64,000 nucleotides of DNA. Origin: Candidatus Latescibacterota bacterium (GTDB lineage Bacteria > Latescibacterota > UBA2968). Location: positions 1-64,000 of the forward strand of contig JAJEHL010000050.1 in assembly GCA_022823725.1 (NCBI GenBank). Reading direction: 5' to 3'. This document shows positions 1 through 64,000 of the stretch, in pieces. The translations under genes were made by a program, and so were the position numbers. The first letter of the stretch is position 1, and every line of letters starts with the position of its first letter. Below the pieces are notes generated by a model. The model saw nothing but the letters and a program-made list of their open reading frames with translations. It was not told where the DNA came from and ran no database searches.

Positions 1-930
1 GCCGGGCAATCCGTCGGCACCAATATCTTCCTTTTCCTGCAACCAGGCCGGATCGTCCAGGCGGATGCGGCTCTTGCCCGTGCCCTGGTTCAGGTGAATG
101 ATTGGATCGTAAGCATTAAAGCCGTAATGCCGCTTTCCGGGCACTGTGTACCGATACTCGAAAAATCCGTGGTAGTCCCGACCTCCCTCTCGCGTCACGA
201 TATTGATGATCCCGGCGTCCATATTGCCGTATTCGGCTTCTGGCACACCTGTTACGACAGAGATTTCCTGGATGGATGCGCGGTTCACACCCGTGAACAG
301 ATTCGCCGCGCGTTGGTCATTGTTCACCATCCGCACACCGTCAACCGTATAGGTGAGTGATATCGGCTTTGGCGTTGTGGTGTACCAGCCCGCCTGGCGT
401 TCGCCTTCGTCCATGTTGAAGTTGCCCTGCCGCACGGATCGACCGTCTTTCTGCACGCCCGGCTGCAAGCCCGCCCATGCCTGGGCATCTTTGATTACGG
501 GCTGCAAGTCGATCTCGGCAGCCGTTACGTAGTATTTGCTCGCGGTCTTGTCCGGCTCTACGGGCGGACGCTGTGCCGTCACGATCAGTTCTTCGGCTTC
601 CAGCGCCGTTTCCTGGAGCCTGAAATCCACGGTGGTGGTATAGCCCACCACCACTTTTACATCTTGCTGCACCACCGTCTGATACCCCACCAGCGAGGCT
701 TCCATGCTATGCGTTCCCGGCAGAACCAGCAAGATGATATAATACCCTTCTGCATCTGCTGTCGCACCCCGATTTGTCCCCGTGATTACGACATTGGCAC
801 CGGGCAATGGATCGCCTTTTGTATCCATTACCCTGCCCGCTATTTTACCCGTTGTTGCCGCCTGTGCCCAGTCCTGAATACCGAGGACACAAACCAGTAA
901 AACGGACAAAAATGCTAACTTTCTTATCAT
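1..930 (-). CDS. TonB-dependent receptor, N-terminal part (runs off the left edge)
   Basis: The minus-strand reading frame opens with ATG at 930, preceded by AAGGAGACATCGAG, and stays open for 310 codons to the window edge, so the C-terminal part is outside. The protein begins with a Sec signal peptide (MIRKLAFLSVLLVCVLG...). A carboxypeptidase-regulatory-like beta-sandwich follows at about residues 28-110 (TGKIAGRVMDTKGDPLPGAN, then GYY and GTHSMEASLVGYQ). Next is a plug-domain region with the usual features: an ELIVTAQRP TonB-box-like stretch, YTVDGVRM, IQEISVVTGVPEAEYG and INIVTREGG. This is the arrangement of SusC-like or CarboxypepD_reg-fused outer-membrane receptors. The outer-membrane location and TonB-energised uptake are known for the family; the ligand is unknown. 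It lies 37 bp downstream of the beta-barrel gene at 968-1699 on the same strand, probably one operon. Confidence 0.88.
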   Translation of the reverse strand, partial: MIRKLAFLSVLLVCVLGIQDWAQAATTGKIAGRVMDTKGDPLPGANVVITGTNRGATADAEGYYIILLVLPGTHSMEASLVGYQTVVQQDVKVVVGYTTTVDFRLQETALEAEELIVTAQRPPVEPDKTASKYYVTAAEIDLQPVIKDAQAWAGLQPGVQKDGRSVRQGNFNMDEGERQAGWYTTTPKPISLTYTVDGVRMVNNDQRAANLFTGVNRASIQEISVVTGVPEAEYGNMDAGIINIVTREGGRDYHGFFEYRYTVPGKRHYGFNAYDPIIHLNQGTGKSRIRLDDPAWLQEKEDIGADGLPG

Positions 931-967
931 CTCGATGTCTCCTTATATAAAGGGTTGTTTGTTGCAT

Positions 968-1699
968 TTACATCACGTAGTATTTGACCGAAAGTCCAAT
1001 CTCGAAATAGAACAGCGGAAATGTTCGCGCTACGCCATAAGATTCCATCTGGCGCAATTCCCCGATCAGCATATTCCACCGCCCCCGCGCATCAACTGCT
1101 GCGCGACCACTTGCCAATACCTCTACACCTAAACCCACGTTGAGTCCCCACGCCACATCTGTGTCATTGAACGGCGCCAGTTCCAATGTCGTATCGATCC
1201 CACCACCCAGATTCGGTTGTCCTGCAAAGATCAAGCCCGATACCGAATTTTTGTAGTGATAAAATCCACCACCATAGGTGATAAAGGGGCTTCCGACCAC
1301 GCCATCCGAACCACCTGTTCGCTCTTTCAGGTGATACAGGCCGTTGATGGTAAAGGCATTGACTGTCATGTAATTGCGCGCCAGCGGACTTTTGATTTTC
1401 TGCCATTCCTCCGGCTTGTCTTCGGGCCAGTAAAAGGTGACGTCTTCGATTTTGCCAGGATCAAAGCGCGTGCGGTGAAATTCCACCTCTAAGGTATTGC
1501 GCGCGTCTCGCGCATAGGTGAAATACAGTCCGAATGCTTCCTGTGCGTGAAAGCGGTTCTTCATCCCGAATACGGGAAAGTTGAAGTTTCCACTCAAACC
1601 CAGGCCAACTTTTCCCACCACGCCTGTGTCCTGCCCAGGGCTATTGCCCGGAAGTGCGAGGAACATCAAGCAAACTGCGGAAGTTATCCATCGTTTCAT
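968..1699 (-). CDS. Outer-membrane beta-barrel protein, function unknown
   Basis: 243 residues beginning MKRWITSAVCLMFLALPGNSPGQ, a typical Sec signal peptide with cleavage near residue 22. The mature part has alternating hydrophobic/polar strands (VGLGLSGNFNF, LYFTYARDARNTLEVEFHRT, GLNVGLGVEVLAS) and ends on an aromatic strand (FPLFYFEIGLSVKYYVM), as expected for a small 8-10 strand outer-membrane barrel such as the OmpW/porin-like type. AAGGGGG precedes the ATG by six bases. The TonB-dependent receptor gene follows 37 bp downstream, so the two are probably co-transcribed and may share a substrate. No specific family is recognised. Confidence 0.7.
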   Translation of the reverse strand: MKRWITSAVCLMFLALPGNSPGQDTGVVGKVGLGLSGNFNFPVFGMKNRFHAQEAFGLYFTYARDARNTLEVEFHRTRFDPGKIEDVTFYWPEDKPEEWQKIKSPLARNYMTVNAFTINGLYHLKERTGGSDGVVGSPFITYGGGFYHYKNSVSGLIFAGQPNLGGGIDTTLELAPFNDTDVAWGLNVGLGVEVLASGRAAVDARGRWNMLIGELRQMESYGVARTFPLFYFEIGLSVKYYVM

Positions 1700-1886
1700 A
1701 CGCGACCCCCTTGTGAATGGTCCACTCTATGCGAGTGGAGATAATTGCTGTGAAGTGATAATTATTTTTATAGACAATAAAAGTGTGTCTAAAGTATAAA
1801 TGAAGTTGGAAATTATAATAGTAAGTATTAGCTTACTAAAATTTAAAACGCCTGTACTCAGATGTCAAGTGGTTTCGATATAAAAA

Positions 1887-1906
1887 ATTCTGCCGTCTGG
1901 CAGAAT
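1887..1906 (-). terminator. Perfect hairpin with T-run on the minus strand, upstream of the outer-membrane operon
   Basis: Arms ATTCTGCC and GGCAGAAT pair perfectly over 8 bp around a GTCT loop. Read on the minus strand the hairpin is followed at once by six T (AAAAAA at 1882-1887 on the plus strand), the form of an intrinsic terminator. It sits about 190 bp upstream of the minus-strand outer-membrane gene, inside the divergent region 1700-2043. It could stop antisense read-through or act as a leader attenuator for the 1699-to-left operon. The rest of 1700-2043 is AT-rich and holds a short inverted repeat (AGTAAG...CTTACT, 1820-1837), the tandem repeat at 1935-1980 and presumably promoters in both directions; no gene is seen there. 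Confidence 0.5.
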
Positions 1907-1934
1907 GGGAATTAGCATAAATATATACACATAT

Positions 1935-1980
1935 AAAAAACACTTGTGTTTATGTTTAAAAAACGCTTGTGTTTATGTTT
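1935..1980. repeat. Two tandem 23-bp direct repeats
   Basis: Positions 1935-1957 and 1958-1980 are copies of a 23-bp unit that starts with six A, continues CRCTTGTG and ends TTTATGTTT. They differ at one position (A or G after the first C of the core). The pair lies upstream of the dockerin-like gene and within the divergent promoter region, so it could be a duplicated regulator site; a simple slippage duplication is equally possible. Confidence 0.6.
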
Positions 1981-2043
1981 GGCTATTAGTACAATAAATA
2001 TAAGGGAATCAGAGCACCCACTACCAGCTTGGGAGATTTGAGC

Positions 2044-2748
2044 ATGTCCTGGGTGCCTGTCGTATTTGCGTTATTAGTTTTTGTAACCTCTGCCTCGGCC
2101 GATCCCCCACGGCTTTATCTCGATACGCTGATTGAAAATCCCGCGTATAACAATAACTTACAGGAGTTGACAGAGAAACAACCGGGTGATACCATCAAAT
2201 TTCAGATTTTTGCGCCTGACGCTGCAGGGCAAAAGAGTTACGGTTACGTTGTTGAACTGGCTTTGCCGGGCAAAGCGTTTGACAGTTATATCGGCGATAT
2301 CAACGGAATTGGATGGACCGAAAAAAATATGCGCTTTGCCCGCGCCAGGTCGGGCAATCCGACCCTGGCTATGCTATCTCTCGCCACGGTAGCGATTCCG
2401 GAGAACGGCTACCTGGGCCAGATTACACTGAATGTGGCACATCCACTAACTTCAGATATTGTTATCGTTATTCAAGCAGCAGCATGGGCAAACGAGGATG
2501 GAATTCAAAATATGGATGCGTCCGGCGCGGCGATATCCTTTATGGAAATCCCCCTTTATCCCGGCGATTTTGACGGTAACGAGATTGTCAATATGGCCGA
2601 CTTTTTATTCTTTGTTGCTGCGTTTAATACCCGGTCGGGAGATGCCAAATACGATGTGCTGGCGGATATAGATCGCAACGGAACCGTTGATATGTTTGAC
2701 TTTGTACTCTTTATCGCTGCGTTTGGTGGTACGAGTAGCGGTTCATAG
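2044..2748 (+). CDS. Secreted protein with C-terminal dockerin-type I repeats
   Basis: The ATG at 2044 is preferred because GGGAG lies at 2031-2035 and the protein then starts with a clean signal peptide (MSWVPVVFALLVFVTSASA). A TTG 15 bp upstream would add five residues. The middle (about residues 25-165) is a beta-rich domain resembling cohesin-like or carbohydrate-binding sandwiches (GDTIKFQIFAPDAAG, VAIPENGYLGQITLNV). The last 60 residues hold two EF-hand-like dockerin repeats: GDFDGNEIVNMADFLFFVAAF and ADIDRNGTVDMFDFVLFIAAF, each with Asp/Asn calcium ligands (DxDGNxxVNxxD and DxDRNGTVDxxD). Dockerins normally bind cohesins; no catalytic module or cohesin partner is seen in the window. 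It stands alone on the plus strand between minus-strand operons. Confidence 0.75.
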   Translation: MSWVPVVFALLVFVTSASADPPRLYLDTLIENPAYNNNLQELTEKQPGDTIKFQIFAPDAAGQKSYGYVVELALPGKAFDSYIGDINGIGWTEKNMRFARARSGNPTLAMLSLATVAIPENGYLGQITLNVAHPLTSDIVIVIQAAAWANEDGIQNMDASGAAISFMEIPLYPGDFDGNEIVNMADFLFFVAAFNTRSGDAKYDVLADIDRNGTVDMFDFVLFIAAFGGTSSGS

Positions 2749-2803
2749 ATTGTGAACTCGATTACTACATGATGTTATCTATTCTTTAAATACTCCCTTT
2801 TTC

Positions 2804-5410
2804 TCATCGAATCCCAAAGGTCGCTTTTTTCGTTACCTGCACGCCGCTTACCAGGTCTTCTACGGTTACCCGTACTTCATGGTCGCCTTTTCCGGCCCCG
2901 TCGAGATTCAACTCCACATAAGAGAGACCATCTGTGGTATTTCCGACCTGGTCGTAGGTCACGCTCACCCCTTGTTTTCCTTCCTCTTTTCCCAGCAAGC
3001 GACCCAGTCCAGCCAGGACGCGGGCACCCCGGATCTTCTGATCTTTGGATTGGATGTGATAGGTTACGCGGTAATGCGTTTGTCCAAATTCATCCCTGTT
3101 CAGGTGATAGATTTCAAAATAGAGAAAGGCGGGATGTTTTTCCGGGAATGCCCATACCGACATGGGCATTATGTTCAATCCTTGTTTGACAAAAACACTT
3201 TTTGATGGTGTCTCTTCCGAGATTGACCAGGCCAGTTCGATGTCGCTCAAATTCAAGTCGGCTCTGGCATAGTCTTCCAATACCACCTGTTGTTTGTATA
3301 TCTGAAACCGCCGCGTTTCCGCCTCCCGAACCCGCAGGCCGAGTTCATAAGTTCCCGGCGGTGCTTCTATGGCGGCCATATCCAGCACCAGGTTTTGCCA
3401 TCCTCTGGATGTATCGACAGAGGTTTGCAAAAAGGTTTCATCGAGGAAAAATTTCCGTTCGTCCCGATACGTCTGATCCACTGCGGGATCTGTTAGTGCC
3501 GCACTGCGTACGACCCAGGTGCCCTCCTGTTTTTTGAGCAGCGAATCCGGAGGGATGCCGCTGTAGATTTCCAGGCGCGTGCGACCGTCTTTTCCCTTAA
3601 AGCTGGCTGTGCGATACCAGAAATCCAGGGGCTGGGCACCCCGGGCAAAGTCGTGAAAGTCGGGTATCCGTCCGGCCATTTTGTTTAGTACCAGTTCTGG
3701 AGAATGGTACAGAAAATCCGTGAGGTCCCGCACGGCGACATAACGCTCTTTTAATTCGTTGGGTACATGCGTGGGTACGGGTGCAAACTCGAAATTGCCC
3801 TGAAAGTATTCGTCGGTAAATGTGACTTCCAGGCCCTCGGCGACCATGGTATATACCCAGGATTCCCAGGGTACTATGCTGGCGTCTTCGCGATTGGTCA
3901 CTGGCATGAATAAGCCTATCGCCTGCTCGACAAATCGCTCCTGGCGCACCCGCGATGGGGAGAAGCTCAGATCCCCTATGTTCACATCGCCCAGCGCGGC
4001 CAGGGTTTGTTCTTGATCCACTATTCGGTTCACCTGGTCGCCTTCACCCGCGTCTGCAGCTTGTACCCGTTCTGACAATTCGGTGCGTTCGGCATCCTGG
4101 GCGTCTTCCAGCAAAAATATGAGTTGGATCTCGTCCGAGGTTAAACCCAGGTCCTGGGGATCGGGCGCTTTGGTGCTGAAAGCGCGGTTGCTGCGAACGG
4201 GATATACCGGTCCCGTGAAAAATTCTCCCACGGCGTCCGGTCCGTAGAGATCTACGGCCATGCGCTCTTTGATGCGCTGCGCTTTGGCTGGCATGTCGGC
4301 ATTCAGGCGGTCAGATGTTGAGCGATAATCGGGTTCACCGTAGCGGATGTACACTTCGCCCCGTCGGTCCCAGGGGTATATCGCTTTTGAAAAATGCGTG
4401 CGTGCGTGCCAGACCCGGCGGTAGTGCTCGGCCTGGCGCAAAAATCCGCCGGATACGCGCGATAGATCGTGCCGAATCCAGAAGCGGCGCAGAAAGGCTT
4501 CGCGCTCTATAGCCGATGTGACTCTGTTGTATGATTCCAGTTCGGGTATGGAGGCCAATAGAGAAATATCCCGGTAGAGTGCTGCTTCGGCGGCATCGAG
4601 AAGGGTGATGTAATTGCGAAAGATGCGTACGGCCCGTTCACCATCGCCTTCATGGAGAAAGACCTGGGCTATTAGAGGCAGAAAACGACGCGATTCTACT
4701 GAGTTGCCCAAATGAGTCAACAGGTCTCGCAATTCGGCGAACTGCTCGTTCATGGCGTAAATCACGCCCAACTGATAGGCGACGTCCAGGTCTTCGGGAG
4801 TCTGCCATATACAGCGTTTGTAAAGGTTGATTACCCGGTCCCATTCATCCTTTTTTTTGTGGTGTTCTGCCATGATTTTGCAGGCTGTGACATCCGTCGA
4901 GTCCCGCTCAAGTGCCCGTTCGGATGCCCGTTTCAAAGATCGATCCTCTTGCAGGAGTCGCACAAGGTCGAGGTGATAGCGTATTTTCTGCGATTGGGGC
5001 GCGAGAGCGATTGCTTTTTCAAAATGTGTTCTGGCTCCGTGGATATCTTCCTTCTGGTAGAGCGCGATCTGTCCCAGTCCGTCGTGCGCTTCTGCGAGAT
5101 CTGGATTTAAGCTCAGTGCCTTTTCAAAAGCCTGTCTGGCTTTTTTCCATTGCTTTTTTCGCTCGCGGGATTCCAGATATGCCGTGCCCAGGCGGGCGTG
5201 GCCTTCGACCAATTCCGGGTCCAGGTGTACGGCTTCTTGCAACAGGTCTATTGCGTGTCGCGCACTGTTCATTTCGATCCGCACATCTGCAGCCAGCATC
5301 AGAGAGTCCGACCGGGTCATCAGGGTTATGAAGGGCTGTTCTGCCTTTGCCCCGCCTGCTATCAGGACGATGTATATGGGAATTAGTCGAATTGCAAGAT
5401 GATTTTTCAT
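2804..5410 (-). CDS. TPR- and GWxTD-domain protein (copy A)
   Basis: 868 residues from the ATG at 5410 (a TTG at 5425 is the alternative). The ATG gives a signal peptide (MKNHLAIRLIPIYIVLIAGGAKA) and has GTGAGGG upstream. TPR repeats occupy about residues 30-270 (ELVEGHARLGTAYLES, AEAHDGLGQIALYQK, VAYQLGVIYAMNEQ). A GWxTD-type domain follows: FWIRHD near 310 and PWDRRGEVYIRYGEPD near 346, in place of the name-giving GWxTD motif. The C-terminal half is beta-rich and repeats the ending of copy B (FGQTHYRVTYHIQ; LSYVELNLD). The function of the domain is not established; its proteins are exported and common in Fibrobacterota/Gemmatimonadota/Latescibacterota-type genomes. It starts 7 bp after copy B ends, so the two form an operon. 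Confidence 0.82.
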   Translation of the reverse strand: MKNHLAIRLIPIYIVLIAGGAKAEQPFITLMTRSDSLMLAADVRIEMNSARHAIDLLQEAVHLDPELVEGHARLGTAYLESRERKKQWKKARQAFEKALSLNPDLAEAHDGLGQIALYQKEDIHGARTHFEKAIALAPQSQKIRYHLDLVRLLQEDRSLKRASERALERDSTDVTACKIMAEHHKKKDEWDRVINLYKRCIWQTPEDLDVAYQLGVIYAMNEQFAELRDLLTHLGNSVESRRFLPLIAQVFLHEGDGERAVRIFRNYITLLDAAEAALYRDISLLASIPELESYNRVTSAIEREAFLRRFWIRHDLSRVSGGFLRQAEHYRRVWHARTHFSKAIYPWDRRGEVYIRYGEPDYRSTSDRLNADMPAKAQRIKERMAVDLYGPDAVGEFFTGPVYPVRSNRAFSTKAPDPQDLGLTSDEIQLIFLLEDAQDAERTELSERVQAADAGEGDQVNRIVDQEQTLAALGDVNIGDLSFSPSRVRQERFVEQAIGLFMPVTNREDASIVPWESWVYTMVAEGLEVTFTDEYFQGNFEFAPVPTHVPNELKERYVAVRDLTDFLYHSPELVLNKMAGRIPDFHDFARGAQPLDFWYRTASFKGKDGRTRLEIYSGIPPDSLLKKQEGTWVVRSAALTDPAVDQTYRDERKFFLDETFLQTSVDTSRGWQNLVLDMAAIEAPPGTYELGLRVREAETRRFQIYKQQVVLEDYARADLNLSDIELAWSISEETPSKSVFVKQGLNIMPMSVWAFPEKHPAFLYFEIYHLNRDEFGQTHYRVTYHIQSKDQKIRGARVLAGLGRLLGKEEGKQGVSVTYDQVGNTTDGLSYVELNLDGAGKGDHEVRVTVEDLVSGVQVTKKATFGIR

Positions 5411-5417
5411 TGCGCCC

Positions 5418-7820
5418 TCACTCAATTTTAAAGCTCGCGGTTTTGGTCACTTTTTGCCCGTCTCTGCGATCTGTTGCAGCTACCTCGATGATGTATTCCC
5501 CTGGCTCGGAACCAGATAGGTCAAGTGCCAGATAGTTGACCACGTTGTCGGCATCGCCCGTCTGGTCATAAGAAATCGCAATTTGTTCTTCGTTCTGGTC
5601 TATGCCCACCAGTTTTTCCAGGCCACCGAGTACTTTTGCGCCAAACGACTGTCCGGAACGCGGTTTTAAGCGGTAGGAGATCTGGTAGTCCGTCTGTCCG
5701 AATGCATCCTGGCTCAGTCCGTAAATTTCGTAGTAAAGATAGATTAGATGCCGCTGTGTATAATGCCTCGTGGCCAGGGGAATGACTTCCAAATTCTGTT
5801 TGACAAAATGTCCTTTTCCGGTGGTGTGTTCAATTGATGCTGCCATTTCGATATCGCTCAGCCAGAGTCTGCCCTGCCGATATGACGGGACCCGCAAGGG
5901 CATGCCATAGACCTGCGTGCGTCCAGACCGCTCTTCAATGGCCTGCACGGCGAGGTAGTACGATCCAGGTTTTACATCCAGTGCGATTACATCGGGAATG
6001 ATCCCGGTTTTTCCATCTACCCGCAATGCGACCCGTTTTGCGGCTTTGAATACTGGATCGCCTTTTGCATTGTATAGTACGGCTCCCCGGTTTATCTGAA
6101 CATCACCGCCATCTCGCGTCAATGCGGAGGCGGGAAATCCATAGTAGATCTCCACGCGCGTGCTGTCGCCCAGTCCTCGAAATGTGGCGGGATAGGCCGC
6201 GTAATACAGTGGTTCGGCGAGAAATGCCGGTACGTAAATTTCTCTGGGAGCCTGGCTTATAATTTGTTCGGGTATGAGAGGTCCCCACATGTGGCGCATT
6301 TTGGTCGCCATTTCTGCGGGCAATACGGCGTAGTCAAAAACGCCATCGGGCGCACCTGGTACCTGGCGAAACGCGATTTCTACACCGTCCCCCAATCCGG
6401 GATATATCCAGTATTCCCACGCCCGGCGATCCTGGATCGGAAAGATGGGTCGTCCCAGAAACGCACCCAGTCCCCCCACGGCCATCGCCGATTCGGCTCG
6501 TTTTCGGATCTGTTCGCTTCTCTGATTTCGCTCGGATGACCGGTTGTATAGCCTCTGGAACTGCCTTTCCAGTTGGCGTTGCGCCTGCTCTGCGCCAGCG
6601 CCACGGTAGGTCACATTGGCGCTGTCGCTATCAGCGGCGTAGTCCGATAGCAGTATTTCGGCTGCCCAATCTACGCGGTCTAATAGCCTCTGTTTGACAT
6701 CCCAGTCTTCGGGATGGGATTCGCGTTGCCGATTTGCGGAAGCACTTTTGTGTGATGGCGTGCCGTAGCGCACATAAATTTCGCCCCGTCGATCCCACGG
6801 AAAAACTGCCGATCCGAAATGCTCCCGCGCATAGGCTACCCGCCGGAAGTGTTCGACTCTTCGCTCGTTGACGTCTGTAATGGGTGTGGGGTCTCGGCGT
6901 TTCCAGAATTGTTGCAGAAGTACTTGTCTGTCCTTTGCCTGCTTAAATGTCTCTGTTTCCTTTTCTGAGGCGAGTAGGGAAATGTCTTCATAAGGCATCC
7001 GCTCTCTGGCATTCAGGCCAGCGATATAGGTTTCAAAAAGGGTTTCTGCCTTTTTGTAATCTTTCCGTTCCAGATAGACTTCGGCCAGTTCCAGCATGTA
7101 TTGCCGCTGGTTTGTGCCCTGAGTTTGCATGAGCCGCGATAAGGTGCGCGCTGCTTGATCTGTGCGGGAGAGGGTGCGGTAGAGTTGCCCCAGTCGCCAC
7201 ATGGCGTCTTTGTGTGCGGGATTGACCGCCAGTTGTTTTTCGTAAAATTCTATTGCGCCGTCTTTTTTTAGTAGATCGTATTCATACATAAAGCCCAGGC
7301 GGTAATACGCATCTGGATGGTCTGGGTCCATTTCGACCACCTGCTCAAAAGCTCTGATGGCATCGCGGTTCATGAGGTTCAGATGCGTCAGGCCAATGTG
7401 GTATTGGGCTTCTACATAGTCGGGCTTTTCGGCCAGGGCGCGGCAAAAGTAATCAATGGCACGCACCCATTGGCCTTTTTCACGGGCATAGACGAGGCCC
7501 ATGCCAAAGTAGGCTTCGGGCATTTTTCGCTGGTATTTTTCTGCGTTTCGAAAGGCTTTTCTGGCTTTGCCAAGCTGATCCTGGGTTAGATACACATGCC
7601 CTAAGCCACAGTGGGTTGGGGCGTGTTTTTTGTTTGTTTTTAGAGATTGCTCAAACAAAATTTTTGCGCGGTCTATTTCTCCTGCTTTGAGTGCCTGATT
7701 ACCCTGTAGATACAGAGAATCCGCAGGAGAAGTATCCGCCAGGACTGGTGCAACAGTCCAGAATATCCCAAAGATCAGGGCGAGCGCAATGCGCCCGATA
7801 TGCCAGCCTATTTTCGACAT
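5418..7820 (-). CDS. TPR- and GWxTD-domain protein (copy B)
   Basis: 800 residues from the ATG at 7820 (TTG two codons upstream is the alternative). It has a signal peptide (MSKIGWHIGRIALALIFGIF...PVLA), then at least six TPR units up to about residue 250 (APTHCGLGHVYLTQDQLGKA, AEAYFGMGLVYAREKGQW, PDAYYRLGFMYEYDLLKK). A GWxTD-type domain follows with FWKRRDPTPITDVNERR and PWDRRGEIYVRYGTP, and a beta-rich C-terminus (FGQTDYQISYRLK; VNYLALDLSGSEPGEYIIEV). It is a diverged paralog of copy A, only 7 bp upstream of it. Probably periplasmic or envelope-anchored with the TPRs as a protein-binding platform; this is inference. The double-PhyH gene ends 18 bp upstream. Confidence 0.83.
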   Translation of the reverse strand: MSKIGWHIGRIALALIFGIFWTVAPVLADTSPADSLYLQGNQALKAGEIDRAKILFEQSLKTNKKHAPTHCGLGHVYLTQDQLGKARKAFRNAEKYQRKMPEAYFGMGLVYAREKGQWVRAIDYFCRALAEKPDYVEAQYHIGLTHLNLMNRDAIRAFEQVVEMDPDHPDAYYRLGFMYEYDLLKKDGAIEFYEKQLAVNPAHKDAMWRLGQLYRTLSRTDQAARTLSRLMQTQGTNQRQYMLELAEVYLERKDYKKAETLFETYIAGLNARERMPYEDISLLASEKETETFKQAKDRQVLLQQFWKRRDPTPITDVNERRVEHFRRVAYAREHFGSAVFPWDRRGEIYVRYGTPSHKSASANRQRESHPEDWDVKQRLLDRVDWAAEILLSDYAADSDSANVTYRGAGAEQAQRQLERQFQRLYNRSSERNQRSEQIRKRAESAMAVGGLGAFLGRPIFPIQDRRAWEYWIYPGLGDGVEIAFRQVPGAPDGVFDYAVLPAEMATKMRHMWGPLIPEQIISQAPREIYVPAFLAEPLYYAAYPATFRGLGDSTRVEIYYGFPASALTRDGGDVQINRGAVLYNAKGDPVFKAAKRVALRVDGKTGIIPDVIALDVKPGSYYLAVQAIEERSGRTQVYGMPLRVPSYRQGRLWLSDIEMAASIEHTTGKGHFVKQNLEVIPLATRHYTQRHLIYLYYEIYGLSQDAFGQTDYQISYRLKPRSGQSFGAKVLGGLEKLVGIDQNEEQIAISYDQTGDADNVVNYLALDLSGSEPGEYIIEVAATDRRDGQKVTKTASFKIE

Positions 7821-7838
7821 GCTCAATCGCCTGTATAT

Positions 7839-9581
7839 CTACTTTGTCAGCGGTCCCGTGGGTGCCTCTTTGCTGTAGAGCGCGCTTCCTCGCTCGTAGG
7901 ATACCGCTACCTGTCCGTTTTCTACCTGCAACCGGGGTACATTATTTGTGCCGACATCGCGGTCCGGTCCTCTCATGACAGCGAGTTGTGCATCGCTCAT
8001 GCCCGCTGTCAGATCGCCCCACCGGCTCTCTGGATGTACCATGTCGCCTCCGCTGCGATGGAAGTTTCGGGATGTGTATTTGATTAGAATTCCCCGTCTC
8101 GATATGGGGTTTTTCCAGGCGAGCGCACCGTGGGTCGTCGCTCCATCCCCAAAAAAGAGCACGTCGCCCGCCTTCATCACAGGCTGTACCACAAGCCCCA
8201 TGTCGTCGTCGCAGGTGCGGATGCCGGGCGGCATGGGATAAAACGCTTTGTGGCTGCCCGGTACACAGGCGAACCCGCCCAGGCCGGGTTCCACGTCTCG
8301 AAGTTGCCAGGCTACGGTTACTGCCTGATCGTAACTGCGCCCGTTTTGAAACACATAGCCCATCGGCGGATAGAGCGGTTCGTTGTTGCTGTGCAGCGAG
8401 TGTCCGCTGCCGCCCAGGACCGAGCAAAATGCCGTGGCACCCCCGCAACGCCCTCCGCTGGCACCCATCCAGTTCAAGCGGTGCTCGACTACTGGGTGTG
8501 CAATCATCTGCCGGAATGGGTCGCAATACGGTTCTGGCAGTTCGAGCAGTCCCGACAAGAGCGGTCGTCCCGTGCCAGCCAGGCTTTTTGAGCCTCGGGC
8601 GAGTTCTTCTCCGACTACGATGCGGTCTTCAAATTTATCGATGGTCTCGTTGGCTGCTGCCAGCCATTCTTCGTCCATTACGCCGCGGAGTACCAGATAT
8701 CCGTTCAGGTCCCAGAAATAGAATTCTTTGTAATCAATTCCCGAGTCCGGGTCCAGTTTGTAAATTGAGGGATGAAATACTTCGCGCGATTCGTCCATCT
8801 TTACTGTCTTTCCATCTGTCACAATGGTCGGCGCAGGTGTCGTGGATTTGTAACCGGGCTTGTAAAGCGATGCGCGCTGTTCTTCACTCAAAGCGTCGTG
8901 CCATTCCGGGTGTGGTTCTTCCTCAGTCATTGGACCTGTTCCGGCAGACCGGATCACGCCTCTGCCCACGTATTCATAAGATAGTAGTCGCTGTTGCCCA
9001 GTTCCCTGCCACGGGCGCATGCCCTGTAATGCGGATAGTGCTACTATCAGCAAGTCCCCCGCTTTCAGAACGGGCTGGTGTGTCAATCCCATATCGTCTT
9101 CGCCCGTGGTCACATCTTCTGGCGATGCCACATTGCTTTTGTGCGAGCAGGGGAGCAGTACGAAGCCGCCATCTCCTTCGTTCACGTCTTCCAGTGCCCA
9201 GATTACGCGCACGCCTTCGCAATAACGCCGATCGTTCTGGTGGTAATACGCAATGCCCGGCATCCTCGGTTCGTTGCCGCCTATTAGTGGCGCGGTGGTG
9301 TCGCAGGTTGCATCGCATAAGATTTCAGGCTCGCGGTCCAGGCGAAAGCCGATTCCTACAATTTGATTGAGATACCACACGAGGTGCGGATGGACGAGCA
9401 GTTCCCGGAATGGGTCTTTCAATTCGCCTTCCCATCCCAGCATGCCCGATAGTTGGCTGGCTTTGTCAATGGTCTGGTTCAGTTGTTCGACTTCGCCGCG
9501 GTTCAATACGCCCGGCACATGGAGATAGCCAGCTATATCAAAACAGTAATTCTCTTCATTGCTCATGAGTTCCTGATCCAT
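7839..9581 (-). CDS. Double-domain phytanoyl-CoA dioxygenase-like protein; first domain lacks metal histidines
   Basis: 580 residues with two PhyH-like (2-oxoglutarate/Fe(II) oxygenase fold) domains, about 10-215 and 285-515. Both keep the fold signatures: D(I/L)xGYL at the start, the LPCSH or VPGSH turn, and KAGD before the distal histidine. In domain 2, H397 and H484 occupy the metal positions and R495/R496 the 2-oxoglutarate position, but the usual acidic residue of HxD is N399. In domain 1 the equivalent positions are I100 and Q186, so both metal histidines are gone while R198 remains. I infer a non-catalytic first domain and an altered or metal-poor second one. GAGGGGG precedes the ATG. 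It is followed by the two TPR/GWxTD genes. Family members act on diverse small substrates; this one is unknown. Confidence 0.85.
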   Translation of the reverse strand: MDQELMSNEENYCFDIAGYLHVPGVLNRGEVEQLNQTIDKASQLSGMLGWEGELKDPFRELLVHPHLVWYLNQIVGIGFRLDREPEILCDATCDTTAPLIGGNEPRMPGIAYYHQNDRRYCEGVRVIWALEDVNEGDGGFVLLPCSHKSNVASPEDVTTGEDDMGLTHQPVLKAGDLLIVALSALQGMRPWQGTGQQRLLSYEYVGRGVIRSAGTGPMTEEEPHPEWHDALSEEQRASLYKPGYKSTTPAPTIVTDGKTVKMDESREVFHPSIYKLDPDSGIDYKEFYFWDLNGYLVLRGVMDEEWLAAANETIDKFEDRIVVGEELARGSKSLAGTGRPLLSGLLELPEPYCDPFRQMIAHPVVEHRLNWMGASGGRCGGATAFCSVLGGSGHSLHSNNEPLYPPMGYVFQNGRSYDQAVTVAWQLRDVEPGLGGFACVPGSHKAFYPMPPGIRTCDDDMGLVVQPVMKAGDVLFFGDGATTHGALAWKNPISRRGILIKYTSRNFHRSGGDMVHPESRWGDLTAGMSDAQLAVMRGPDRDVGTNNVPRLQVENGQVAVSYERGSALYSKEAPTGPLTK

Positions 9582-9697
9582 TATATCCCCCTCAGGTTGG
9601 TATGCCTATTGACGAAATTGAGTGCCAGTCATTAATTAGTCTAAAACATGTGTTAAATTATATTAAAAAACAAGAAAAATACAGTATTAAATAAAAA

Positions 9698-9722
9698 AAG
9701 TGCCCGCTCTAAACGGGCACTT
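9698..9722 (-). terminator. Intrinsic terminator after the PhyH gene at 9750-10598
   Basis: AAGTGCCCG and CGGGCACTT form a perfect 9-bp stem with a 7-base loop. On the minus strand the stem runs into TTTTTTTATTTAAT. It lies 27 bp past the stop of the PhyH gene and ends the 11409-to-9750 transcript. The AT-rich remainder (9582-9697) presumably carries the promoter of the double-PhyH gene. Confidence 0.85.
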
Positions 9723-9749
9723 CTGCGACGTAAATGTAGTAGATGTACT

Positions 9750-10598
9750 CTACGGCGGTCGCCGTGGCGGTATTGGTTGAATAATTTTTCTTTGTTCGGG
9801 GGTTAAGTGCTCCAGTAATTTTTTCGATGGGACGTAGTGAAATCGCGTGCGAATAAATCGCGGGGAATACCGATAGACTACGGTGCGGCGATACCCTTCG
9901 TTCAGGCGCTCGGCAGATCCATGCGAGATTGCGTCTGTGAAAAATAGCGCGTCGCCCGCCTTCATGTACATTTCTTTCATGCCCGCGGCAGTTCCAGCGG
10001 GTTCTTTGCCATAACTCACTTTCCCCTCGCTATCCACCAGCAATCTGGGATGTACTTCTGTGCTTTTGTGACTGCCGGGTATCAGGACTGTGGGGCCGTC
10101 TCCGGGTTCAATGTCGGTCAATGCGACCAGTACATTGATCTGGCCCACCATCCACGCGCCCGTGTTGTGTTGCCGAAAGGTGAGATAACACAGGGGCGCG
10201 TGTCCGCCGCAGTGGATATGGATAAAGCCACCGGGTCCGCGTACGGTTAAAAAGTTTTCGTGGATCGAGATGCCGTTTACGTCGGCGTTGATGTAGCGTT
10301 TGGCCAGGTCAATCCAGGACGGATGATCGATTAATCGCTCGAATACCGATCCGGCTTCGATGATGTTCTGAAAGTTCAATCCGTCTTTTTCGCCGTAGGT
10401 ATGCGTTTCCACATGGCCGATCCACGCGCCCGTATCATCGCTCGCACCACGACGCCTTTTGCCATGCACGTATTCCCAATGGTCATCTACCCATTGGTTC
10501 ATTTCGCACACATCCTCCTGAGATACCGCGTTTTTTAGATGCAAGTAGCCGTGCAAGTCGAATAAATAATCTTGCAATTGCTGGTTTGAATTACCCAT
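9750..10598 (-). CDS. Phytanoyl-CoA dioxygenase-like protein with HxG in place of HxD
   Basis: 282 residues from the ATG at 10598, chosen because AGAAGGGGG stands just ahead; in-frame ATGs further upstream overlap the preceding gene more. The start overlaps the stop of the upstream PhyH gene by 8 bp (ATGGGTAA), suggesting translational coupling. Motifs: YLFDLHGYLHLKNAV at the N-terminus, IPGSHKS near 174-180, KAGDALFFTDAISHG with the distal metal histidine H226, and arginines R237/R238 for 2-oxoglutarate. Aligning by the distance to PGSH places H129-C130-G131 at the HxD site, so the carboxylate ligand is replaced by glycine, as in the Fe(II)/2OG halogenases of the SyrB2/WelO5 type. Halogenation is only a hypothesis; loss of activity is an alternative. 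Confidence 0.86.
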   Translation of the reverse strand: MGNSNQQLQDYLFDLHGYLHLKNAVSQEDVCEMNQWVDDHWEYVHGKRRRGASDDTGAWIGHVETHTYGEKDGLNFQNIIEAGSVFERLIDHPSWIDLAKRYINADVNGISIHENFLTVRGPGGFIHIHCGGHAPLCYLTFRQHNTGAWMVGQINVLVALTDIEPGDGPTVLIPGSHKSTEVHPRLLVDSEGKVSYGKEPAGTAAGMKEMYMKAGDALFFTDAISHGSAERLNEGYRRTVVYRYSPRFIRTRFHYVPSKKLLEHLTPEQRKIIQPIPPRRPP

Positions 10599-11409
10599 AA
10601 GCCCCCTTCTCATGCCGTCCCAATAACCGCTGCATACGCGCATCAGTTCCCGTCCAGACGTATTCTGGCATGCGGTAATCGATAAATGGATATAACCGCT
10701 GGGCGATGATCCGCTGGCTGTACACGACGGAGCCTACATAGCGCACTTGATCGGATTTGTTTTGCGATCCCTGGTGCCATACTTGATTGTGGAACATGCA
10801 CAGATCACCCGGGTCGGCAATCATGGATACGGGTCCTTGTCCATCAAACTCGGGAGCTTCCGTTTTGTCCGGTCGCCTGCCCGCGTAATGGCTGCCGGGG
10901 ACCACTTCTGTGACGCCGTATTCGATGGCGTCGGCCCGGCTTAGCGGGAATAATACGTTTAACACGAAGCACGGTAATGGGATTTTTTTGTTGTGCCCGG
11001 GCACATCGTCTGGCAATGGAAAGAGTATGCGGTCGTCCAGATGCCATCCTCCGCCCTGACCGGGTTCGTAACGCAGGGCATTTTGTGACATCATGTGGCA
11101 ATCGTCACCGAGGATCGCCTCTGATAGACTCACAAACGGCTCCCGCGCGATCAGGTCTCGGAAGTTGATGTCATACTCGAACATTCGCATCATGTTGATG
11201 CCCCGAATATGGTCGCCTTCGGCTTCGTGCATTTTGGGGTCCTGATATTTTCGCTCCATTGTCTCCCGCAATGTCAGTACTTCTTTTTCGTTTAATACGC
11301 CTTTTAAGAATAAATACCCATCCTGCTGAAATTGCGCGACCAGATCCCGGGTTTTGTCTGCGTCATAAGGTTTGGCGTTTTTGTCGATTACGCTGTTTGT
11401 GGTGTACAT
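10591..11409 (-). CDS. Phytanoyl-CoA dioxygenase family protein, canonical active site
   Basis: 272 residues from the ATG at 11409 (a GTG two codons upstream is possible); GAGGTG lies just before the ATG. The full Fe(II)/2-oxoglutarate set is visible: H123-L-D125 (GGWHLDD), distal H212 (QVWHQGS) and R223 for the cosubstrate, plus VVPGSH near 170. The protein should therefore be an active non-haem oxygenase, in contrast to its coupled neighbour at 9750-10598. It is encoded 10 bp after the Nramp-like gene, so transporter and two oxygenases probably form one operon. The substrate cannot be told from sequence. Confidence 0.88.
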   Translation of the reverse strand: MYTTNSVIDKNAKPYDADKTRDLVAQFQQDGYLFLKGVLNEKEVLTLRETMERKYQDPKMHEAEGDHIRGINMMRMFEYDINFRDLIAREPFVSLSEAILGDDCHMMSQNALRYEPGQGGGWHLDDRILFPLPDDVPGHNKKIPLPCFVLNVLFPLSRADAIEYGVTEVVPGSHYAGRRPDKTEAPEFDGQGPVSMIADPGDLCMFHNQVWHQGSQNKSDQVRYVGSVVYSQRIIAQRLYPFIDYRMPEYVWTGTDARMQRLLGRHEKGAYG

Positions 11410-11419
11410 CGTCACCTCA

Positions 11420-12883
11420 CTATTTTATCAATCCCAATATATCCTCATACACGGCGAGACCGCCAAAATATGTAAAGGCGAGGCCCGAGATTATATTGAG
11501 TGCGACGAGGAACCAGCCCATTTGCAATGGGGGTGGGACGAATTTGCGGTCGATATAGATCATCGCAAAGCACCAGGGGCCAGCGAGGAGTACCCCGGTG
11601 ATGTGTAGTGGGATTGTCATAATCGAAATCGGGTTCCAGCCTACGCCATTCGGATCCTGCGTGGCTGTCCACCAGGCGTATAATACCAGTGCGCTGCCCG
11701 CAATAGCGGTGTATCCCAGCGTCCATTTTCGCACGTCGTTTAATGCCAAATCGCGCCATTTGGGAGTTATTGCGCGTATGCTTTCATGCGCGGTGCGGAC
11801 GTATAATTCATACGCGCCGTACACGGTGCCGAAAATTGCGAAGAATACGCCGAGCTTATACAATCCCGAGAGAAATGTTTTGACGCCCGCGCTTTCGTGC
11901 AATGCGGTTAAAAATACGACCTGGTGGTTGTAGAGATCCATACCGGACGGTACGATTTCTCGCGGATGCAAGAGGGCAGCACCTAAAATCAAAAAGGCCG
12001 CTGTGAACAATAATACGCTGGCAAATGATACGAGTGTATCGACCAGCGGTGCTTTTAACCACGCCTTGCCCAATTCGAGGTTTTCCGGGGTTTCCGAGAT
12101 CGTTTCTTCTCCATTGCTGCGACGACCAATCATTCCCCACACCTTTTCGCGCAACATGCCCACATATCCCACATAGTCCTGTACCCCGCCGCCGATTACG
12201 CCCATGTACGCGACCATTTCGACAATCAATGTGCGGTCTGCAAACATCGGGTTGCGCGATACCCATTCTGGATATACCGGGAATGTGGGGACTACTGCAC
12301 CCATTAGCGCGGCAACCCAATCGGGATTTGCCGCTACTGTTGCGATTAACATGATCAGCAGCATCAATCCCACGAGTGAGGTTTGCGCTTTTTCCAATAG
12401 GCCGTAACTTTGTTTCAGAGTTAGCCAAATTAAAAATGCGATAAATATCAGGGAGATTAAATGCGGATATCGCGCCGGGTCGTCAAATAATATCCACGAT
12501 GAGATCGTGCCGAGCATGATGGGTAAGCTCGATAAATAAAATGGGAAGCTCACCACCATGACCACGCCTACAAATGCCGGGAACAATCCCCTCGGTCCGG
12601 GCAGTTGTGCCCAGCGCTCCATGGGATGCTCGCCAGTTAGTGTCATATATCGCGCTGCGGAGTACACTTGAACGACTTTTGTGATGCAAAACAGGCTGAA
12701 TGCCCAGAACATCGCGTAGCCAAAGATCGCTCCGCTGCGCGATGCCCATACGGTTTCCCCACTGCCGATCGTTACCGATGCGATGATTGCGCCGGGTCCA
12801 AAGAATTTCAAAAAATCGCCGATCTTCCGCGAGCGCAATGCTGCCGCCAGTTCTGGAAATTCCAATTTTTTTGATTCTGCCAT
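11420..12883 (-). CDS. Nramp-superfamily membrane transporter without the DPGN motif
   Basis: 487 residues with about eleven hydrophobic segments. The first segment resembles Nramp TM1 (FFGPGAIIASVTIGSGETVWAS), but the metal-binding DPGN of true Mn/Fe Nramps is replaced by a Gly/Ser-rich IGSGE. A large N-terminal half with VQVYSAARYMTLTGE and a C-terminal set (GVFFAIFGTVYGAYELYVRTAHE) fit divergent Nramp homologs. Without DPGN, classical divalent-metal transport is doubtful; the ion or organic substrate is unknown. AGGAG precedes the ATG. Directly upstream is a hairpin plus T-run (12896-12933) that may control its expression, and two PhyH genes follow within 10 bp and an overlap. Confidence 0.72.
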   Translation of the reverse strand: MAESKKLEFPELAAALRSRKIGDFLKFFGPGAIIASVTIGSGETVWASRSGAIFGYAMFWAFSLFCITKVVQVYSAARYMTLTGEHPMERWAQLPGPRGLFPAFVGVVMVVSFPFYLSSLPIMLGTISSWILFDDPARYPHLISLIFIAFLIWLTLKQSYGLLEKAQTSLVGLMLLIMLIATVAANPDWVAALMGAVVPTFPVYPEWVSRNPMFADRTLIVEMVAYMGVIGGGVQDYVGYVGMLREKVWGMIGRRSNGEETISETPENLELGKAWLKAPLVDTLVSFASVLLFTAAFLILGAALLHPREIVPSGMDLYNHQVVFLTALHESAGVKTFLSGLYKLGVFFAIFGTVYGAYELYVRTAHESIRAITPKWRDLALNDVRKWTLGYTAIAGSALVLYAWWTATQDPNGVGWNPISIMTIPLHITGVLLAGPWCFAMIYIDRKFVPPPLQMGWFLVALNIISGLAFTYFGGLAVYEDILGLIK

Positions 12884-12895
12884 GATTTCTCCTAT

Positions 12896-12933
12896 TTAAA
12901 AAACCCAGTCCAACCGATCTTACGGAGGACTGG
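12896..12933 (-). terminator. Intrinsic terminator or attenuator between the cyclase gene and the Nramp-like gene
   Basis: CCCAGTCC (12903-12910) pairs with GGACTGGG (12926-12933) over 8 bp. On the minus strand the stem is followed by TTTTTT, then AAATAGGAG, the ribosome-binding site of the Nramp-like gene. It can terminate the cyclase transcript (stop at 12952), but its position flush against the next start leaves no room for a separate promoter, so read-through control of the Nramp/PhyH operon is plausible. Confidence 0.75.
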
Positions 12934-12951
12934 GGATTGGAAGGTGCGGTG

Positions 12952-13890
12952 CTATTTTATGGCTATTGGATTTCCAGGGGAACCCGTGCCGCCTTTCAGG
13001 CGCAATGGCGAAAATACAAATGCAAATTCATATATCTGATCTTTTGCCAGTTCTTCCAGGTCCAGGTTTTCTAATATGTAAATCCCGTGTTGGACGATGA
13101 GCAGTTGATGTACGGGAAAAGCCAGCGAGGCATCCTCGCCGGGTACGACTTCGAGGCCCCAGTTATCGCCCGCGACCATCGCAATTTTTTGATCTACCAG
13201 CCACTGGCCCACAGCCATTCCTATACCCGGCTGGCCTTTATTGAAGGTTTCATTGTCTTTCATCCACAAGGTGCCGTGTCCCGTGCGGAAGATTACCACA
13301 TCGCCTTCTCCCACGGATACATTTTGTTTTTTTAGCGCACCTTCAGTATCGGCCACTGTGATTACGTATCCGACCTCCAATCGCTCGACACCTTTGTATC
13401 CCGCCACGTCGATTAGCACGCCTCGCGTAAAGAATGCCCCCGCCTTTTCTACGCCCAATTTTTCCAGGCCATAGGGTTTGCTAAAGTCCGCGCCCTTGAA
13501 GCCATTGTAATATACGTCCTCGTTTCCTACCCGCGTGCCAATATGCCCCAATCCATCGAATTGGGTACCGATTTGACCGATTTCACCGCTGAACATTTCA
13601 TCGTGCCACACGAGTTGGTTCTCACCGAGCGGCCCACCACTTGGTCCGCCGACGATTGTCAAGCTGTAATGCCGGGACCCAAATAGCGGTATTCCGTGTT
13701 CATATACTTTTCCCAATTGGTAGATTTTGCCGGTTTTGATCAACCTGGTCGCTTCCATCACTTTGGCGGGTGTTAACCGGTTTGCGGCACCCCGTTCATC
13801 TTCGGGACCCCACTCTGATGGCGATTGCTGGGCATATACTGGCACCAGCATCAAATTGACCAGTAGTGTTGTAAATAGTATGCGTTTCAC
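12952..13890 (-). CDS. Secreted cyclase-family hydrolase (kynurenine-formamidase-like fold)
   Basis: 312 residues from a GTG at 13890, chosen because AAAGGAGGGAAATC stands ahead and the product then begins with a Sec signal peptide (KRILFTTLLVNLMLVPVYAQQ). The body matches the cyclase family (PF04199): WGPEDERGAANRLTP near the N-terminus, IGTQFDGLGHIG as the variant of the metal-binding HxGTHxDxPxH motif, VLIDVAGYKG, GDVVIFRTGHG and AGDNWGLEVVP. Family members hydrolyse amides or lactones such as N-formylkynurenine, usually with zinc or manganese; the first histidine of the motif is Gln/Ile here, so metal binding may differ. An intrinsic terminator follows. The regulator gene at 13919 is 28 bp upstream. 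Confidence 0.82.
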   Translation of the reverse strand: MKRILFTTLLVNLMLVPVYAQQSPSEWGPEDERGAANRLTPAKVMEATRLIKTGKIYQLGKVYEHGIPLFGSRHYSLTIVGGPSGGPLGENQLVWHDEMFSGEIGQIGTQFDGLGHIGTRVGNEDVYYNGFKGADFSKPYGLEKLGVEKAGAFFTRGVLIDVAGYKGVERLEVGYVITVADTEGALKKQNVSVGEGDVVIFRTGHGTLWMKDNETFNKGQPGIGMAVGQWLVDQKIAMVAGDNWGLEVVPGEDASLAFPVHQLLIVQHGIYILENLDLEELAKDQIYEFAFVFSPLRLKGGTGSPGNPIAIK

Positions 13891-13918
13891 GATTTCCCTC
13901 CTTTGAAAAGATACCGAT

Positions 13919-14794
13919 TCATCGAGTCTTCTCATAAAGCGCGATGCTTACCTGCGTACCGGGGAATAGTGCAGATGGATACACCCACATGTCGTCTTCC
14001 CGAATGTACACCCGTTCATCTCCCGAGCGAATGTGTAAACGCCCGTTGTTTTCCTGGCAAATTTGTTTCACAATGTATAGACCCAGTCCCCGTGTATCGC
14101 CCCGCGAAACGGTTTTCTGAATCGCCATTTTTATTGCCTGTCCGTGCGACCAATGCGCTGTTTCGTGTCCTGTTGATAGACTCTCTCGAATGCCAATGCC
14201 CAGGTCGCATACGCCGATGATCGCAAATTTTCTGTTCAATCTGTGATTGGTATAGCGCTGTGCGACCACAAACCCTTTATCCCCGCTGTGGTCCAGGATA
14301 TTGTGACACAATTCGGCTACGACATTTTTAAATCCCGTAATTTCCCGCACGGTATAGTGCAGTTCTTCACTCAAGATGGTGCCGACTCGCGATTCAATTA
14401 CGCCCAGAACTTGCTCGATATCGCTCCGCTGTTCGATGGTCGTAATTTCCAGCAGGCTTTCGTTGCGGGTTCGCGGCTGTCCCGTTTGCGGTACGCGCGC
14501 TACTGTCACATAAGACATCAGCGCGTCAAATACTTTCATGCGGGTCAAATAACGCTCGACGTCTGAATTTTCGGGCAGTCGGCAGGTAATATCCCAGTAT
14601 TTGGCACTCAGATGTCGGCCTATCAAACACAACATCCCCATCCCATAGGGATCGACAAAACCCAATTGCGACAGATCCAGAACGATGTTGTCTTCATCTC
14701 GCTGTGACGCGAATGCTCCGAGGTCGCGCAGCACATTGTCACACGAGACAGCCGATAAATTCTGTTCCGCTATCGCCAGCGTGTTGTTAGTCAT
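13919..14794 (-). CDS. STAS-like plus HATPase_c regulatory protein
   Basis: 291 residues. The N-terminal 90 residues look like a STAS-type or MlaB-like fold (NIVLDLSQLGFVDPYGMGMLCLIG). The C-terminal part is a GHKL ATPase domain: N-box AELCHNILDHSG, G1 box CDLGIGI and G2 box DTRGLGLYIVKQ. No phospho-accepting histidine domain is seen, so this resembles an anti-sigma-factor kinase fused to its own anti-anti-sigma-like module rather than a standard histidine kinase. It starts 8 bp after the TPR/GWxTD gene copy C, with no clear ribosome-binding site, suggesting translational coupling. Partners may be the SpoIIE-type phosphatase at 56193 or an ECF/sigma system elsewhere; this is inference. Confidence 0.75.
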   Translation of the reverse strand: MTNNTLAIAEQNLSAVSCDNVLRDLGAFASQRDEDNIVLDLSQLGFVDPYGMGMLCLIGRHLSAKYWDITCRLPENSDVERYLTRMKVFDALMSYVTVARVPQTGQPRTRNESLLEITTIEQRSDIEQVLGVIESRVGTILSEELHYTVREITGFKNVVAELCHNILDHSGDKGFVVAQRYTNHRLNRKFAIIGVCDLGIGIRESLSTGHETAHWSHGQAIKMAIQKTVSRGDTRGLGLYIVKQICQENNGRLHIRSGDERVYIREDDMWVYPSALFPGTQVSIALYEKTR

Positions 14795-14802
14795 GTGATC
14801 GT

Positions 14803-17232
14803 TTAGTTGCGTACGCGGAATATAGCTCGGCGTTTGACGAGCTTTTTGATCTGCAAATCCGTTACGGCGACTTCGAGTTTATAGACGCCGCGCGGCATTT
14901 TGGACAGGTCGATTTCCAGAAAGGTGAAGTCGTCAGATTTGTCGCCTGCATATACCGAACTGATCGATGTGCGGCTTTGCTGACCGGCTCGGCGCAGGTC
15001 TTCGACTGATTCGGCCATCAAATTGCGTTCAGCCGGCATGTATTGCACTCCAAAATCCACGGTTTGGGCTTTGATATTTTCTTCACCGCCAGTCATAGCA
15101 TCGCCCACCAGGTCATCCTGATCTTGCATTTCACCTTCGGCAGTTTCGACATCCGTGCCGTCGAGCGCGTCGCCTGCGGCGAGAATGTCACTGCTGGAGC
15201 GATCATCTACTGTTTCCATTTGTGCCAATTCTTCGGCGGTTGGCACGATCAGCAGTCCGCGCACTTTTTTCAGGGCTATGGCACCGAACATCGCGGGATT
15301 GACTTCCTGCTGATCGGGAACGCCGATGGTGTAGGTGATTTCATATTGGGTGCGCCCAAATTCGTCTTTTTTTAGATTGTAGATTTCCAGATATACAGAT
15401 GCCAATTCCCCGGTGCGATACGCGCGGAGAGGATTGGGTGCAATGCGGAGATCCATTCGCGTTTCGGGAAAGGGTTTGACCCGTTCAATTTTTTTCGCGA
15501 GTAGCAGATCGCTCATATCCAGGCGCGATTCGGATACGGACAAAAGGCGTTCTGTGCGGAATGTGCCGATGGAGCCACTGTTTCTGTCTCCCACTTCGAC
15601 CACGATATTATACGTGCCCTGGGGAAGTGTCATGGCGCGTTGGCTCAACAAATACTGCGGGGCATTGCCCCCTTTGGGTTTTTCTTGTGCAATTGGTCGC
15701 ACATTGCGGTAGATGTCTTGCCACCGGTAATCGAACATAAACAATCCTTCATCCATGACGATCACCCGGTCGTCATTTGCTTTTAATTTGCCCGTGGGAA
15801 TGGCGTAGGCGATTTCCATGCGCATATTTTTGCCCGAGCGGAAGGCGGTGATCTGGTGTGGCATGGAGTATTTTCTGTTCTGGAATGGATCGACAAATCG
15901 CGCTTCTTTTTCTTTGAACGCCGCGCGATTTTGTATTTCAAAATACTCTTCGCGCATTTTGTCGCTCGCCCATTGCGGGTTAGTAGATTTTCTGAAGAGC
16001 GTTCGATCTACCTGTGTTGCATCCACATTGCGCGTTCTCAGCGCGTTGGGATCTCCACCTATGACATCTACCGTACTGCTGGGTCCCACTTCGCCTGCAA
16101 ATCCCCAACCGTCAACGCCATTTACGCTTTGAAATGTGAACCTGTATCCGCCGTAATACCAGGTTTCCTTGAACAGGGGAAATACGCCCGTTGTGCGACG
16201 CTGATATTTTCCGTATTTGATATAGGTTTGTCCGCGAATGGTTTTCCAGCCTTCGATGTTTCGCGCGGGTACGCTAAAGCGCAGATTTGCATAGGCTACG
16301 CGGCCGTAGTGTTCCATGCGCCGCTCGTTGTGGTCAGTCAAAAATAGGGGGTCGTTCTTGTTCCAGAATTGCGCCAATGCCGCAGAGTCCTCCCACTCGC
16401 CATCGTCGCCTACTTTCATGGCTTTTGCGATGCGCGCACTGTCTTCTTGTGACGCGATGAGATCCACGGATTCCATCATTTTGCGCTGTTCGGGATCCAT
16501 GGCTGCGATGGCTTTTTCATACAATTTGTTCGCCTCTAAAAGCTCTCCCTGAAGCTGGTGCGAATAAGCCAAGAACAACTGCGAGTTGGTATCGCCAGGG
16601 AATCTTCGCATCATCCGCCGCATCACCCGTTGCATGGCGGGGATTCTTCTGTGTTCCAGATGGGCCAGTCCCAATAGATAATAGGAGTCCTGATAGTCTG
16701 GATCGATCTCCAGGCTTTTTTCAAATAGCATCACGGCCTGGTCGTATTCGTTTTTGGCAAAAGTCCGAATGGCTCGCCGCTGCGGTATTACCCGGTCGCG
16801 CGTGATCATGTATTCGCCGAATACATGGCGGCCAGCATCGTAGGCTGCTTCGCCTGCATTGGGAAATTTTTCAATGACTTTTTCGTAATGCGCCTTTGCT
16901 TCGCGCTGAAATCCCCTGTTCCACAATGCTTCGCCGTGCAAGAGTTGATATTGCAAATTTTCAGGTTCAATCCGAATCGCCTTTTCGCTCGCTTCTACTG
17001 CACGACGTCGAAATTCGGGCGTGTCCAGGCGAATGTAGAGGCGTGTCAGTTGTGCAAGTGCAGGGGCGTATTTGCTGTTTTTTTTGAGTATTTGTTTGAA
17101 TTCTTCCACGCTTTCTTTGGGTTCAATCTCATTCATGCGCGAAAGTGCGGCGTGATATAGTGAATCTACTTCGCTGGTCCATGCCGGTGCTGCGATCAGG
17201 CAGGTGAGGATCAAAAGCGAGAGGGCTTTCAT
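14803..17232 (-). CDS. TPR- and GWxTD-domain protein (copy C)
   Basis: 809 residues with a signal peptide (MKALSLLILTCLIAAPAWTSE). TPR-like repeats cover about 20-255 (YAPALAQLTRLYIRL, LQYQLLHGEALWNRG, YQDSYYLLGLAHLEHRRIP). The GWxTD region has FWNKNDPLFLTDHNERRMEHYGRV near 289 and GWKTIRGQTYIKYGKYQ near 328, closer to the name motif than copies A and B. A beta-rich C-terminal part follows. Near residues 680-730 there is a strongly acidic linker (SSSDILAAGDALDGTDVE...DQDDLVGDA) missing from its tandem paralog copy D. The two are nearly identical over long stretches. Probably exported; role unknown. GGAG stands ahead of the ATG; the STAS-ATPase gene follows 8 bp downstream. Confidence 0.83.
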   Translation of the reverse strand: MKALSLLILTCLIAAPAWTSEVDSLYHAALSRMNEIEPKESVEEFKQILKKNSKYAPALAQLTRLYIRLDTPEFRRRAVEASEKAIRIEPENLQYQLLHGEALWNRGFQREAKAHYEKVIEKFPNAGEAAYDAGRHVFGEYMITRDRVIPQRRAIRTFAKNEYDQAVMLFEKSLEIDPDYQDSYYLLGLAHLEHRRIPAMQRVMRRMMRRFPGDTNSQLFLAYSHQLQGELLEANKLYEKAIAAMDPEQRKMMESVDLIASQEDSARIAKAMKVGDDGEWEDSAALAQFWNKNDPLFLTDHNERRMEHYGRVAYANLRFSVPARNIEGWKTIRGQTYIKYGKYQRRTTGVFPLFKETWYYGGYRFTFQSVNGVDGWGFAGEVGPSSTVDVIGGDPNALRTRNVDATQVDRTLFRKSTNPQWASDKMREEYFEIQNRAAFKEKEARFVDPFQNRKYSMPHQITAFRSGKNMRMEIAYAIPTGKLKANDDRVIVMDEGLFMFDYRWQDIYRNVRPIAQEKPKGGNAPQYLLSQRAMTLPQGTYNIVVEVGDRNSGSIGTFRTERLLSVSESRLDMSDLLLAKKIERVKPFPETRMDLRIAPNPLRAYRTGELASVYLEIYNLKKDEFGRTQYEITYTIGVPDQQEVNPAMFGAIALKKVRGLLIVPTAEELAQMETVDDRSSSDILAAGDALDGTDVETAEGEMQDQDDLVGDAMTGGEENIKAQTVDFGVQYMPAERNLMAESVEDLRRAGQQSRTSISSVYAGDKSDDFTFLEIDLSKMPRGVYKLEVAVTDLQIKKLVKRRAIFRVRN

Positions 17233-17261
17233 AGTGGTCTCCAGGTGAAGAGATTTTTTGC

Positions 17262-19574
17262 TTATTCACGGACTCGGAACACGGTGTTGCGCTTTACTTG
17301 TTTTTTGGCTTTTAAATCCGTTACTGCGATTTCGAGTTTGTAAATGCCACGCGGCATTGTCGATAGGTCGATTTCCAGGAAGGTGAAGTCGTCGGATTTG
17401 TCGCCGGTATATACCGAACTGATCGATGTGCTGCTCTGCTGCCCGGCTCGCCGCAGTTCTTCGAGGGATTCGGCCATCTGATTGCGTTCGGCCAGTACGT
17501 ATCGGACTCTCAGGTTCGCTCGTTTTTTTTGCGTTTGTGTATTTCCACTGGCGGCTTTTTTATTATCCGAGCTTTCTCCAGCCGATTGTCCAGGCGGCGA
17601 CACAATGAGCAATCCGTCCAGCTCTGTAAGGTCTATGGCACCGAACATTGAAGGATCTACTTCTGCTTTTTCGGGTACGCTGATGCTATAGACGATTTGA
17701 TATTGGGTGCGCCCGAATTCGTCTTTTTTCAGGTTGTAAATTTCCAGATATACAGATGCCAATTGCCCGGTGCGATACGCGCGAAGCGGATTGGGGGCAA
17801 TGCGCAGGTCTGTGCGCTTTTCGGGAAAGGGATTGATCGTTTCAATTTTCTGGGCGAGTAACAGGTCACTCATGTCCAGACTCGATTCAGAGACTGTCAA
17901 GAGGCGTTCTGTGCGAAATGTGCCGATGGATCCGCTGATTCTGTCGCCTACCTCGACTACCACATTATAGGTGCCCTGAGGAAGTGTCATGGCGCGCTGG
18001 CTCAACAGATACTGCTGTGCATTTCTTCCCGATGGCCGTTTTTGTCCCAGTGGTCGGACTTTGCGATAAATATCTCGCCACCGGTAATCGAACATAAATA
18101 GTCCTTCGTCCATGACGATCATCTGGTCGTCGTTTGCTTTTAATTTGCCCGTGGGAATGGCATAAGCGATTTCCATACGCATATTTTTTCCTGCGCGGAA
18201 GGCGGTAATCTGGTGAGGCAAGGTGTATTTCCGACTGTGGAATGGATCTACAAAGCGCGCTTCTACGGTTTTAAATGCCGCGCGATTTTGTATGTCGTAA
18301 TACTCGTCGAGAATTCTTTGGCTCCTCGGTATTGAACTTCTCGGCCTCGAACTTCTCGACCTCCTCGGGCTGTTTCCGAACGAGCCTCTGCTGGCTGCTC
18401 GCGTCACATCAACCGTGCTGCTGGGTCCCACTTCGCCTGCAAATCCCCAACCGTCAACGCCATTTACGCTTTGAAAGACGAAGTGGTATCCATCGTAGTA
18501 CCATGTTTCTTTGAACATGGGATATACACCCGTTGTGCGGCGCTGGTATTTTCCGTATTTGATGTAGGTTTGTCCGCGAATGGTTTTCCAGCCTTCGATG
18601 TTCCGCGCGGGTACGCTAAAGCGCAGATTTGCGTATGCCACGCGACCGTAGTGTTCCATCCGACGCTCGTTGTGATTGGTCAGAAAGAGAGGATCGTTCT
18701 TGTTCCAGAATTCCGTCAATGCCCCAGAATCCTTCCACTCGCCATCGTCGCTCACTTGCATGGCTTTTGAGATACGCGCACTGTCTTCTTTTGATGCGAT
18801 GATATCTACGGATTCCATCATTTTGCGCTGTTCGGGTTCCATGGCTGCGATGGCCTGTTCATATAGCTTGTTCGCTTCGGGAAGATTGCCCTGAAGCTGG
18901 TGAGAATAGGCCATGAACAATTGTGCGTTTATGTCGCCCGGGAATCTTCGCATCATCTGACGCATCACCCGTTGCATGGCGGGGATTCTTCTGTGTTCCA
19001 GATGCGCCAGTCCCAATAGATAATAGGAGTCCTGATAATCCCTATCGACCTCCAGACTCTTTTCAAATAGCATTACGGCCTGGTCGTATTCGTTCTTGGC
19101 AAAGGTCCGAATCGCACCCCGTCGCTGAATGATCCGATCTCGCGTGATCATGTATTCGCCGAATATATGGCGACCGGCATCGTAGGCTGCTACGGCCGCA
19201 TTGGGAAATTTTTCAATGACTTTTTCGTAATGCGCCTTTGCTTCGCGCTGAAATCCCCTGTTCCACAATGCTTCGCCGTGCAAGAGTTGGTATTGCAAGT
19301 TCTCTGGTTCAATCCGAATGGCTTTTTCGCTTGCTTCTACTGCGCGGCGTCGAAACTCGGGTGTGTCCAGGCGAATGTAGAGGCGGGTTAGTTGTGCAAG
19401 TGCTGGGGCGTGTTTGCCGTTTTTCTTGAGTACTTGTTTGAATTCTTCCACGCTTTCCTTCGGTTCGATCTCGTTCATGCGCGCGAGGGCAGCGTGATAG
19501 AGTGAATCTACTTCGCTGGTCCATGCCGGTGCTGCGATCAGGCAGGTGAGGATCAAAAGTACGAGGGCTTTCAT
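17262..19574 (-). CDS. TPR- and GWxTD-domain protein (copy D), tandem duplicate of copy C
   Basis: 770 residues, same order as copy C: signal peptide MKALVLLILTCLIAAPAWTSE, TPR region to about 255, FWNKNDPLFLTNHNERR, GWKTIRGQTYIKYGKYQ and the beta-rich end. Long nucleotide stretches match copy C exactly (for example the bases encoding the GWKTIRG segment). Two segments differ sharply. A Ser/Arg-rich stretch (ASRGSFGNSPRRSRSSRPRS..., encoded around 18300-18410) replaces the copy C sequence between TVDV and the EYYD/EYFE helix. A short Lys-rich linker (NKKAASGNTQTQKKRA) replaces the acidic linker of copy C. AAAGGAG precedes the ATG. It is 29 bp from copy C and 31 bp from the amidohydrolase gene, so the block may be one transcript. 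Confidence 0.83.
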   Translation of the reverse strand: MKALVLLILTCLIAAPAWTSEVDSLYHAALARMNEIEPKESVEEFKQVLKKNGKHAPALAQLTRLYIRLDTPEFRRRAVEASEKAIRIEPENLQYQLLHGEALWNRGFQREAKAHYEKVIEKFPNAAVAAYDAGRHIFGEYMITRDRIIQRRGAIRTFAKNEYDQAVMLFEKSLEVDRDYQDSYYLLGLAHLEHRRIPAMQRVMRQMMRRFPGDINAQLFMAYSHQLQGNLPEANKLYEQAIAAMEPEQRKMMESVDIIASKEDSARISKAMQVSDDGEWKDSGALTEFWNKNDPLFLTNHNERRMEHYGRVAYANLRFSVPARNIEGWKTIRGQTYIKYGKYQRRTTGVYPMFKETWYYDGYHFVFQSVNGVDGWGFAGEVGPSSTVDVTRAASRGSFGNSPRRSRSSRPRSSIPRSQRILDEYYDIQNRAAFKTVEARFVDPFHSRKYTLPHQITAFRAGKNMRMEIAYAIPTGKLKANDDQMIVMDEGLFMFDYRWRDIYRKVRPLGQKRPSGRNAQQYLLSQRAMTLPQGTYNVVVEVGDRISGSIGTFRTERLLTVSESSLDMSDLLLAQKIETINPFPEKRTDLRIAPNPLRAYRTGQLASVYLEIYNLKKDEFGRTQYQIVYSISVPEKAEVDPSMFGAIDLTELDGLLIVSPPGQSAGESSDNKKAASGNTQTQKKRANLRVRYVLAERNQMAESLEELRRAGQQSSTSISSVYTGDKSDDFTFLEIDLSTMPRGIYKLEIAVTDLKAKKQVKRNTVFRVRE

Positions 19575-19605
19575 GGGGAGGCTCCTTTTGACGGATTCTC
19601 ATGAG

Positions 19606-20679
19606 TTAAAGTCTGTAGAATGCTTTTGCATTTTCGTACAGAATTTTTCCCAGTAATGCATCCGATAAGCCTTTGGGGATTGCGTCTATTGGCTCGTCGA
19701 AATGCCAATGTGGATAGTCTGTGGAAAACATCAGCATGTCATCCGATTCCAGATGGTCCATAACTTGCAATAGATATTCGGCTTCTGGCGGGGCGTCCAT
19801 AGGTTGTAGTGTCATCCGAATGTGTTCGCGGATGTATTCCGACGGTGGGCGTTTGACCCACGGTATATCGCGTCGCAAGCCCTTCCATTCCTTATCTATG
19901 CGCCACATCAATGCAGGCATCCAGGTCCAGCCGCCTTCGATGAGCGCTATGCGCAATTCGGGAAACCGATCAAACGCGCCTTCTACGACCAGACTCATGA
20001 CTTGCGACTGAAATATTTGCGACATACCGACCATTTCTTCGGCGTAGGTCGCAGGCCAACCAACGGGTGTGGGTGGCAGGCTCGATGCACCGCCGTAGTG
20101 TATCCCGATGGCGAGGTCGCGTTTTACCGCTGCTTCGAACAAGGGGTCGTAAACGCGTTTGCCATAGGGTTGATATGATCTGACCGGCACAACGACCTGA
20201 ACAAAGCCCGGATGGTCGCCGAATCGCTCGATTTCACGCGCGGCGAGTACTGGATTTTGACTGGGTACCACGAGAGATGCGCGCAGTCGGTCGTCTCTGT
20301 TTAACCACGCGTCGATTTGCCACTGGTTGATCGCGGTTGCAAGCGATGCGGACAGGTCTTCGTTGTGTACGCTTTGTACGCGGTAAGCACAGGTTAAGAT
20401 CCCGATTTCGACATCCCATGCGTCCAGTGCCTGTTTTTTTATCAATTCAAAATTGGATCCCGGTGGACCATTTTTCGGCTTTGTGCCTTTTCGCGCAGAT
20501 GTGGGTGCTCGCGCGGGATAATCATTTGCATTGGGTCCCACAAATGCCGATTCGTCGATGTACGCAACCCAGTGTTCTTCCAGATATGGAATCAGTGGGT
20601 CTAAATTGGGCAGTTCGTTGTGAATATCGCAGTCGATGATGGGATGATAAAAGGGGTTAGCAGGTGTAGTACGCGCCAT
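19606..20679 (-). CDS. Amidohydrolase_2-family metal-dependent hydrolase
   Basis: 357 residues from the ATG at 20679; a longer frame exists upstream but would overlap the preceding gene. TIM-barrel features of PF04909 (ACMSD-like decarboxylases/hydrolases): N-terminal metal motif DCDIHNE in place of DxHxH, AIGIHYGG for the mid-barrel histidine, RIALIEGGWTWMP, and STDYPHWHFDEP with the C-terminal catalytic aspartate. Such proteins hydrolyse or decarboxylate small aromatic or sugar-acid derivatives with zinc. Fourteen bases separate it from the TIM-barrel isomerase gene, with which it and the next two genes form a catabolic operon. Confidence 0.84.
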   Translation of the reverse strand: MARTTPANPFYHPIIDCDIHNELPNLDPLIPYLEEHWVAYIDESAFVGPNANDYPARAPTSARKGTKPKNGPPGSNFELIKKQALDAWDVEIGILTCAYRVQSVHNEDLSASLATAINQWQIDAWLNRDDRLRASLVVPSQNPVLAAREIERFGDHPGFVQVVVPVRSYQPYGKRVYDPLFEAAVKRDLAIGIHYGGASSLPPTPVGWPATYAEEMVGMSQIFQSQVMSLVVEGAFDRFPELRIALIEGGWTWMPALMWRIDKEWKGLRRDIPWVKRPPSEYIREHIRMTLQPMDAPPEAEYLLQVMDHLESDDMLMFSTDYPHWHFDEPIDAIPKGLSDALLGKILYENAKAFYRL

Positions 20680-20693
20680 GATAACAGTCCTGA

Positions 20694-21506
20694 TCAATAT
20701 CCCGCACTGCGGCAATACTGATACATTTTGGCACTGCGGGTCGCTTCATTTATTGCGTCTTCGCCTTCGTAAATCGGCGCGCCCGGGCAGGCTGTTACCC
20801 ACCGATCGTATCCCGTATCTTTGAGTACGTTTGCCAGGTCTGGGAAATCCAATGCTTTGCCGACGCCTACAGAGACCCATTGGGGCGAAAACCGCTCCTC
20901 TGCGTCCCGCGTGATGTTCTCGTCTGCCCAGTCTTGCAGGTGTACGTAATTGAGTTGGTCTTGAAAGTCGCGCAATGATTGCGCGGCGTCATAGTCCCAG
21001 AGTTGTGCATGCGATACGTCGATACACAGTTTTGCTTTTTTGAGGTGTTGCATATACAGTGTCCAGTCTTCTTTTGAATCTACCAGCAGATTGGTGTGGA
21101 TGTGATAACTCAATTCCAGATCGTATTGCGCTGCGTAATCAGCCCAGTTGTCTGCCGCTTCAGCGGCCTGTTTGATATCGTCTTTGGTGATATCCCGATC
21201 TTTGGGTTTGGGACCGCTCATGTACATGAAACAATCCACTTCCATTTCAGCGGCAAAATCAATGCGCCGTTTGTTGCGTTCCTGGTGTTCCCAACCGGAT
21301 ATTTCGGGCGATCCCTGCGCTGTGTACACCGCCATGGGCAATCCCACGTTGTCACATATTTTTCGAATTCGACGCGCTGGTCCCAACCAATCCAGTGGCA
21401 ACCGACATTCCCAGCCGTCCCAACCCGATTTTTTGAGGGCTTCAAGGGCAGGCTCCAGATCCGGGTTTCTCCACCGCAATGCACAGTATCCAAGTTTAAA
21501 TGCCAT
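20694..21506 (-). CDS. Sugar phosphate isomerase/epimerase-type TIM-barrel protein
   Basis: 270 residues, MAFKLGYCALRWRNPDLEPAL..., with the xylose-isomerase-like (AP_endonuc_2) pattern: GWDGWECRL after the first strand, LSYHIHTNLLV and LCIDVSHAQLWD carrying the metal-site His/Asp, YVHLQDW and WVTACPG near the end. Substrate is probably a sugar or inositol derivative; unknown. AAAGGAG precedes the ATG. It lies between an enolase-superfamily gene (12 bp upstream) and the amidohydrolase gene. Confidence 0.82.
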   Translation of the reverse strand: MAFKLGYCALRWRNPDLEPALEALKKSGWDGWECRLPLDWLGPARRIRKICDNVGLPMAVYTAQGSPEISGWEHQERNKRRIDFAAEMEVDCFMYMSGPKPKDRDITKDDIKQAAEAADNWADYAAQYDLELSYHIHTNLLVDSKEDWTLYMQHLKKAKLCIDVSHAQLWDYDAAQSLRDFQDQLNYVHLQDWADENITRDAEERFSPQWVSVGVGKALDFPDLANVLKDTGYDRWVTACPGAPIYEGEDAINEATRSAKMYQYCRSAGY

Positions 21507-21517
21507 GATGGTCTCCT

Positions 21518-22756
21518 TTATCTAAATAATTCCCGATATTCTCGGTCGTATTCTTCTGTTCCGTCATCCAGTTTTAATTCCAGGCGGATGCCCGGTAGAA
21601 AGCCGGTTAGTCGGCCCGCCAAAAAGTCTTCGCGATAGCTTCCGTCCGGATAATGGGTCTGCCGTCCGTCGGGCCAGTGTATTGTGTGAATCTGTCGCTT
21701 TTCTTCGAGTTTGAAATCTGGAGCGACGCGATAGCGTTCAATGACGTCCCAATCGAGTTCAATACCCAATCCCGGCGCATTGGGTACGCGGATATGCCCG
21801 CCTTCTACTTTGAAGTCTTTGACGAGCGGATGCGTCCAGATGTTCACACAGGGGATCGCGGGCCAGCGCGCGTGAGATAATACTGCGCCCAGATGTACGC
21901 CCCACATGGTGGTCAGTCCCGATCCCACCAGTTGTAGCCAGAATGGCATGTTGGCTTCTGCGGCGAGGGTGCCCTGTTTCATCACGCGACTGGCGCCACC
22001 GCCTATGACAAATCCGTCGCATACGCCTTCGCGCACTGCTGTCATAAAGGGCGGGTTGCCAAAGTGCATGGCAATTGGGCTGGCGATCTTTTCCCGCAAC
22101 AGGGCGTTGCCCGCTACGTCGTTTTGCGGGATTGGCGTTTCGACCATTGCCAGTTGGCTATACGTGTCTTCTAATCGCCGGATCAAGGGCGCGGCATGAT
22201 CTACGCCGAGCAATAGGCCGTTGAAATCTGCGTCGATTTTGAAATAATTCGGTACAGATTTTCTGACGGCTTCAAGTTGTTCTGCGGGATAAAACCAGGG
22301 GCGTGTTTTTACCTTCATTGTCGTAAATCCGTGGTCTATCGCTGCCTGTGCTTCCATAGCCCAGTCTTCGGGGGTGCGGTCCTGCGACCACCACGATACG
22401 GGGCACGCGTCTCGATATTGTACGCCTATCAGTTTGTGACACGGCACGCCGAGTGTTTTCCCGGCTGCATCGAAGAGGGCCATCTGCAAGCCGGCGCCCA
22501 GGCTGTCATCCCACAAATGATCAAATATATTCTTTCCGCGCACGCGGGCGAATTGCTTTTCATTGGATTGTCCCCACGTATATCGCGTCAGGGTTTCGCC
22601 ATATCCCGTTACGCCCGCAGAGGTCGTTATTTTGCACACATCCACGAGTGCCCAAAACGGTACCCGAGTTTGTTTTACTTTTGCACACCGCGGATGAAAT
22701 GGGACGTGCAGAAGGATATGTTCAATATCCGCAACTTCGCAGTCTTTGGAGGTCAT
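21518..22756 (-). CDS. Mandelate racemase/muconate-lactonizing-family enzyme (enolase superfamily)
   Basis: 412 residues. The N-terminal capping domain (IEHILLHVPFHPRC...YGETLTRY) is followed by a barrel with TMKVKTRPW (the KxK-type catalytic lysines), FKIDADFNG (first metal aspartate), MVETPIPQND (second acidic ligand) and FVIGGGASRVMKQG later in the barrel. Enzymes of this superfamily abstract the proton alpha to a carboxylate, mostly dehydrating or epimerising sugar acids. The exact subgroup is not clear. GAAGGGAA precedes the ATG. It sits 15 bp from the beta-propeller gene upstream and 11 bp from the isomerase downstream. Confidence 0.84.
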   Translation of the reverse strand: MTSKDCEVADIEHILLHVPFHPRCAKVKQTRVPFWALVDVCKITTSAGVTGYGETLTRYTWGQSNEKQFARVRGKNIFDHLWDDSLGAGLQMALFDAAGKTLGVPCHKLIGVQYRDACPVSWWSQDRTPEDWAMEAQAAIDHGFTTMKVKTRPWFYPAEQLEAVRKSVPNYFKIDADFNGLLLGVDHAAPLIRRLEDTYSQLAMVETPIPQNDVAGNALLREKIASPIAMHFGNPPFMTAVREGVCDGFVIGGGASRVMKQGTLAAEANMPFWLQLVGSGLTTMWGVHLGAVLSHARWPAIPCVNIWTHPLVKDFKVEGGHIRVPNAPGLGIELDWDVIERYRVAPDFKLEEKRQIHTIHWPDGRQTHYPDGSYREDFLAGRLTGFLPGIRLELKLDDGTEEYDREYRELFR

Positions 22757-22771
22757 TTTGGATTCCCTTCG

Positions 22772-23443
22772 TTATACGATTAATCGACCAATAGCGCAAT
22801 TGTGTGCGTCGCAGTACCACAGGACGCCGTCGTGCATGGTCATGCCGTGTACTTCGTCGGGTGCTTCTACGCGGATGACGTCGTACACGCGGCCATCTGC
22901 TGTGCCCAGTAAGTTTACGGTGCCTGCGGATGTGTCCGCTACCCATAATTTGTCGTCTTGCCAGGCCAATCCGTGGTTGCGGAGGCCGGGGGTTCGAAAT
23001 GCGTGTTCTTCTGTCCAGGTTTCGGCATCTACCACATGTACAAATTGCGAGGGCGGGGATGCAATATAAATTTTGCCATCGCGCCATTCCAGTCCGTGTG
23101 CGCCGGTTTCTGAGGCGCCCGGCATGCCCTCGCGCCAGGACGCGACGCCAACGCCGGGAGAATCGTATTTTGCAATGGTTTTGCCAGTTTTCATATCGAG
23201 TTTTGCTATTTGCAATTCAAATGTGGATGCGATCCATACATATCCGCCACCGACTGTAATTCCGCTTGAATGCTCTGTGTCTGTTTGCGCCTCAAATAGC
23301 ACGTCACCCGTTTCCCAATCTACTTTGTAAATTTTCAGATCCACCTGATCGATAATCCACAGGCCATCCGGCGCAGCTTGCAGACCATTGGGCTGGGGAC
23401 CTGGACTCTTGAAACGCTTTTCGACCTTTGCTATCTTTATCAT
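22772..23443 (-). CDS. Beta-propeller protein (SMP-30/streptogramin-lyase-like repeats)
   Basis: 223 residues without signal peptide or membrane segment. Repeating WxxD or VWIAS-type blades are visible (LWIIDQVDLKIYKVD, VWIASTFELQIAKLD, IYIASPPSQFVHVVD, LWVADTSAGTVNLLG, LWYCDAHNCAIGRL). This repeat pattern marks a small five- to six-blade propeller of the NHL/Vgb/YncE kind. It may be a lactonase-type companion of the sugar-acid dehydratase downstream, but no catalytic residue set is identified. First gene of the minus-strand catabolic operon; AGGAG precedes the ATG. The 142 bp upstream (23444-23585) form the divergent promoter region with the plus-strand cell-wall genes. Confidence 0.65.
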   Translation of the reverse strand: MIKIAKVEKRFKSPGPQPNGLQAAPDGLWIIDQVDLKIYKVDWETGDVLFEAQTDTEHSSGITVGGGYVWIASTFELQIAKLDMKTGKTIAKYDSPGVGVASWREGMPGASETGAHGLEWRDGKIYIASPPSQFVHVVDAETWTEEHAFRTPGLRNHGLAWQDDKLWVADTSAGTVNLLGTADGRVYDVIRVEAPDEVHGMTMHDGVLWYCDAHNCAIGRLIV

Positions 23444-23585
23444 GGTATGGCTCCTGTTTGTTAGCTGGCACTCATCCTAAAATCATATATGACCTAATGT
23501 AATACATCTTTGGCTTGAAGCAAGTTATTGTACTATGCTACATTTTCTTTGACTTGTCAGTTCTCGATTGCCATTTTGTTTTTTC

Positions 23586-24434
23586 ATGATTCGATTTCCC
23601 AAAAATATTAGAGCGGTGCTCTTTCATTTTTTTGCGCGTTTTCAGCGCTGGCTCAGATGTGTGGCTTTGCGTCGCGTAAGGTATTTGCGTCCGTTGATGG
23701 TGACGCTGGTTCTCATTGCTCTGCTCGGTGCAGGTGTTGCCTGGAGCGAATATCAGACCAATTGGTTTGCGCGGCGCCTTGGGGCATTTTTGCTTTCTGT
23801 CAATGCGTTGCGCCCTCAGTCCGGTGCGCTCTGGCAAGATATTCAAGCACAGGCGCGAATCCAGCAAGCTATTGATGCGTCGGATCCTTTGCCTGTGCCA
23901 CGATCGGATTTGCCCGATGCTGTGACACGCAGTCGTTTTGAGGGTTCGCGCGTGCCCGAATCAGGTGTTCCAGGCTATGTTGCGATCTACAAGATACCAC
24001 TGCCCAGCGTTGATCTCAATACCAGACCGCTCGGCGATGTGATTGCCAGTTTGCGCGTTTATCGCCAGGGGCTTGCGATTGTCAAGGCATTGCATTTGCC
24101 GGATGTGTATTTCCATGCGGAGGTGCGCAAACAGATTGATTACCTCTATGCCCAGGTCGGCGATATTGAGGCTGTTGTGCCAGACACACTGGGCGTAACC
24201 GATCCCGATTCGCTCAAGGCTGCTGTTTTTTTCGAACTCGCCGCTGCGGTTATTCCCGATTTGAGACAGCGCGAAAAAGATGCTTTGATAGATGCTTATG
24301 AAAATGGAGAGATTGCACAAATTTTCCTGTACCGCGACCTCGGGCGTTTTCGCGGTGAGCTTTTCCGCGAGGAAAGTCGGGTACCTGTTGTTTTTGAAAT
24401 TGAGGCGGGTGCTGTTTCCGAAATTGTGGAGTAA
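23586..24434 (+). CDS. Single-pass membrane protein of unknown function, coupled to PBP
   Basis: 282 residues from the ATG at 23586 (a TTG at 23568 is also in frame). One transmembrane helix near residues 38-58 (LRPLMVTLVLIALLGAGVAW) follows an Arg-rich N-terminus (RFPKNIRAVLFHFFARFQRWLRC), so the long remainder is predicted periplasmic. The periplasmic part is mostly helical (QKQIDYLYAQVGDIEAVV-like segments). Not recognised. Its TAA overlaps the ATG of the penicillin-binding protein gene (TAATG), indicating tight translational coupling and a likely role with that enzyme. Confidence 0.6.
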   Translation: MIRFPKNIRAVLFHFFARFQRWLRCVALRRVRYLRPLMVTLVLIALLGAGVAWSEYQTNWFARRLGAFLLSVNALRPQSGALWQDIQAQARIQQAIDASDPLPVPRSDLPDAVTRSRFEGSRVPESGVPGYVAIYKIPLPSVDLNTRPLGDVIASLRVYRQGLAIVKALHLPDVYFHAEVRKQIDYLYAQVGDIEAVVPDTLGVTDPDSLKAAVFFELAAAVIPDLRQREKDALIDAYENGEIAQIFLYRDLGRFRGELFREESRVPVVFEIEAGAVSEIVE

Positions 24435-26500
24435 TGGCATATCCTATGAAATTAATCTCACATCGCGGCGTTTTTCTCGCTCTTTTATTTTTTGCCGATG
24501 TTTTGCTGATTGTGTTGGGTGCGGCATGCTGGCTTGTTATGACATTGCCGAGGTTGCCCGATGATCCCGATAGCTTATTGGCGGAGTCCGGTATTAATAT
24601 TTATGCAGCTTCTGGGGAGTTGCTCTATACGGTTAATCAGCGCGTTGGTCGCGTTGGTATAGAGGAGGTGCATCCGCATTTTGTCCAGGCTGTGCTGGCT
24701 ATTGAAGATGCGGATTTTTATCATCACCGCGGGTATAGTATTAAAGGTATGGTCGGTGCTTTTTTGGGCAATATCCGACACTGGGGCAGGGTGCGGGGGG
24801 GCAGTACGATTACACAGCAGATTGTCAAAAATATCTTTCTTACGCGAGAAAAGTTTTATGTGCGAAAAATCAAAGAAATACTTCTCGCAACGCAGCTTGA
24901 AGCCCTTTTTGAACGCCACTACGGTGCGGGCTATAAAGACCGATTGTTCGAGATTTATATCAATGGCAGTTTTTACGGTGCCAATGCTTATGGTATTGCC
25001 GATGCAGCGCAGACCTATTTTGGCAAGCGCGCCGCGGATCTTACGCTTCTCGAGTCTGCAATACTTGCGGGGCTTCCCAATGCGCCGAGTGTGCTCAATC
25101 CGTTCCGCAAAGACCAATCTCGCGTTCTGGCGCGTGCCAGGCTTGTCTTAAATCGCATGCAGGCATTGGGTTTTATTAGTTCAGAGGAAGTTCAAAATGC
25201 GCTGGACTCGGAATTGCAACTCGTTTCTGAACGTATGCCCCAGAATCGGACGCCGTATTTTGTCGAGACGATTAAAGCCGAGGTTACACGCCTGTGGGGT
25301 GCTCAGGCGCTGAGTTTTGGTGGGTTGAATATTTATACGACGCTCGATTTGTCTATGCAACAGGCTGCCGAGCGTGCCATGGCCAGAGGGTTGGCGGATC
25401 TGGATGCGCGTCTGGGGTTTTCAGATTATGGCAGTGCATCATCTGATCAGCGCGCCGATTATGTTCAGGGTGCGTTGATTTGCCTGGATCCGCGTACCGG
25501 ATATGTCAAAGCGATGGTGGGTGGGCGCGATATTTTTATCAGTTATTACAACCGGGCTACGCAAGCACGCCGTCAACCGGGGTCGGGTTTTAAGCCTTTT
25601 GTGTATCTGGCGGCTTTTGAGAGCGGTGCTTTTTCGCCGGTTTCTCTTTTTAATGATATGCTGCGCACCTATCGCGTGAACGATGAGGACTGGTCGCCCA
25701 AGAATTTTGCAGACCAGTATCTGGGGCTTACGACTGCGGCGAACGCACTGGTCAAGTCGGCAAATGCGACGAGTGTGCAAATTGCAATGGATATTGGTCC
25801 CGATCGCATTGTCGATCTGGCTCAGCGTCTGGGTATTCAGAGCAGGCTCAGACCGTATCCCAGTATTGCCCTGGGTGCGCAAGAGGTCACGTTGCTCGAT
25901 ATGGCTGTTGCCTATGGCGCGATTGCCAGTTATGGATTTCGCATGATGCCGACATTTATCGCGCGTATTGAGGATGCTACAGGACAAATGCGCTATGAGC
26001 ATCGGCCAGATCCCAGGCTTGTTATCGATCCCGAACAGGCGGTGATTATGGTCAATTTGATGCAGCATGTCGTCAATCGCGGCACGGGTCGCGCGATTCG
26101 CGCGTTTGGGTTTCAGGGTGCGGCTGCGGGGAAAACCGGTACGACAAATGACAATACGGATGCCTGGTTTACGGGGTTTACGCCCGATCTGGTTGCCAGT
26201 GTATGGATTGGTTTTGACAACCGCGAGGGCGGTCGTCGGCTGATTGAGAAGAGGAGCAGACGCCAGATTACTGGCGGCAGTGGCGCGGCACCGATATGGG
26301 CTGCGTTTATGAAAAGTATAGGTAAACCATCACATGACTTTATTACGCCCACAGGTGTTGCCGCGCATATTGTGGACTTGCGGAGCGGTATTGCCGATAC
26401 TTCTGATGGGGCTGTCACCCTCGTTCTGCCCGAAGGCGTTGTGCCAAATACACCGGCAGATACATTGCGGTTTTTTAAGGAAATTGAGATCGAACAATAG
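24434..26500 (+). CDS. Class A penicillin-binding protein (transglycosylase/transpeptidase)
   Basis: 688 residues. An N-terminal membrane anchor (GVFLALLFFADVLLIVLGAACWL) precedes a GT51 glycosyltransferase domain at about 60-240: IEDADFYHHRG with the catalytic Glu, RGGSTITQQIVKN, and KIKEILLATQLEALF. The transpeptidase domain at about 300-640 shows the serine motif SGFK (RRQPGSGFKPFVYL), SAN (VKSANATSVQIA) and KTGTT (AAGKTGTTNDNTDAWFTGF). It polymerises lipid II and cross-links peptidoglycan at the outer face of the inner membrane. Length is normal for a PBP1A-type protein. The start overlaps the stop of the upstream membrane protein. Confidence 0.95.
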   Translation: MAYPMKLISHRGVFLALLFFADVLLIVLGAACWLVMTLPRLPDDPDSLLAESGINIYAASGELLYTVNQRVGRVGIEEVHPHFVQAVLAIEDADFYHHRGYSIKGMVGAFLGNIRHWGRVRGGSTITQQIVKNIFLTREKFYVRKIKEILLATQLEALFERHYGAGYKDRLFEIYINGSFYGANAYGIADAAQTYFGKRAADLTLLESAILAGLPNAPSVLNPFRKDQSRVLARARLVLNRMQALGFISSEEVQNALDSELQLVSERMPQNRTPYFVETIKAEVTRLWGAQALSFGGLNIYTTLDLSMQQAAERAMARGLADLDARLGFSDYGSASSDQRADYVQGALICLDPRTGYVKAMVGGRDIFISYYNRATQARRQPGSGFKPFVYLAAFESGAFSPVSLFNDMLRTYRVNDEDWSPKNFADQYLGLTTAANALVKSANATSVQIAMDIGPDRIVDLAQRLGIQSRLRPYPSIALGAQEVTLLDMAVAYGAIASYGFRMMPTFIARIEDATGQMRYEHRPDPRLVIDPEQAVIMVNLMQHVVNRGTGRAIRAFGFQGAAAGKTGTTNDNTDAWFTGFTPDLVASVWIGFDNREGGRRLIEKRSRRQITGGSGAAPIWAAFMKSIGKPSHDFITPTGVAAHIVDLRSGIADTSDGAVTLVLPEGVVPNTPADTLRFFKEIEIEQ

Positions 26501-26522
26501 CCCTAACACAAAAGGAGACGCT

Positions 26523-27455
26523 ATGAAACCCTGGTCTTTTCTTCATATCTGCGATATGCAACCCGGTTCGCCCCGGTCTTTTCGTTTCAATCAGCGAAAT
26601 ATGGACAATTGGCAGACGGCGTATCGGCAGATTCAAGATATTACCGATGTGGATCTGATGCTCGTAGGTGGCGATCTCACGCGGGATGGGGCACTCCACG
26701 ACTTTGAGTATGAAGTTGCCAAACGCGAACTCGATGCTTTGCCTTATCCGTATTATGCGATTCCCGGTAATATGGATACGTGCAATAAGCATACGGATAA
26801 AAATGGTGCTACCGGGCGCGAGGATATTCGTCTGAATGTCACCGCCGAGCAACTGGATCGGTTTGTGCCCTTTTTTGGCGATTTTCCCTGGAGTTTTGTT
26901 CACAAGAATGTGCGCTTTAGCGGTTTTTATGCGGCTGTGGCTGGTTCGGGATTGCCCCATGAGGCGCGCATGTGGCACTGGCTCGAAAGCGAGTTGCCGT
27001 CTCTTCCCCACACGGCGCATCACGTCGTGACGATGCACTATACCCTTTTTATGGATACGCTCGATGAACCCAGGTGGGATATTACAAAGGCGGACGAGTA
27101 TAGAGACTGGTATTTTTCTATTGATCCGCCACACAGACAGCGCATTTTTGAGGCTTTTAAAAATTCCGGTGTGTCCATTGTGCTGAGTGGACATATTCAC
27201 TGCCGCCGCCCGCCACAGGTTGTTGAGGGTATTTCCTTTTACCGCTGCGCTGGTATAGCGATGCCCCAGGCGGCTGACCGATGGGATGATGGCGATCCCA
27301 CGTTGGGCTTCTATCGTTTTGACGTGACAGACGCTGATATAACCCCTACATTTATTCCTTTGCCCGAGGAATCACAATCCAACGAGGGTTATGGTCCTGG
27401 GGGTCATCCCAGACCTGAAGAGCGTGATTATTCGCTCGCGTGGGAAAGAGGTTAG
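26523..27455 (+). CDS. Calcineurin-like metallophosphoesterase
   Basis: 310 residues from the ATG at 26523, preceded by AAAGGAGACGCT; the open frame extends upstream inside the PBP gene but this start is the convincing one. Metallophosphoesterase blocks: HICDMQPGS (first Asp), LVGGDLTRDG, AIPGNMDT (GNxD form of GNHD), HHVVTMHY and LSGHIHCRRP (GHxH). The dinuclear-metal fold fits phosphodiesterase or phosphatase activity; substrate unknown. No signal peptide, so cytoplasmic. Neighbours are the PBP upstream and a long uncharacterised protein downstream. Confidence 0.88.
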   Translation: MKPWSFLHICDMQPGSPRSFRFNQRNMDNWQTAYRQIQDITDVDLMLVGGDLTRDGALHDFEYEVAKRELDALPYPYYAIPGNMDTCNKHTDKNGATGREDIRLNVTAEQLDRFVPFFGDFPWSFVHKNVRFSGFYAAVAGSGLPHEARMWHWLESELPSLPHTAHHVVTMHYTLFMDTLDEPRWDITKADEYRDWYFSIDPPHRQRIFEAFKNSGVSIVLSGHIHCRRPPQVVEGISFYRCAGIAMPQAADRWDDGDPTLGFYRFDVTDADITPTFIPLPEESQSNEGYGPGGHPRPEERDYSLAWERG

Positions 27456-27491
27456 GGGCTGGAATGAAAAATAAAGAAAGAGGAGTGTTTT

Positions 27492-29234
27492 ATGTCTGTT
27501 TTACATATTACGTCACCTGCAGCCCCTCCGGAGTGGGCACTTTTGCAACGGGAACTGATGCGCGCGCAGGCTACGGCTTGCGAGGTTTTTTATCATCGCT
27601 ATTTTGATAGTCGGGGGTATCTGAAGTGCATTCCGCGTTGGGGGGGTAATGATGGGCCAGATGATGCGATAGAAAATCTCACCGGGTATTCAATGGTGCA
27701 TACGCTGGGTGGACCAGCGCTTATGCTCGATCTTTACAAGCAGGCGTGGGAAGGGCATATCGAACAGTATTCCGAGGCGAAAACCGAGGTTGTGCCCATT
27801 GGCCGCGATGGTATGTATTACAAGGAGTTTCCCGCGTGCTTTGATTGGTTCCACCACGGGGAGTCGCTTACCATTTTCAATTTGCAGGGGCTGTCCGATC
27901 CGCATGAGGTCGCGTTTGGTCACCGCGTGCGTCGGTATGCCGGTTTTTATATGGATGAAGATCCCCAGGCGAAGAATTACGATCCTGAGTACAAAGTTAT
28001 CCGTAGCCTTTTCAATGGCAGTCGGGGACCTTTGTTGCGAAAAGCCACGGGTCTGGATTGGGCAGGGGATCCCTTTGAGGTTGAGGGGCGGTTTCCCGCG
28101 CCGCGTCACGGGGAACGCAATTTTGAAGAGATGCTTATGCATTTTGAAGATTATACCGATGTGATTGGCGATCATCCTCTGAATCTCGCGGCTACTACGC
28201 TGGGTCTCAATGCGTTCGCGCTGGCTGGTGAGGAGAAATACCGCGCATGGTTGCTGGAATATGTCGATGCATGGGCTGGTCGCGCGGCTGAGAATAATGG
28301 TATTCTTCCATCCAATATCGGTCTTGATGGTACGATTGGCGGCGCGTGTGATGGCAAGTGGTATGGCGGTTGTTACGGCTGGGGATTTACGGTGGTTGTG
28401 CCGCAAACAGGCGCGCTTTCCAACCGCAATTCCATAGCCCGCGGTATTGCGGGTTTTGGCAATGCGCTTCTGCTGACGGGAGACCAAAAATATCCGATTG
28501 TCTGGCGCACGATGATCAATGCGGTGAATAGCAATAGCAAGAATGTCGATGGGAAAATACAATATCCGCATATGCACGGAGACGATGGTTGGTATAGCTA
28601 TAGTCCCCAACCCTTCAATCAGGGTGCGCTGGATGTGTACTACTGGACAATGGATGATGCCGATCTACAATATATTCCCGCAGATCCCTGGATAGACTAT
28701 CTCCATGGGAATAATCCCGATCATCCCACACGCACGTTGCGAAATGCGTTGAGCGCGATTCGCGGGAAGATGGAGAGCGTTCGCAACGATACGACTTCTA
28801 CGGATACCCGTTTGTCCGACGATCCATTACCGTACAATCCCGCAACTACTGTTAATGCGCTCATTCAACTCCAACTCGGTGGTTTGGCACCGCGGCACGG
28901 CGAGCCACTGCATTGTCGCGTGCGTTATTTTGATCCCGAGAATCGCCGTCCCGGGCTGCCGTCTGATGTGGCTGCTCTTGTGGAGACGTTGACCGCGGAT
29001 GGTGTTGTGTTGTCACTGGTGAATGTCAATCAGACCGAATACCGCGATCTCATTGTCCAGAGTGGTGCTTATGCCGAACATCAGATTACTGGTGTTGAGG
29101 TCGATGGCAATACATCTGATATTGATGCATCGTGGATGTCCGTTCGCCTTGGTCCCGGCTGCGGTGCGCGACTTACGCTGAAAACAGAACGCTATGTCAA
29201 TCCGCCCACTTTTGCGTTTCCCTGGGAAAGATAA
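27492..29234 (+). CDS. Uncharacterised 580-residue protein, possibly an alpha/alpha-barrel glycan-acting enzyme
   Basis: Not confidently assigned. The protein has no signal peptide. The first 400 residues are helix-rich with repeated aromatic/acidic motifs (YLKCIPRWGGNDGPDD, SMVHTLGGPALMLDLY, NLAATTLGLNAFAL, WLLEYVDAWAGRAAENNGILPSNI, GGCYGWGF), a look shared by (alpha/alpha)6-barrel glycoside hydrolases and lyases. The last 120 residues are beta-rich (DGVVLSLVNVNQTEYRDLIVQSG), like the C-terminal sandwich of such enzymes. RBS AAGAGGAG is good. It is in a run with the phosphoesterase and a DUF362 gene. Confidence 0.6.
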   Translation: MSVLHITSPAAPPEWALLQRELMRAQATACEVFYHRYFDSRGYLKCIPRWGGNDGPDDAIENLTGYSMVHTLGGPALMLDLYKQAWEGHIEQYSEAKTEVVPIGRDGMYYKEFPACFDWFHHGESLTIFNLQGLSDPHEVAFGHRVRRYAGFYMDEDPQAKNYDPEYKVIRSLFNGSRGPLLRKATGLDWAGDPFEVEGRFPAPRHGERNFEEMLMHFEDYTDVIGDHPLNLAATTLGLNAFALAGEEKYRAWLLEYVDAWAGRAAENNGILPSNIGLDGTIGGACDGKWYGGCYGWGFTVVVPQTGALSNRNSIARGIAGFGNALLLTGDQKYPIVWRTMINAVNSNSKNVDGKIQYPHMHGDDGWYSYSPQPFNQGALDVYYWTMDDADLQYIPADPWIDYLHGNNPDHPTRTLRNALSAIRGKMESVRNDTTSTDTRLSDDPLPYNPATTVNALIQLQLGGLAPRHGEPLHCRVRYFDPENRRPGLPSDVAALVETLTADGVVLSLVNVNQTEYRDLIVQSGAYAEHQITGVEVDGNTSDIDASWMSVRLGPGCGARLTLKTERYVNPPTFAFPWER

Positions 29235-29262
29235 ATTCAGCAATCAATAAAAGGAGTTTTTT

Positions 29263-30213
29263 ATGTCCAGAGTTAATGTTGGTCTTGCCCGCCGCGAGAA
29301 TCGCCGGCAGAATGTGTTTGGTGCGCTCGATCTCATTCGCGATGATGTGGTTCCCAAATTAGCTGAGCAGGTGATGCTCAAGCCCAATTTTCTTTCGTCT
29401 AAAAATCAACTGGCGTCTTCCCATCCCGATGCGATGCGAGGGGCTATTGATTTTTTGCTTACCACGCCCAGTCCTCCGGATGAGATTCTCATTGCCGAGG
29501 GGGGTAACGAAGATATTCCGGGAGAGGCTTTTGATAATTTCGAGTATCACGCCTTAATAGAAGAGTACGATGTTCCCATTCGACTGATTGATCTCAATGC
29601 TGAGATCCGGTGGGAGACTGTGCCGATTCTCCTCGATGATCGTACGGAATACGTTATACATATGCCCAAAACTGTGCTCGATTGCCCCTGTACAATTTCA
29701 ATGGCGGTTGCCAAGACCCACGATGTCACGGTTGTTACGCTCGCGCTCAAGAATATGATTATGGGAACGATCCGAAAAGAAGACCGCGTTAAGATGCACG
29801 GGTTTCCCTCCCATCCAGAGCGCCAGCGTCCGAACGAGTCCAAACGCCTCAATGTCAATCTTATTCGGCTCGCCAAATATCTGGCACCCGATATCGGTGT
29901 TATCGATGGTACAGTGGGTTTGCAGGGTAATGGTCCTGGGGGAACGGATTCGGTTGATCTGGGCGTTGCCGCGGCGAGTGTAGATGTTTTCGCTGTGGAT
30001 GCGGTTATGACCAGTGTTATGGGCTTTGAACCCGCCAAGCAGGGGCTACTCTATTATGCCAATCAACTCGGTATTGGTGTGACGGATCTCAACAATATCG
30101 ATATTCTCGAAACCGCTATCGAAGATGTGGCTATGGCGTTCAAGCCGCATAAGTGGATCGAAGAACAACGCCAGTGGCACGAACCAAATGCCATGGCCGA
30201 TATTTTTGCGTGA
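29263..30213 (+). CDS. DUF362-type protein
   Basis: 316 residues with AAAAGGAG before the ATG. Pattern of DUF362 proteins: VMLKPNFLSSKNQLASSHPDAMRGAIDFLL near the N-terminus, ILIAEGGNED, PCTISMAVAKTHDVTVVTLALKNMIMG, and GVIDGTVGLQGNGPGGTDSVDLGV followed by VFAVDAVMTSVMGF. Some family members carry ferredoxin domains; this one has no cysteine clusters. The role is unknown. The next gene, murG, starts 14 bp after the stop. Confidence 0.78.
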   Translation: MSRVNVGLARRENRRQNVFGALDLIRDDVVPKLAEQVMLKPNFLSSKNQLASSHPDAMRGAIDFLLTTPSPPDEILIAEGGNEDIPGEAFDNFEYHALIEEYDVPIRLIDLNAEIRWETVPILLDDRTEYVIHMPKTVLDCPCTISMAVAKTHDVTVVTLALKNMIMGTIRKEDRVKMHGFPSHPERQRPNESKRLNVNLIRLAKYLAPDIGVIDGTVGLQGNGPGGTDSVDLGVAAASVDVFAVDAVMTSVMGFEPAKQGLLYYANQLGIGVTDLNNIDILETAIEDVAMAFKPHKWIEEQRQWHEPNAMADIFA

Positions 30214-30227
30214 TACAGGAGTTTTTC

Positions 30228-31298
30228 TTGCCTACTATTGTCCTTATTGGCGGTGGTACCGCCGGGCATGTTACGCCCAATATCGCGCTGTTGCCCGCTT
30301 TGCAGGATGCTGGATACGATGTGCAGTATATCGGTACGCGGGATGGTATTGAGCAAGAACTGATCGCGCGGGAGGGTATTCCCTATTACGCGGTTCCCGC
30401 AGGCAAGCTCCGCCGCTATCTGGACTGGCAAAATTTTACCGATCTCGCCCGCATCAAGTTTGGGTTTCTCAAGTCGCTGTTGCTCCTCGTTCGTATCAGG
30501 CCCGATATTGTTTTTAGCAAGGGGGGATTTGTCACGCCGCCCATTATCTGGGCTGCGTGGTTGCTGGGTATTCCCGTGGTGTGTCACGAATCGGATCTCA
30601 CGCCGGGGTTGGCCAATAAGCTCTCTCTTCCGTTTGCAAAGCGCGTTTGCTATGCCTTTGCGGAGACAGCCAAATATTTGCCCGCTGGCAAAGCGGTTCA
30701 TACGGGTATTCCGGTTCGCGCAGAGCTGGCAAATGGCGATGATCAAAAAGGGCGCGATTTGTGCGCTTTTTCGTCCGAGAAACCCATTATTCTCATTATG
30801 GGGGGGAGCCTGGGGTCGCGTGCGGTTAATGCGGCGGTTCGCGCTGCTCTACCCGATTTGCTTGTCGAGTACCAGATTTGTCATTTGTGCGGGCAGGGCA
30901 ATCTCGATTTGGAGCTTGATCAGACCGAAGGCTACGCGCAGTTTGAATATGTCACGGATGACCTGCCCCATCTTTTTGCGGCGACCGATTATATTGTTTC
31001 TCGCGCAGGTGCGACCACGCTTTTTGAATTCCTCTCGCTCCAAAAACCCGCGCTTTTGATTCCCCTATCTCTGCAAGCCAGTCGCGGAGATCAGATCGAG
31101 AATGCCGAAGCGTTTCGAAATGCCGGGTATAGCCTTGTTCTCTCAGAAGATAGTCTTACGTCCGACGCGCTTTGCAAATCTATCCGCGATTTGTGCGGTC
31201 AAAGTGACGCGCTCCGTCAATCTATGTCCGATTGGCGCAGGCGCGATGCTGTTGCGGAAATCCTCTCAATCCTCGCCCGTTGTTTGAATAAGAATTGA
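30228..31298 (+). CDS. murG: MurG-type UDP-GlcNAc:lipid I N-acetylglucosaminyltransferase
   Basis: 356 residues from a TTG at 30228, with AGGAG seven bases ahead; the product begins PTIVLIGGGTAGHVTPN, the classic MurG start, so an earlier in-frame ATG at 30153 inside DUF362 is rejected. Other signatures: GVPYYAVPAGKLRRY, VFSKGGFVTPP, CHESDLTPGLANK, HTGIPVR, IMGGSLGSRAVN and YIVSRAGATTLFEF. Family reaction: transfer of GlcNAc to lipid I, giving lipid II, at the inner face of the membrane. It is outside any division/cell-wall cluster in this window and four kb from the PBP gene, so it may be a second copy or the sole copy relocated. The DUF6785 gene follows. Confidence 0.9.
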   Translation: MPTIVLIGGGTAGHVTPNIALLPALQDAGYDVQYIGTRDGIEQELIAREGIPYYAVPAGKLRRYLDWQNFTDLARIKFGFLKSLLLLVRIRPDIVFSKGGFVTPPIIWAAWLLGIPVVCHESDLTPGLANKLSLPFAKRVCYAFAETAKYLPAGKAVHTGIPVRAELANGDDQKGRDLCAFSSEKPIILIMGGSLGSRAVNAAVRAALPDLLVEYQICHLCGQGNLDLELDQTEGYAQFEYVTDDLPHLFAATDYIVSRAGATTLFEFLSLQKPALLIPLSLQASRGDQIENAEAFRNAGYSLVLSEDSLTSDALCKSIRDLCGQSDALRQSMSDWRRRDAVAEILSILARCLNKN

Positions 31299-31303
31299 GT
31301 ACT

Positions 31304-33274
31304 ATGGCACAAGAAAGACATCCATCTGTTGAATCCACCCGGTTTGTAAGAGAGGCCGTCACGCTGAAGTCCATTTTGGTCGGCATTGTGGTTATTCTCC
31401 TATCCGAAGCCTATATCACATGGGGCATGATGCATCTGGCTTCTCGCATGAATAAGTCCTATCTGCCGATGGGGCTGTTTTTTGTGTATGTGGTTCTGGT
31501 GTTGGTAAATATCGCGTTTGATCGGGCAAAGAGCAGGTGGGCACTTTCTCAGGCTGAGTTGCAGGTTGCGCTCGGTATGGGATTGATTGGGGCGTTTTTT
31601 CCATTTTTTGGTCTGGCGAGTTTTTTGCCCACGGTGATTGCGGCGCCCTTTTATCTGGATACGCCAGAGAATGGCTGGCGCGAGCTTTTGCACGAGCATA
31701 TTCCCAGGTGGATTGTTTTACACAATGAAGATGGGGCAGCAACGTTGTTTTACGAGGGTCTTGCCCCGCATCAGCCGATTCCGTGGGGTGCGTGGGTGGT
31801 GCCACTGTTCTGGTGGGGGTCGTTGATTTTTGCAATTGGTTGGTTGACGCTGTGTATTATGGTGATTTTGCGTAAGCAGTGGGTGGATAATGAGCGGTTG
31901 GAATACCCGTTGATGAATGTGAGTATTAAGATGGCTGCGGGGTCAGATGATGCCGAGGGCATCGCGCATATGGTTCGGCAGCGTGGGTTTAAAGTTGGTT
32001 GTTTTTTAGGTGCTATGGCTGTTTTGTGGAATATTGTGACGTTTTTTTATCCTTTGATACCGCGATTGCCCACAACGCCGAATGCGGCGAGTTGGTTGCG
32101 CTGGATGGAGGGTGCGCCGACGTTCTGGGTGCAGATCAGTATTTATATTATTGGTTTTGCTTATTTTGCGCGTGTGGAGGCTCTGTTCAGTTTTTGGGTG
32201 TTTTTTGTTTTGACGGGTATTGAGATGTCCGTGTTTGACCGTTTGGGCGTGGGGTCTTCTGTTGGTCAAGGGGGATTGGAGGCGGTTCGGTCTCAGAGTT
32301 TTGGCGCGTTTGTGATGATTGTTCTGGTGAGTTTGTGGATGTCGCGGGGTCATTTGAAGGCGGTGTTTCGGAAGGCGTTTAAGGGTGATGCTGAGGTGGA
32401 TGATTCGCGTGAGGTGTTGTCTTATCGCACGGCAGTGTTTGGGATGTTGATTGGGCTTCTTTACGTGGGTGGGTGGTTGCATCTGGCGGGTATGGAATTG
32501 AAAGTGCTGGTACTGTATATGTTTTTTGCGCTGACTGCCTATATCGGCTTGTCGCGGATTGTGGCTGAGATGGGATTGCCCTATGCGAATATCTCGGATA
32601 CGGCGCTGAATTTCGCGCCTATTTATATTTTGGGGTCGCGTGCGATTTCAGCGCCTTCTATGGTGAGTCAGGGTTTTATCTATGCCCTGTTTGCTACGAC
32701 GCGCGGGTTCCTCGGTCCACCTCTGGCGCAGACGCTGAAGCTGACGAGTGGGTTGAAGTTTCGGCGCAATCGCTTGATCGGTGCGATTGCGATTGCATTG
32801 GTGTTGGGGTTTTTCGTATCTATCGGTGATACGGTTTATACTGCTTATCGGCACGGTGGCTACAATCTGGGAGGGTTGACGCGGGTGGCGGGTGTTCGGA
32901 ATAATTATCAAAGGGCTGTGACCTGGATTCGCAATCTCCAACCGCCGGATTGGGATAGGCTCACGTTTGCCGGTTCCGGTATGGCGATTGTGTTGTTGTT
33001 GACTTTTTTGCGATACCATTTTATCTGGTGGCCTTTGCCCGCTGTTGGTCTGGCGCTGCAGGGTATGTATATGGCGCGTCGTCTGGTGTTTCCGGTTTTT
33101 ATGGTGTGGGTCTATAAATCGCTTATTCTAAAGTTTGGTGGTGTTGGAATGTACCGCAGGGGACAGCCGTTTTTTATTGGTTTGATGGTGGGCTATGCTT
33201 TTGCGGTGTTTTTTTCGACTTTGATCGATCATATCTTTTTTTATGGGCACGGCCATGTTGTGCATGATTTTTGA
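31304..33274 (+). CDS. Large multipass membrane protein (DUF6785/DUF6784-like)
   Basis: 656 residues from the ATG at 31304 (TTG three codons earlier overlaps the murG stop). About 14 hydrophobic segments (SILVGIVVILLSEAYITWGMM, LFFVYVVLVLVNIAF, FAIGWLTLCIMVIL, FVMIVLVSLWMS). A conserved segment reads YIGLSRIVAEMGLPYANISDTALNF, and KQWVDNERLEYPLMNVSIKMA is cytosolic. I recognise this as the DUF6785-type family seen in Planctomycetota and relatives; transport is suspected but not shown. The block leads into the aldolase gene after 34 bp. Confidence 0.7.
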   Translation: MAQERHPSVESTRFVREAVTLKSILVGIVVILLSEAYITWGMMHLASRMNKSYLPMGLFFVYVVLVLVNIAFDRAKSRWALSQAELQVALGMGLIGAFFPFFGLASFLPTVIAAPFYLDTPENGWRELLHEHIPRWIVLHNEDGAATLFYEGLAPHQPIPWGAWVVPLFWWGSLIFAIGWLTLCIMVILRKQWVDNERLEYPLMNVSIKMAAGSDDAEGIAHMVRQRGFKVGCFLGAMAVLWNIVTFFYPLIPRLPTTPNAASWLRWMEGAPTFWVQISIYIIGFAYFARVEALFSFWVFFVLTGIEMSVFDRLGVGSSVGQGGLEAVRSQSFGAFVMIVLVSLWMSRGHLKAVFRKAFKGDAEVDDSREVLSYRTAVFGMLIGLLYVGGWLHLAGMELKVLVLYMFFALTAYIGLSRIVAEMGLPYANISDTALNFAPIYILGSRAISAPSMVSQGFIYALFATTRGFLGPPLAQTLKLTSGLKFRRNRLIGAIAIALVLGFFVSIGDTVYTAYRHGGYNLGGLTRVAGVRNNYQRAVTWIRNLQPPDWDRLTFAGSGMAIVLLLTFLRYHFIWWPLPAVGLALQGMYMARRLVFPVFMVWVYKSLILKFGGVGMYRRGQPFFIGLMVGYAFAVFFSTLIDHIFFYGHGHVVHDF

Positions 33275-33308
33275 AGCAAGAGACCTCTATAACTGATAGG
33301 AGTGAATA

Positions 33309-34205
33309 ATGAAAAAGAAACGGATTAACAGATGTATCGAGCTTCTCGAACAGGGCGAGTATCTCTATTATACGGGTGCTGGCCCTCTTACTTATGAGAA
33401 TGGGAAGAAGCAGGCAAGGACGTGGGCAGATTTTTTAATGGTGGATTACGAGCACAGTCCGTTTGATGTGGTTGGCCTTCGCGCGTTTATGCAAGGGCTG
33501 GTGGATGGCGGTCCCACAAATTCGGGGCATCGCACGCCGACTGTGTTTGCGACGTTGCCATCCAATTGTCGCACTGTGCATGAGGTTCGCGCCAATGCGT
33601 GGCAGATCAGGCATGTTTTGAGTTCGGGAGTGCATGGTATTTTGCATACGCATGCGCGGCAGGCCGATGCGGTACGGGCGTTTGTCGAGGAGTGCAGGTA
33701 TCCCTTCCAGACAGCCGGGCTGGATCGCGGGCTGGTGCAGGGGCAGCGCGGGGCGGGCGGTCAGGGATATGCCGCGGGTATCTGGGGTCTCAGGGGTCCG
33801 GAGTACGCGCAGGTAGCGGATCCATGGCCGCTGAATCCAGATGGGGAGTTGATGCTGGGGCTTAAAATTGAGGATCGGGAGTGCGTTGCAAATGCCGAGT
33901 ATATATGTAAGGTGCCGGGTCTGGCATTCGCGGAGTGGGGGCCGGGGGATATGGGGATGTCTTACGGTTTTGCCGATGCTCACGATCCGCCGTATCCGCC
34001 GATTATGGAGGAGGCACGAAGTATTGTGAAGGGTGCGTGTGATGATAATGGGATTCATTTTTTGTGTTCGTGGAAGGATTCTTCAAAGACTGCGGAAGAG
34101 AATATCCGGTTTTTGATGGATTGGGGCGTTAGAATTCTCTCCGGCGGCGGAGAAGATCAGGCGAAAATCGGTCGCGCAATTTCAGGTAGGCAGATGCCTG
34201 TGTGA
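33309..34205 (+). CDS. HpcH/HpaI-family aldolase
   Basis: 298 residues with AGGAG before the ATG. Class II pyruvate-aldolase features: LMVDYEHSPFDVVGLRAFM (Asp/Glu/His near the first strand), RTPTVFATLP, IRHVLSSGVHGILHTHARQADAVRAFVEECRYP, LMLGLKIEDRECVANAEYI (the metal-binding Glu), AEWGPGDMGMSYGF (the metal-binding Asp) and the closing VRILSGGGEDQAKIGRA. This family cleaves 2-keto-3-deoxy sugar acids to pyruvate plus an aldehyde. It pairs naturally with the galactonate-dehydratase-like enzyme at 38613. The sulfatase gene follows after 13 bp. Confidence 0.86.
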   Translation: MKKKRINRCIELLEQGEYLYYTGAGPLTYENGKKQARTWADFLMVDYEHSPFDVVGLRAFMQGLVDGGPTNSGHRTPTVFATLPSNCRTVHEVRANAWQIRHVLSSGVHGILHTHARQADAVRAFVEECRYPFQTAGLDRGLVQGQRGAGGQGYAAGIWGLRGPEYAQVADPWPLNPDGELMLGLKIEDRECVANAEYICKVPGLAFAEWGPGDMGMSYGFADAHDPPYPPIMEEARSIVKGACDDNGIHFLCSWKDSSKTAEENIRFLMDWGVRILSGGGEDQAKIGRAISGRQMPV

Positions 34206-34218
34206 GGGGGAGAGGTCA

Positions 34219-35658
34219 ATGAATAAGAAGCCCAATATTCTGTTCATTTTTAGCGATCAACACCGCCACGATGTGCTCGGCTGCGCCGGGCATCCGCTGG
34301 TCCAAACGCCGAATCTGGATCGACTGTCGGATTGGGGTATGCGTTTTAAACGGACGTGGACGCAGTGTCCGGTTTGTATGCCGTGCAGGGCTACGATGAT
34401 TACGGGGCGATATACGCATGAGTTGGGGTTTACGTCCAATGTCACGGCTGATCGCGGAGATACGGTTGATGATAGTCCTTTCAAGCCCGCATGGCCGACG
34501 ATTATGAAACAGTTGCAGGGCGGGGGGTATGAGACTGCGTCGATTGGCAAGACGCACTATCACAGCCGGCCCGGTTCTCTGGAGGCGGAAGAACGCGGGG
34601 AGCGTTTTGATACGCGGCAGTTTGGGGATTTTGTGAAGGGTTTTGGCTGGGATTATGTGATGGAGGAGTATGACCGGTATGGACATGTTCCGAGCCATGT
34701 GAAAAGTCCGTATATGGATTTTCTCGAGGGGCGAGATCTCCTAAAGGCGCATCAGGAACAAATCAAAGGGATTTACAGGCTTACGCCCACGCACTGGCGG
34801 GGTGAGACGAGTGTGTTGCCACAGGAGTGCGAGTTGTCCAGTTTTATTGCCGATCACGCGATGGATTGGCTGCAATCGCGCGATTCCGAGAAGCCGTTTT
34901 ATCTCCATCTGGGTTTTGTGCAACCGCATGTTCCGCTGATGGATGATCCCATTTGGGCGGCTTATTATGCGGATGCGGATATTGAATTGCCCGATATGAC
35001 GATGCCGCGAGCGACGAATGACGTTTGGGCAGAAAAGGTCAAACGGCTCAAGGGACATTCTCAGGTTCAGACGATGACGGATGATTTTGTGCGCGAGGGT
35101 ATCAGGCATTATCTGGGCGCTGTTTCTCTGGTCGATCAGAAGATTGGCGAGGTGATGGATACGCTGGATGCGTTGGGGGAGCTTGATAATACGTGGATTA
35201 TTTACAGCGCGGATCACGGCGAGATGCTCGGCGAACACCATTTGTGGGCAAAGCACTGTTTTTACGAGGGGTCGGTTCAGGTTCCGTTGATTGTCAGTCC
35301 GCCGGATCGCAGGAGCAGAGGTGTGTGTAGTGATCTTACGCAGTTGATCGATGTGGTTTCGACAATTGCAGAGATCGGGCAGGTGGCACCGCCCGAAGGT
35401 GCCCGTGGACAATCACTGTTGCCGATGTTGGAACGCGATTCTGGTGGGTATGAGTACGTGTTTTCGACGATTGAGGATTGGACCGGGGTGCGGAATGAAG
35501 ACTATCGCTTTACGCTGCATGTTCCAACGGGTACGCCATGTGAGTTGTACGATCTGGCGAGAGATTCGGGCGAGTTGAATAATTGCGTGGAAGATCCCGC
35601 CTATGGGGAGGTTGTGGGGCAACTCAAAGCGGTCGTTTTGGACCATCGCGCCGATTGA
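34219..35658 (+). CDS. Type I sulfatase
   Basis: 479 residues. N-terminal metal motif FIFSDQHRHD (D13, Q14), then C53-M-P55-C-R57 within VCMPCRATMITGRY, the CxPxR sequence whose cysteine becomes formylglycine. Later blocks: SIGKTHYHS, PFYLHLGFVQPHVP, YSADHGEMLGEH (metal Asp/His) and KHCFYEGSVQVPLIV. No signal peptide is seen, so a cytoplasmic sulfatase acting on an imported sulfate ester is likely. RBS GAGAGGT. The FAD-oxidase gene follows after 8 bp. No sulfatase-maturating enzyme is in the window. Confidence 0.92.
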   Translation: MNKKPNILFIFSDQHRHDVLGCAGHPLVQTPNLDRLSDWGMRFKRTWTQCPVCMPCRATMITGRYTHELGFTSNVTADRGDTVDDSPFKPAWPTIMKQLQGGGYETASIGKTHYHSRPGSLEAEERGERFDTRQFGDFVKGFGWDYVMEEYDRYGHVPSHVKSPYMDFLEGRDLLKAHQEQIKGIYRLTPTHWRGETSVLPQECELSSFIADHAMDWLQSRDSEKPFYLHLGFVQPHVPLMDDPIWAAYYADADIELPDMTMPRATNDVWAEKVKRLKGHSQVQTMTDDFVREGIRHYLGAVSLVDQKIGEVMDTLDALGELDNTWIIYSADHGEMLGEHHLWAKHCFYEGSVQVPLIVSPPDRRSRGVCSDLTQLIDVVSTIAEIGQVAPPEGARGQSLLPMLERDSGGYEYVFSTIEDWTGVRNEDYRFTLHVPTGTPCELYDLARDSGELNNCVEDPAYGEVVGQLKAVVLDHRAD

Positions 35659-35666
35659 GGTCTGTA

Positions 35667-36923
35667 ATGAGTGAACAGGCAGAGATATTGATTGTTGGCG
35701 GTGGAGCAATCGGTGTTTGCTCGGCTTATTATTTGAATGCTGCGGGTAGAGATGTCGCGTTGGTTGATAAGGGCGATATTTGTTCGGGGTGTTCGTATGG
35801 GAATGGGGGGCTTGTTGTGCCGAGTCACAGCATGCCGCTGTCCGCTCCGGGGGTGGTGTCGCAAAGTCTGAAGTGGATGTTGAATCCAGAGAGTCCGTTT
35901 TATATTAAGCCGCGTTTGGACCGGGATTTGTTTTCCTGGTTGTGGCATTTTTATCGTGCGTGCAATGAGAAGCATGTTGTGAGGGCAACGCCTGTTATTC
36001 GGGCGATGAATATGGCGAGTGTGGCGTTGTTTGAAGAGATGGTATCGCTTGAGGGGATGGATTTTGGGTTTGAGAAGAGGGGGACGATTACTGCGTATAG
36101 AACTGAGAGGGGTTTGGCAAAGGCCGTCAAAGACGCGGGTTTTTTGTCGGAGATGGGGGTTGAGACACGGGTTCTCAATGCGGATGAGATTTTGGCATTA
36201 AATCCCGGGATTCGGACACGGGCGATTGGTGGGATTTATTTTCCTCAGGATGCCCATCTCGTGCCGCATCGCTTTGTGCGCGGGTTGGGGGAGTACGTTG
36301 GTGAAAAGGGTGTTCGTATTCATAGAGAGACAGAGGTTCTGGGGTTTGAGATTGTGCGTGGTCGTGTGGTTGCTGTGCAAACGACTCGGGGGGATTTTCA
36401 GGCTGAGCACGTTATTTTGGCGGGTGGATCGTGGTCGCCTGTGATTGCCAGTGATCTGCATATCAATTTGCCCATTCAACCCGCTAAGGGGTATAGTATT
36501 ACTTTTAAGCGGCCTGACGTTTGCCCGACTACGCCGTTTTCTCTGGGGGAAGCCAAGGTCGGTGTTACGCCTATGGGCGATATGCTGCGGTTTGCGGGTA
36601 CGCTCGAATTGGCGGGGCTTGATTTTTCGATTAACGAGCGGCGCGTGCAGGCTATTCTCAAGGCTGTGCCCGAGTATTTTCCCGATTTGAATCCCGATTA
36701 TCTCGAGATGATAGAAACCTGGTGCGGTTTGCGGCCCTGCACGCCCGATGGAGTGCCATTTTTGGGTCGCGCCCCCGGGTTTGAGAATGTGATCGTGGCT
36801 GCCGGTCATGCTATGATTGGTATTTCTCTGGGTCCTATTACTGGGAAGTTGGTGGCAGAATTGATTTCCGATGAGATACCATCTGTTGATCTATCCTTAT
36901 TAGAAGTGGATCGGTTTGGGTAG
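35667..36923 (+). CDS. FAD-dependent amine/amino-acid dehydrogenase (DadA/glycine-oxidase type)
   Basis: 418 residues from the ATG at 35667. The dinucleotide fold is ILIVGGGAIGVCSAYYL followed by VALVDKGDICSGCSYGNGGLVVPSHS, which is the DadA/ThiO layout. The C-terminal FAD block is ETWCGLRPCTPDGVPFLGRAPGFENVIVAAGHAMIGISLGPITGKLVAELI. The family oxidises D-amino acids, glycine derivatives or N-methyl amines. It starts 8 bp after the sulfatase. Between its stop and the TA module lies a short truncated frame at 36951. Confidence 0.9.
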   Translation: MSEQAEILIVGGGAIGVCSAYYLNAAGRDVALVDKGDICSGCSYGNGGLVVPSHSMPLSAPGVVSQSLKWMLNPESPFYIKPRLDRDLFSWLWHFYRACNEKHVVRATPVIRAMNMASVALFEEMVSLEGMDFGFEKRGTITAYRTERGLAKAVKDAGFLSEMGVETRVLNADEILALNPGIRTRAIGGIYFPQDAHLVPHRFVRGLGEYVGEKGVRIHRETEVLGFEIVRGRVVAVQTTRGDFQAEHVILAGGSWSPVIASDLHINLPIQPAKGYSITFKRPDVCPTTPFSLGEAKVGVTPMGDMLRFAGTLELAGLDFSINERRVQAILKAVPEYFPDLNPDYLEMIETWCGLRPCTPDGVPFLGRAPGFENVIVAAGHAMIGISLGPITGKLVAELISDEIPSVDLSLLEVDRFG

Positions 36924-36950
36924 GCTATTTTATTTTTTGAGAGGTGAAAT

Positions 36951-37034
36951 ATGGTGAAGATGTTGCTGGGGGATGTTGCGATGTCCGATCTGGCGGAGAT
37001 TTACGAGCGAAATGCTGATCGGTCACCTGCGTGA
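36951..37034 (+). pseudogene. 27-codon open frame with a good ribosome-binding site, likely gene remnant
   Basis: ATG at 36951 is preceded by GAGAGGTGAAAT and followed by 27 codons (MVKMLLGDVAMSDLAEIYER...) to a TGA at 37032. The start looks like a normal operon gene after the FAD oxidase, but the frame is cut short only 17 bp before the reversed HigBA-type pair. I read it as the 5' remnant of a gene broken when the TA module arrived; a true small protein cannot be excluded. No family is recognised. Confidence 0.4.
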
Positions 37035-37051
37035 TTTTTACACCGGAAGAA

Positions 37052-37399
37052 CTATCGCAAGACTTCTGTTTGCGATTTGCGATGGGGTGAGTGGTCTGTC
37101 AAGAGCGGTTTCAGGGATTCGTTTTTAAGAATCGAAAAAATACTTGTGAGATTATCCATGGTTGGGTTGCCTTTCGGGGATAACATTCGGTGAACACTTT
37201 TTCCCGATTTGCCCAATTTTTTTGCCAATTGCTCGAAGCCAATAGTCGAGTTTACTAGTTCTCGAAGTACGAGACGCGCGGTTTCAGGTTCGCCATTTAA
37301 TATAGATGAAATGGCTTCATCCATGAGCGCAGTAGCAAAATGGGGATCTCGCTCAGCTCTTTCTTGGATGGTCTGTTTGTAGTCGCGTGTCAGTGCCAT
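37052..37399 (-). CDS. HigA-like helix-turn-helix antitoxin
   Basis: 115 residues, MALTRDYKQTIQERAERDPHFAT..., with a typical addiction-module antidote layout: a helical N-terminus, DEAISSILNGEPETARLVLRELVN, then an XRE-type helix-turn-helix (GFEQLAKKLGKSGKSVHRMLSPKGNPTMDNLTSIFSIL). GGAGATAAAAC precedes the ATG. It lies 3 bp after the toxin gene, the toxin-first order of HigBA systems. It should neutralise the toxin and repress the shared promoter at 37721-37749. Confidence 0.88.
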   Translation of the reverse strand: MALTRDYKQTIQERAERDPHFATALMDEAISSILNGEPETARLVLRELVNSTIGFEQLAKKLGKSGKSVHRMLSPKGNPTMDNLTSIFSILKNESLKPLLTDHSPHRKSQTEVLR

Positions 37400-37402
37400 G
37401 TT

Positions 37403-37714
37403 TTATCTCCTGAGCTTATATTCTTCCAGCAGTTTTTTGGCTCGGTCAATATCTCTCTGTTGCTGCTTTTTTGTGCCGCCACCAAACAATACAATAAGGT
37501 CGTCGCCATCTTGGAATAAATAGATCCGGTATCCTGGTCCCCAATCTATTTTGTATTCTCCAAGTCCATAAAACCACTTGATGTTTGATGTGTTTCCCTG
37601 TTCGAGACGAACCAAAGCGACAGCCACTTTAGCCGCTGCTTGAGCATTCAGCTTATCGAACCATTGCTTAAAGGGAATTGAACCGTCTTCTCGCATGTAT
37701 TCTGTGACGCGCAT
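37403..37714 (-). CDS. HigB/RelE-superfamily toxin (Gp49-like)
   Basis: 103 residues. The pattern VTEYMREDGSIPFKQWFDKLNAQAAAKVAVALVRLEQGN, KWFYGLGEYKIDWGPGYRIYLFQDGDDLIVLFGGGTKKQQQRDIDRAKKLLEEY is that of the phage-derived Gp49-like/HigB toxin family, RelE-fold mRNA interferases acting at the ribosome. No Shine-Dalgarno sequence is present ahead of the ATG at 37714, and the promoter placement predicts a leaderless transcript. The pair is opposite in direction to the surrounding operon, which suggests insertion. Confidence 0.88.
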   Translation of the reverse strand: MRVTEYMREDGSIPFKQWFDKLNAQAAAKVAVALVRLEQGNTSNIKWFYGLGEYKIDWGPGYRIYLFQDGDDLIVLFGGGTKKQQQRDIDRAKKLLEEYKLRR

Positions 37715-37720
37715 ATATTA

Positions 37721-37749
37721 ATGGTAACGTATATGTTACTTTATGTCAA
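37721..37749 (-). promoter_or_regulatory. HigBA-type promoter with overlapping palindromic operator
   Basis: On the minus strand TTGACA (37749-37744) and TACCAT (37726-37721) are spaced by 17 bp. Within the spacer lies GTAACATATACGTTAC (37739-37724), a palindrome with 7 of 8 matching half-site bases. Repressor bound here would block the polymerase, as in autoregulated TA modules. The expected transcription start falls at or next to the toxin ATG (37714). Confidence 0.72.
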
Positions 37750-37785
37750 TGGTTAAGATCGCATAAACTTTTGGAGGGATTCGTT

Positions 37786-38601
37786 ATGTATAGCGTTTCT
37801 TATGACGGTAGCAATAAGAAGGTGATGTGGCAGGAGATGTGGCGGCAGGAGTTTGAGGACGCTTTGGAGCGCGATCCCGTGGTGATTGTGCCGGTGGGAT
37901 CTGTGGAGCAGCACGGGCCGCATTGTCCGATGGATGTGGATATTTCAGCGCCGTTCTATATGGCGGTGGCTGTGGCACAGCGCGTGGATGATTTTCCCGT
38001 GATTGTCGCGCCGCCAGTGTGGTCGGGGTTTACGCATTATAATATGGGATTTCCCGGTACGATCAATTTGCGTTTGGAGACGTTTCAGAATTTGCTGGCG
38101 GATATTTTTCGCAGTATTTATGCCAATGGGTTCAAGCGGATTATTTCCGTGAATGGACACGGGGGTAATGCCGCGCCCTGTCGCGCTGTTTCGTGGCAGG
38201 TGGCAGAGGAGAATATTTTTACGCTGTCATTTAGCTGGTGGGATATGGTGGAGAAGGAGTTGCGGGAGTGGAGTGCGACAAATGAGGGCGTGGGACACGC
38301 CGGGGAATGGGAGACGGCTGTGCAGCTTCATTTGCGGGAACATCTGGTTGATAAGAGCCGTATTGACAGCGATATGACGGGGACGAGACCGTTTAGCGAT
38401 GAGCTGTCATTTGCGGAGTTTGCCGAACGGCGACGCGATACGAAAAAGGATACGGGCATTATGGGCGATGCGTTTGCTGCGAGCGCGGAAAAGGGTGCGC
38501 GCATTTTTGAACTGGCATGTGAACGCCTGGAAAAGCTGGTGCGCGAGTATCACGAGTTGCCCGTGCGCGAATACCGCGAGTTCGGGTCTCACTGTATTTG
38601 A
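37786..38601 (+). CDS. Creatininase-family amidohydrolase
   Basis: 271 residues from the ATG at 37786, with TTGGAGGG ahead. Family signatures: VIVPVGSVEQHGPHCPMDVDI (metal His/Asp), VWSGFTHYNMGFPGTINLR, IISVNGHGGNAAP and VGHAGEWETAVQLHL with the metal-binding Glu. Members hydrolyse cyclic amides such as creatinine or act in other small-molecule amide hydrolysis. It follows the interrupting TA pair and runs into the enolase-superfamily gene, whose start is 11 bp after the stop. Confidence 0.88.
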   Translation: MYSVSYDGSNKKVMWQEMWRQEFEDALERDPVVIVPVGSVEQHGPHCPMDVDISAPFYMAVAVAQRVDDFPVIVAPPVWSGFTHYNMGFPGTINLRLETFQNLLADIFRSIYANGFKRIISVNGHGGNAAPCRAVSWQVAEENIFTLSFSWWDMVEKELREWSATNEGVGHAGEWETAVQLHLREHLVDKSRIDSDMTGTRPFSDELSFAEFAERRRDTKKDTGIMGDAFAASAEKGARIFELACERLEKLVREYHELPVREYREFGSHCI

Positions 38602-38612
38602 GCGTTGAACCT

Positions 38613-39734
38613 ATGAAGATCGTCGATATAGATACTATTATGATTAATTCTCCCGGCCGCAAGTGGACGATTGTTCGGGTCCATACCGATGAGGGACTTG
38701 TCGGGTTGGGCGAAGCGACGTATTCCAATAAAGAACCCGTTGTCTGTGCGGCGGTTGAGCATATGAAACAGGAACTCATCGGTTGCGATCCCGCGCGGAT
38801 TGAATACCTGTGGTACTATTTGTTTCGGCAGTCTTCGCTCAGCGGTATCTGGCGCATGAGTGGGCCAGTGTGGATGAGCGCATTATCTGGTATTGATCAG
38901 GCTTTGTGGGATATAAAGGGCAAGGTGGCGGGTATGCCGGCTGTGGAGCTATTGGGTGGGGTATTCCGCGATCGGATCGAGGTGTACACCCACTTTGGCG
39001 GGGGTACACCAGAGGCGGCTGCGGCGCACGCGCAACGTTTGGTGGCGTGCGGCTTTCAGGCACTTAAAGGGGGAATGGGTAGTGTTAGTGCCGATCAATT
39101 TGATCCGTATGTCGAGACGGGTAATCCCCGACAAACAGCCGCTCGTTTTGAGGCTGTGCGCCAGGCAGTGGGTCCCGATGTCAAGCTGTTTATCGATTGT
39201 CACGGACGTTTGACTGTGTCTGGCTGTATTCGTCTGGCACGGGCACTGGAGCCTTTTGATCTGTACGCGTTTGAGGATCCGGTGCCGCCAGATGATTTGA
39301 GTGCTTATCCCAAAGTGCGGCACGCTATTAATATTCCGGTGATGGGGTCAGAGCGGCTCAATACGAGGAGCCAGTTTCGCCAGTTATTGGATCTGGATGG
39401 GATCGATATTGCTCAGCCGGATTTGATGTATGCCGGGGGGATTACAGAGGTGCGTAAAATTGCTGCGATTGCCGATACGTACCACGTTCCCATCTCACCG
39501 CACAATACCAAGGGGCCAGTGGGCATTGCCGCAGCAACGCATTTGATGGCGTCCATACCCAATGCCGCGCCTATGGAACTGGTTACCGGTATTGATTGGC
39601 GGGATGAGATTATCACCGAGCCGCTGAGAATTGAAGGTGGGTGCATATTGTTGCCACAGGGACCGGGCTGGGGCGTAGAACTCGATATGGATGGTGTTGA
39701 GAAACACCGCTGGCGGCCAGGTGATCCGCGGTAA
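38613..39734 (+). CDS. Galactonate-dehydratase-like enolase-superfamily enzyme
   Basis: 373 residues from the ATG at 38613. The capping domain begins MKIVDIDTIMINSPGRKWTIVRV. Barrel motifs: FQALKGGMG (catalytic Lys region), LFIDCHGRLT (metal Asp plus DxH histidine), YAFEDPVPPDD, VMGSERLNTR and PISPHNTKGPVG (catalytic His). The DxH on the second strand, acidic residues on the next two and late PHN histidine are the D-galactonate/mannonate-type dehydratase signature, giving a 2-keto-3-deoxy acid. The aldolase at 33309 could use that product. The formamidase gene follows. Confidence 0.88.
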   Translation: MKIVDIDTIMINSPGRKWTIVRVHTDEGLVGLGEATYSNKEPVVCAAVEHMKQELIGCDPARIEYLWYYLFRQSSLSGIWRMSGPVWMSALSGIDQALWDIKGKVAGMPAVELLGGVFRDRIEVYTHFGGGTPEAAAAHAQRLVACGFQALKGGMGSVSADQFDPYVETGNPRQTAARFEAVRQAVGPDVKLFIDCHGRLTVSGCIRLARALEPFDLYAFEDPVPPDDLSAYPKVRHAINIPVMGSERLNTRSQFRQLLDLDGIDIAQPDLMYAGGITEVRKIAAIADTYHVPISPHNTKGPVGIAAATHLMASIPNAAPMELVTGIDWRDEIITEPLRIEGGCILLPQGPGWGVELDMDGVEKHRWRPGDPR

Positions 39735-39762
39735 AGATTCCTATTACAGAAGGAGATTTTCC

Positions 39763-40674
39763 ATGCGTCACTTCACGCGTACGCCCTATTATAGTGGGCC
39801 GGATGATCCGGCTATTGGCGAGGTGCGCGGTACGCTCGCCCTGGGTGAAACCGTGGTTATTGAGACGATTGGCGGGGCTGATAATGATTTTGAGGCTGCT
39901 GGTGAGACCCGCGCGGGGATGATTACTTCTGGGGAGAGCCACCGCCGCTATGCCCGCCGTGGCGGTCCTTTTCGCATTGAAGGGATTGCGCCCGATGACT
40001 GGGTCGCGATTGAGATTATCGCTATTGAGGTGGGGCCTTATGGCTTTTATCGCAATGGGGGTCCCAACTGGGGCAACTGGCGCTGCGTGGCGCCGGTGCG
40101 CGATGGGTTGATCCACTTTCCGCCGGATTTTGTGGTGCCGGTACGGCCTATGGTTGGCGTGGTTCAGCTCGAACCGTGGGCTGCCCATTCGATTGACCAC
40201 GGCGGCAATATGGATTTTAATGCGGTGCAGCCGGGTAGTACTATACATATTCGCGCCCAAAAGCCCGGGGGATTGCTCTCCTTAGGCGATGTCCATGCGC
40301 GGATGGGCGATGGCGAGTTGACCGGTGCGGGTGTCGAGATTGACGCGGCGGTTACCATAAAGGTGGATCGCTCTCCCGGGTTTCCCAATAGCAGTCCGGT
40401 GGTGGAGACGACCAGAGTGGTAGAGGCTGCTGAGGAGTATCTGACCAGTGCCCGGGCGACTGAGTGGGGCGAGGCGCTCAGGCTGGCATGGCTGGAGATG
40501 GTGGCGCTGATTATTGATCGCTACGATACGACGTACGAATATGCCAATATGATTGTGGGCACGATTGGCGATGCGCGGCCCGGCTTTGCCACGGGCTATA
40601 TGGGCGGTTATGTTACGTGTCAGATTGCGGTGACCAAGGAGTTGCGGCGCACTGGGGTGCCGTATGAGGCGTAG
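39763..40674 (+). CDS. Acetamidase/formamidase-family protein
   Basis: 303 residues from the ATG at 39763 with AGAAGGAG ahead. Features of PF03069: GETVVIETIGGADND, DWVAIEIIAIEVGPYGF, DHGGNMDFNAVQPGSTIHI, LLSLGDVHARMGDGELTGAGVEI and the C-terminal ATGYMGGYVTCQIAV. The family releases ammonia from formamide or acetamide-type substrates. It ends the plus-strand catabolic run; a hairpin lies 12 bp after the stop. Confidence 0.9.
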   Translation: MRHFTRTPYYSGPDDPAIGEVRGTLALGETVVIETIGGADNDFEAAGETRAGMITSGESHRRYARRGGPFRIEGIAPDDWVAIEIIAIEVGPYGFYRNGGPNWGNWRCVAPVRDGLIHFPPDFVVPVRPMVGVVQLEPWAAHSIDHGGNMDFNAVQPGSTIHIRAQKPGGLLSLGDVHARMGDGELTGAGVEIDAAVTIKVDRSPGFPNSSPVVETTRVVEAAEEYLTSARATEWGEALRLAWLEMVALIIDRYDTTYEYANMIVGTIGDARPGFATGYMGGYVTCQIAVTKELRRTGVPYEA

Positions 40675-40685
40675 GGTTTTTGGGC

Positions 40686-40719
40686 TAACACCATCTCGGA
40701 TATTTCGCTATTGGTGTTA
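40686..40719 (+). terminator. Stem-loop after the formamidase gene
   Basis: TAACACCA (40686-40693) and TGGTGTTA (40712-40719) form a perfect 8-bp stem around an 18-base loop. There is no clear T-run afterwards, so termination efficiency is uncertain. The 80 bp that follow are AT-rich and should hold the VapBC promoter. Confidence 0.4.
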
Positions 40720-40802
40720 AATATGAAATTGGGTAATCTTTGTTATGAACAACCAAAATTTTTTGTTAGATTGATGCTGATATTACAATCTGGGGGTGAG
40801 AT

Positions 40803-41018
40803 ATGAATGCCCATCGCGTTGAAGCGGTTATAGGTCAGGGCAGAATGGTTGTGCTAAAGAATTTGCCTTTTCAGGTAGGCGAATCGGTCGAAGTCATTAT
40901 TTGTCATAGTTCTTCAAAACGCAACGAGAAAGGCCGTTATTCGTTGCGTGGCACTGCGATAAAATACCTTGATCCCACGGAACCCGTAGCGGATGGAGAT
41001 TGGAGCGTATCACAGTGA
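40803..41018 (+). CDS. VapB-like antitoxin
   Basis: 71 residues: a short beta/AbrB-like or DUF2281-type N-terminus (RVEAVIGQGRMVVLKNLPFQVGESVEVIICH) and a C-terminal tail RYSLRGTAIKYLDPTEPVADGDWSVSQ, which would wrap the toxin. GGGGGTGAG precedes the ATG. The stop overlaps the toxin start (GTGA), the usual coupled VapBC order. TTGTTA and TACAAT, 15 bp apart (40763-40789), are a possible promoter. Confidence 0.8.
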   Translation: MNAHRVEAVIGQGRMVVLKNLPFQVGESVEVIICHSSSKRNEKGRYSLRGTAIKYLDPTEPVADGDWSVSQ

Positions 41019-41407
41019 TTGTGCTTGATACACACATTTGGGTCTGGTGGATTCATGGAGACGCTCACCTCACCAGCCAGCAAGTGGCGTGGTTACAACA
41101 CTATGAGTCTCAAGGTCTTGGGGTGAGTGCAATTTCATGTTGGGAAGTTGCCAAATTAGTTGAGTATGATCGGCTCGTCTTGCCTTGTCCCGTTGGCGAG
41201 TGGATGGAACAGGCACTCTCATATCCGGGCATTCAGTTTCTCAATTTGACGCCACAAATTGCAATTGAGTCCACACAATTGCCTGTTGGATTCCACAAAG
41301 ATCCAGCGGATCAGATTATTGTTGCTACGGCGAGGGTCCACAACTGCCAATTATTGACAGTGGATGCAAAGATACTTGATTATGGACATGTTAATACACT
41401 GAAGTAA
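41015..41407 (+). CDS. VapC-like PIN-domain toxin
   Basis: 130 residues from a GTG at 41015 that overlaps the antitoxin TGA by 4 bp; GGAG lies nine bases ahead. PIN-domain acidic residues are visible: VLDTHIWVWW (first Asp), SAISCWEVAKL (Glu) and KDPADQIIVATARVHNCQLLTVD (third and fourth acids). PIN toxins are magnesium-dependent ribonucleases, often cutting initiator tRNA or 23S rRNA. The proximity of three tRNA-like genes 800 bp away is notable but may be coincidence. Confidence 0.88.
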   Translation: MIVLDTHIWVWWIHGDAHLTSQQVAWLQHYESQGLGVSAISCWEVAKLVEYDRLVLPCPVGEWMEQALSYPGIQFLNLTPQIAIESTQLPVGFHKDPADQIIVATARVHNCQLLTVDAKILDYGHVNTLK

Positions 41408-41435
41408 TCGTGCTGAATTCATGAAAGGATTTGCT

Positions 41436-42209
41436 ATGTATTTGTACGGGATTCGCAATGCGAGTTTGAATATGGATTGGGGAAAAGATGCTTTTGCAGT
41501 GGCGGGGGATATTGGATTTGATGGGGTGGAGATTGTGCTGCGAGAGGAGGAGCGATTGGATTGGCTTTTGAGTGCGGCGGGTCGGGATGAGGTTGGGCGA
41601 TGGGTTGAGGAGACGGGCGCGCAAGCGTGTTCAATCAGTTTTGCCCTGTTTCGGGAATACAAGGGGCATGAGGAAGACGAGGCTGTGCGCGACCGCGTGG
41701 TAGGTCTCGTGCAAAAGGGAATTCGCGCATGTAAGGGGATGGGGGGTGTCGGTATTTTACTTCCGTATTTTGATGCGGAGAATCTCGATATGTCGAGCGC
41801 GCATGCAGAATTGCTGATTGAGGACTTGAAGCAATGCGCCCCTGTCGCTGAAGATGAGGGTATTAAAGTAGCTCTGGAGACGAGTTTTTCACCGGGGTTG
41901 TTGAGAACGATTTGCGATGGTGTGGGTTCTGAGATGGTGGGGGTATATCAAGATACGGCGAATGCACTGCAATACGGGTACGATTCGGTGGATATGCTCG
42001 TTACTTTACCGGAACACACACAATTGATTCATATTAAAGATACACAGCGTTCTGATCTGGGCGAGGGTACTGTGGATTTTCCCGCGTGCCGAGATGCGAT
42101 TGCACAGATCGGTTATGAGGGTTGGCTGATTTTTGAAACGCCAGGAGGCGCTGATCCCGTGGCATCGGGTAAGAAGAATTTGACTTTTGCAAAAGAGATG
42201 TTTGGGTAG
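41436..42209 (+). CDS. Xylose-isomerase-like TIM-barrel protein
   Basis: 257 residues from the ATG at 41436 (AAAGGA ahead); an ATG five codons upstream at 41421 is the alternative. AP_endonuc_2 pattern: DIGFDGVEIVLREEERL, KGMGGVGILLPYF, GIKVALETSFSPGLL (metal Glu), VGVYQDTANALQYGYD (Asp), QLIHIKDTQRSDLGEGTVDF and GYEGWLIFETPGG (last Glu). Probably a sugar or inosose epimerase/isomerase. Its stop is 2 bp from the 3' end of the first tRNA-like gene on the opposite strand. Confidence 0.85.
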   Translation: MYLYGIRNASLNMDWGKDAFAVAGDIGFDGVEIVLREEERLDWLLSAAGRDEVGRWVEETGAQACSISFALFREYKGHEEDEAVRDRVVGLVQKGIRACKGMGGVGILLPYFDAENLDMSSAHAELLIEDLKQCAPVAEDEGIKVALETSFSPGLLRTICDGVGSEMVGVYQDTANALQYGYDSVDMLVTLPEHTQLIHIKDTQRSDLGEGTVDFPACRDAIAQIGYEGWLIFETPGGADPVASGKKNLTFAKEMFG

Positions 42210-42211
42210 GC

Positions 42212-42298
42212 TGGCAGAGGGCGAGGGAATCGAACCCTATGCGGTTGCCCGCACCGCTGACCAATGTCAGGCCACCCTCCTCAGGTGGTTCACCCCCT
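42212..42298 (-). ncRNA. tRNA-like RNA 1 (8/4 acceptor branch, no standard anticodon loop)
   Basis: 87 bases including an encoded CCA. Acceptor AGGGGGTG pairs with CGCCCTCT (8 bp, U-G at pair 7 and G-U at pair 3), discriminator G. D arm CCACC/GGTGG with a 7-base loop TGAGGAG containing the GG pair. The anticodon-position arm is CTGAC/GTCAG with only ATTG between (or 4 bp with a 6-base loop). The long variable arm is TGCGG/CCGCA capped by GCAA. T arm AGGG/CCCT around TTCGATT. The last T of CCCT could pair instead with A9, giving a 9/3 branch. G73 and the long variable arm are serine-type identity features. Last of the three in transcription order. Confidence 0.72.
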
Positions 42299-42322
42299 GC
42301 ATTTAGGCTATTGTTCTCTAAT

Positions 42323-42411
42323 TGGCAGAGGGTGAGGGAATCGAACCCTATGCGGTCGCCCGCACACGAAGCCAGAATGCTCCGCCCCATTCCAAATGGT
42401 GTTCACCCCCT
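42323..42411 (-). ncRNA. tRNA-like RNA 2 (8/4 acceptor branch, no standard anticodon loop)
   Basis: 89 bases with CCA. Acceptor AGGGGGTG/CACCCTCT, in which pair 7 is a full U-A, where copy 1 has U-G and copy 3 C-G. D arm CACCA/TGGGG (one mismatch) with loop TTTGGAA. The anticodon-position arm is GGAGC/GCTTC around ATTCTG, entirely different in sequence from the other copies yet still paired. Variable arm TGCGG-GCGA-CCGCA keeps a GNRA loop. T arm is identical to copy 1. No seven-base loop with U33 can be drawn. A 24-base spacer separates it from copy 1. Confidence 0.72.
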
Positions 42412-42432
42412 GCATTGATGCTGTTGTTTTCT

Positions 42433-42519
42433 TGGCAGAGGGCGAGGGAATTGAACCCTATGCGGTTGCCCGCACCACCGACCAGTGTCAGGCGGCCCAC
42501 CTTGAACCGTTCGCCCCCT
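42433..42519 (-). ncRNA. tRNA-like RNA 3 (8/4 acceptor branch, no standard anticodon loop)
   Basis: 87 bases with CCA. Acceptor AGGGGGCG/CGCCCTCT with C-G at pair 7. D arm CGGTT/GGCCG around CAAGGTG. Anticodon-position arm CTGAC/GTCGG around ACTG. Variable arm TGCGG-GCAA-CCGCA. T arm AGGG/CCCT around TTCAATT. It is first in transcription order, 36 bp after the stop of the PhyH gene at 42556, so the array may be processed from that transcript. The spacer to copy 2 (21 bases) resembles the other spacer (GCATT...GCTNTTGTT), so gene plus spacer was duplicated as a unit of about 112 bp. Confidence 0.72.
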
Positions 42520-42555
42520 ACCTATTTTGACAAAGCTGCGCGCTCAAGGGTTTCT

Positions 42556-43527
42556 CTATGAGTGAGGGCGCAGTTCACCCAGGGATTGTTCCCCGGGTTG
42601 AATATATTCTACGGCTGGGCTTTCGATGCGTCCGTACGCATTCCACACTTTGAATCCGAGTAAAGAGAGAAGATCGGGCGATGCTTCGGCGAGGACTTCG
42701 GGAGCCGTGCCTATGGTAAAATTTTCCTGTGGACGGAATTGAGGTCCGCAGAATGTGGTGAGTATGGCCCAGCGCATTTGGTCGCTTATATTGGCTCCCG
42801 TGCCGTGCCAGATGCGTCCGTCGAGGAATCCAACTGTGCCGGCTGGCCCTTCGAGGGCGACTGTTTCGATGGCGTTGTCATCGGGGTTGTCAGGACGTCG
42901 TCCCCACAGGTGACTGCCGGGGACGATGCGGGTGCCGCCGTTTTCCGTTGTGAAGTCGCCGATCATCCATACCACGTTGACGACGACGCGAGGCCAGATG
43001 GATGCGGTATCGGGTAGATCTGTTTGCTCGCGGGTGATAGAACCTGCGGGTAAATGCGTTCGATCTGCACGCGTTGGCATGGGCATCCACCACTGGTCTG
43101 TGTGCAGGCGCATGGGAACGCCGCCGGGTTTGGCGATGTTGGCCGAATGGCTCGATAGCAAATAATCATTGCCCAGTGCGTGATCTACGATATTGCGAAC
43201 CCCTGAGTGTAATAGCATGTCTTGAAATACCCGACCTTTGTTGATCAGCATCCACACGCGCTGGTTGACGCCTCCTGCCGATTGTGTAAACGCCCCTCCG
43301 CGTACCTGCCCGTTTTTATTTTTAAAATCCCCCCAGTTTTGTTTTGCACCCCCGTCTTCAAATGCGAGTCCGCGTTGTTTTTCCGCAATGGCCTGTTCTT
43401 TTAGGCGGGTTTTTATTTTTGAGAGGTCTTCTGCATTGAGCGCGTTGGCGAGCAGGCCATAACCACAGGTGTCGAGTTGGGTTTTGACCTGTGCGAGATT
43501 TTCGGTGGGTTGTGGAAGTTCAGACAT
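42556..43527 (-). CDS. Phytanoyl-CoA dioxygenase family protein, canonical active site
   Basis: 323 residues with GAGGAA before the ATG. Complete Fe(II)/2-oxoglutarate site: H142-T-D144 (MRLHTDQWW), IVPGSHLWGRRP near 201, distal H241 (GRIWHGTG) and R252. An active oxygenase is expected. An N-terminal helical part (LNAEDLSKIKTRLKEQAIAEKQRG) and GGAKQNWGDFKNKNGQVRGGAF are family-like. It is 29 bp downstream of the MFS gene and directly upstream of the tRNA-like array on the same strand. Confidence 0.9.
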   Translation of the reverse strand: MSELPQPTENLAQVKTQLDTCGYGLLANALNAEDLSKIKTRLKEQAIAEKQRGLAFEDGGAKQNWGDFKNKNGQVRGGAFTQSAGGVNQRVWMLINKGRVFQDMLLHSGVRNIVDHALGNDYLLSSHSANIAKPGGVPMRLHTDQWWMPMPTRADRTHLPAGSITREQTDLPDTASIWPRVVVNVVWMIGDFTTENGGTRIVPGSHLWGRRPDNPDDNAIETVALEGPAGTVGFLDGRIWHGTGANISDQMRWAILTTFCGPQFRPQENFTIGTAPEVLAEASPDLLSLLGFKVWNAYGRIESPAVEYIQPGEQSLGELRPHS

Positions 43528-43556
43528 GCGTATTCCTCAGATTTGGATAATTGCTG

Positions 43557-44855
43557 TTATCGGGGCAAAATGCCATACTGGCGCAGGGTGCTTTCCAGTG
43601 TTGGCTTGCTAAGGCGAATGTGGTCGTCGTTTAACAAATAGGAGAAGACGTAGCCGAGGCCGAGCATAAAAATTCCGATTAAGAAGCAATATATGACTGC
43701 GCGGTCGGGGTATTGGTCTTTCAGGTATCCCACGTAGAGCGGTCCGAAGATTCCCGCTGCGGCCCAGGCGGTCAGGATTGCACCGTAGATTGTGGACATT
43801 TTTTTGCTGCCAAAAACGTCGAGTACAAAAGATGGCATTGTGGCAAAGCCGCCGCCAAAGCACAACAGGACATAACAGACGAGTGCGGAAAAGATCCAGG
43901 GGTTGCGCTCTGTCATCAAGATGCCGAAAACAATCATCTGACTGGCGAGTAAAATTCTGAAGACGCCAACGCGCCCTATGCGGTCCGATAGCAATCCCCA
44001 GAAGAGCCGCCCCACGCCGTTGCACAGGGAACTGACGGCGATGAGCGTGGCGCCGTACTCGGCGAGTGTTACCGGTTCCAGGGATGGATCTGCAAATCCC
44101 CAAACTTCTTGCAGGAGTTCCGACTGAAAGCTGATGACGGAGATACCCGCGGCGATGTTGAAGAAGAATACGATCCACATGAGGACAAATTCAGAAGATC
44201 GAAGATAGGGCGCGACTGTGTCTTCGTATTCCATGGGGTCATCGTCAGCAACGGGTACAACTGCGGCTTTGGGATCGCTCAGCACAAAGCTGGAGGGCAA
44301 CAGGATACAGGCAAATACAATGCCGAGCCACAAGAAGACAAGGGTCAGGTCCGATTCTGTTCGCAGTACGAGAAAGGGTGCCAAAATTTTGCTCAAGAGA
44401 AATGCACCCACGCCAAATCCCATCACGACGATGCCTGTCACCAGACCCTTGCGATCTGGAAACCACTTTGCTGCGGTTGCAACTGGCGTTACATAGCCAA
44501 GTCCAATGCCCGCACCCCCGATAACGCCGTATCCCAGGTAAAAGAGTGAGATAAGATCCAGATGAAGGGCGAGGCTCGCGATCATATAGCCGCCGGAAAA
44601 CATGATGCTGCCAGCGACTGCGAGTTTGCGAGGTCCGAACTTGGGCAATGTTGCGCCTGCCCAGGCTGCGGATGTGCCGAGTGAAAAGATCGCGATACTA
44701 AAAGCCCACGCGGTTTCTGTGAATGTCCAGCCGAGTTGCCTGACCAGAAGCGTTTGAAAGAAACTCCACGCGTACACGGTGCCGAAACAGAGTTGCAGGA
44801 GCGTGCATAAGAGCGCGATGACTGAACGCGGAATCTGTATTTCCCGTTTTGCCAT
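43557..44855 (-). CDS. MFS transporter, OFA (oxalate/formate antiporter) type
   Basis: 432 residues with 12 predicted membrane helices. OFA-like features: TLLQLCFGTVYAWSFFQTLLVRQLGW in TM1, YGVIGGAGIGLGYVTPVATAAKWFPDRKGLVTGIVVMGFGVGAF across TM4-5, and GRLFWGLLSDRIGR in the second half. The family exchanges small carboxylates (oxalate, formate, lactate). The ATG is 2 bp from the stop of the sensor gene, so it is the third gene of a binding-protein/sensor/transporter operon. A carboxylate ligand for the whole operon is a reasonable inference. Confidence 0.87.
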   Translation of the reverse strand: MAKREIQIPRSVIALLCTLLQLCFGTVYAWSFFQTLLVRQLGWTFTETAWAFSIAIFSLGTSAAWAGATLPKFGPRKLAVAGSIMFSGGYMIASLALHLDLISLFYLGYGVIGGAGIGLGYVTPVATAAKWFPDRKGLVTGIVVMGFGVGAFLLSKILAPFLVLRTESDLTLVFLWLGIVFACILLPSSFVLSDPKAAVVPVADDDPMEYEDTVAPYLRSSEFVLMWIVFFFNIAAGISVISFQSELLQEVWGFADPSLEPVTLAEYGATLIAVSSLCNGVGRLFWGLLSDRIGRVGVFRILLASQMIVFGILMTERNPWIFSALVCYVLLCFGGGFATMPSFVLDVFGSKKMSTIYGAILTAWAAAGIFGPLYVGYLKDQYPDRAVIYCFLIGIFMLGLGYVFSYLLNDDHIRLSKPTLESTLRQYGILPR

Positions 44856-44857
44856 TT

Positions 44858-45574
44858 TTATGTATCCGATTGCTCGCTTTTTTTGCCTTCAGAAACATAG
44901 AAGAAGAGGTTGGCCAGATGCCCGACCTCGTCGTCGCGCGATAGTAGCTTGTCGTCCGAGGCTCCATCTTCACCTCGCGCGCGACCCACCGCATAAGCGA
45001 GGAGGTCGCCGAGGGGATTCGCCGCGAGGTTGACGAGCCATATCGCGGCAAAGAAGCCAACCACGAGTATGATGCAGATGAGATAGACCTGCCTTCCGAT
45101 TGCTCTCTGAATTTTCAGTGCAATCAGCCCCGTGTCCATGCCCACGTGAACCGTGCCGGCAATGCCTGCCAGAATCGGACTGCCAACTTCCACGAAATCG
45201 CCCATTCCGGGCAGATTGCGTTCTATGGCTTCTGTTTTGAATGGGTCGTCTGTCCGAATGACTTCGGGAATGCCAGGTACAAATGTGTGGGCGAGAAATT
45301 CACCTGATTCATCTGTGATATAGATGTATTTGATGCTCTGGATTTCGACAAACTGATCGATGAGCGACTGCAAAGCCGCGAGGTCTCGATTTAAGAGAAT
45401 ATCGACACTGGAGTCGGCGATGGTCTTCGCGATGTTCTTGCTGTTGTTCTCGTATTCCTCCGACAGGTGTGTATCGACTGTGTAAATACACAGGGCGGAT
45501 GTTGACAGGCTGATCATACCAAATAGCGCGAAGATGCCGAACCGCGTTTTTTGAAAGAGTTTTTTGATTTTCAT
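44858..45574 (-). CDS. Membrane sensor with periplasmic domain and HAMP, no output domain
   Basis: 238 residues. TM1 at about 11-32 (FGIFALFGMISLSTSALCIYTV), a periplasmic PAS/Cache-like domain (NIAKTIADSSVDILLNRDLAALQSLIDQFVEIQSIKYIYITDESGEFLAHTF), TM2 near 167-190 (VYLICIILVVGFFAAIWLVNLAA), then a HAMP-like helix pair ending with DDEVGHLANLFFYVSEG. The protein stops there: no kinase, GGDEF or chemoreceptor signalling domain follows. ATG overlaps the stop of the binding-protein gene by 4 bp. A cytoplasmic partner encoded elsewhere is implied. Confidence 0.78.
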   Translation of the reverse strand: MKIKKLFQKTRFGIFALFGMISLSTSALCIYTVDTHLSEEYENNSKNIAKTIADSSVDILLNRDLAALQSLIDQFVEIQSIKYIYITDESGEFLAHTFVPGIPEVIRTDDPFKTEAIERNLPGMGDFVEVGSPILAGIAGTVHVGMDTGLIALKIQRAIGRQVYLICIILVVGFFAAIWLVNLAANPLGDLLAYAVGRARGEDGASDDKLLSRDDEVGHLANLFFYVSEGKKSEQSDT

Positions 45575-46893
45575 TTTTTGCCAAACCTGTCTTCCCAGTT
45601 ATCCAGCGTGACAAAACGGCCGTTTTCGACAACGGTGTAATAGACCCGCTGTAGGCCCTGCCGTCGGTCTGGTCCAAAAGAGACCTGTTCGCCGATGCCC
45701 AGATCAAAATCTCGAATGCTGAAGACCGCGTCTTCGAGTTGGCTTCGCTGCGGGTCGTCATCGAGACGGCGCAGAATTTCAACCATCAATTTGGCGTTGA
45801 GGAATCCCTCGAGGCTGACAAAACTTTGCGCGAAGGGGGTGTAGTCCTCTTTCACCAGTTCTTCGGGTGGCTGAGGAGCGTATTGTTGCATCATTTCGCG
45901 GTATTCTTTGACGGCTGGCGTGGATGTTTCTTCGTAGCTGGGCACGACCTGAGAGTTTACGAGTAGTTGCGTGTATGACTCGCTGTTGTCCTGTCCTTCG
46001 GTGAGGAGTTTCAAGAGGTTTTCGCTTCCCACAAAGGACAGGTTGGCAATTGGAACCCGCAAGCCGAGGTCAACGGCGTCGCGCGCAAAGGCCGCACAAG
46101 CTGCATAGGCTCCGATGCAGATGACAGCTTCCGGGTCTGATGCTTTCAGTATTTCGACCTGTTTTCGCATGCTGCCGGTGAATTTTTCTCCGCGGCGATA
46201 TGTCGCTTCGCCCGCTATTTGTTCTCCATGCTGTTTCAGGGCACTTCTCACGCCCGCCCATCCACTGCGGCCATAAGCATCGGCTTGATAGAATACGGCT
46301 ATGCGTTTTCGGTTGATGCGAACAAAATTATCCACGAGACCGGCGGTTTCCTGGCGGTAGGAAGCGCGCAGATTAAAGGCGAAGTCGCCATAAGGCGGTT
46401 CTCGCTGGGGTTGCGCGCCGGTGAATGGAAAGAATAAGAAGATGTTTCTGTCCTGGAATTTTTTGAGCATGGGGAGCACGCGGGTTACGGTGGGCGTTCC
46501 CACATAACCAAAGAGCAAAAATACTTCGTCTTCCAACATCAATTTCAGGGTGTTTTTGACGGAGGGGTCAGGCTGGTAGCCGTCGTCATAGGTTTTGAGA
46601 ACGACTTTGCGTCCCGATATGCCTCCCTGTTGATTGATGTGTGTGAAATACGCACTGGCACCGCGATACAGTTCGATGCCCAAACCCCGGGACGGACCGG
46701 AGAACGCTGCGGACACGCCGAGGATAATCTCGGTGTCGGTCACGCCAGATGATGTCAGTGTCATGGTGTGCCTCCTTGTTTGTGGTTCAAGCTGGCCGGT
46801 GTTGGCGACCGCTATCAGAGTTTTCAACCATGGAGCGATCGCGCAACAGGCAAGGCCGGAACGGATGAGTGCTCTTCTCGTTATTGGTTTCAT
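45571..46893 (-). CDS. Periplasmic ligand-binding protein (LivJ/Peripla_BP_6 type)
   Basis: 440 residues. From the ATG at 46893 the product has a twin-arginine-like signal (TRRALIRSGLACCAIAPWLKTL). The binding fold shows TEIILGVSAAFSGPSRGLGIELYRGASAYFTHINQQGGISGRKV, LMLEDEVFLLFGYVGTPT, RIAVFYQADAYGRSGWAGV and AVICIGAYAACAAFARDA. A second start at Met44 (46764) has a near-perfect AAGGAGG ahead, whereas the 46893 ATG has none; that shorter form would lack the signal. No ABC permease or ATPase is adjacent; the overlap with the sensor gene suggests ligand presentation to that sensor. Confidence 0.85.
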   Translation of the reverse strand: MKPITRRALIRSGLACCAIAPWLKTLIAVANTGQLEPQTRRHTMTLTSSGVTDTEIILGVSAAFSGPSRGLGIELYRGASAYFTHINQQGGISGRKVVLKTYDDGYQPDPSVKNTLKLMLEDEVFLLFGYVGTPTVTRVLPMLKKFQDRNIFLFFPFTGAQPQREPPYGDFAFNLRASYRQETAGLVDNFVRINRKRIAVFYQADAYGRSGWAGVRSALKQHGEQIAGEATYRRGEKFTGSMRKQVEILKASDPEAVICIGAYAACAAFARDAVDLGLRVPIANLSFVGSENLLKLLTEGQDNSESYTQLLVNSQVVPSYEETSTPAVKEYREMMQQYAPQPPEELVKEDYTPFAQSFVSLEGFLNAKLMVEILRRLDDDPQRSQLEDAVFSIRDFDLGIGEQVSFGPDRRQGLQRVYYTVVENGRFVTLDNWEDRFGKK

Positions 46894-46929
46894 ACGGGAT
46901 ATGCTCTTTCGCAGGATGCCCAGACTTGA

Positions 46930-47730
46930 TTATTCTTCAAGTGTTGGGCGATTTAGCCGCGTGTGATAGGGCGGCTCCATGACCGCGCGTTGTCGGTCGG
47001 TTGCCCATTCGGGTATGTCGTAGGCGCGTACATACGCCATGTTGCCGGCGGTGTAGCGGGTGAGCGTTGACCGCCGCGGATAATCCGCTTTCCAGGGCAG
47101 GGTGCCGTGTGTGACGGCTTCGGTGAAGATGATTGCGTCGCCTGCCTTACAGGTGATCTGGCGGATGTGTTCCTGGTGTTTTTGGTAGAGGCGCATTTCT
47201 TGCGGACAGGGATAATTGCTTTTGTGTGATCCGGGTATGAGGGAGAGACCGCCGTCGCCCGGGTTGACATCTGTGAGCTGGATGGAGACGACAGTGAGTC
47301 CGTTGTGCATTTTGCCATCTCTGAATATATAATACTGGTTGGGGTCAAATCCAGGTCCAGAGGAGCCGTGGAAGCGATGGCCTTCGGCTCCTTTGTCCAT
47401 CCAGAGTAGAAACATCTGGTGATCGATGCGAAAGCCCTTGCCGAGTATTTCGTTGAGGTAGGGCACTATGAGGGGGTGCGCCAGCATGTCGCGGAAGGGG
47501 TTGCACCAGGGTTCCTTCCAGTGGATGAGGCTGCCCAACTCGCCGCGACCATGCGTGCCTTCAAGGGCCGGCGAGTCGCCGTCGAGACGCTGTTCCCTCG
47601 GGCGAACACGCCCCTTGTCTAGATGGCGATCAACGGCTTCGTTCGCCAGGGCGAGTTCGTCCTCGGTCAAGACGTTTTTGACGACGAGATACCCGTTGAG
47701 GTCAAAGAGATATTTTTCGTCTTCGGTCAT
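46930..47730 (-). CDS. Phytanoyl-CoA dioxygenase-like protein with HxS in place of HxD
   Basis: 266 residues, MTEDEKYLFDLNGYLVVKNVL.... The distance to LIPGSHKS (49 residues from the first histidine to the PGSH histidine, same as in the 9750 protein) places H121-G122-S123 at the HxD site; distal H208 (AVTHGT) and R219/R220 are kept. The carboxylate is therefore absent, as in the proteins at 7839 and 9750. It ends 37 bp before the binding-protein gene starts and lies 22 bp after the CehA/McbA-like gene. Fold assignment is firm; catalytic ability is uncertain. Confidence 0.87.
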   Translation of the reverse strand: MTEDEKYLFDLNGYLVVKNVLTEDELALANEAVDRHLDKGRVRPREQRLDGDSPALEGTHGRGELGSLIHWKEPWCNPFRDMLAHPLIVPYLNEILGKGFRIDHQMFLLWMDKGAEGHRFHGSSGPGFDPNQYYIFRDGKMHNGLTVVSIQLTDVNPGDGGLSLIPGSHKSNYPCPQEMRLYQKHQEHIRQITCKAGDAIIFTEAVTHGTLPWKADYPRRSTLTRYTAGNMAYVRAYDIPEWATDRQRAVMEPPYHTRLNRPTLEE

Positions 47731-47752
47731 GGTATTAGGCTTTCTGGAGTTT

Positions 47753-49198
47753 TCAATTTATCAGGCTCGCATACGCCTCTCGTCCCTGGCGGAAGAGGTC
47801 TTTGACTTCTTCGCGTTGCTGGTCGGTGTTGTAGCGGCCATAGGTGTCGATCCATTTGAGCGCGTCTTCGATGCCGTTGAGAAAATACTGTGCGGATTCG
47901 TTGCGCTCGGCAGGCGGACGGCCGCAGGCAAAATAAACCGGGCTGCTGTGTGCGTAGATCGATTGGTCAAAGCTGTCGCGCTGGTTGCCCCAGAGCCGGG
48001 CTGCGATCCAGCCGTCGCGGTCGATGTTTACCCGATGGCGAACAGTGCCTTCGCGTTTGCCTTCGGGATAGTTTTCCCTGTGGATGATGCGGCCATTCAT
48101 CGCGATTTCAGCGCAGTGAATGGGGTAATAGGATGTGAATGTGGATTCTATGTCGAGGGAGCCGCCAGAGGGCAATTCGACCGTGGCACCCATGGGGTGG
48201 TCGTTTACGTTCAGGTCAATGGCGGGACCGTTGGTGATGAAGGTGTTGCCCGATTTCATACCGGCAATCCAGTTTTCGTAGGAGAATGCGCCACTGGTGT
48301 TGACATAGACGCGGTTGTTGGAGCAGACGAACCAGTCGGTGCCGGTGGAGGCGGGTAAGGCGATGCCGCAGTTGAGCAGTTTGTACCACAGGTCGTATTC
48401 GGGATCCATCCAGAAGGGGTCGAACAGGTTGAAGGCGTCCAGTTTGCCCAGTGCCGCGGCAATGGGGGCTTCCATACCGCGACCGTTGTGACACCATATT
48501 ACAATGCCACCTTGATCGCGGGCTTCGTCGCAGCAAAAGCACAGCGGGGGATAGTCGGGGTCGAATTGCGCGGTGAGGATGTGGCCCCGGCTGACGGGTT
48601 GGATGAGGTTGCGAATGTTGAGGAACATGACGTGCCCATATCCAAACCCCCAGGGCGAGTTTTCGCCGTAGTGGCGGTTTTCTTCACCGATGTCGAGTAC
48701 GTGATGTGCGGTGGTAAATTCGTTCATTACGCCGATGGGATATTTGTTGCTGGCGTAGGGGAGTTGTCTTCTGTCGAGGACGCTTACGACAGTGACGTTG
48801 TAGCCTTCCACGCTACAGTCGATGGCGAGTCGGTCGTCGGGACGGGTTTCTTTTTCGTCGTAGTGGATGTGTGTGTTGCCCGGATACCAGTTGTTTTCCT
48901 GTGGGATATACCAGCGGTTGAGGGTGATTTCGATGTCTTTGACGCCGTTTTCCGGCATTTCGACTACGGTGCGGATGGGTTCGTATTCCGTACCGCGTTC
49001 GACCAGTATGTCGGTGCGCCCGCGCGAGGCTTGAACTTCAAATTCGCCATCGCAGAAGAAGAAGGGGGTGCCGGGTCCGCGTTTGAGCATGGCGTCGCGC
49101 GGGTGACAAAAACGGCCGTTGGCGGTCAGGACGTGTACTTTGGCGTTGATTGGTTCGCCTGTCGCGCTGTCAATAATATGTCCGTGCAGGGTGCCCAT
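47753..49198 (-). CDS. CehA/McbA-family metallohydrolase with N-terminal carboxypeptidase-regulatory-like domain
   Basis: 481 residues. N-terminal beta-sandwich GTLHGHIIDSATGEPINAKVHV, then a PHP-like catalytic part: WYPGNTHIHYDEKETRPDD (metal His pair), VTVVSVLDRRQLPY, GFGYGHVMFLN, GGIVIWCHNGRG and LPASTGTDWFVCSNNRVYVN with the late Asp. CehA and McbA, the named members, hydrolyse carbaryl-type carbamates; substrates of most others are unknown. No signal peptide. The PhyH gene at 46930 follows after 22 bp. Confidence 0.84.
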   Translation of the reverse strand: MGTLHGHIIDSATGEPINAKVHVLTANGRFCHPRDAMLKRGPGTPFFFCDGEFEVQASRGRTDILVERGTEYEPIRTVVEMPENGVKDIEITLNRWYIPQENNWYPGNTHIHYDEKETRPDDRLAIDCSVEGYNVTVVSVLDRRQLPYASNKYPIGVMNEFTTAHHVLDIGEENRHYGENSPWGFGYGHVMFLNIRNLIQPVSRGHILTAQFDPDYPPLCFCCDEARDQGGIVIWCHNGRGMEAPIAAALGKLDAFNLFDPFWMDPEYDLWYKLLNCGIALPASTGTDWFVCSNNRVYVNTSGAFSYENWIAGMKSGNTFITNGPAIDLNVNDHPMGATVELPSGGSLDIESTFTSYYPIHCAEIAMNGRIIHRENYPEGKREGTVRHRVNIDRDGWIAARLWGNQRDSFDQSIYAHSSPVYFACGRPPAERNESAQYFLNGIEDALKWIDTYGRYNTDQQREEVKDLFRQGREAYASLIN

Positions 49199-49296
49199 CG
49201 TACGCTCCGGTTATTCGAGATGTTTCTGCAATAGCGTTTTGAGAATTCGATCATATATTCCTTGCAGCCCCTCTCAGAGCCACAAGGAACGCCTGA

Positions 49297-49716
49297 TTAT
49301 AAGTCGAGCTTGTCTGCAAATGCCAGCATTTTTGCTTCAACCTCCTGGGCAATCGGTTGGAGTGTTTCCCGGTCGATTTCGATCTGCTGAATCCTTTCAT
49401 CCGCGTTTGTCGTGAGACAAAAACGCAGGTTGTGTGTCAGGTCGTGTATCGCGTGTTCGATATGGTCTCGAACCGTTCCGGGAGGGTACATCCACTGCCT
49501 TGCCCGGGTCTGTTTCAGGTTGATGTGGCAGTGACCTTTCCCGCCGTGTTTTTTTGCCTCGCCAAAACAATCCAGACGCAAAACCTCCTGGTTATAAGCA
49601 TACACAGATGCTGCGGGTCCGTAACCCGCGCGGTCATTCCGCCAATAGACTTCCAGCCGCACATCGTCTTGTATCGGATATGTCGTCCGATCTTGTCTGC
49701 CTGGTTGTAAATCCAT
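49297..49716 (-). CDS. Conserved-looking hypothetical protein
   Basis: 139 residues with AAAGGAAAAGTC before the ATG. Soluble, mixed alpha/beta: VRLEVYWRNDRAGYGPAASVYAYNQEVLRLDCFGE, then GKGHCHINLKQ and a helical C-terminus (GTVRDHIEHAIHDLTHNLRFCL). Family not recognised. The 98 bp after the stop hold a weak inverted repeat (TTCCTTG...CAAGGAA). The 146 bp upstream (49717-49862) hold no gene. Confidence 0.6.
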   Translation of the reverse strand: MDLQPGRQDRTTYPIQDDVRLEVYWRNDRAGYGPAASVYAYNQEVLRLDCFGEAKKHGGKGHCHINLKQTRARQWMYPPGTVRDHIEHAIHDLTHNLRFCLTTNADERIQQIEIDRETLQPIAQEVEAKMLAFADKLDL

Positions 49717-49862
49717 GACTTTTCCTTTCGGTTGTGGCGCAGATGACTACATGATCTATGGGTCTTTCTTCAGGATATTATTAAAATTTCTTGAAGTCAA
49801 GATACATCTCTTGTGAAAAAAAAGAAACACTTCTACCGGGGCGTTCTGTATTTGTCCGCAGG

Positions 49863-51440
49863 CTATTGGTCGCCTGTCTGGGAAAGAGATCGAATTCCGC
49901 ATTCTATGTGATCGACGATGATATCTCCTTTAATATTCTCCGCAGATTCGATGGTCAGGCCCAGGTGGTTGTCGCCATAAATAAATGGCGGGTTTGATAG
50001 CGGGATTGTACACGATGGGGGTTGGTCGCCGTCGGGCCAGGTCCATTTCAGATTTTGAGATAGGATTTTTGTGCCGTTGATGTCAACTGTGAGCGCGTCG
50101 TCTTTTGATAAGCCCTGTGCAAAGAAAGTCAGGTTGTTTTCCGAGGGGATGGGTTCGGGGGGTAAGTTCTCACACAGGCGAAATCTGAAGGTGTCTCGTT
50201 GTCCCGTTTTTTGGCGGGAGAGGACGAGTTCTTCTTTGATATAGACCTCGCCCAAACTTTTGCTATTTGCCCAGAGTGAACGGAATGTGTAGTGTCGATC
50301 TGGACCGATGCTTTGCGGGTCTTTTAATTCTTTGAGGTCGTTCATCGCCGCGGGATACATTGCGGGAATTTTTGCACCATTTGTTCCCGGGGGTTCAAAC
50401 TGGGGCCCCCAGTGAAAGAAGTAATTCTGGGTCGAGAATCCGTCGGCGCCTGCCGCATAGAAGTTTTGCAACGCAGCGCGGTATTGGGGCATGTCCATGA
50501 GAAATTCTGTATCGATACTGAGTCTGGGTTGTACCTGGGGATAGACATAGCAGTTGTGTTGCCGGGCTATTGATACAAAGTCTTCGTATTTTTCGTTGAA
50601 GTCGGTAAATCCAAAATCCCCAGGCGCGACATAGTCGATCAGGCCCTCTTCGATCCAGGTGGGAACGTCTAAGCTCAGGTTTTTGCAGCCCGCCATTTGC
50701 TGGGGTACGCGTACGCCGAGGATGAGGTTTCGATCTCTGCCTGTTGGGGAACGGGCATTGTCCAGCATGTTGCGGACTTGTCGGATAAAGCCGGTCATGG
50801 TGCTGTGGCTGTGTGATAGTTCAGCTCTGGGAAAACATTCCGCGAGGCGGGTGAAGTTAAATTCTATGCCGTCGATGTCGAAGCGATTGGCGACTTCTTC
50901 CATGATAGCGAGGAGAAAGGCGCGCACTTCTGGTATGGCGTAGTTTAAGGAGCATCCGTATTTGCGGCTTTCGGGCGATGCGCGTCTGGTGGAGGGTTTG
51001 TATTCTCTGAGTACCCATTCGGGTTTTTCGTCGCAGAGTTTTTTGAAGAATTCCGTGTGGTGGCCGTGGCGGTCGTTCATTCGAAAACCGGCGATAAATT
51101 CCATGCCCTGCTTATGGCATTCGTCGATATAGATTTCGACGGGCATGATGCCCGTGTCCATGATGGGTACCAGGCGCTGGTGCTGGTGCCGGATGTCGTA
51201 GGGGCATTTGTCGGTTCGCCAGAACATGGTCATTGCTTCGGCGAAGATTTCCTGTACGAGGGTGTCGATACTTCCCGCTGAGGCGTAATTGCGAACGATC
51301 TGACGCAGTTCTTCGGGTTTGGCCGCCGGGACGCTGAGGTGGCTGGTGGTGTTTGAAGGGTCGCTGACGTAGATGAGACGGCGTGTGCCACGGGGTTGAA
51401 AGCGGCCCAGGTGTGGGGATGATGTTTGTGAAGTTGGCAT
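49863..51440 (-). CDS. Glycoside-hydrolase-like TIM-barrel protein (GHL10 type)
   Basis: 525 residues from the ATG at 51440, with AAGGACGG ahead; the open frame continues upstream through the cupin gene but that part is antisense-like. A TIM barrel is suggested by TDKCPYDIRHQHQRLVPIMDTG, MEFIAGFRMNDRHGHHTEFF, ALNYAIPEVRAFLLAIMEEV-like helices, FDIDGIEFNFTRLAECF with an acidic strand end, VDYVAPGDFGF and ADGFSTQNYFFHWG. The last 140 residues are a beta-sandwich. This matches uncharacterised GHL/family-10-like glycosyl hydrolases. No signal peptide. The cupin gene is 20 bp upstream. Confidence 0.72.
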   Translation of the reverse strand: MPTSQTSSPHLGRFQPRGTRRLIYVSDPSNTTSHLSVPAAKPEELRQIVRNYASAGSIDTLVQEIFAEAMTMFWRTDKCPYDIRHQHQRLVPIMDTGIMPVEIYIDECHKQGMEFIAGFRMNDRHGHHTEFFKKLCDEKPEWVLREYKPSTRRASPESRKYGCSLNYAIPEVRAFLLAIMEEVANRFDIDGIEFNFTRLAECFPRAELSHSHSTMTGFIRQVRNMLDNARSPTGRDRNLILGVRVPQQMAGCKNLSLDVPTWIEEGLIDYVAPGDFGFTDFNEKYEDFVSIARQHNCYVYPQVQPRLSIDTEFLMDMPQYRAALQNFYAAGADGFSTQNYFFHWGPQFEPPGTNGAKIPAMYPAAMNDLKELKDPQSIGPDRHYTFRSLWANSKSLGEVYIKEELVLSRQKTGQRDTFRFRLCENLPPEPIPSENNLTFFAQGLSKDDALTVDINGTKILSQNLKWTWPDGDQPPSCTIPLSNPPFIYGDNHLGLTIESAENIKGDIIVDHIECGIRSLSQTGDQ

Positions 51441-51460
51441 TTGATCCGTCCTTGTCGCAT

Positions 51461-51901
51461 TTATGGTGGGGCTGTGCGTTGCGGTTGCGCGCCATCGGGT
51501 AGAGAGGGGACATCGATGCCTGCCTTCGGCAGGGTGCCGGTCATTTCCTGCTGCGGGTGTGCGACAAAGCCAGCGGCACAGCAGTAGATCATTTTCAGGG
51601 GTACGTCGCCCGTGTTGGTGAGTTGATGGTATTCTCCTGGGGGGATGTACACGGCCTGACCGGCTTTCAGGGTTTGTCTTTCGGTACCGAGGCACATTTC
51701 GCCTTCGCCTTCGATGACGAAGTAGATTTCTTCCTGTGCCTGATTGTGCCAGGGCACCTGTCCCCCGTTGGGTTCAAAGGTGACGAATCCAACGGAGAAT
51801 TCCTCTGTGGGGATAGGGGTGCCAGCACCTGCAAATGGCTGTGTTCTTCTGCGTGCGGGAAATTGCCGGCCTTCAATCTCGCGCAGGTCTGAGATGATCA
51901 T
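51461..51901 (-). CDS. Cupin-domain protein
   Basis: 146 residues from the ATG at 51901 (AGAGGA ahead); an upstream TTG would add nine residues. One conserved-barrel cupin: VPWHNQAQEEIYFVIEGEGEM (HxN...E metal motif) and AGQAVYIPPGEYHQLTNTGDVPL with the second-motif histidine. Small metal-bound cupins act as isomerases, dioxygenases or sugar-binding proteins; the role here is open. It is co-directional with the hydrolase gene 20 bp downstream. Confidence 0.87.
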   Translation of the reverse strand: MIISDLREIEGRQFPARRRTQPFAGAGTPIPTEEFSVGFVTFEPNGGQVPWHNQAQEEIYFVIEGEGEMCLGTERQTLKAGQAVYIPPGEYHQLTNTGDVPLKMIYCCAAGFVAHPQQEMTGTLPKAGIDVPSLPDGAQPQRTAPP

Positions 51902-51948
51902 ATACTTATCCTCTTCATTACACGACAAAGCGAATCTACAAAGCCGTC

Positions 51949-51973
51949 ATTGCGGCAGGATTTTAGCCGCAAT
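51949..51973. repeat. REP-like short palindrome
   Basis: ATTGCGGC (51949-51956) and GCCGCAAT (51966-51973) pair over 8 bp around AGGATTTTA. The flanks GTC and CC extend it to the form TCATTGCG...GCAATCC, similar to short interspersed palindromes common in many bacterial genomes. It lies in the gap between the cupin and DJ-1 genes (51902-52084). Only one copy is seen in the window. Confidence 0.5.
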
Positions 51974-52018
51974 CCAGAGGTTTTAGGTGGTAGGGCGGGG
52001 TTCGTCTATTCGTCTATG

Positions 52019-52070
52019 AACTGGCCCCACATTACCCACTTGTGGGGCAGGCTCTGAGAAGCGGCCAGTT
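52019..52070. other. Two-level stem-loop in an intergenic gap
   Basis: Outer arms AACTGGCC (52019-52026) and GGCCAGTT (52063-52070) match over 8 bp. Inside, CCACA and TGTGG (52027-52031, 52041-52045) form a smaller hairpin. There is no T-run on either strand, so it is not an ordinary terminator. It could be an RNA element in the DJ-1 transcript tail, a mobile-element end or part of the same repeat family as 51949-51973. Confidence 0.4.
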
Positions 52071-52084
52071 GTACAACGCTCCGC

Positions 52085-52675
52085 CTAATCGGCAGCGACT
52101 GTTTCACTGGTTTTCATTCTTTCGCGCTCTTCAATGAGCAGGTTCATCCAGTGTTTCATATACTGCCCGTGGTCGTTCCACACGCGACCGCTGATCAAAT
52201 TGCCATCGATGACGCACGGTTCATCGACGAAGATGCCGCCGCAGACTTCGAGGTCAAATTGGCATTTCCAAACGCAGGCCATGCGTCGCCCTTTGACTAC
52301 GCCTGCGCGACACGGGATTTCAACGCCGTGACAGACGCTGGCAACGGGTTTGTTGTGTTCAAAGAAATAGCGCGTGATGCGAATGAGGTCGGGGTCGTCG
52401 CGGATGTATTCGGGGGCGCGACCGCCAGAGAAGAAGATGCCGACGTATTCGGAGGGGTCAACGTCTCGAAAGGCGATGTCGGCATTGATCGAATATCCTT
52501 TCCATTCTTCAGTGATGTCCCAGCCAGGAGAGATTTCGTGGAGTACCATTTGATAACGCCGCTTGTCTGGTCCGGCAACAACGGGGGTGAATCCGTCTTC
52601 CTGTATCCTGAGAAATGGGTATAGCGTATCGACGGTTTCTGTGGCGTCTCCAACGATGATGAGAACTTTGTCCAT
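52085..52675 (-). CDS. DJ-1/PfpI-family protein
   Basis: 196 residues, MDKVLIIVGDATETVDTLYPF..., with the class I glutamine-amidotransferase-like fold: GDATETVD carries the family Glu, YVGIFFSGGRAPEYIRDDPDLIRI precedes the elbow, and VASVCHGVEIPCRAGVV holds the nucleophile Cys in VCHG. The family includes chaperones, glyoxalases and peptidases. AAAGGAGACCGTC precedes the ATG. It stands alone between the hairpin region and the terminator of the inositol-phosphate-synthase gene. Confidence 0.87.
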   Translation of the reverse strand: MDKVLIIVGDATETVDTLYPFLRIQEDGFTPVVAGPDKRRYQMVLHEISPGWDITEEWKGYSINADIAFRDVDPSEYVGIFFSGGRAPEYIRDDPDLIRITRYFFEHNKPVASVCHGVEIPCRAGVVKGRRMACVWKCQFDLEVCGGIFVDEPCVIDGNLISGRVWNDHGQYMKHWMNLLIEERERMKTSETVAAD

Positions 52676-52771
52676 GACGGTCTCCTTTGAAAGGTGATAA
52701 AGGTACCGGGTAAATTAGCCTCTTAGAAAGAGAAATCAAACTATTTTTCTCGCAATGTTATTAAAATAAAA

Positions 52772-52803
52772 AAGCGACCAGGGGCAAAAGCCCGGGGTCG
52801 CTT
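52772..52803 (-). terminator. Intrinsic terminator of the inositol-phosphate-synthase gene
   Basis: AAGCGACC pairs with GGTCGCTT (8 bp), followed inward by two mismatches and GGGC/GCCC around AAAA. On the minus strand the stem ends in TTTTTTATTTTAAT. It lies about 60 bp past the stop of the gene at 52862. Confidence 0.88.
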
Positions 52804-52861
52804 AAAATATAAGATAAACACAGTGCCTGCCAAATGGCAAACACTGTGTGGGAGAGAGGTT

Positions 52862-53947
52862 TTACTCTTTTATGCCGTACTGGCGAATAAAATCACTCGT
52901 CATTTCGCGAGCTTGATCGTCGCTGAATTGTTTGGGAGGGGATTTCATCAGGTAAGACGATGGTCCCATCAAGGGACCTTTGATGCCGTGATTGAGGGCG
53001 AGTTTGCAGAGTCTGACTGCATCGATGACCACGCCCGCTGAGTTCGGTGAGTCCCAGACTTCGAGTTTGAGTTCCAGGTTGAGTGGCACGCCGCCAAAGG
53101 TTTCGCCTTCCATGCGGATATGACACCATTTGCGGTCTTCCAGCCAGGGAATGTGATCGCTGGGACCAACATGAATATTGTCTTCGCCCAGGTCGTAATC
53201 GAGCTGAGAGGTGACGGCCTGTGTTTTGGATATTTTTTTCGATTCCAGGCGTTCGCGTTCGAGCATGTTGTAAAAGTCGGTGTTGCCGCCAAAATTGAGT
53301 TGATACGTTTTACTGAGTTTGACGCCGCGTTCTCGGAACAGGCGGGTGAGCACGCGGTGGGTGATGGTGGCGCCGACCTGTGATTTGATGTCGTCTCCGA
53401 TGAGGGGCAGGCCGCGTTTTTCAAAGCGCTCGGGCCAGTGTCCGGCACTGGCGATAAAGACGGGCATACAGTTGACGAAGGCACATCCGGCTTGCAGGAC
53501 TTGTTCCACATACCACTTGGTGGCCTGTTCGCTGCCCACGGGAAGGTAATTGACGACGACATCTGTGCGCGTGGCTTTGAGGACTTCGGCAATGTCAACG
53601 GTGTCGCCTTCGGCTTTTGTGATGACCTGGTCGAGGTATTTGCCCAGTCCATCGTGGGTCATGCCGCGGTAAACGGGAACGTCGAGGTGGGGGACATCGG
53701 CAAATTTGATGGTGTTGTTGGGATGTGCAAAGATGGCTTCGCTCAAGTCTTTGCCCACTTTTTCCGCATTGACGTCAAAGGCAGCAGAAAATTCAATGTC
53801 GCGGATGTGATAGCCGCCCAGGTTGGGGTGCATTAATCCGGGGATGAAATCATCTTCAGAAGCGTTTTTGTAGTATTCGACGCCCTGTACGAGGGAGGAT
53901 GCACAGTTGCCTGCGCCGATGATTGCGACTCGGACTTTGGAGGACAT
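52862..53947 (-). CDS. ino1: Inositol-3-phosphate synthase
   Basis: 361 residues from the ATG at 53947, with AAGGAGAAACAC ahead; an in-frame ATG 15 codons upstream lacks such a site. NAD-binding start [22 protein letters not shown], then [68 protein letters not shown] and [18 protein letters not shown]. These match the bacterial myo-inositol-1-phosphate synthase family, which turns glucose-6-phosphate into inositol-3-phosphate; length (about 360) is the usual bacterial size. Divergent from the LysR gene, with a palindromic operator between, and ended by a strong terminator. Confidence 0.92.
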
Positions 53948-54036
53948 GTGTTTCTCCTTAAAGAGAAAGGTGTTTAAGGTATTGTCGAACAAAATGTCTG
54001 TGATTTTTTCTTATTAGACAAATCAATAATGGCTAT

Positions 54037-54065
54037 ATTATATATAGATAAAATCTATATATAAT
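54037..54065. promoter_or_regulatory. Palindromic operator between ino1 and the LysR gene
   Basis: A perfect inverted repeat with 13-bp arms (ATTATATATAGAT and ATCTATATATAAT) around AAA. Its core TAGATAAAATCTA is a T-N11-A dyad, the binding form of LysR-type regulators. It lies 20 bp upstream of the LysR start and about 90 bp upstream of ino1, the expected place for a shared autoregulatory site. Confidence 0.72.
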
Positions 54066-54085
54066 ATTTTGGATTGGAGCGAGAT

Positions 54086-55009
54086 ATGAATCTTTATCAT
54101 TTGCGCTATTTTTTGTCTGTTGCCCAAACCGGGAGTTTTAGCCAGGCAGCACGGGAGATGCATGTGACACAGCCAACGGTGAGCAGTGGTATTGCCGAAT
54201 TGGAAAAGACGATGGGTGTGAGGCTTTTTAACCGGGGTGGCAAGCGCGTGGCATTGACAATGGAAGGGCGCACGCTGGTGAATTATGCGATGCAGATTCA
54301 GGATCTGGTCGAAGAGGTTGAAGACCACTTGCAGCGGCGCGATGTGTTGCCGGGAGAGGGGTTTCAGTTTGGCGCGATTGATGCGGCTGTGACGTATTTG
54401 TTGCCGGATATTTTGAAGGATTACAGGCGTGTTTATCCCGATGTTTCTCTGTCTGCACAGGTGGCGCCGTCGCGTTATCTGGTGGATGATCTGCTGATGA
54501 ATCGCTCTGAATTTGCGGTTATTTCACTGCCTTATGATCATCCGCGCGTGGAGACGGTGTCGATTTATCGGGATTCTATGCCGCTTGTGGTGGGTGCATC
54601 TCATCCTTTTGCCGCGCGAAAAGGCGCGACTTTGCAAGAGGTGGTGCAAGAGCCTTTGATCCTGTTTCACACGGATTCCATATCGCGCAAAATTGTGGAT
54701 GAGCGATTTGCAGAAGCAGGTGTTTCTCCCGGGGGGGTGATGGAGATGAGAAGTCCGGAGGCGATGCGAAAGTTAGTGGAGGTTGGTGTTGGGATTTCGT
54801 TTCTGCCTTTGTTAACTGTGCAGGAGTCCCTAAATGCCGGGGCGTTAAAGGTGGTGGATGTGGCGGGGGTGGCATTTAGCCGCGAGATCGGTGTGGCATG
54901 GAGGCGGGGGCGCTATTTTAGTGCGGCGATTCGGTATCTGATTGAAGCAATTTTTGAAGCATATCAAGGGCTGGAGGTCTGGCACAAGAAGGTGGGGATT
55001 GCAAAATGA
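54086..55009 (+). CDS. LysR-family transcriptional regulator
   Basis: 307 residues from the ATG at 54086 (TTGGAGCG ahead). N-terminal winged helix-turn-helix MNLYHLRYFLSVAQTGSFSQAAREMHVTQPTVSSGIAELEKTMGVRLFNR, the standard LTTR start. The effector domain includes FQFGAIDAAVTYLLPDILKDYRRVYPDV and a late VGVGISFLPLLTV. It is divergent to inositol-phosphate synthase, so control of that gene, and of itself through the palindrome at 54037-54065, is the simplest inference. The effector is unknown. Its stop is convergent with thiI, 5 bp away. Confidence 0.93.
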   Translation: MNLYHLRYFLSVAQTGSFSQAAREMHVTQPTVSSGIAELEKTMGVRLFNRGGKRVALTMEGRTLVNYAMQIQDLVEEVEDHLQRRDVLPGEGFQFGAIDAAVTYLLPDILKDYRRVYPDVSLSAQVAPSRYLVDDLLMNRSEFAVISLPYDHPRVETVSIYRDSMPLVVGASHPFAARKGATLQEVVQEPLILFHTDSISRKIVDERFAEAGVSPGGVMEMRSPEAMRKLVEVGVGISFLPLLTVQESLNAGALKVVDVAGVAFSREIGVAWRRGRYFSAAIRYLIEAIFEAYQGLEVWHKKVGIAK

Positions 55010-55014
55010 GTACG

Positions 55015-56184
55015 CTAAAACTTGAATGTTTTGCGTTCGGTTTGTTCAAGGGTTTGTTCGATTAGGGGAGCGAGGTCGAGCGTGGATTCGATTTCGCGGA
55101 CTTTTTCCAAATTGGCGCGCGTTTCGGGGTGTTTGGGTACAAAGACAGAACAGCAATCTTCGTAGGGTTCTATGGAGATTTGATATGTGCCAATGCGCCG
55201 TGCCTCGTTGATGATTTCTTCTTTGTTGTCACCGGCCAGGGGGCGTAAAATGGGCAGCGGGGTAACATCTTCGATGACACGCATGTTCGACAGGGTTTGC
55301 GAGGCGACCTGTCCGACGTTTTCACCTGTGACGAGTGCTTGGGCATCGACTTTCTCGGCTATGGCTTCTGCAATGCGCAGCATGGCGCGGCGGTAGAGAA
55401 TGACGCGATAGCTCGCAGGTGCTCGCATCATGATGTGGCGTTGAATTTCGACAAATGGCACCAGGTACAGGTCCGACACGTATTGATGCCGGGTGAGGAG
55501 TTGCACGAGGTCTTCGGTGTTGCGCTGGGAGTTGCGATTGGTATAGGGCTGGCTGTGAAAATGCACATAAGTGAGTTTGACACCGCGTTTCATAATTTTG
55601 TAAGAAGCCACGGGTGAGTCAATGCCCGAAGAGATGAGGCTTACAGCGCTTTCATTGGATCCGACGGGCAAACCCCCTGGTGCCGGAATTTTTTCGGCGT
55701 AGATAAATATGCGTTGTGGGGCAATTTCAATAAAGCAGGTGAGATCCGGGTTGTCCATCAGGACGCGGGCACCGGACAGGGTTTGAATATGCTTGCCCAC
55801 ATCCCGGTTGATTTGATCCGAATTGAGCGGAAAGGTTTTGTCGCCGCGTCTGGTGACAATTTTGAAGGATTCGAAATCGGCTTTTTGTGCAAGTGCCCAG
55901 GCTGTTTCTCGAATGGCTTTGATGTTGCGTTTGGCGACCACTGCTTCGGAAAAGTTGGCGATGCCAAAGACTGTTGAGAGTCGTTCTCGGATGACATCTA
56001 TCGGCGATTCTGAGGTGAGTGGGAGCATCATGCGGCCCGATAGGCGCTCGAGTTTTCCACAGGGTACGTCTTTGAGTGCGCGGGTGATGTTGGTCATCAG
56101 ACGCCGTTCAAATCTGCCTCGATTTTTGCCTTTGAGGCCAATTTCGTGATAGTGTATGAGTATGAAGCGGTCGTTGGTCATCAT
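55015..56184 (-). CDS. thiI: tRNA 4-thiouridine synthase ThiI, without rhodanese domain
   Basis: 389 residues. N-terminal ferredoxin-like plus THUMP domain (LIHYHEIGLKGKNRGRFERRL, SFKIVTRRGDKTFPLNSDQINRDVG), then the PP-loop ATPase with SLISSGIDSPVASYKIMKRG and VTGENVGQVASQTLSNM. The length stops before the rhodanese domain found in the E. coli protein, so sulfur must come by another route, as in short ThiI forms. Product: s4U at tRNA position 8 and possibly thiamine-thiazole sulfur. It is the last gene of a minus-strand run, 8 bp after the phosphatase gene. Confidence 0.92.
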   Translation of the reverse strand: MMTNDRFILIHYHEIGLKGKNRGRFERRLMTNITRALKDVPCGKLERLSGRMMLPLTSESPIDVIRERLSTVFGIANFSEAVVAKRNIKAIRETAWALAQKADFESFKIVTRRGDKTFPLNSDQINRDVGKHIQTLSGARVLMDNPDLTCFIEIAPQRIFIYAEKIPAPGGLPVGSNESAVSLISSGIDSPVASYKIMKRGVKLTYVHFHSQPYTNRNSQRNTEDLVQLLTRHQYVSDLYLVPFVEIQRHIMMRAPASYRVILYRRAMLRIAEAIAEKVDAQALVTGENVGQVASQTLSNMRVIEDVTPLPILRPLAGDNKEEIINEARRIGTYQISIEPYEDCCSVFVPKHPETRANLEKVREIESTLDLAPLIEQTLEQTERKTFKF

Positions 56185-56192
56185 GAGATGGT

Positions 56193-57758
56193 TCAGGAGT
56201 TAGGGGATAAATCGCGCTGGAGAATAACGAGGGTTATATCATCGGTGCGCCGCGCGTTGCCAATAAAAGATTTGACATTGGCGACGAGGTCGGCAATCAG
56301 GTCTGTGGGTGTCCGATCTATGGATGCGCGTTCAAGGCAACGTATAAATCGGTCGTCGTCAAAGAAGTTGCGTTTGGCATTTTGAGCTTCGACAACACCA
56401 TCGGAGTAGAGCACGAGGCGATCACCGGGCGCGAGTGTTAAATGTTCAACGCGATAAGGCGTTTGGGGGCGTACAAGTGCCGGAATGCCAAGGGGATATC
56501 CCGCGAGGTCGATAAATTGAGAGCGATTGGAAAGATGGATCGGAGGACAGTGTCCTGCGCTTGCAATAGCGACTTCGCCTGTGGGTACATCAAGCACAGC
56601 GATGCAGCATGTGATAAATGTGGCCTGGTCAATTTGACCTTCCAGTGAGTCATTAAGACCGTCGAGAATATCGGCTGGTGCAACGCGATTTTGACATTCA
56701 TAGCGGAGCATTTCATTGAAACGCACAGCGGTTACGGCTGCTTCCATGGCTTTTCCTGATACATCGGCAACGACGATACCGAGTTTTGTTTTGCCTTCAT
56801 CTAACCAGCGGTACGCATAGTAATCTCCTCCTACGCTGTTGGCGGGAATACACGTTCCGTCGAGTGCAAAACCAGGCAGGTCGGGACTGGATTGCGGCAA
56901 CAGACCCATTTGCATGTCGTGTGCTGTTTGCAATTCATCGCGCATTTCCGAAAATTGTTGTTTGTAGCTCTCCCAATGTCGCGCTTCTTCGCAAAGGGTC
57001 TGGTTGTAAGCCGATGCAAAAATCCCGAGCGCGAGGGGTTGAAAGAGGACGAAGACACAGAACTGGACGAAGGTATTGTCGGCGATGCCCCTGGTGAGAG
57101 CGACCGAACCTATAAGTATTCCGAGCGCGGTGAGTATAAGCGCGCAGTGGCGAAAAAAACCGTAGCGTTCAACGGCTTTGCGACTTTCGACATAGGCTTC
57201 ATCGATGTGTACACCCCGGTCTGCTGCCAGAAGATAGATGTAGAAGCATTTGACAACAAAAATGAGGCCGGGCAAAAATAAGAGACAAGCTACCAGAACG
57301 ACGGCCCAAAAGAGATTTTTTTCTTCTAAGAATTTTCCAATGTGTTCTGATCCAACGGGTATGACCCAGGGGGTTTCCTGGGTAACTACCTGTTTGAATG
57401 CATTGAGCAGAAATGCAAAGAAATCGCTGCTCATGAAAATCAGTACCGCAATGATGACGAGGCCAAGTATAAAAAATACAAAAATAAAAATGTTCATCGA
57501 AAAAAAACGGACGAAACGAATGATTTGCCCAAATAAATCTCGCATACGGGGTTTTTCCCCTTGTTGCGCGCGCAAGATCATGATGGCAGAGCCAGCATAT
57601 AAGCTGCCCAGGAGCAAAGTGCCCGATATCGCACTCAGGATTATTGCCAAAAATGACGCGAGAAACAAAATAGGCAGGTGACTTGCCCAGGAGGATATGC
57701 TGTCGTTGAGGCAGCGAAAGTATTGGAGATTTGCCCGAACGGGGATATCGAGAGCCAT
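56193..57758 (-). CDS. Membrane-anchored SpoIIE/RsbU-type protein phosphatase
   Basis: 521 residues. The N-terminal 260 residues carry about six membrane helices (PILFLASFLAIILSAISGTLLL, NIFIFVFFILGLVIIAVLIFM, FWAVVLVACLLFLPGLIFVV, LILTALGILIGSVAL). A coiled-coil linker (QQFSEMRDELQTAHDMQMGLLPQ) leads to the PP2C-like SpoIIE domain: DGTCIPANSVGGDYYAYRW (metal Asp), LGIVVADVSGKAMEAA, VAIASAGHCPPIHL, LVLYSDGVVEAQN and RTDDITLVIL. Such enzymes dephosphorylate anti-anti-sigma (STAS) proteins; the STAS-ATPase protein at 13919 is a conceivable partner type. The response-regulator gene ends 7 bp upstream. Confidence 0.9.
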   Translation of the reverse strand: MALDIPVRANLQYFRCLNDSISSWASHLPILFLASFLAIILSAISGTLLLGSLYAGSAIMILRAQQGEKPRMRDLFGQIIRFVRFFSMNIFIFVFFILGLVIIAVLIFMSSDFFAFLLNAFKQVVTQETPWVIPVGSEHIGKFLEEKNLFWAVVLVACLLFLPGLIFVVKCFYIYLLAADRGVHIDEAYVESRKAVERYGFFRHCALILTALGILIGSVALTRGIADNTFVQFCVFVLFQPLALGIFASAYNQTLCEEARHWESYKQQFSEMRDELQTAHDMQMGLLPQSSPDLPGFALDGTCIPANSVGGDYYAYRWLDEGKTKLGIVVADVSGKAMEAAVTAVRFNEMLRYECQNRVAPADILDGLNDSLEGQIDQATFITCCIAVLDVPTGEVAIASAGHCPPIHLSNRSQFIDLAGYPLGIPALVRPQTPYRVEHLTLAPGDRLVLYSDGVVEAQNAKRNFFDDDRFIRCLERASIDRTPTDLIADLVANVKSFIGNARRTDDITLVILQRDLSPNS

Positions 57759-57765
57759 AACTGCC

Positions 57766-59175
57766 TTAAGGTTTTTCTTTGTTGAGTTTGTATTTGCGGT
57801 ACAGGTGGCGAAATTGGTCGTAGCTGAGTTCGAGTTGTTCGGCGGCTTCGCGCTGATTCCAGGAGACTTTATCGAGAATGCGCCGCAATAGACTCAGTTC
57901 AAAGAATTGCACTTGTGATTCAAAACCGTCGTTCAATTCGGGTGATTGGGGTGCTTGTTGAGAAACTTCGGGGGGCAGGTCGTCGGGTTCAATCTCAGTT
58001 CCACGGGCGACACAGGCTGCGCGTTCGGCCGCAAATTTGAGTTCGCGCACATTGCCCGGCCAGCGATATGTCATCAGGCGTTCTATTGCCGCATCGGAAA
58101 AATCGCGTTTTTGAAGGCCCGGTACTTCCTCGACAATTTGCGCGACAAAATAATCGGCTAATGCGGGAATGTCTTCGCGGCGTTCGTGCAATGGGGGCAT
58201 GTGCAAAACTTCAAAGCGCAATCTGTCGTAGAGGTCCTGGCGGAATCGGCCTTCGGCAATTTCCGTTTCGAGATCGGTATTTGTGGCGGCAATAACGCGC
58301 ACGTCGATAAAGATGGGTGTCGCACTGCCCACGCGCTGGATTTCGCTGTATTCTATGGCGCGCAATACGTTTTGTTGAAATTCGGGGGTGGTGTTGCCAA
58401 TTTCATCGAGGAAGAGGGTGCCGCCACTCGCGGCTTCAAATTTGCCTGGTCGGGCTTCTGTTGCGCCCGTATAAGCCCCTTTTTCGTGTCCAAAGAGTTC
58501 GCTTTCGAGCAATTGGTCGGCAATGGCGGCGCAGTTGACTTTGACAAAGGGACGGTCTTTGCGGTCACTGCCATAGTGGATGGCAGCGGCGACGAGTTCT
58601 TTGCCCGTTCCGGGTTCGCCCGTGATGAGCGCGGGCCTGGGTATGGGGGCTACGGTTTGCGCTCGCTGGAGAATTTGCTGGAGTTTGGGACTGGAGCCGA
58701 TGATTTGATAGCGTTTGCCAAATTCGTCTCGGTAGAATTGGTTTTCTCGCCCCAGGTCCTGAACTTCGGCCCGCAGTTGGGCGTTTTCCTTAAGTGCTTG
58801 ATACACGCGGTCGAGTTTTTCAAGGCTGAGTTCGATTTTGTCTTCTATATAAAAGTCTTTTTCAATAAAGTCTGTTGCGCCCAATCGCAATGCAGCCACG
58901 GCAGTGTCTATTGTGCCCTGTCCGGTGAGCATAATGACGGGCAGGTCGGGAACCGTTCCGAGCATTTGTGGTAAAATTTCGAGGCCATCGGGTTCATTGG
59001 GTCCATAATCGAGGTCGAGAATGGCCAGGCTAATCTGATCGGGATGCTGTTGTAGATATGATAGCGCTTCGCGCCCGGTCGAGAAGGCATGGACCTTGCG
59101 CGCGTCGTCTCGCAGGCTTCGAATCAGCATGTCGAGGACTTCTATCTGGTCGTCAGCAACGATAATTTCGGTCAT
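57766..59175 (-). CDS. NtrC-family sigma-54-dependent response regulator
   Basis: 469 residues: receiver domain 1-125 (IIVADDQIEVLD, AILDLDYGPNEPDG with the phospho-Asp, VIMLTGQGT, FIEKD), AAA+ domain about 155-385 with Walker A GEPGTGKE, the sigma-54 loop GAYTGA, Walker B GTLFLDEIGN and WPGNVRELK, and a C-terminal Fis-type helix-turn-helix (LLRRILDKVSWNQREAAEQLELSYDQFRHLYRKY). It activates sigma-54 promoters on phosphorylation, presumably by the TPR kinase encoded 12 bp upstream. Confidence 0.95.
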   Translation of the reverse strand: MTEIIVADDQIEVLDMLIRSLRDDARKVHAFSTGREALSYLQQHPDQISLAILDLDYGPNEPDGLEILPQMLGTVPDLPVIMLTGQGTIDTAVAALRLGATDFIEKDFYIEDKIELSLEKLDRVYQALKENAQLRAEVQDLGRENQFYRDEFGKRYQIIGSSPKLQQILQRAQTVAPIPRPALITGEPGTGKELVAAAIHYGSDRKDRPFVKVNCAAIADQLLESELFGHEKGAYTGATEARPGKFEAASGGTLFLDEIGNTTPEFQQNVLRAIEYSEIQRVGSATPIFIDVRVIAATNTDLETEIAEGRFRQDLYDRLRFEVLHMPPLHERREDIPALADYFVAQIVEEVPGLQKRDFSDAAIERLMTYRWPGNVRELKFAAERAACVARGTEIEPDDLPPEVSQQAPQSPELNDGFESQVQFFELSLLRRILDKVSWNQREAAEQLELSYDQFRHLYRKYKLNKEKP

Positions 59176-59187
59176 GGGATAAGGGAC

Positions 59188-60450
59188 TTATTGAATAAAT
59201 TCTTCAGCTATTGGATCGCGTGAGGTGTCGGGTACGCTGCGTTGCAGTCCAATGCTGTCTTGTTGTGTTGAGACTTCAAAATCGACGGGCAGGTCTATGC
59301 GAAAAACTGCGCCCGCGCCCGGGCGGCTGATCATGCGTAGCGTGCCGCGGTGTGCCGCTGCAATGCGAGAGCAGATACTCAGCCCATATCCATTGCCCCT
59401 TTCCCGCGTTGAAAATCCGGGGTCGAATATACGGGTTTGCAAGTTTTCGGGAATGCCGGGACCATTGTCTTCCACTTCAATATATACCGAACTGCGCTCT
59501 GTATCGGCGCCGACCTGTACTGTTACCCTGCCATTGTCTTCAGTGGCTTCGATGGCGTTGAGGGTCAGGTTTGTGACGGCTTCAGATAACATGCCAGCGT
59601 CTGCTATTACCTGAGGTACATGCGGTTCGGCAGCAAAGATGAGTTCTTTGTTCCCCGCTCGTGCAGAGAGTTTGTGGGTCATTTTTTTGATGAGTTGGGG
59701 CACATCGACCAGCGCGGGGTTCATGGTGTCTTGTTTCATAGACCGCAAGTAGGCAACCCATTGATTGTAGATGTGTTCTTGTTCGTGTGCGATGTCTTTC
59801 AGGTCATCCAGTCCGTCGGTATTTGGCGGTAAATTGCGTATGGCGCGGCGCATTCGGCTGCCGGAGAGACCCATCAGGTTTTTGATGCGATGGCCGTGCG
59901 TGTAGAGGCTTTCATAGACCTGTGCGCGCCCCAGGTCTATGAGTTCGAGAGATAGGCGGGCGAGAATGCTCGATGCTCTAACGCCAAATTCTTCGGTGAT
60001 GCTCGCGTATTCGCGTTCCATTTGCGTCGGAGTCAGGTGTTGGAAGAGCAATCGGGCGAGATTGCCATAGGGCAGCATGTAATCGGGTTCGAGGTGTATG
60101 GCGATTTTAAACTCACCAAGTGCCGATAAAATTTGTCCATTTTGCATGAGCAAAACGCCCAGGTTGTTGTGCCCGGGCGCAAAGAGGGGGTCGGCTTCCA
60201 AACCCCGGCGGTAAACGGCAATGGCTCGCGATGCGTTTTCCGGGAAGTCATCGAGCAGGCTGCCCAACAAAAAACAGACGCGGTCAATGAGGGCTTGTTC
60301 ACCACCCCGGTTATCGACAGACAAAATGTATTCGAGGTGTTCAACCGCTTTTTTATAGTCGCCCGAGCCTGGTGCTGCCCCGCGTGCGTGTTGTAGCGCC
60401 ATTTGGAAACGGGCTTCCAGATCGGGGATTATGTTCAGAGTGTTGGACAT
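59188..60450 (-). CDS. Soluble TPR-domain sensor histidine kinase
   Basis: 420 residues with no membrane segment. TPR repeats cover about 1-150 (AVEHLEYILSVDN, RAIAVYRRGLEADPLFAPGHNNLGVLLMQNGQ, LEPDYMLPYGNLARLL). A dimerisation region with YTHGHRIKNLMGLSGSRM carries the likely phospho-histidine (H in HRIKN), then a GHKL ATPase domain: N box AVTNLTLNAIEATED, G1 EDNGPGIPE, F box FDPGFSTRERGNGYGLSICSRIA. The TPR array suggests protein-protein signal input. Pairs with the NtrC-type regulator 12 bp downstream. Confidence 0.9.
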   Translation of the reverse strand: MSNTLNIIPDLEARFQMALQHARGAAPGSGDYKKAVEHLEYILSVDNRGGEQALIDRVCFLLGSLLDDFPENASRAIAVYRRGLEADPLFAPGHNNLGVLLMQNGQILSALGEFKIAIHLEPDYMLPYGNLARLLFQHLTPTQMEREYASITEEFGVRASSILARLSLELIDLGRAQVYESLYTHGHRIKNLMGLSGSRMRRAIRNLPPNTDGLDDLKDIAHEQEHIYNQWVAYLRSMKQDTMNPALVDVPQLIKKMTHKLSARAGNKELIFAAEPHVPQVIADAGMLSEAVTNLTLNAIEATEDNGRVTVQVGADTERSSVYIEVEDNGPGIPENLQTRIFDPGFSTRERGNGYGLSICSRIAAAHRGTLRMISRPGAGAVFRIDLPVDFEVSTQQDSIGLQRSVPDTSRDPIAEEFIQ

Positions 60451-60473
60451 GGCTGTACTTACGCGTTGTGGCC

Positions 60474-61991
60474 TTACGCCTCTGCGTCTTTTGGGTTATC
60501 GGGTTTGCCGTTTTCTCCTGCCGCTTGTTCGCCGTTCATTTTGCCCAGAAATTCGGGTAATTCAAGCCCGGCGAGACGCGCCAGATCGTGCATGGGCGGT
60601 ATGGCACCCATGAGGCGTTGTCCCAGGTTGGACATGCCACTTTCGCCATTGCCGCTGTCCCAGACCATCACTTTGTCGATGGGCAGGTTGCTAATGGCTT
60701 CTGCCTGGATGTTGGCGACGTCGGTGAGGCGTTCGATGATCAGGAAGGCCGCTGCTGCCTGGTCGTTGCTGCCACAGGCTTCAACGAGTTGTCTGTATCC
60801 TTCGGCTTTGGCGTTGAGGATGGCCTGAGTCCCCTGGGCTTCGGCCTGTTTTTGTGCGAGAATAGCGGCGGCTTCACCTTCGGCAATAAGGCGTCGCTGT
60901 TCTTTTTCGGCTTCTGCTTGAACGACCTGGCGTTGTTTTTCGGCTTCTGCCTGAACGACGATTTCCGCACGCAGGCGCGCTTCTTCGCGCAGTGCTCGGG
61001 CTTCTTCGGCTGCTTTTTCCGCGGTTTCCTGCGCGACGCGAATGGCGCCGTCAGTGGCTTTGGTCGCTTCTTCTGCTTTTCGGCGCGCTTCTTCTTCTGC
61101 CACGCGTTGTCCCGCGCGATAGCCGGCTGTTTTTGCTTCTGCTTCTGTTTCCGACTGTACGGCTTCTGCTTCGAGAGCCGCGACATTTTGGCGTTTGTCT
61201 CGCCCCGCCTCTGCTTCGCCAATTTCAGCTTCGGATTCGAGTGCGGCAACTTGTCGTCGTCTGTTTCGCGTTGCTTCTGCTTCGCCGACATCGGCTTCTG
61301 ACTCGGCTGCTGCGACCTCCCGACGGCGGTCGCGCGCGCGTTCGGCCACGCCAACCTGACCATGCCTTTCTTGTTCAGCCACGTCAATAGAGGCCTGGTT
61401 GATGGCTTCGGCTGCTGCTTTTTGCCCGATGGCTTTGATGTAGCCGCTTTCGTCGTCGAGGTCTTTGATGTTGACGTTGATAACGGCCAGGCCAATTTTT
61501 TCCATTTCAGTGGAGACGGCATCATTCACTTTGGTCATGAATGCCTGTCGGTCCTGGTTGATTTCTTCAATTTGCATGGTTGCAATGACTGCGCGCATCT
61601 GGCCGAGGATGATGTCCTGTGCCTGGCTCTGAATTTGATCGCGGGAAAGGCCCAGGAGGCGGATGGCCGCGTTTTGCATGATGCCGGGCTGGTTGGAGAT
61701 GGCTGCTGTGACTGTGGTGGGGACGGATACGCGGATGTTTTCCTGGGATAGCGCGTTGTCCAGATCGATGGGTACGACAAAGGGTTCGAGGTCGAGGTAC
61801 TCGTAGTCCTGCAATAGGGGCAGGACAAAAGCTGCGCCGCCGTGTACGCATTTTGCGGCTCCGCTCCCTGTTTTGCCGTAGATGACGAGGATTTTGTTGG
61901 ATGGACAGCGCTTGTAGCGGGAAATGAATGTGAGAAAAAGTAAGCAGACAACGGCTGCGAGGATGATGGTGAGTAAGAGTTCAGTAGGCAT
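60474..61991 (-). CDS. Flotillin-family (SPFH) protein
   Basis: 505 residues. N-terminal membrane segment (ELLLTIILAAVVCLLFLTFI), SPFH/band-7 domain about 25-200 (GAAFVLPLLQDYEYLDLEP, VSVPTTVTAAISNQPGIMQNAAIRLLGLSRDQIQSQA, EKIGLAVINVNIKDLDD). A long Ala/Glu-rich coiled coil to about 400 contains three near-copies of a 22-residue unit (VGEAEATRNRRRQVAALESEAE type). The C-terminus holds LIIERLTDVANIQAEAISNLPIDKVMVWDSG, as in FloT. Scaffold for membrane microdomains. The NfeD-like gene is 15 bp upstream, the standard flotillin partner. Confidence 0.93.
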   Translation of the reverse strand: MPTELLLTIILAAVVCLLFLTFISRYKRCPSNKILVIYGKTGSGAAKCVHGGAAFVLPLLQDYEYLDLEPFVVPIDLDNALSQENIRVSVPTTVTAAISNQPGIMQNAAIRLLGLSRDQIQSQAQDIILGQMRAVIATMQIEEINQDRQAFMTKVNDAVSTEMEKIGLAVINVNIKDLDDESGYIKAIGQKAAAEAINQASIDVAEQERHGQVGVAERARDRRREVAAAESEADVGEAEATRNRRRQVAALESEAEIGEAEAGRDKRQNVAALEAEAVQSETEAEAKTAGYRAGQRVAEEEARRKAEEATKATDGAIRVAQETAEKAAEEARALREEARLRAEIVVQAEAEKQRQVVQAEAEKEQRRLIAEGEAAAILAQKQAEAQGTQAILNAKAEGYRQLVEACGSNDQAAAAFLIIERLTDVANIQAEAISNLPIDKVMVWDSGNGESGMSNLGQRLMGAIPPMHDLARLAGLELPEFLGKMNGEQAAGENGKPDNPKDAEA

Positions 61992-62006
61992 TGATCCCCC
62001 CTTTGT

Positions 62007-62615
62007 TCAGGATGAAATGGGTTCTACTTCGACGGTGATTGTGTCGAGTGTTCGCAGTACGCGAACCGGCGTTTTGTTCTGGATGGGCTGCCCGTCTTTA
62101 CTGCGCGCAGAGATGTAGTTGACAGCCCCGCTTTCCATCACGCGAATTTGACCGGCGCCATTCTCGGGGATGTCGATATAGACTTCGCCTTCATTGCCAA
62201 TGCAGGACGATAGGTTTCGGTTATGCGATTCGGAGAGGTGTTGCACTTTGTAGAAGAAGTAGGCCACCAGGGCCATGCCTGCGCCGCCCCATATAACGCC
62301 ACGTAAAACCGAGTCTTCGATGGAGAGACCCGCGTCGAGATAGAGGGCACCAGCCCATCCAAAGAGCATCCCAAAGGCGATCACAGAACGCACGGAGAGC
62401 AATTTAAAGGCGACGATGCCGTGATCGTGGGGGCCACCATCCACATCTGGTCCCACATCGTCGGCGCTGAGGTCATCCTGAGCAATGCCATCTGCCGAAT
62501 CACTCAGGCCGATGAGTGTTGTGATAAATTGCCAGAGGAATAGGACAGTAAAAAAGACGGCAACGCCATAGAATGCCTGATTGAGAGGTGCGAGTTCTGA
62601 CCACCATGCCTGCAT
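62007..62615 (-). CDS. NfeD-like membrane protein
   Basis: 202 residues from the ATG at 62615, with GGAGGTTAATT ahead. Three to four membrane helices (AFYGVAVFFTVLFLWQFITTLIGL, SVRSVIAFGMLFGWAGALYL, VIWGGAGMALVAYFFYKVQ) with an Asp-rich loop (DDLSADDVGPDVDGGPHDHG). The C-terminal OB-fold part is NfeD-like (CIGNEGEVYIDIPENGAGQIRVMESGAVNYISARSKDGQPIQNKTPVRVLRTLDTI). It resembles the YuaF partner of FloT and leads the flotillin operon. Confidence 0.85.
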   Translation of the reverse strand: MQAWWSELAPLNQAFYGVAVFFTVLFLWQFITTLIGLSDSADGIAQDDLSADDVGPDVDGGPHDHGIVAFKLLSVRSVIAFGMLFGWAGALYLDAGLSIEDSVLRGVIWGGAGMALVAYFFYKVQHLSESHNRNLSSCIGNEGEVYIDIPENGAGQIRVMESGAVNYISARSKDGQPIQNKTPVRVLRTLDTITVEVEPISS

Positions 62616-62750
62616 AATTAACCTCCAGAAATCGGACCGAGAGTTGCGCGTTCTATCAACCATTTTGGGTGGTATGGCAGGAATTTGCGACGCGCGAATT
62701 TATTATTTCTAAATTTGCCCACGCAAAGGGCGAAAAGCAAGGGTTATTTC

Positions 62751-63341
62751 TCAGCCGGGCTGTAAGCCGAGTTTGCGAAATTCGCTTTCGAGTTGGCGGC
62801 GGGCGCGGCACAGCCAGGTTTTTACGGTTCCCAACGGAACGCGAAGTGCCTGTGTGATTTCTTCGTAGGACCAGTCCATGACGTAGCGCAGCCACATGGC
62901 TTTGCGATAGCGTTCGGGCAAGTTTTGAATGCTTTGGTGGACCAATTCTATGCGTTCGCGTTTTTCGACTATTTGGTCTGGTAGCGTGCCGGGGATGATG
63001 TCGCGGATGACGTTGCGAACGATTTCGGGGTCTTCGGTTTGATAGACCCAGTTTTGCCGAACTTGCTGCGAGCGCAGGTGTGAGCGATAGACGTTGAGGG
63101 CAATTTGCGTGAGCCAGGTCGAAAATGCCGCCTGGCCTTTGAATGTGTGGAGCGAGCGATAGGCGCGGAAAAATGTGTCTTGCATCAGGTCGTCAACAGT
63201 GTCGCGGTCCGAAATGCGCTGTGCGAGGGTGCCGTAGATCTGACTTTGATATTTGTGGTAGAGCGTTTCAAAGGCTCGGCGGTCGCCCGAGAGGGATGCG
63301 CGAATCAGCGTTTGATCCTGTGTTTTCACTTTTTTCTCCAT
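62751..63341 (-). CDS. ECF-type RNA polymerase sigma factor
   Basis: 196 residues. Region 2: DRRAFETLYHKYQSQIYGTLAQRISDRDTVDDLMQDTFFRAYRSLHTFKGQAAFSTWLTQIALNVYRSHLR. Region 4: IQNLPERYRKAMWLRYVMDWSYEEITQALRVPLGTVKTWLCRARRQLE. This is the compact sigma-E-like layout. No anti-sigma gene is evident at either side; the NfeD/flotillin pair downstream (135-bp gap without gene) may be its target or simply adjacent. Confidence 0.93.
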   Translation of the reverse strand: MEKKVKTQDQTLIRASLSGDRRAFETLYHKYQSQIYGTLAQRISDRDTVDDLMQDTFFRAYRSLHTFKGQAAFSTWLTQIALNVYRSHLRSQQVRQNWVYQTEDPEIVRNVIRDIIPGTLPDQIVEKRERIELVHQSIQNLPERYRKAMWLRYVMDWSYEEITQALRVPLGTVKTWLCRARRQLESEFRKLGLQPG

Positions 63342-63398
63342 TCGTTAAGATTATTCGTTTATTACTATTCTTTTGTTTGTTACAAGACGGATTTTCCG

Positions 63399-63569
63399 TC
63401 AGTCTCTTCTGAGCAGGCGATAACCGATCGCAATACATACAACGGCGATGGCGAGTTTGAGCAAGAGAAAGAGTAGCCCAAATAGAGAGCCGATGAGCGG
63501 GAAGAGAACCTGGATGGCGAAAATGCCGCCGATGATGATGAGCACGATGCCGATGAGTTTTGCTAACAT
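63399..63569 (-). CDS. Small two-helix membrane protein
   Basis: 56 residues, MLAKLIGIVLIIIGGIFAIQV..., with AAGGACATCCC before the ATG at 63569. Two hydrophobic helices (about 4-22 and 24-48) and a basic end (GYRLLRRD). Too short for a family call, but the ribosome-binding site, spacing to the gene at 63601 (31 bp) and strongly membrane-like composition support a real gene, probably co-transcribed with that gene. Confidence 0.65.
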   Translation of the reverse strand: MLAKLIGIVLIIIGGIFAIQVLFPLIGSLFGLLFLLLKLAIAVVCIAIGYRLLRRD

Positions 63570-63600
63570 GGGATGTCCTTTTTATTTGTGAGGTGGTCCG

Positions 63601-63960
63601 TCAATCCGAGATGGTTTGCGGAGGTGGAGATGGCGTAGCAAGTGATTTGCTTTCGAGACGCTCGAGTTTGTCGTCGTTGGTGATGACGATGTCCTGAAGG
63701 TCGATGAGGCGTTTTTCGAGTTCTTTCACGCGTTTTGTCAGTTTTTCAGACAGATTGTTGTTTTTTATTGATCTATTTCTTCGTTCGTCTTCTGACGCAA
63801 ATGTGAATGTGATGGCAAAAAAGGTAATAAAAGCCATAGCCCCCCAGGCTGCCAACAGGCCGAGACCACCTCCAAATGTTGGGTTTTCGATATAAACAAT
63901 TGTGCCGCTTGCAAGAATAATCAGACTGATACCAACTGTGAGCGTAAGAAAGATGCGCAT
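63601..63960 (-). CDS. Small membrane protein with C-terminal coiled coil (LapA-like layout)
   Basis: 119 residues. Two membrane helices (RIFLTLTVGISLIILASGTIVYI and GLGLLAAWGAMAFITFFAITFTF), then a charged coiled coil (LSEKLTKRVKELEKRLIDLQDIVITNDDKLERLESKSL). The layout recalls LapA/YciS-type envelope proteins, but identity is not certain. GGGAGGACACC precedes the ATG. Upstream of the ECF sigma factor gene on the same strand; the three could be co-expressed. Confidence 0.65.
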   Translation of the reverse strand: MRIFLTLTVGISLIILASGTIVYIENPTFGGGLGLLAAWGAMAFITFFAITFTFASEDERRNRSIKNNNLSEKLTKRVKELEKRLIDLQDIVITNDDKLERLESKSLATPSPPPQTISD

Positions 63961-64000
63961 GGTGTCCTCCCTTTAGTTTTATTAGCGCGCAATGGGCGAT

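What the first reader, a model, noticed from the sequence alone, without database searches (positions are those of the whole stretch)
42212..42519. Three tandem tRNA-like RNAs with 8/4 (or 9/3) acceptor branch and a shrunken anticodon arm
Seen: three minus-strand copies of 87-89 bases, each with 8-bp acceptor, G discriminator, encoded CCA, GG-containing D loop, long variable arm with a GNRA cap and a 4-bp T arm. Acceptor pair 7 is U-G, U-A and C-G in the three copies, and D and anticodon-position stems change sequence while staying paired, so structure is under selection. The anticodon-position loop is 4, 6 and 4 bases, so no ordinary seven-base anticodon loop can form. Known: allo-tRNAs with 8/4 and 9/3 branches have been described in some bacteria, some suggested as regulatory RNAs. 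Inference: serylatable (G73, long variable arm) but non-decoding RNAs, used for regulation or for aminoacyl transfer outside the ribosome.
Basis: partly seen in the sequence, partly recalled or inferred. Interest (0 to 1): 0.92.

Follow-up and report, generated by a model that had tools for sequence, protein, structure and literature searches.

The report
tRNA-like RNAs without a decoding loop
A group of uncultured bacteria (Latescibacterota) carries conserved transfer-RNA-like RNAs that keep the parts for picking up an amino acid, probably alanine, but have lost the loop that reads the genetic code, so they probably work outside normal protein synthesis.

Summary
Minus-strand 42212-42519 carries three tandem tRNA-like RNAs of 87, 89 and 87 nt. 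Each has a 12-bp acceptor branch, G73, encoded CCA, a GG D loop, a 6-bp variable arm and a TTCRA T loop. Where the anticodon loop should be there are 4, 6 and 4 nt. A covariance model finds the family in 13 of 64 Latescibacterota genomes, own genome included: 10 of 11 in the genus and three other genera. Outside the phylum, the hits I checked were ordinary tRNA-Ser or tRNA-Sec. Loops are 4, 6, 9, 12, 13, 18 or 49 nt, never 7. Covariation supports the fold and settles the branch as 8/4. New here: a G3:U70 wobble, the alanine identity pair, is invariant in all 24 distinct sequences; among the host's tRNAs with readable ends it occurs only in tRNA-Ala. Copy a changes about three times more slowly than four-fold sites nearby. 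The host has a full tRNA set, tRNA-Sec, tmRNA and single AlaRS and SerRS genes. I read these as non-decoding 8/4 allo-tRNA-like RNAs, most likely charged with alanine, perhaps serine. Charging, expression and role are untested.

The parts
42433..42519 (-). copy a (87 nt): tRNA-like RNA, 8/4 branch, G3:U70, G73, CCA; 5-bp anticodon-position stem with 4-nt loop ACUG
   Evidence: fold; R1 score 108.3 bits; a-type copies in 9 further genomes of the genus; all 290 pair cells paired on the a/c alignment
42323..42411 (-). copy b (89 nt): 7-bp anticodon-position stem with 6-nt loop AUUCUG
   Evidence: fold; counterparts in G003, G004, G006
42212..42298 (-). copy c (87 nt): D stem CCACCU/GGGUGG, 5-bp anticodon-position stem with 4-nt loop AUUG
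   Evidence: fold; D-stem changes relative to copy a keep all pairs, two of them changed on both sides
42520..42554 (-). 35 bp directly upstream of copy a, conserved in the genus and still attached to the a-type copy at another locus in G008; possible promoter or 5' leader (inference)
   Evidence: no sigma-70 consensus promoter found there
42556..43527 (-). upstream neighbour, phytanoyl-CoA dioxygenase family gene (PhyH); context only, missing at this place in G002 while the RNAs remain
   Evidence: Pfam PF05721 3.6e-20
41421..42209 (+). convergent neighbour, xylose-isomerase-like TIM barrel gene; its stop codon ends 2 nt from the array; context only
   Evidence: Pfam PF01261 3e-34

Best explanation
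They are members of a lineage-restricted family of non-decoding, 8/4 allo-tRNA-like RNAs. Likely working: the short array is transcribed as one RNA and cut into CCA-ended RNAs. The host AlaRS charges them with alanine through the invariant G3:U70 pair, possibly with some serine from SerRS through G73 and the long variable arm. AlaRS and SerRS do not need an anticodon, so losing it does not block charging. The RNAs then carry or titrate an amino acid, or its synthetase, in a process that reads no codon: as an aminoacyl donor or as a regulatory RNA. Shown: structure, covariation, invariant identity pair, conservation, distribution, absence of a 7-nt loop. Inferred: transcription, processing, charging and end use.
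For: G3:U70 in 24 of 24 distinct sequences from four genera, with G2-C71 in all and A1-U72 in 23. Among host tRNAs with readable ends, G3:U70 occurs only in tRNA-Ala. The major alanine determinant is G3:U70 and serine identity does not depend on the anticodon (PMC9976931). Allo-tRNAs with G3:U70 inserted mainly Ala and Ser in E. coli (PMC7609411). Acceptor, T and variable arms average 83-90% identity between 8 divergent copies, against 47% for the D arm and 36% for the anticodon-position arm. GG in every D loop and a U-U-C T loop in all but one tabulated copy fit a preserved elbow. Copy a differs by 0-10% where four-fold sites of neighbouring genes differ by 13-23%. 17 pairs show changes on both sides against 10.1 in shuffles (0 of 500 reach it). 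The host has a complete ordinary tRNA set with four tRNA-Ser, so decoding by these RNAs is not needed.
Against: No transcript or charging data. tRNA-Ala has A73 and G1-C72; these RNAs have G73 and A1-U72, which may lower alanylation (PMC9976931). No partner protein gene travels with the RNA between loci. FemAB ligases are not detected in carriers. Some copies look degenerate (G006c, G020a, G013s, G004b).
Confidence: 0.45

Rival explanations
1. Uncharged regulatory or decoy RNAs: the tRNA-like shape serves only for stability and for binding a tRNA-binding protein (RNase P, EF-Tu, a synthetase), and the variable D and anticodon-position arms are the functional surface.
For: Variable arms differ strongly between copies in one array while staying paired. 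Irregular allo-tRNA-like polycistrons that E. coli synthetases could not charge are known (PMC7609411).
Against: Encoded CCA in 19 of 21 tabulated copies, G73 in 21 of 21 and invariant G3:U70 would need another reason to be kept.
Confidence: 0.2
2. Selfish or mobile tRNA-like elements that spread within this order and diversify without a host function.
For: Four dispersed copies in G013, two inside a duplicated 342-bp unit with a small ORF; a-type copy at a different locus in G008 beside a tnpB-like ORF (similarity judged by eye); array length varies from 1 to 3.
Against: Single-contig genomes G007 and G008 hold only one copy each. Copy a keeps its place in most of the genus and changes more slowly than four-fold sites. 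No conserved mobility gene.
Confidence: 0.2
3. Decaying pseudogenes of ordinary allo-tRNAs or tRNA-Sec.
For: Weak tRNA-Sec match; some broken copies.
Against: 100% of pair cells paired in the a/c alignment, compensatory changes, slow rate.
Confidence: 0.07
4. Translating allo-tRNAs that decode with an unusual loop or a refolded anticodon arm.
For: A related d-type RNA in the same genus has UUCCAAA, a tRNA-Trp-like loop sequence, in an 8-9 nt loop.
Against: The 17-nt segment at the anticodon position of copies a and c does not form a 5+7+5 arm, and none can be drawn for copy b (sequence inspection). Loop lengths of 4 to 49 nt are not compatible with one decoding mode.
Confidence: 0.05

Closest known systems
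Allo-tRNA, 8/4 and 9/3 (Mukai et al. 2017, read through Krahn et al. 2020, PMC7609411)
   Same: 12-bp acceptor branch split 8/4, long variable arm, serine-type identity elements, some with G3:U70; polycistronic irregular tRNA-like arrays reported from soil metatranscriptomes
   Different: Described allo-tRNAs carry an anticodon (35 of 64 codons covered) and come from Clostridia, Proteobacteria and Acidobacteria; here no anticodon loop, and Latescibacterota hosts. I could not read the primary paper, so an anticodon-less example there is not excluded.
Bacterial tRNA-Sec (RF01852)
   Same: Best Rfam match, 8-bp acceptor, long D stem with short loop, long variable arm, G73
   Different: Below the gathering score (29-32 against 47 bits), no UCA anticodon, 4-bp T stem; the host has a separate regular tRNA-Sec
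tmRNA tRNA-like domain
   Same: AlaRS identity pair G3:U70 and no anticodon loop (own knowledge)
   Different: No mRNA part, has a long variable arm and a D stem; the host has its own tmRNA
Non-proteinogenic tRNA-Gly of Staphylococcus (peptidoglycan bridge)
   Same: Precedent for tRNAs diverted from translation to an aminoacyl ligase (PMC4052509)
   Different: Those are tRNA-Gly isoacceptors set apart by EF-Tu-weakening changes and keep an anticodon (own knowledge); FemAB ligases are not detected in carriers here

Membership tests
Allo-tRNA | 12-bp acceptor branch as 8/4 or 9/3 | tested here: met
   8-bp acceptor plus 4-bp T stem; the 4th T pair holds in 30 of 30 aligned copies
Allo-tRNA | Serine-type identity elements: long variable arm and G73 | tested here: met
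   6-bp variable arm and G73 in all 21 tabulated copies
Allo-tRNA | Anticodon arm with a 7-nt loop | tested here: not met
   Loops of 4, 6, 9, 12, 13, 18, 49 nt
Allo-tRNA | Aminoacylated and used on ribosomes | not testable with these tools
   Needs biochemistry
tRNA-Sec | Score above the Rfam gathering cut-off | tested here: not met
   29.1-31.8 bits against 47
tRNA-Sec | UCA anticodon in a 7-nt loop | tested here: not met
tRNA-Ala | G3:U70 | tested here: met
   24 of 24 distinct sequences
tRNA-Ala | A73 and G1-C72 | tested here: not met
   G73 in all tabulated copies; A1-U72 in 23 of 24 distinct sequences
tmRNA | mRNA-like domain with tag reading frame | tested here: not met
   87-89 nt, no room for such a domain; separate tmRNA in the genome

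The most novel reading that the evidence does not exclude
A dedicated class of anticodon-less, alanine-accepting tRNA-like RNAs, conserved across several genera, that delivers or senses alanine outside translation.
Probability: 0.35. Interest if true: 0.9.

Novelty: new variant of a known kind. Interest (0 to 1): 0.68.

Why it matters
Allo-tRNAs have been suggested to include regulatory or non-translating members, but the described ones keep an anticodon. A conserved family that keeps every visible charging feature and has lost the decoding loop would make that suggestion directly testable: charge the transcripts with the host AlaRS and SerRS and ask what uses them. It also gives a fixed G3:U70 pair without any coding constraint.

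Tried and rejected
Serine as sole identity: weakened by invariant G3:U70. 9/3 branch: A9-U75 fails in five distinct sequences, 61-75 in none. Presence in other phyla: genomes outside the phylum gave only 37-47 bit hits, and the 14 fetched were ordinary tRNA-Ser or tRNA-Sec by ARAGORN. Viral contigs: two pattern scans found nothing. Phages and plasmids: no record covers 80% of the array; the partial phage hits listed lie mostly in tRNA genes, tRNA-Trp among them. Dedicated synthetase paralogue: one AlaRS in each of 22 genomes searched (a fragment in G005); one SerRS above cut-off in 20, none detected in G010 and G022. Replacement of tmRNA: tmRNA present. FemAB-type peptidoglycan transfer: not detected in any carrier. 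Conserved partner gene: none shared between the different loci; the 60-aa ORF next to two G013 copies occurs only there. VapC-like PIN gene nearby (41000-41407): no homologue at the relatives' loci. The consensus promoter and terminator scan gave nothing on the array strand. The primary allo-tRNA paper is not in the library.

Full report
What is there. On the minus strand at 42212-42519 are three tandem units of 87, 89 and 87 nt, separated by 21 and 24 nt. Each folds on its own, as MFE and centroid, into a cloverleaf-like shape: acceptor stem, D arm, an arm at the anticodon position, a 6-bp variable arm with a GNRA cap, and a T arm with loop UUCRAUU, then G73 and encoded CCA. The loops at the anticodon position have 4, 6 and 4 nt. 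ARAGORN and Rfam at gathering thresholds do not call them; at a relaxed threshold all three match tRNA-Sec below its cut-off.

Relatives. A covariance model of the three copies, refined on relatives, was run over 60, 64 and 386 genomes. Of 64 genomes in the phylum, the window's own included, 13 carry the family: 10 of 11 in the genus, plus G013 (another genus of the family, four dispersed copies), G014 (another genus of the family) and G020 (another family of the order). The eleventh genome of the genus, G005, has only the longer d-type RNA listed under things noticed. The one further hit in the phylum, in G047, is an ordinary tRNA-Ser. The hits outside the phylum score 37-47 bits, and all 14 that I fetched are ordinary tRNA-Ser or tRNA-Sec by ARAGORN. 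No match in viral contigs.

Structure is conserved by covariation. On the a/c-type alignment all 290 pair cells are standard pairs. On all copies, 17 pairs have changes on both sides against 10.1 +- 1.4 in shuffles, with a covariation score of 0.396 against 0.140 (0 of 500). That alignment was fitted to the model, so it leans towards the structure. In a separate table of 21 copies, with stems assigned by eye, 115 of 115 D-stem cells pair, with up to five pair types at one position. The ninth acceptor pair A9-U75 fails in five distinct sequences, while 61-75 pairs in all 30 aligned copies as A-U, G-C, C-G or U-A. The branch is therefore 8/4.

What is kept and what varies. Between eight divergent copies the 5' acceptor strand (90%), variable arm (86%) and T arm plus 3' acceptor (83%) are conserved; the D arm (47%) and anticodon-position arm (36%) are not. 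GG is in every D loop. Loops at the anticodon position are 4, 6, 9, 12, 13, 18 and 49 nt, never 7; the longer loops rest on stems assigned by eye. The pair G3:U70 is present in 24 of 24 distinct sequences. In the host genome it occurs only in tRNA-Ala among tRNAs whose ends could be read; a few calls without a detected CCA could not be read in register, and one Pro call that prints G-U there looks spurious.

Selection. For the nine genomes with the shared locus, copy a differs by 0-10% between pairs of species, where four-fold degenerate sites of up to four neighbouring genes differ by 13-23%. The 35 bp upstream of copy a are conserved and are found with it at a different locus in G008. Single-contig genomes G007 and G008 have one copy each, so it is not a high-copy repeat there.

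Genome context. The host has a full set of ordinary tRNAs, with four tRNA-Ser and a tRNA-Sec, a tmRNA, and one AlaRS and one SerRS. The neighbours in the genus are PhyH, MFS, periplasmic binding and TIM-barrel genes and are not shared by the other loci. FemAB is not detected in the carriers.

Interpretation. The sequence shows a conserved tRNA-like RNA with charging features and no decoding loop. From established identity rules (PMC9976931), G3:U70 is the major alanine determinant, and serine identity rests mainly on the variable arm with no use of the anticodon. G3:U70 allo-tRNAs gave mainly alanine and serine in E. coli (PMC7609411). I infer alanine, perhaps with serine, as the likely charge. 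G73 and A1-U72 differ from ordinary tRNA-Ala and could weaken this. What the charged RNA is for remains inference: an aminoacyl donor or a regulatory RNA. Uncharged regulatory use and selfish spread are the main rivals, the latter supported by the dispersed G013 copies.

Novelty. Irregular allo-tRNA-like polycistrons have been reported, but the described allo-tRNAs keep anticodons (PMC7609411). I therefore rate this a new variant of a known kind, with the caveat that the primary 2017 paper was not readable here.

Noticed in passing
own genome contig 6, 14478-14583 minus (L004/L072); relatives L086, L087, L088, L089: A longer d-type RNA (105-106 nt) with 8/4 branch, G3:U70, G73, CCA, a very long variable arm, and an anticodon-position arm with tandem GA mismatches and an 8-9 nt loop holding UUCCAAA (tRNA-Trp-like). 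TATTAT lies just upstream.
   Followed up: partly
L094 and L095 (G013): Two copies lie in a duplicated 342-bp unit followed by a 60-aa ORF with no relative elsewhere in the phylum; one has a large insert in its anticodon-position loop.
   Followed up: partly
L069 (G006 third copy): Copy with hairpin-like inserts in both the D and T loops and CCU instead of CCA; looks degenerate.
   Followed up: no
window 41000-41407 +: PIN-domain (VapC-like) gene near the array, without a homologue at the relatives' loci.
   Followed up: partly
L092 (G008), 6294-7622 +: ORF resembling tnpB (judged by eye, not searched) downstream of the relocated a-type copy.
   Followed up: no
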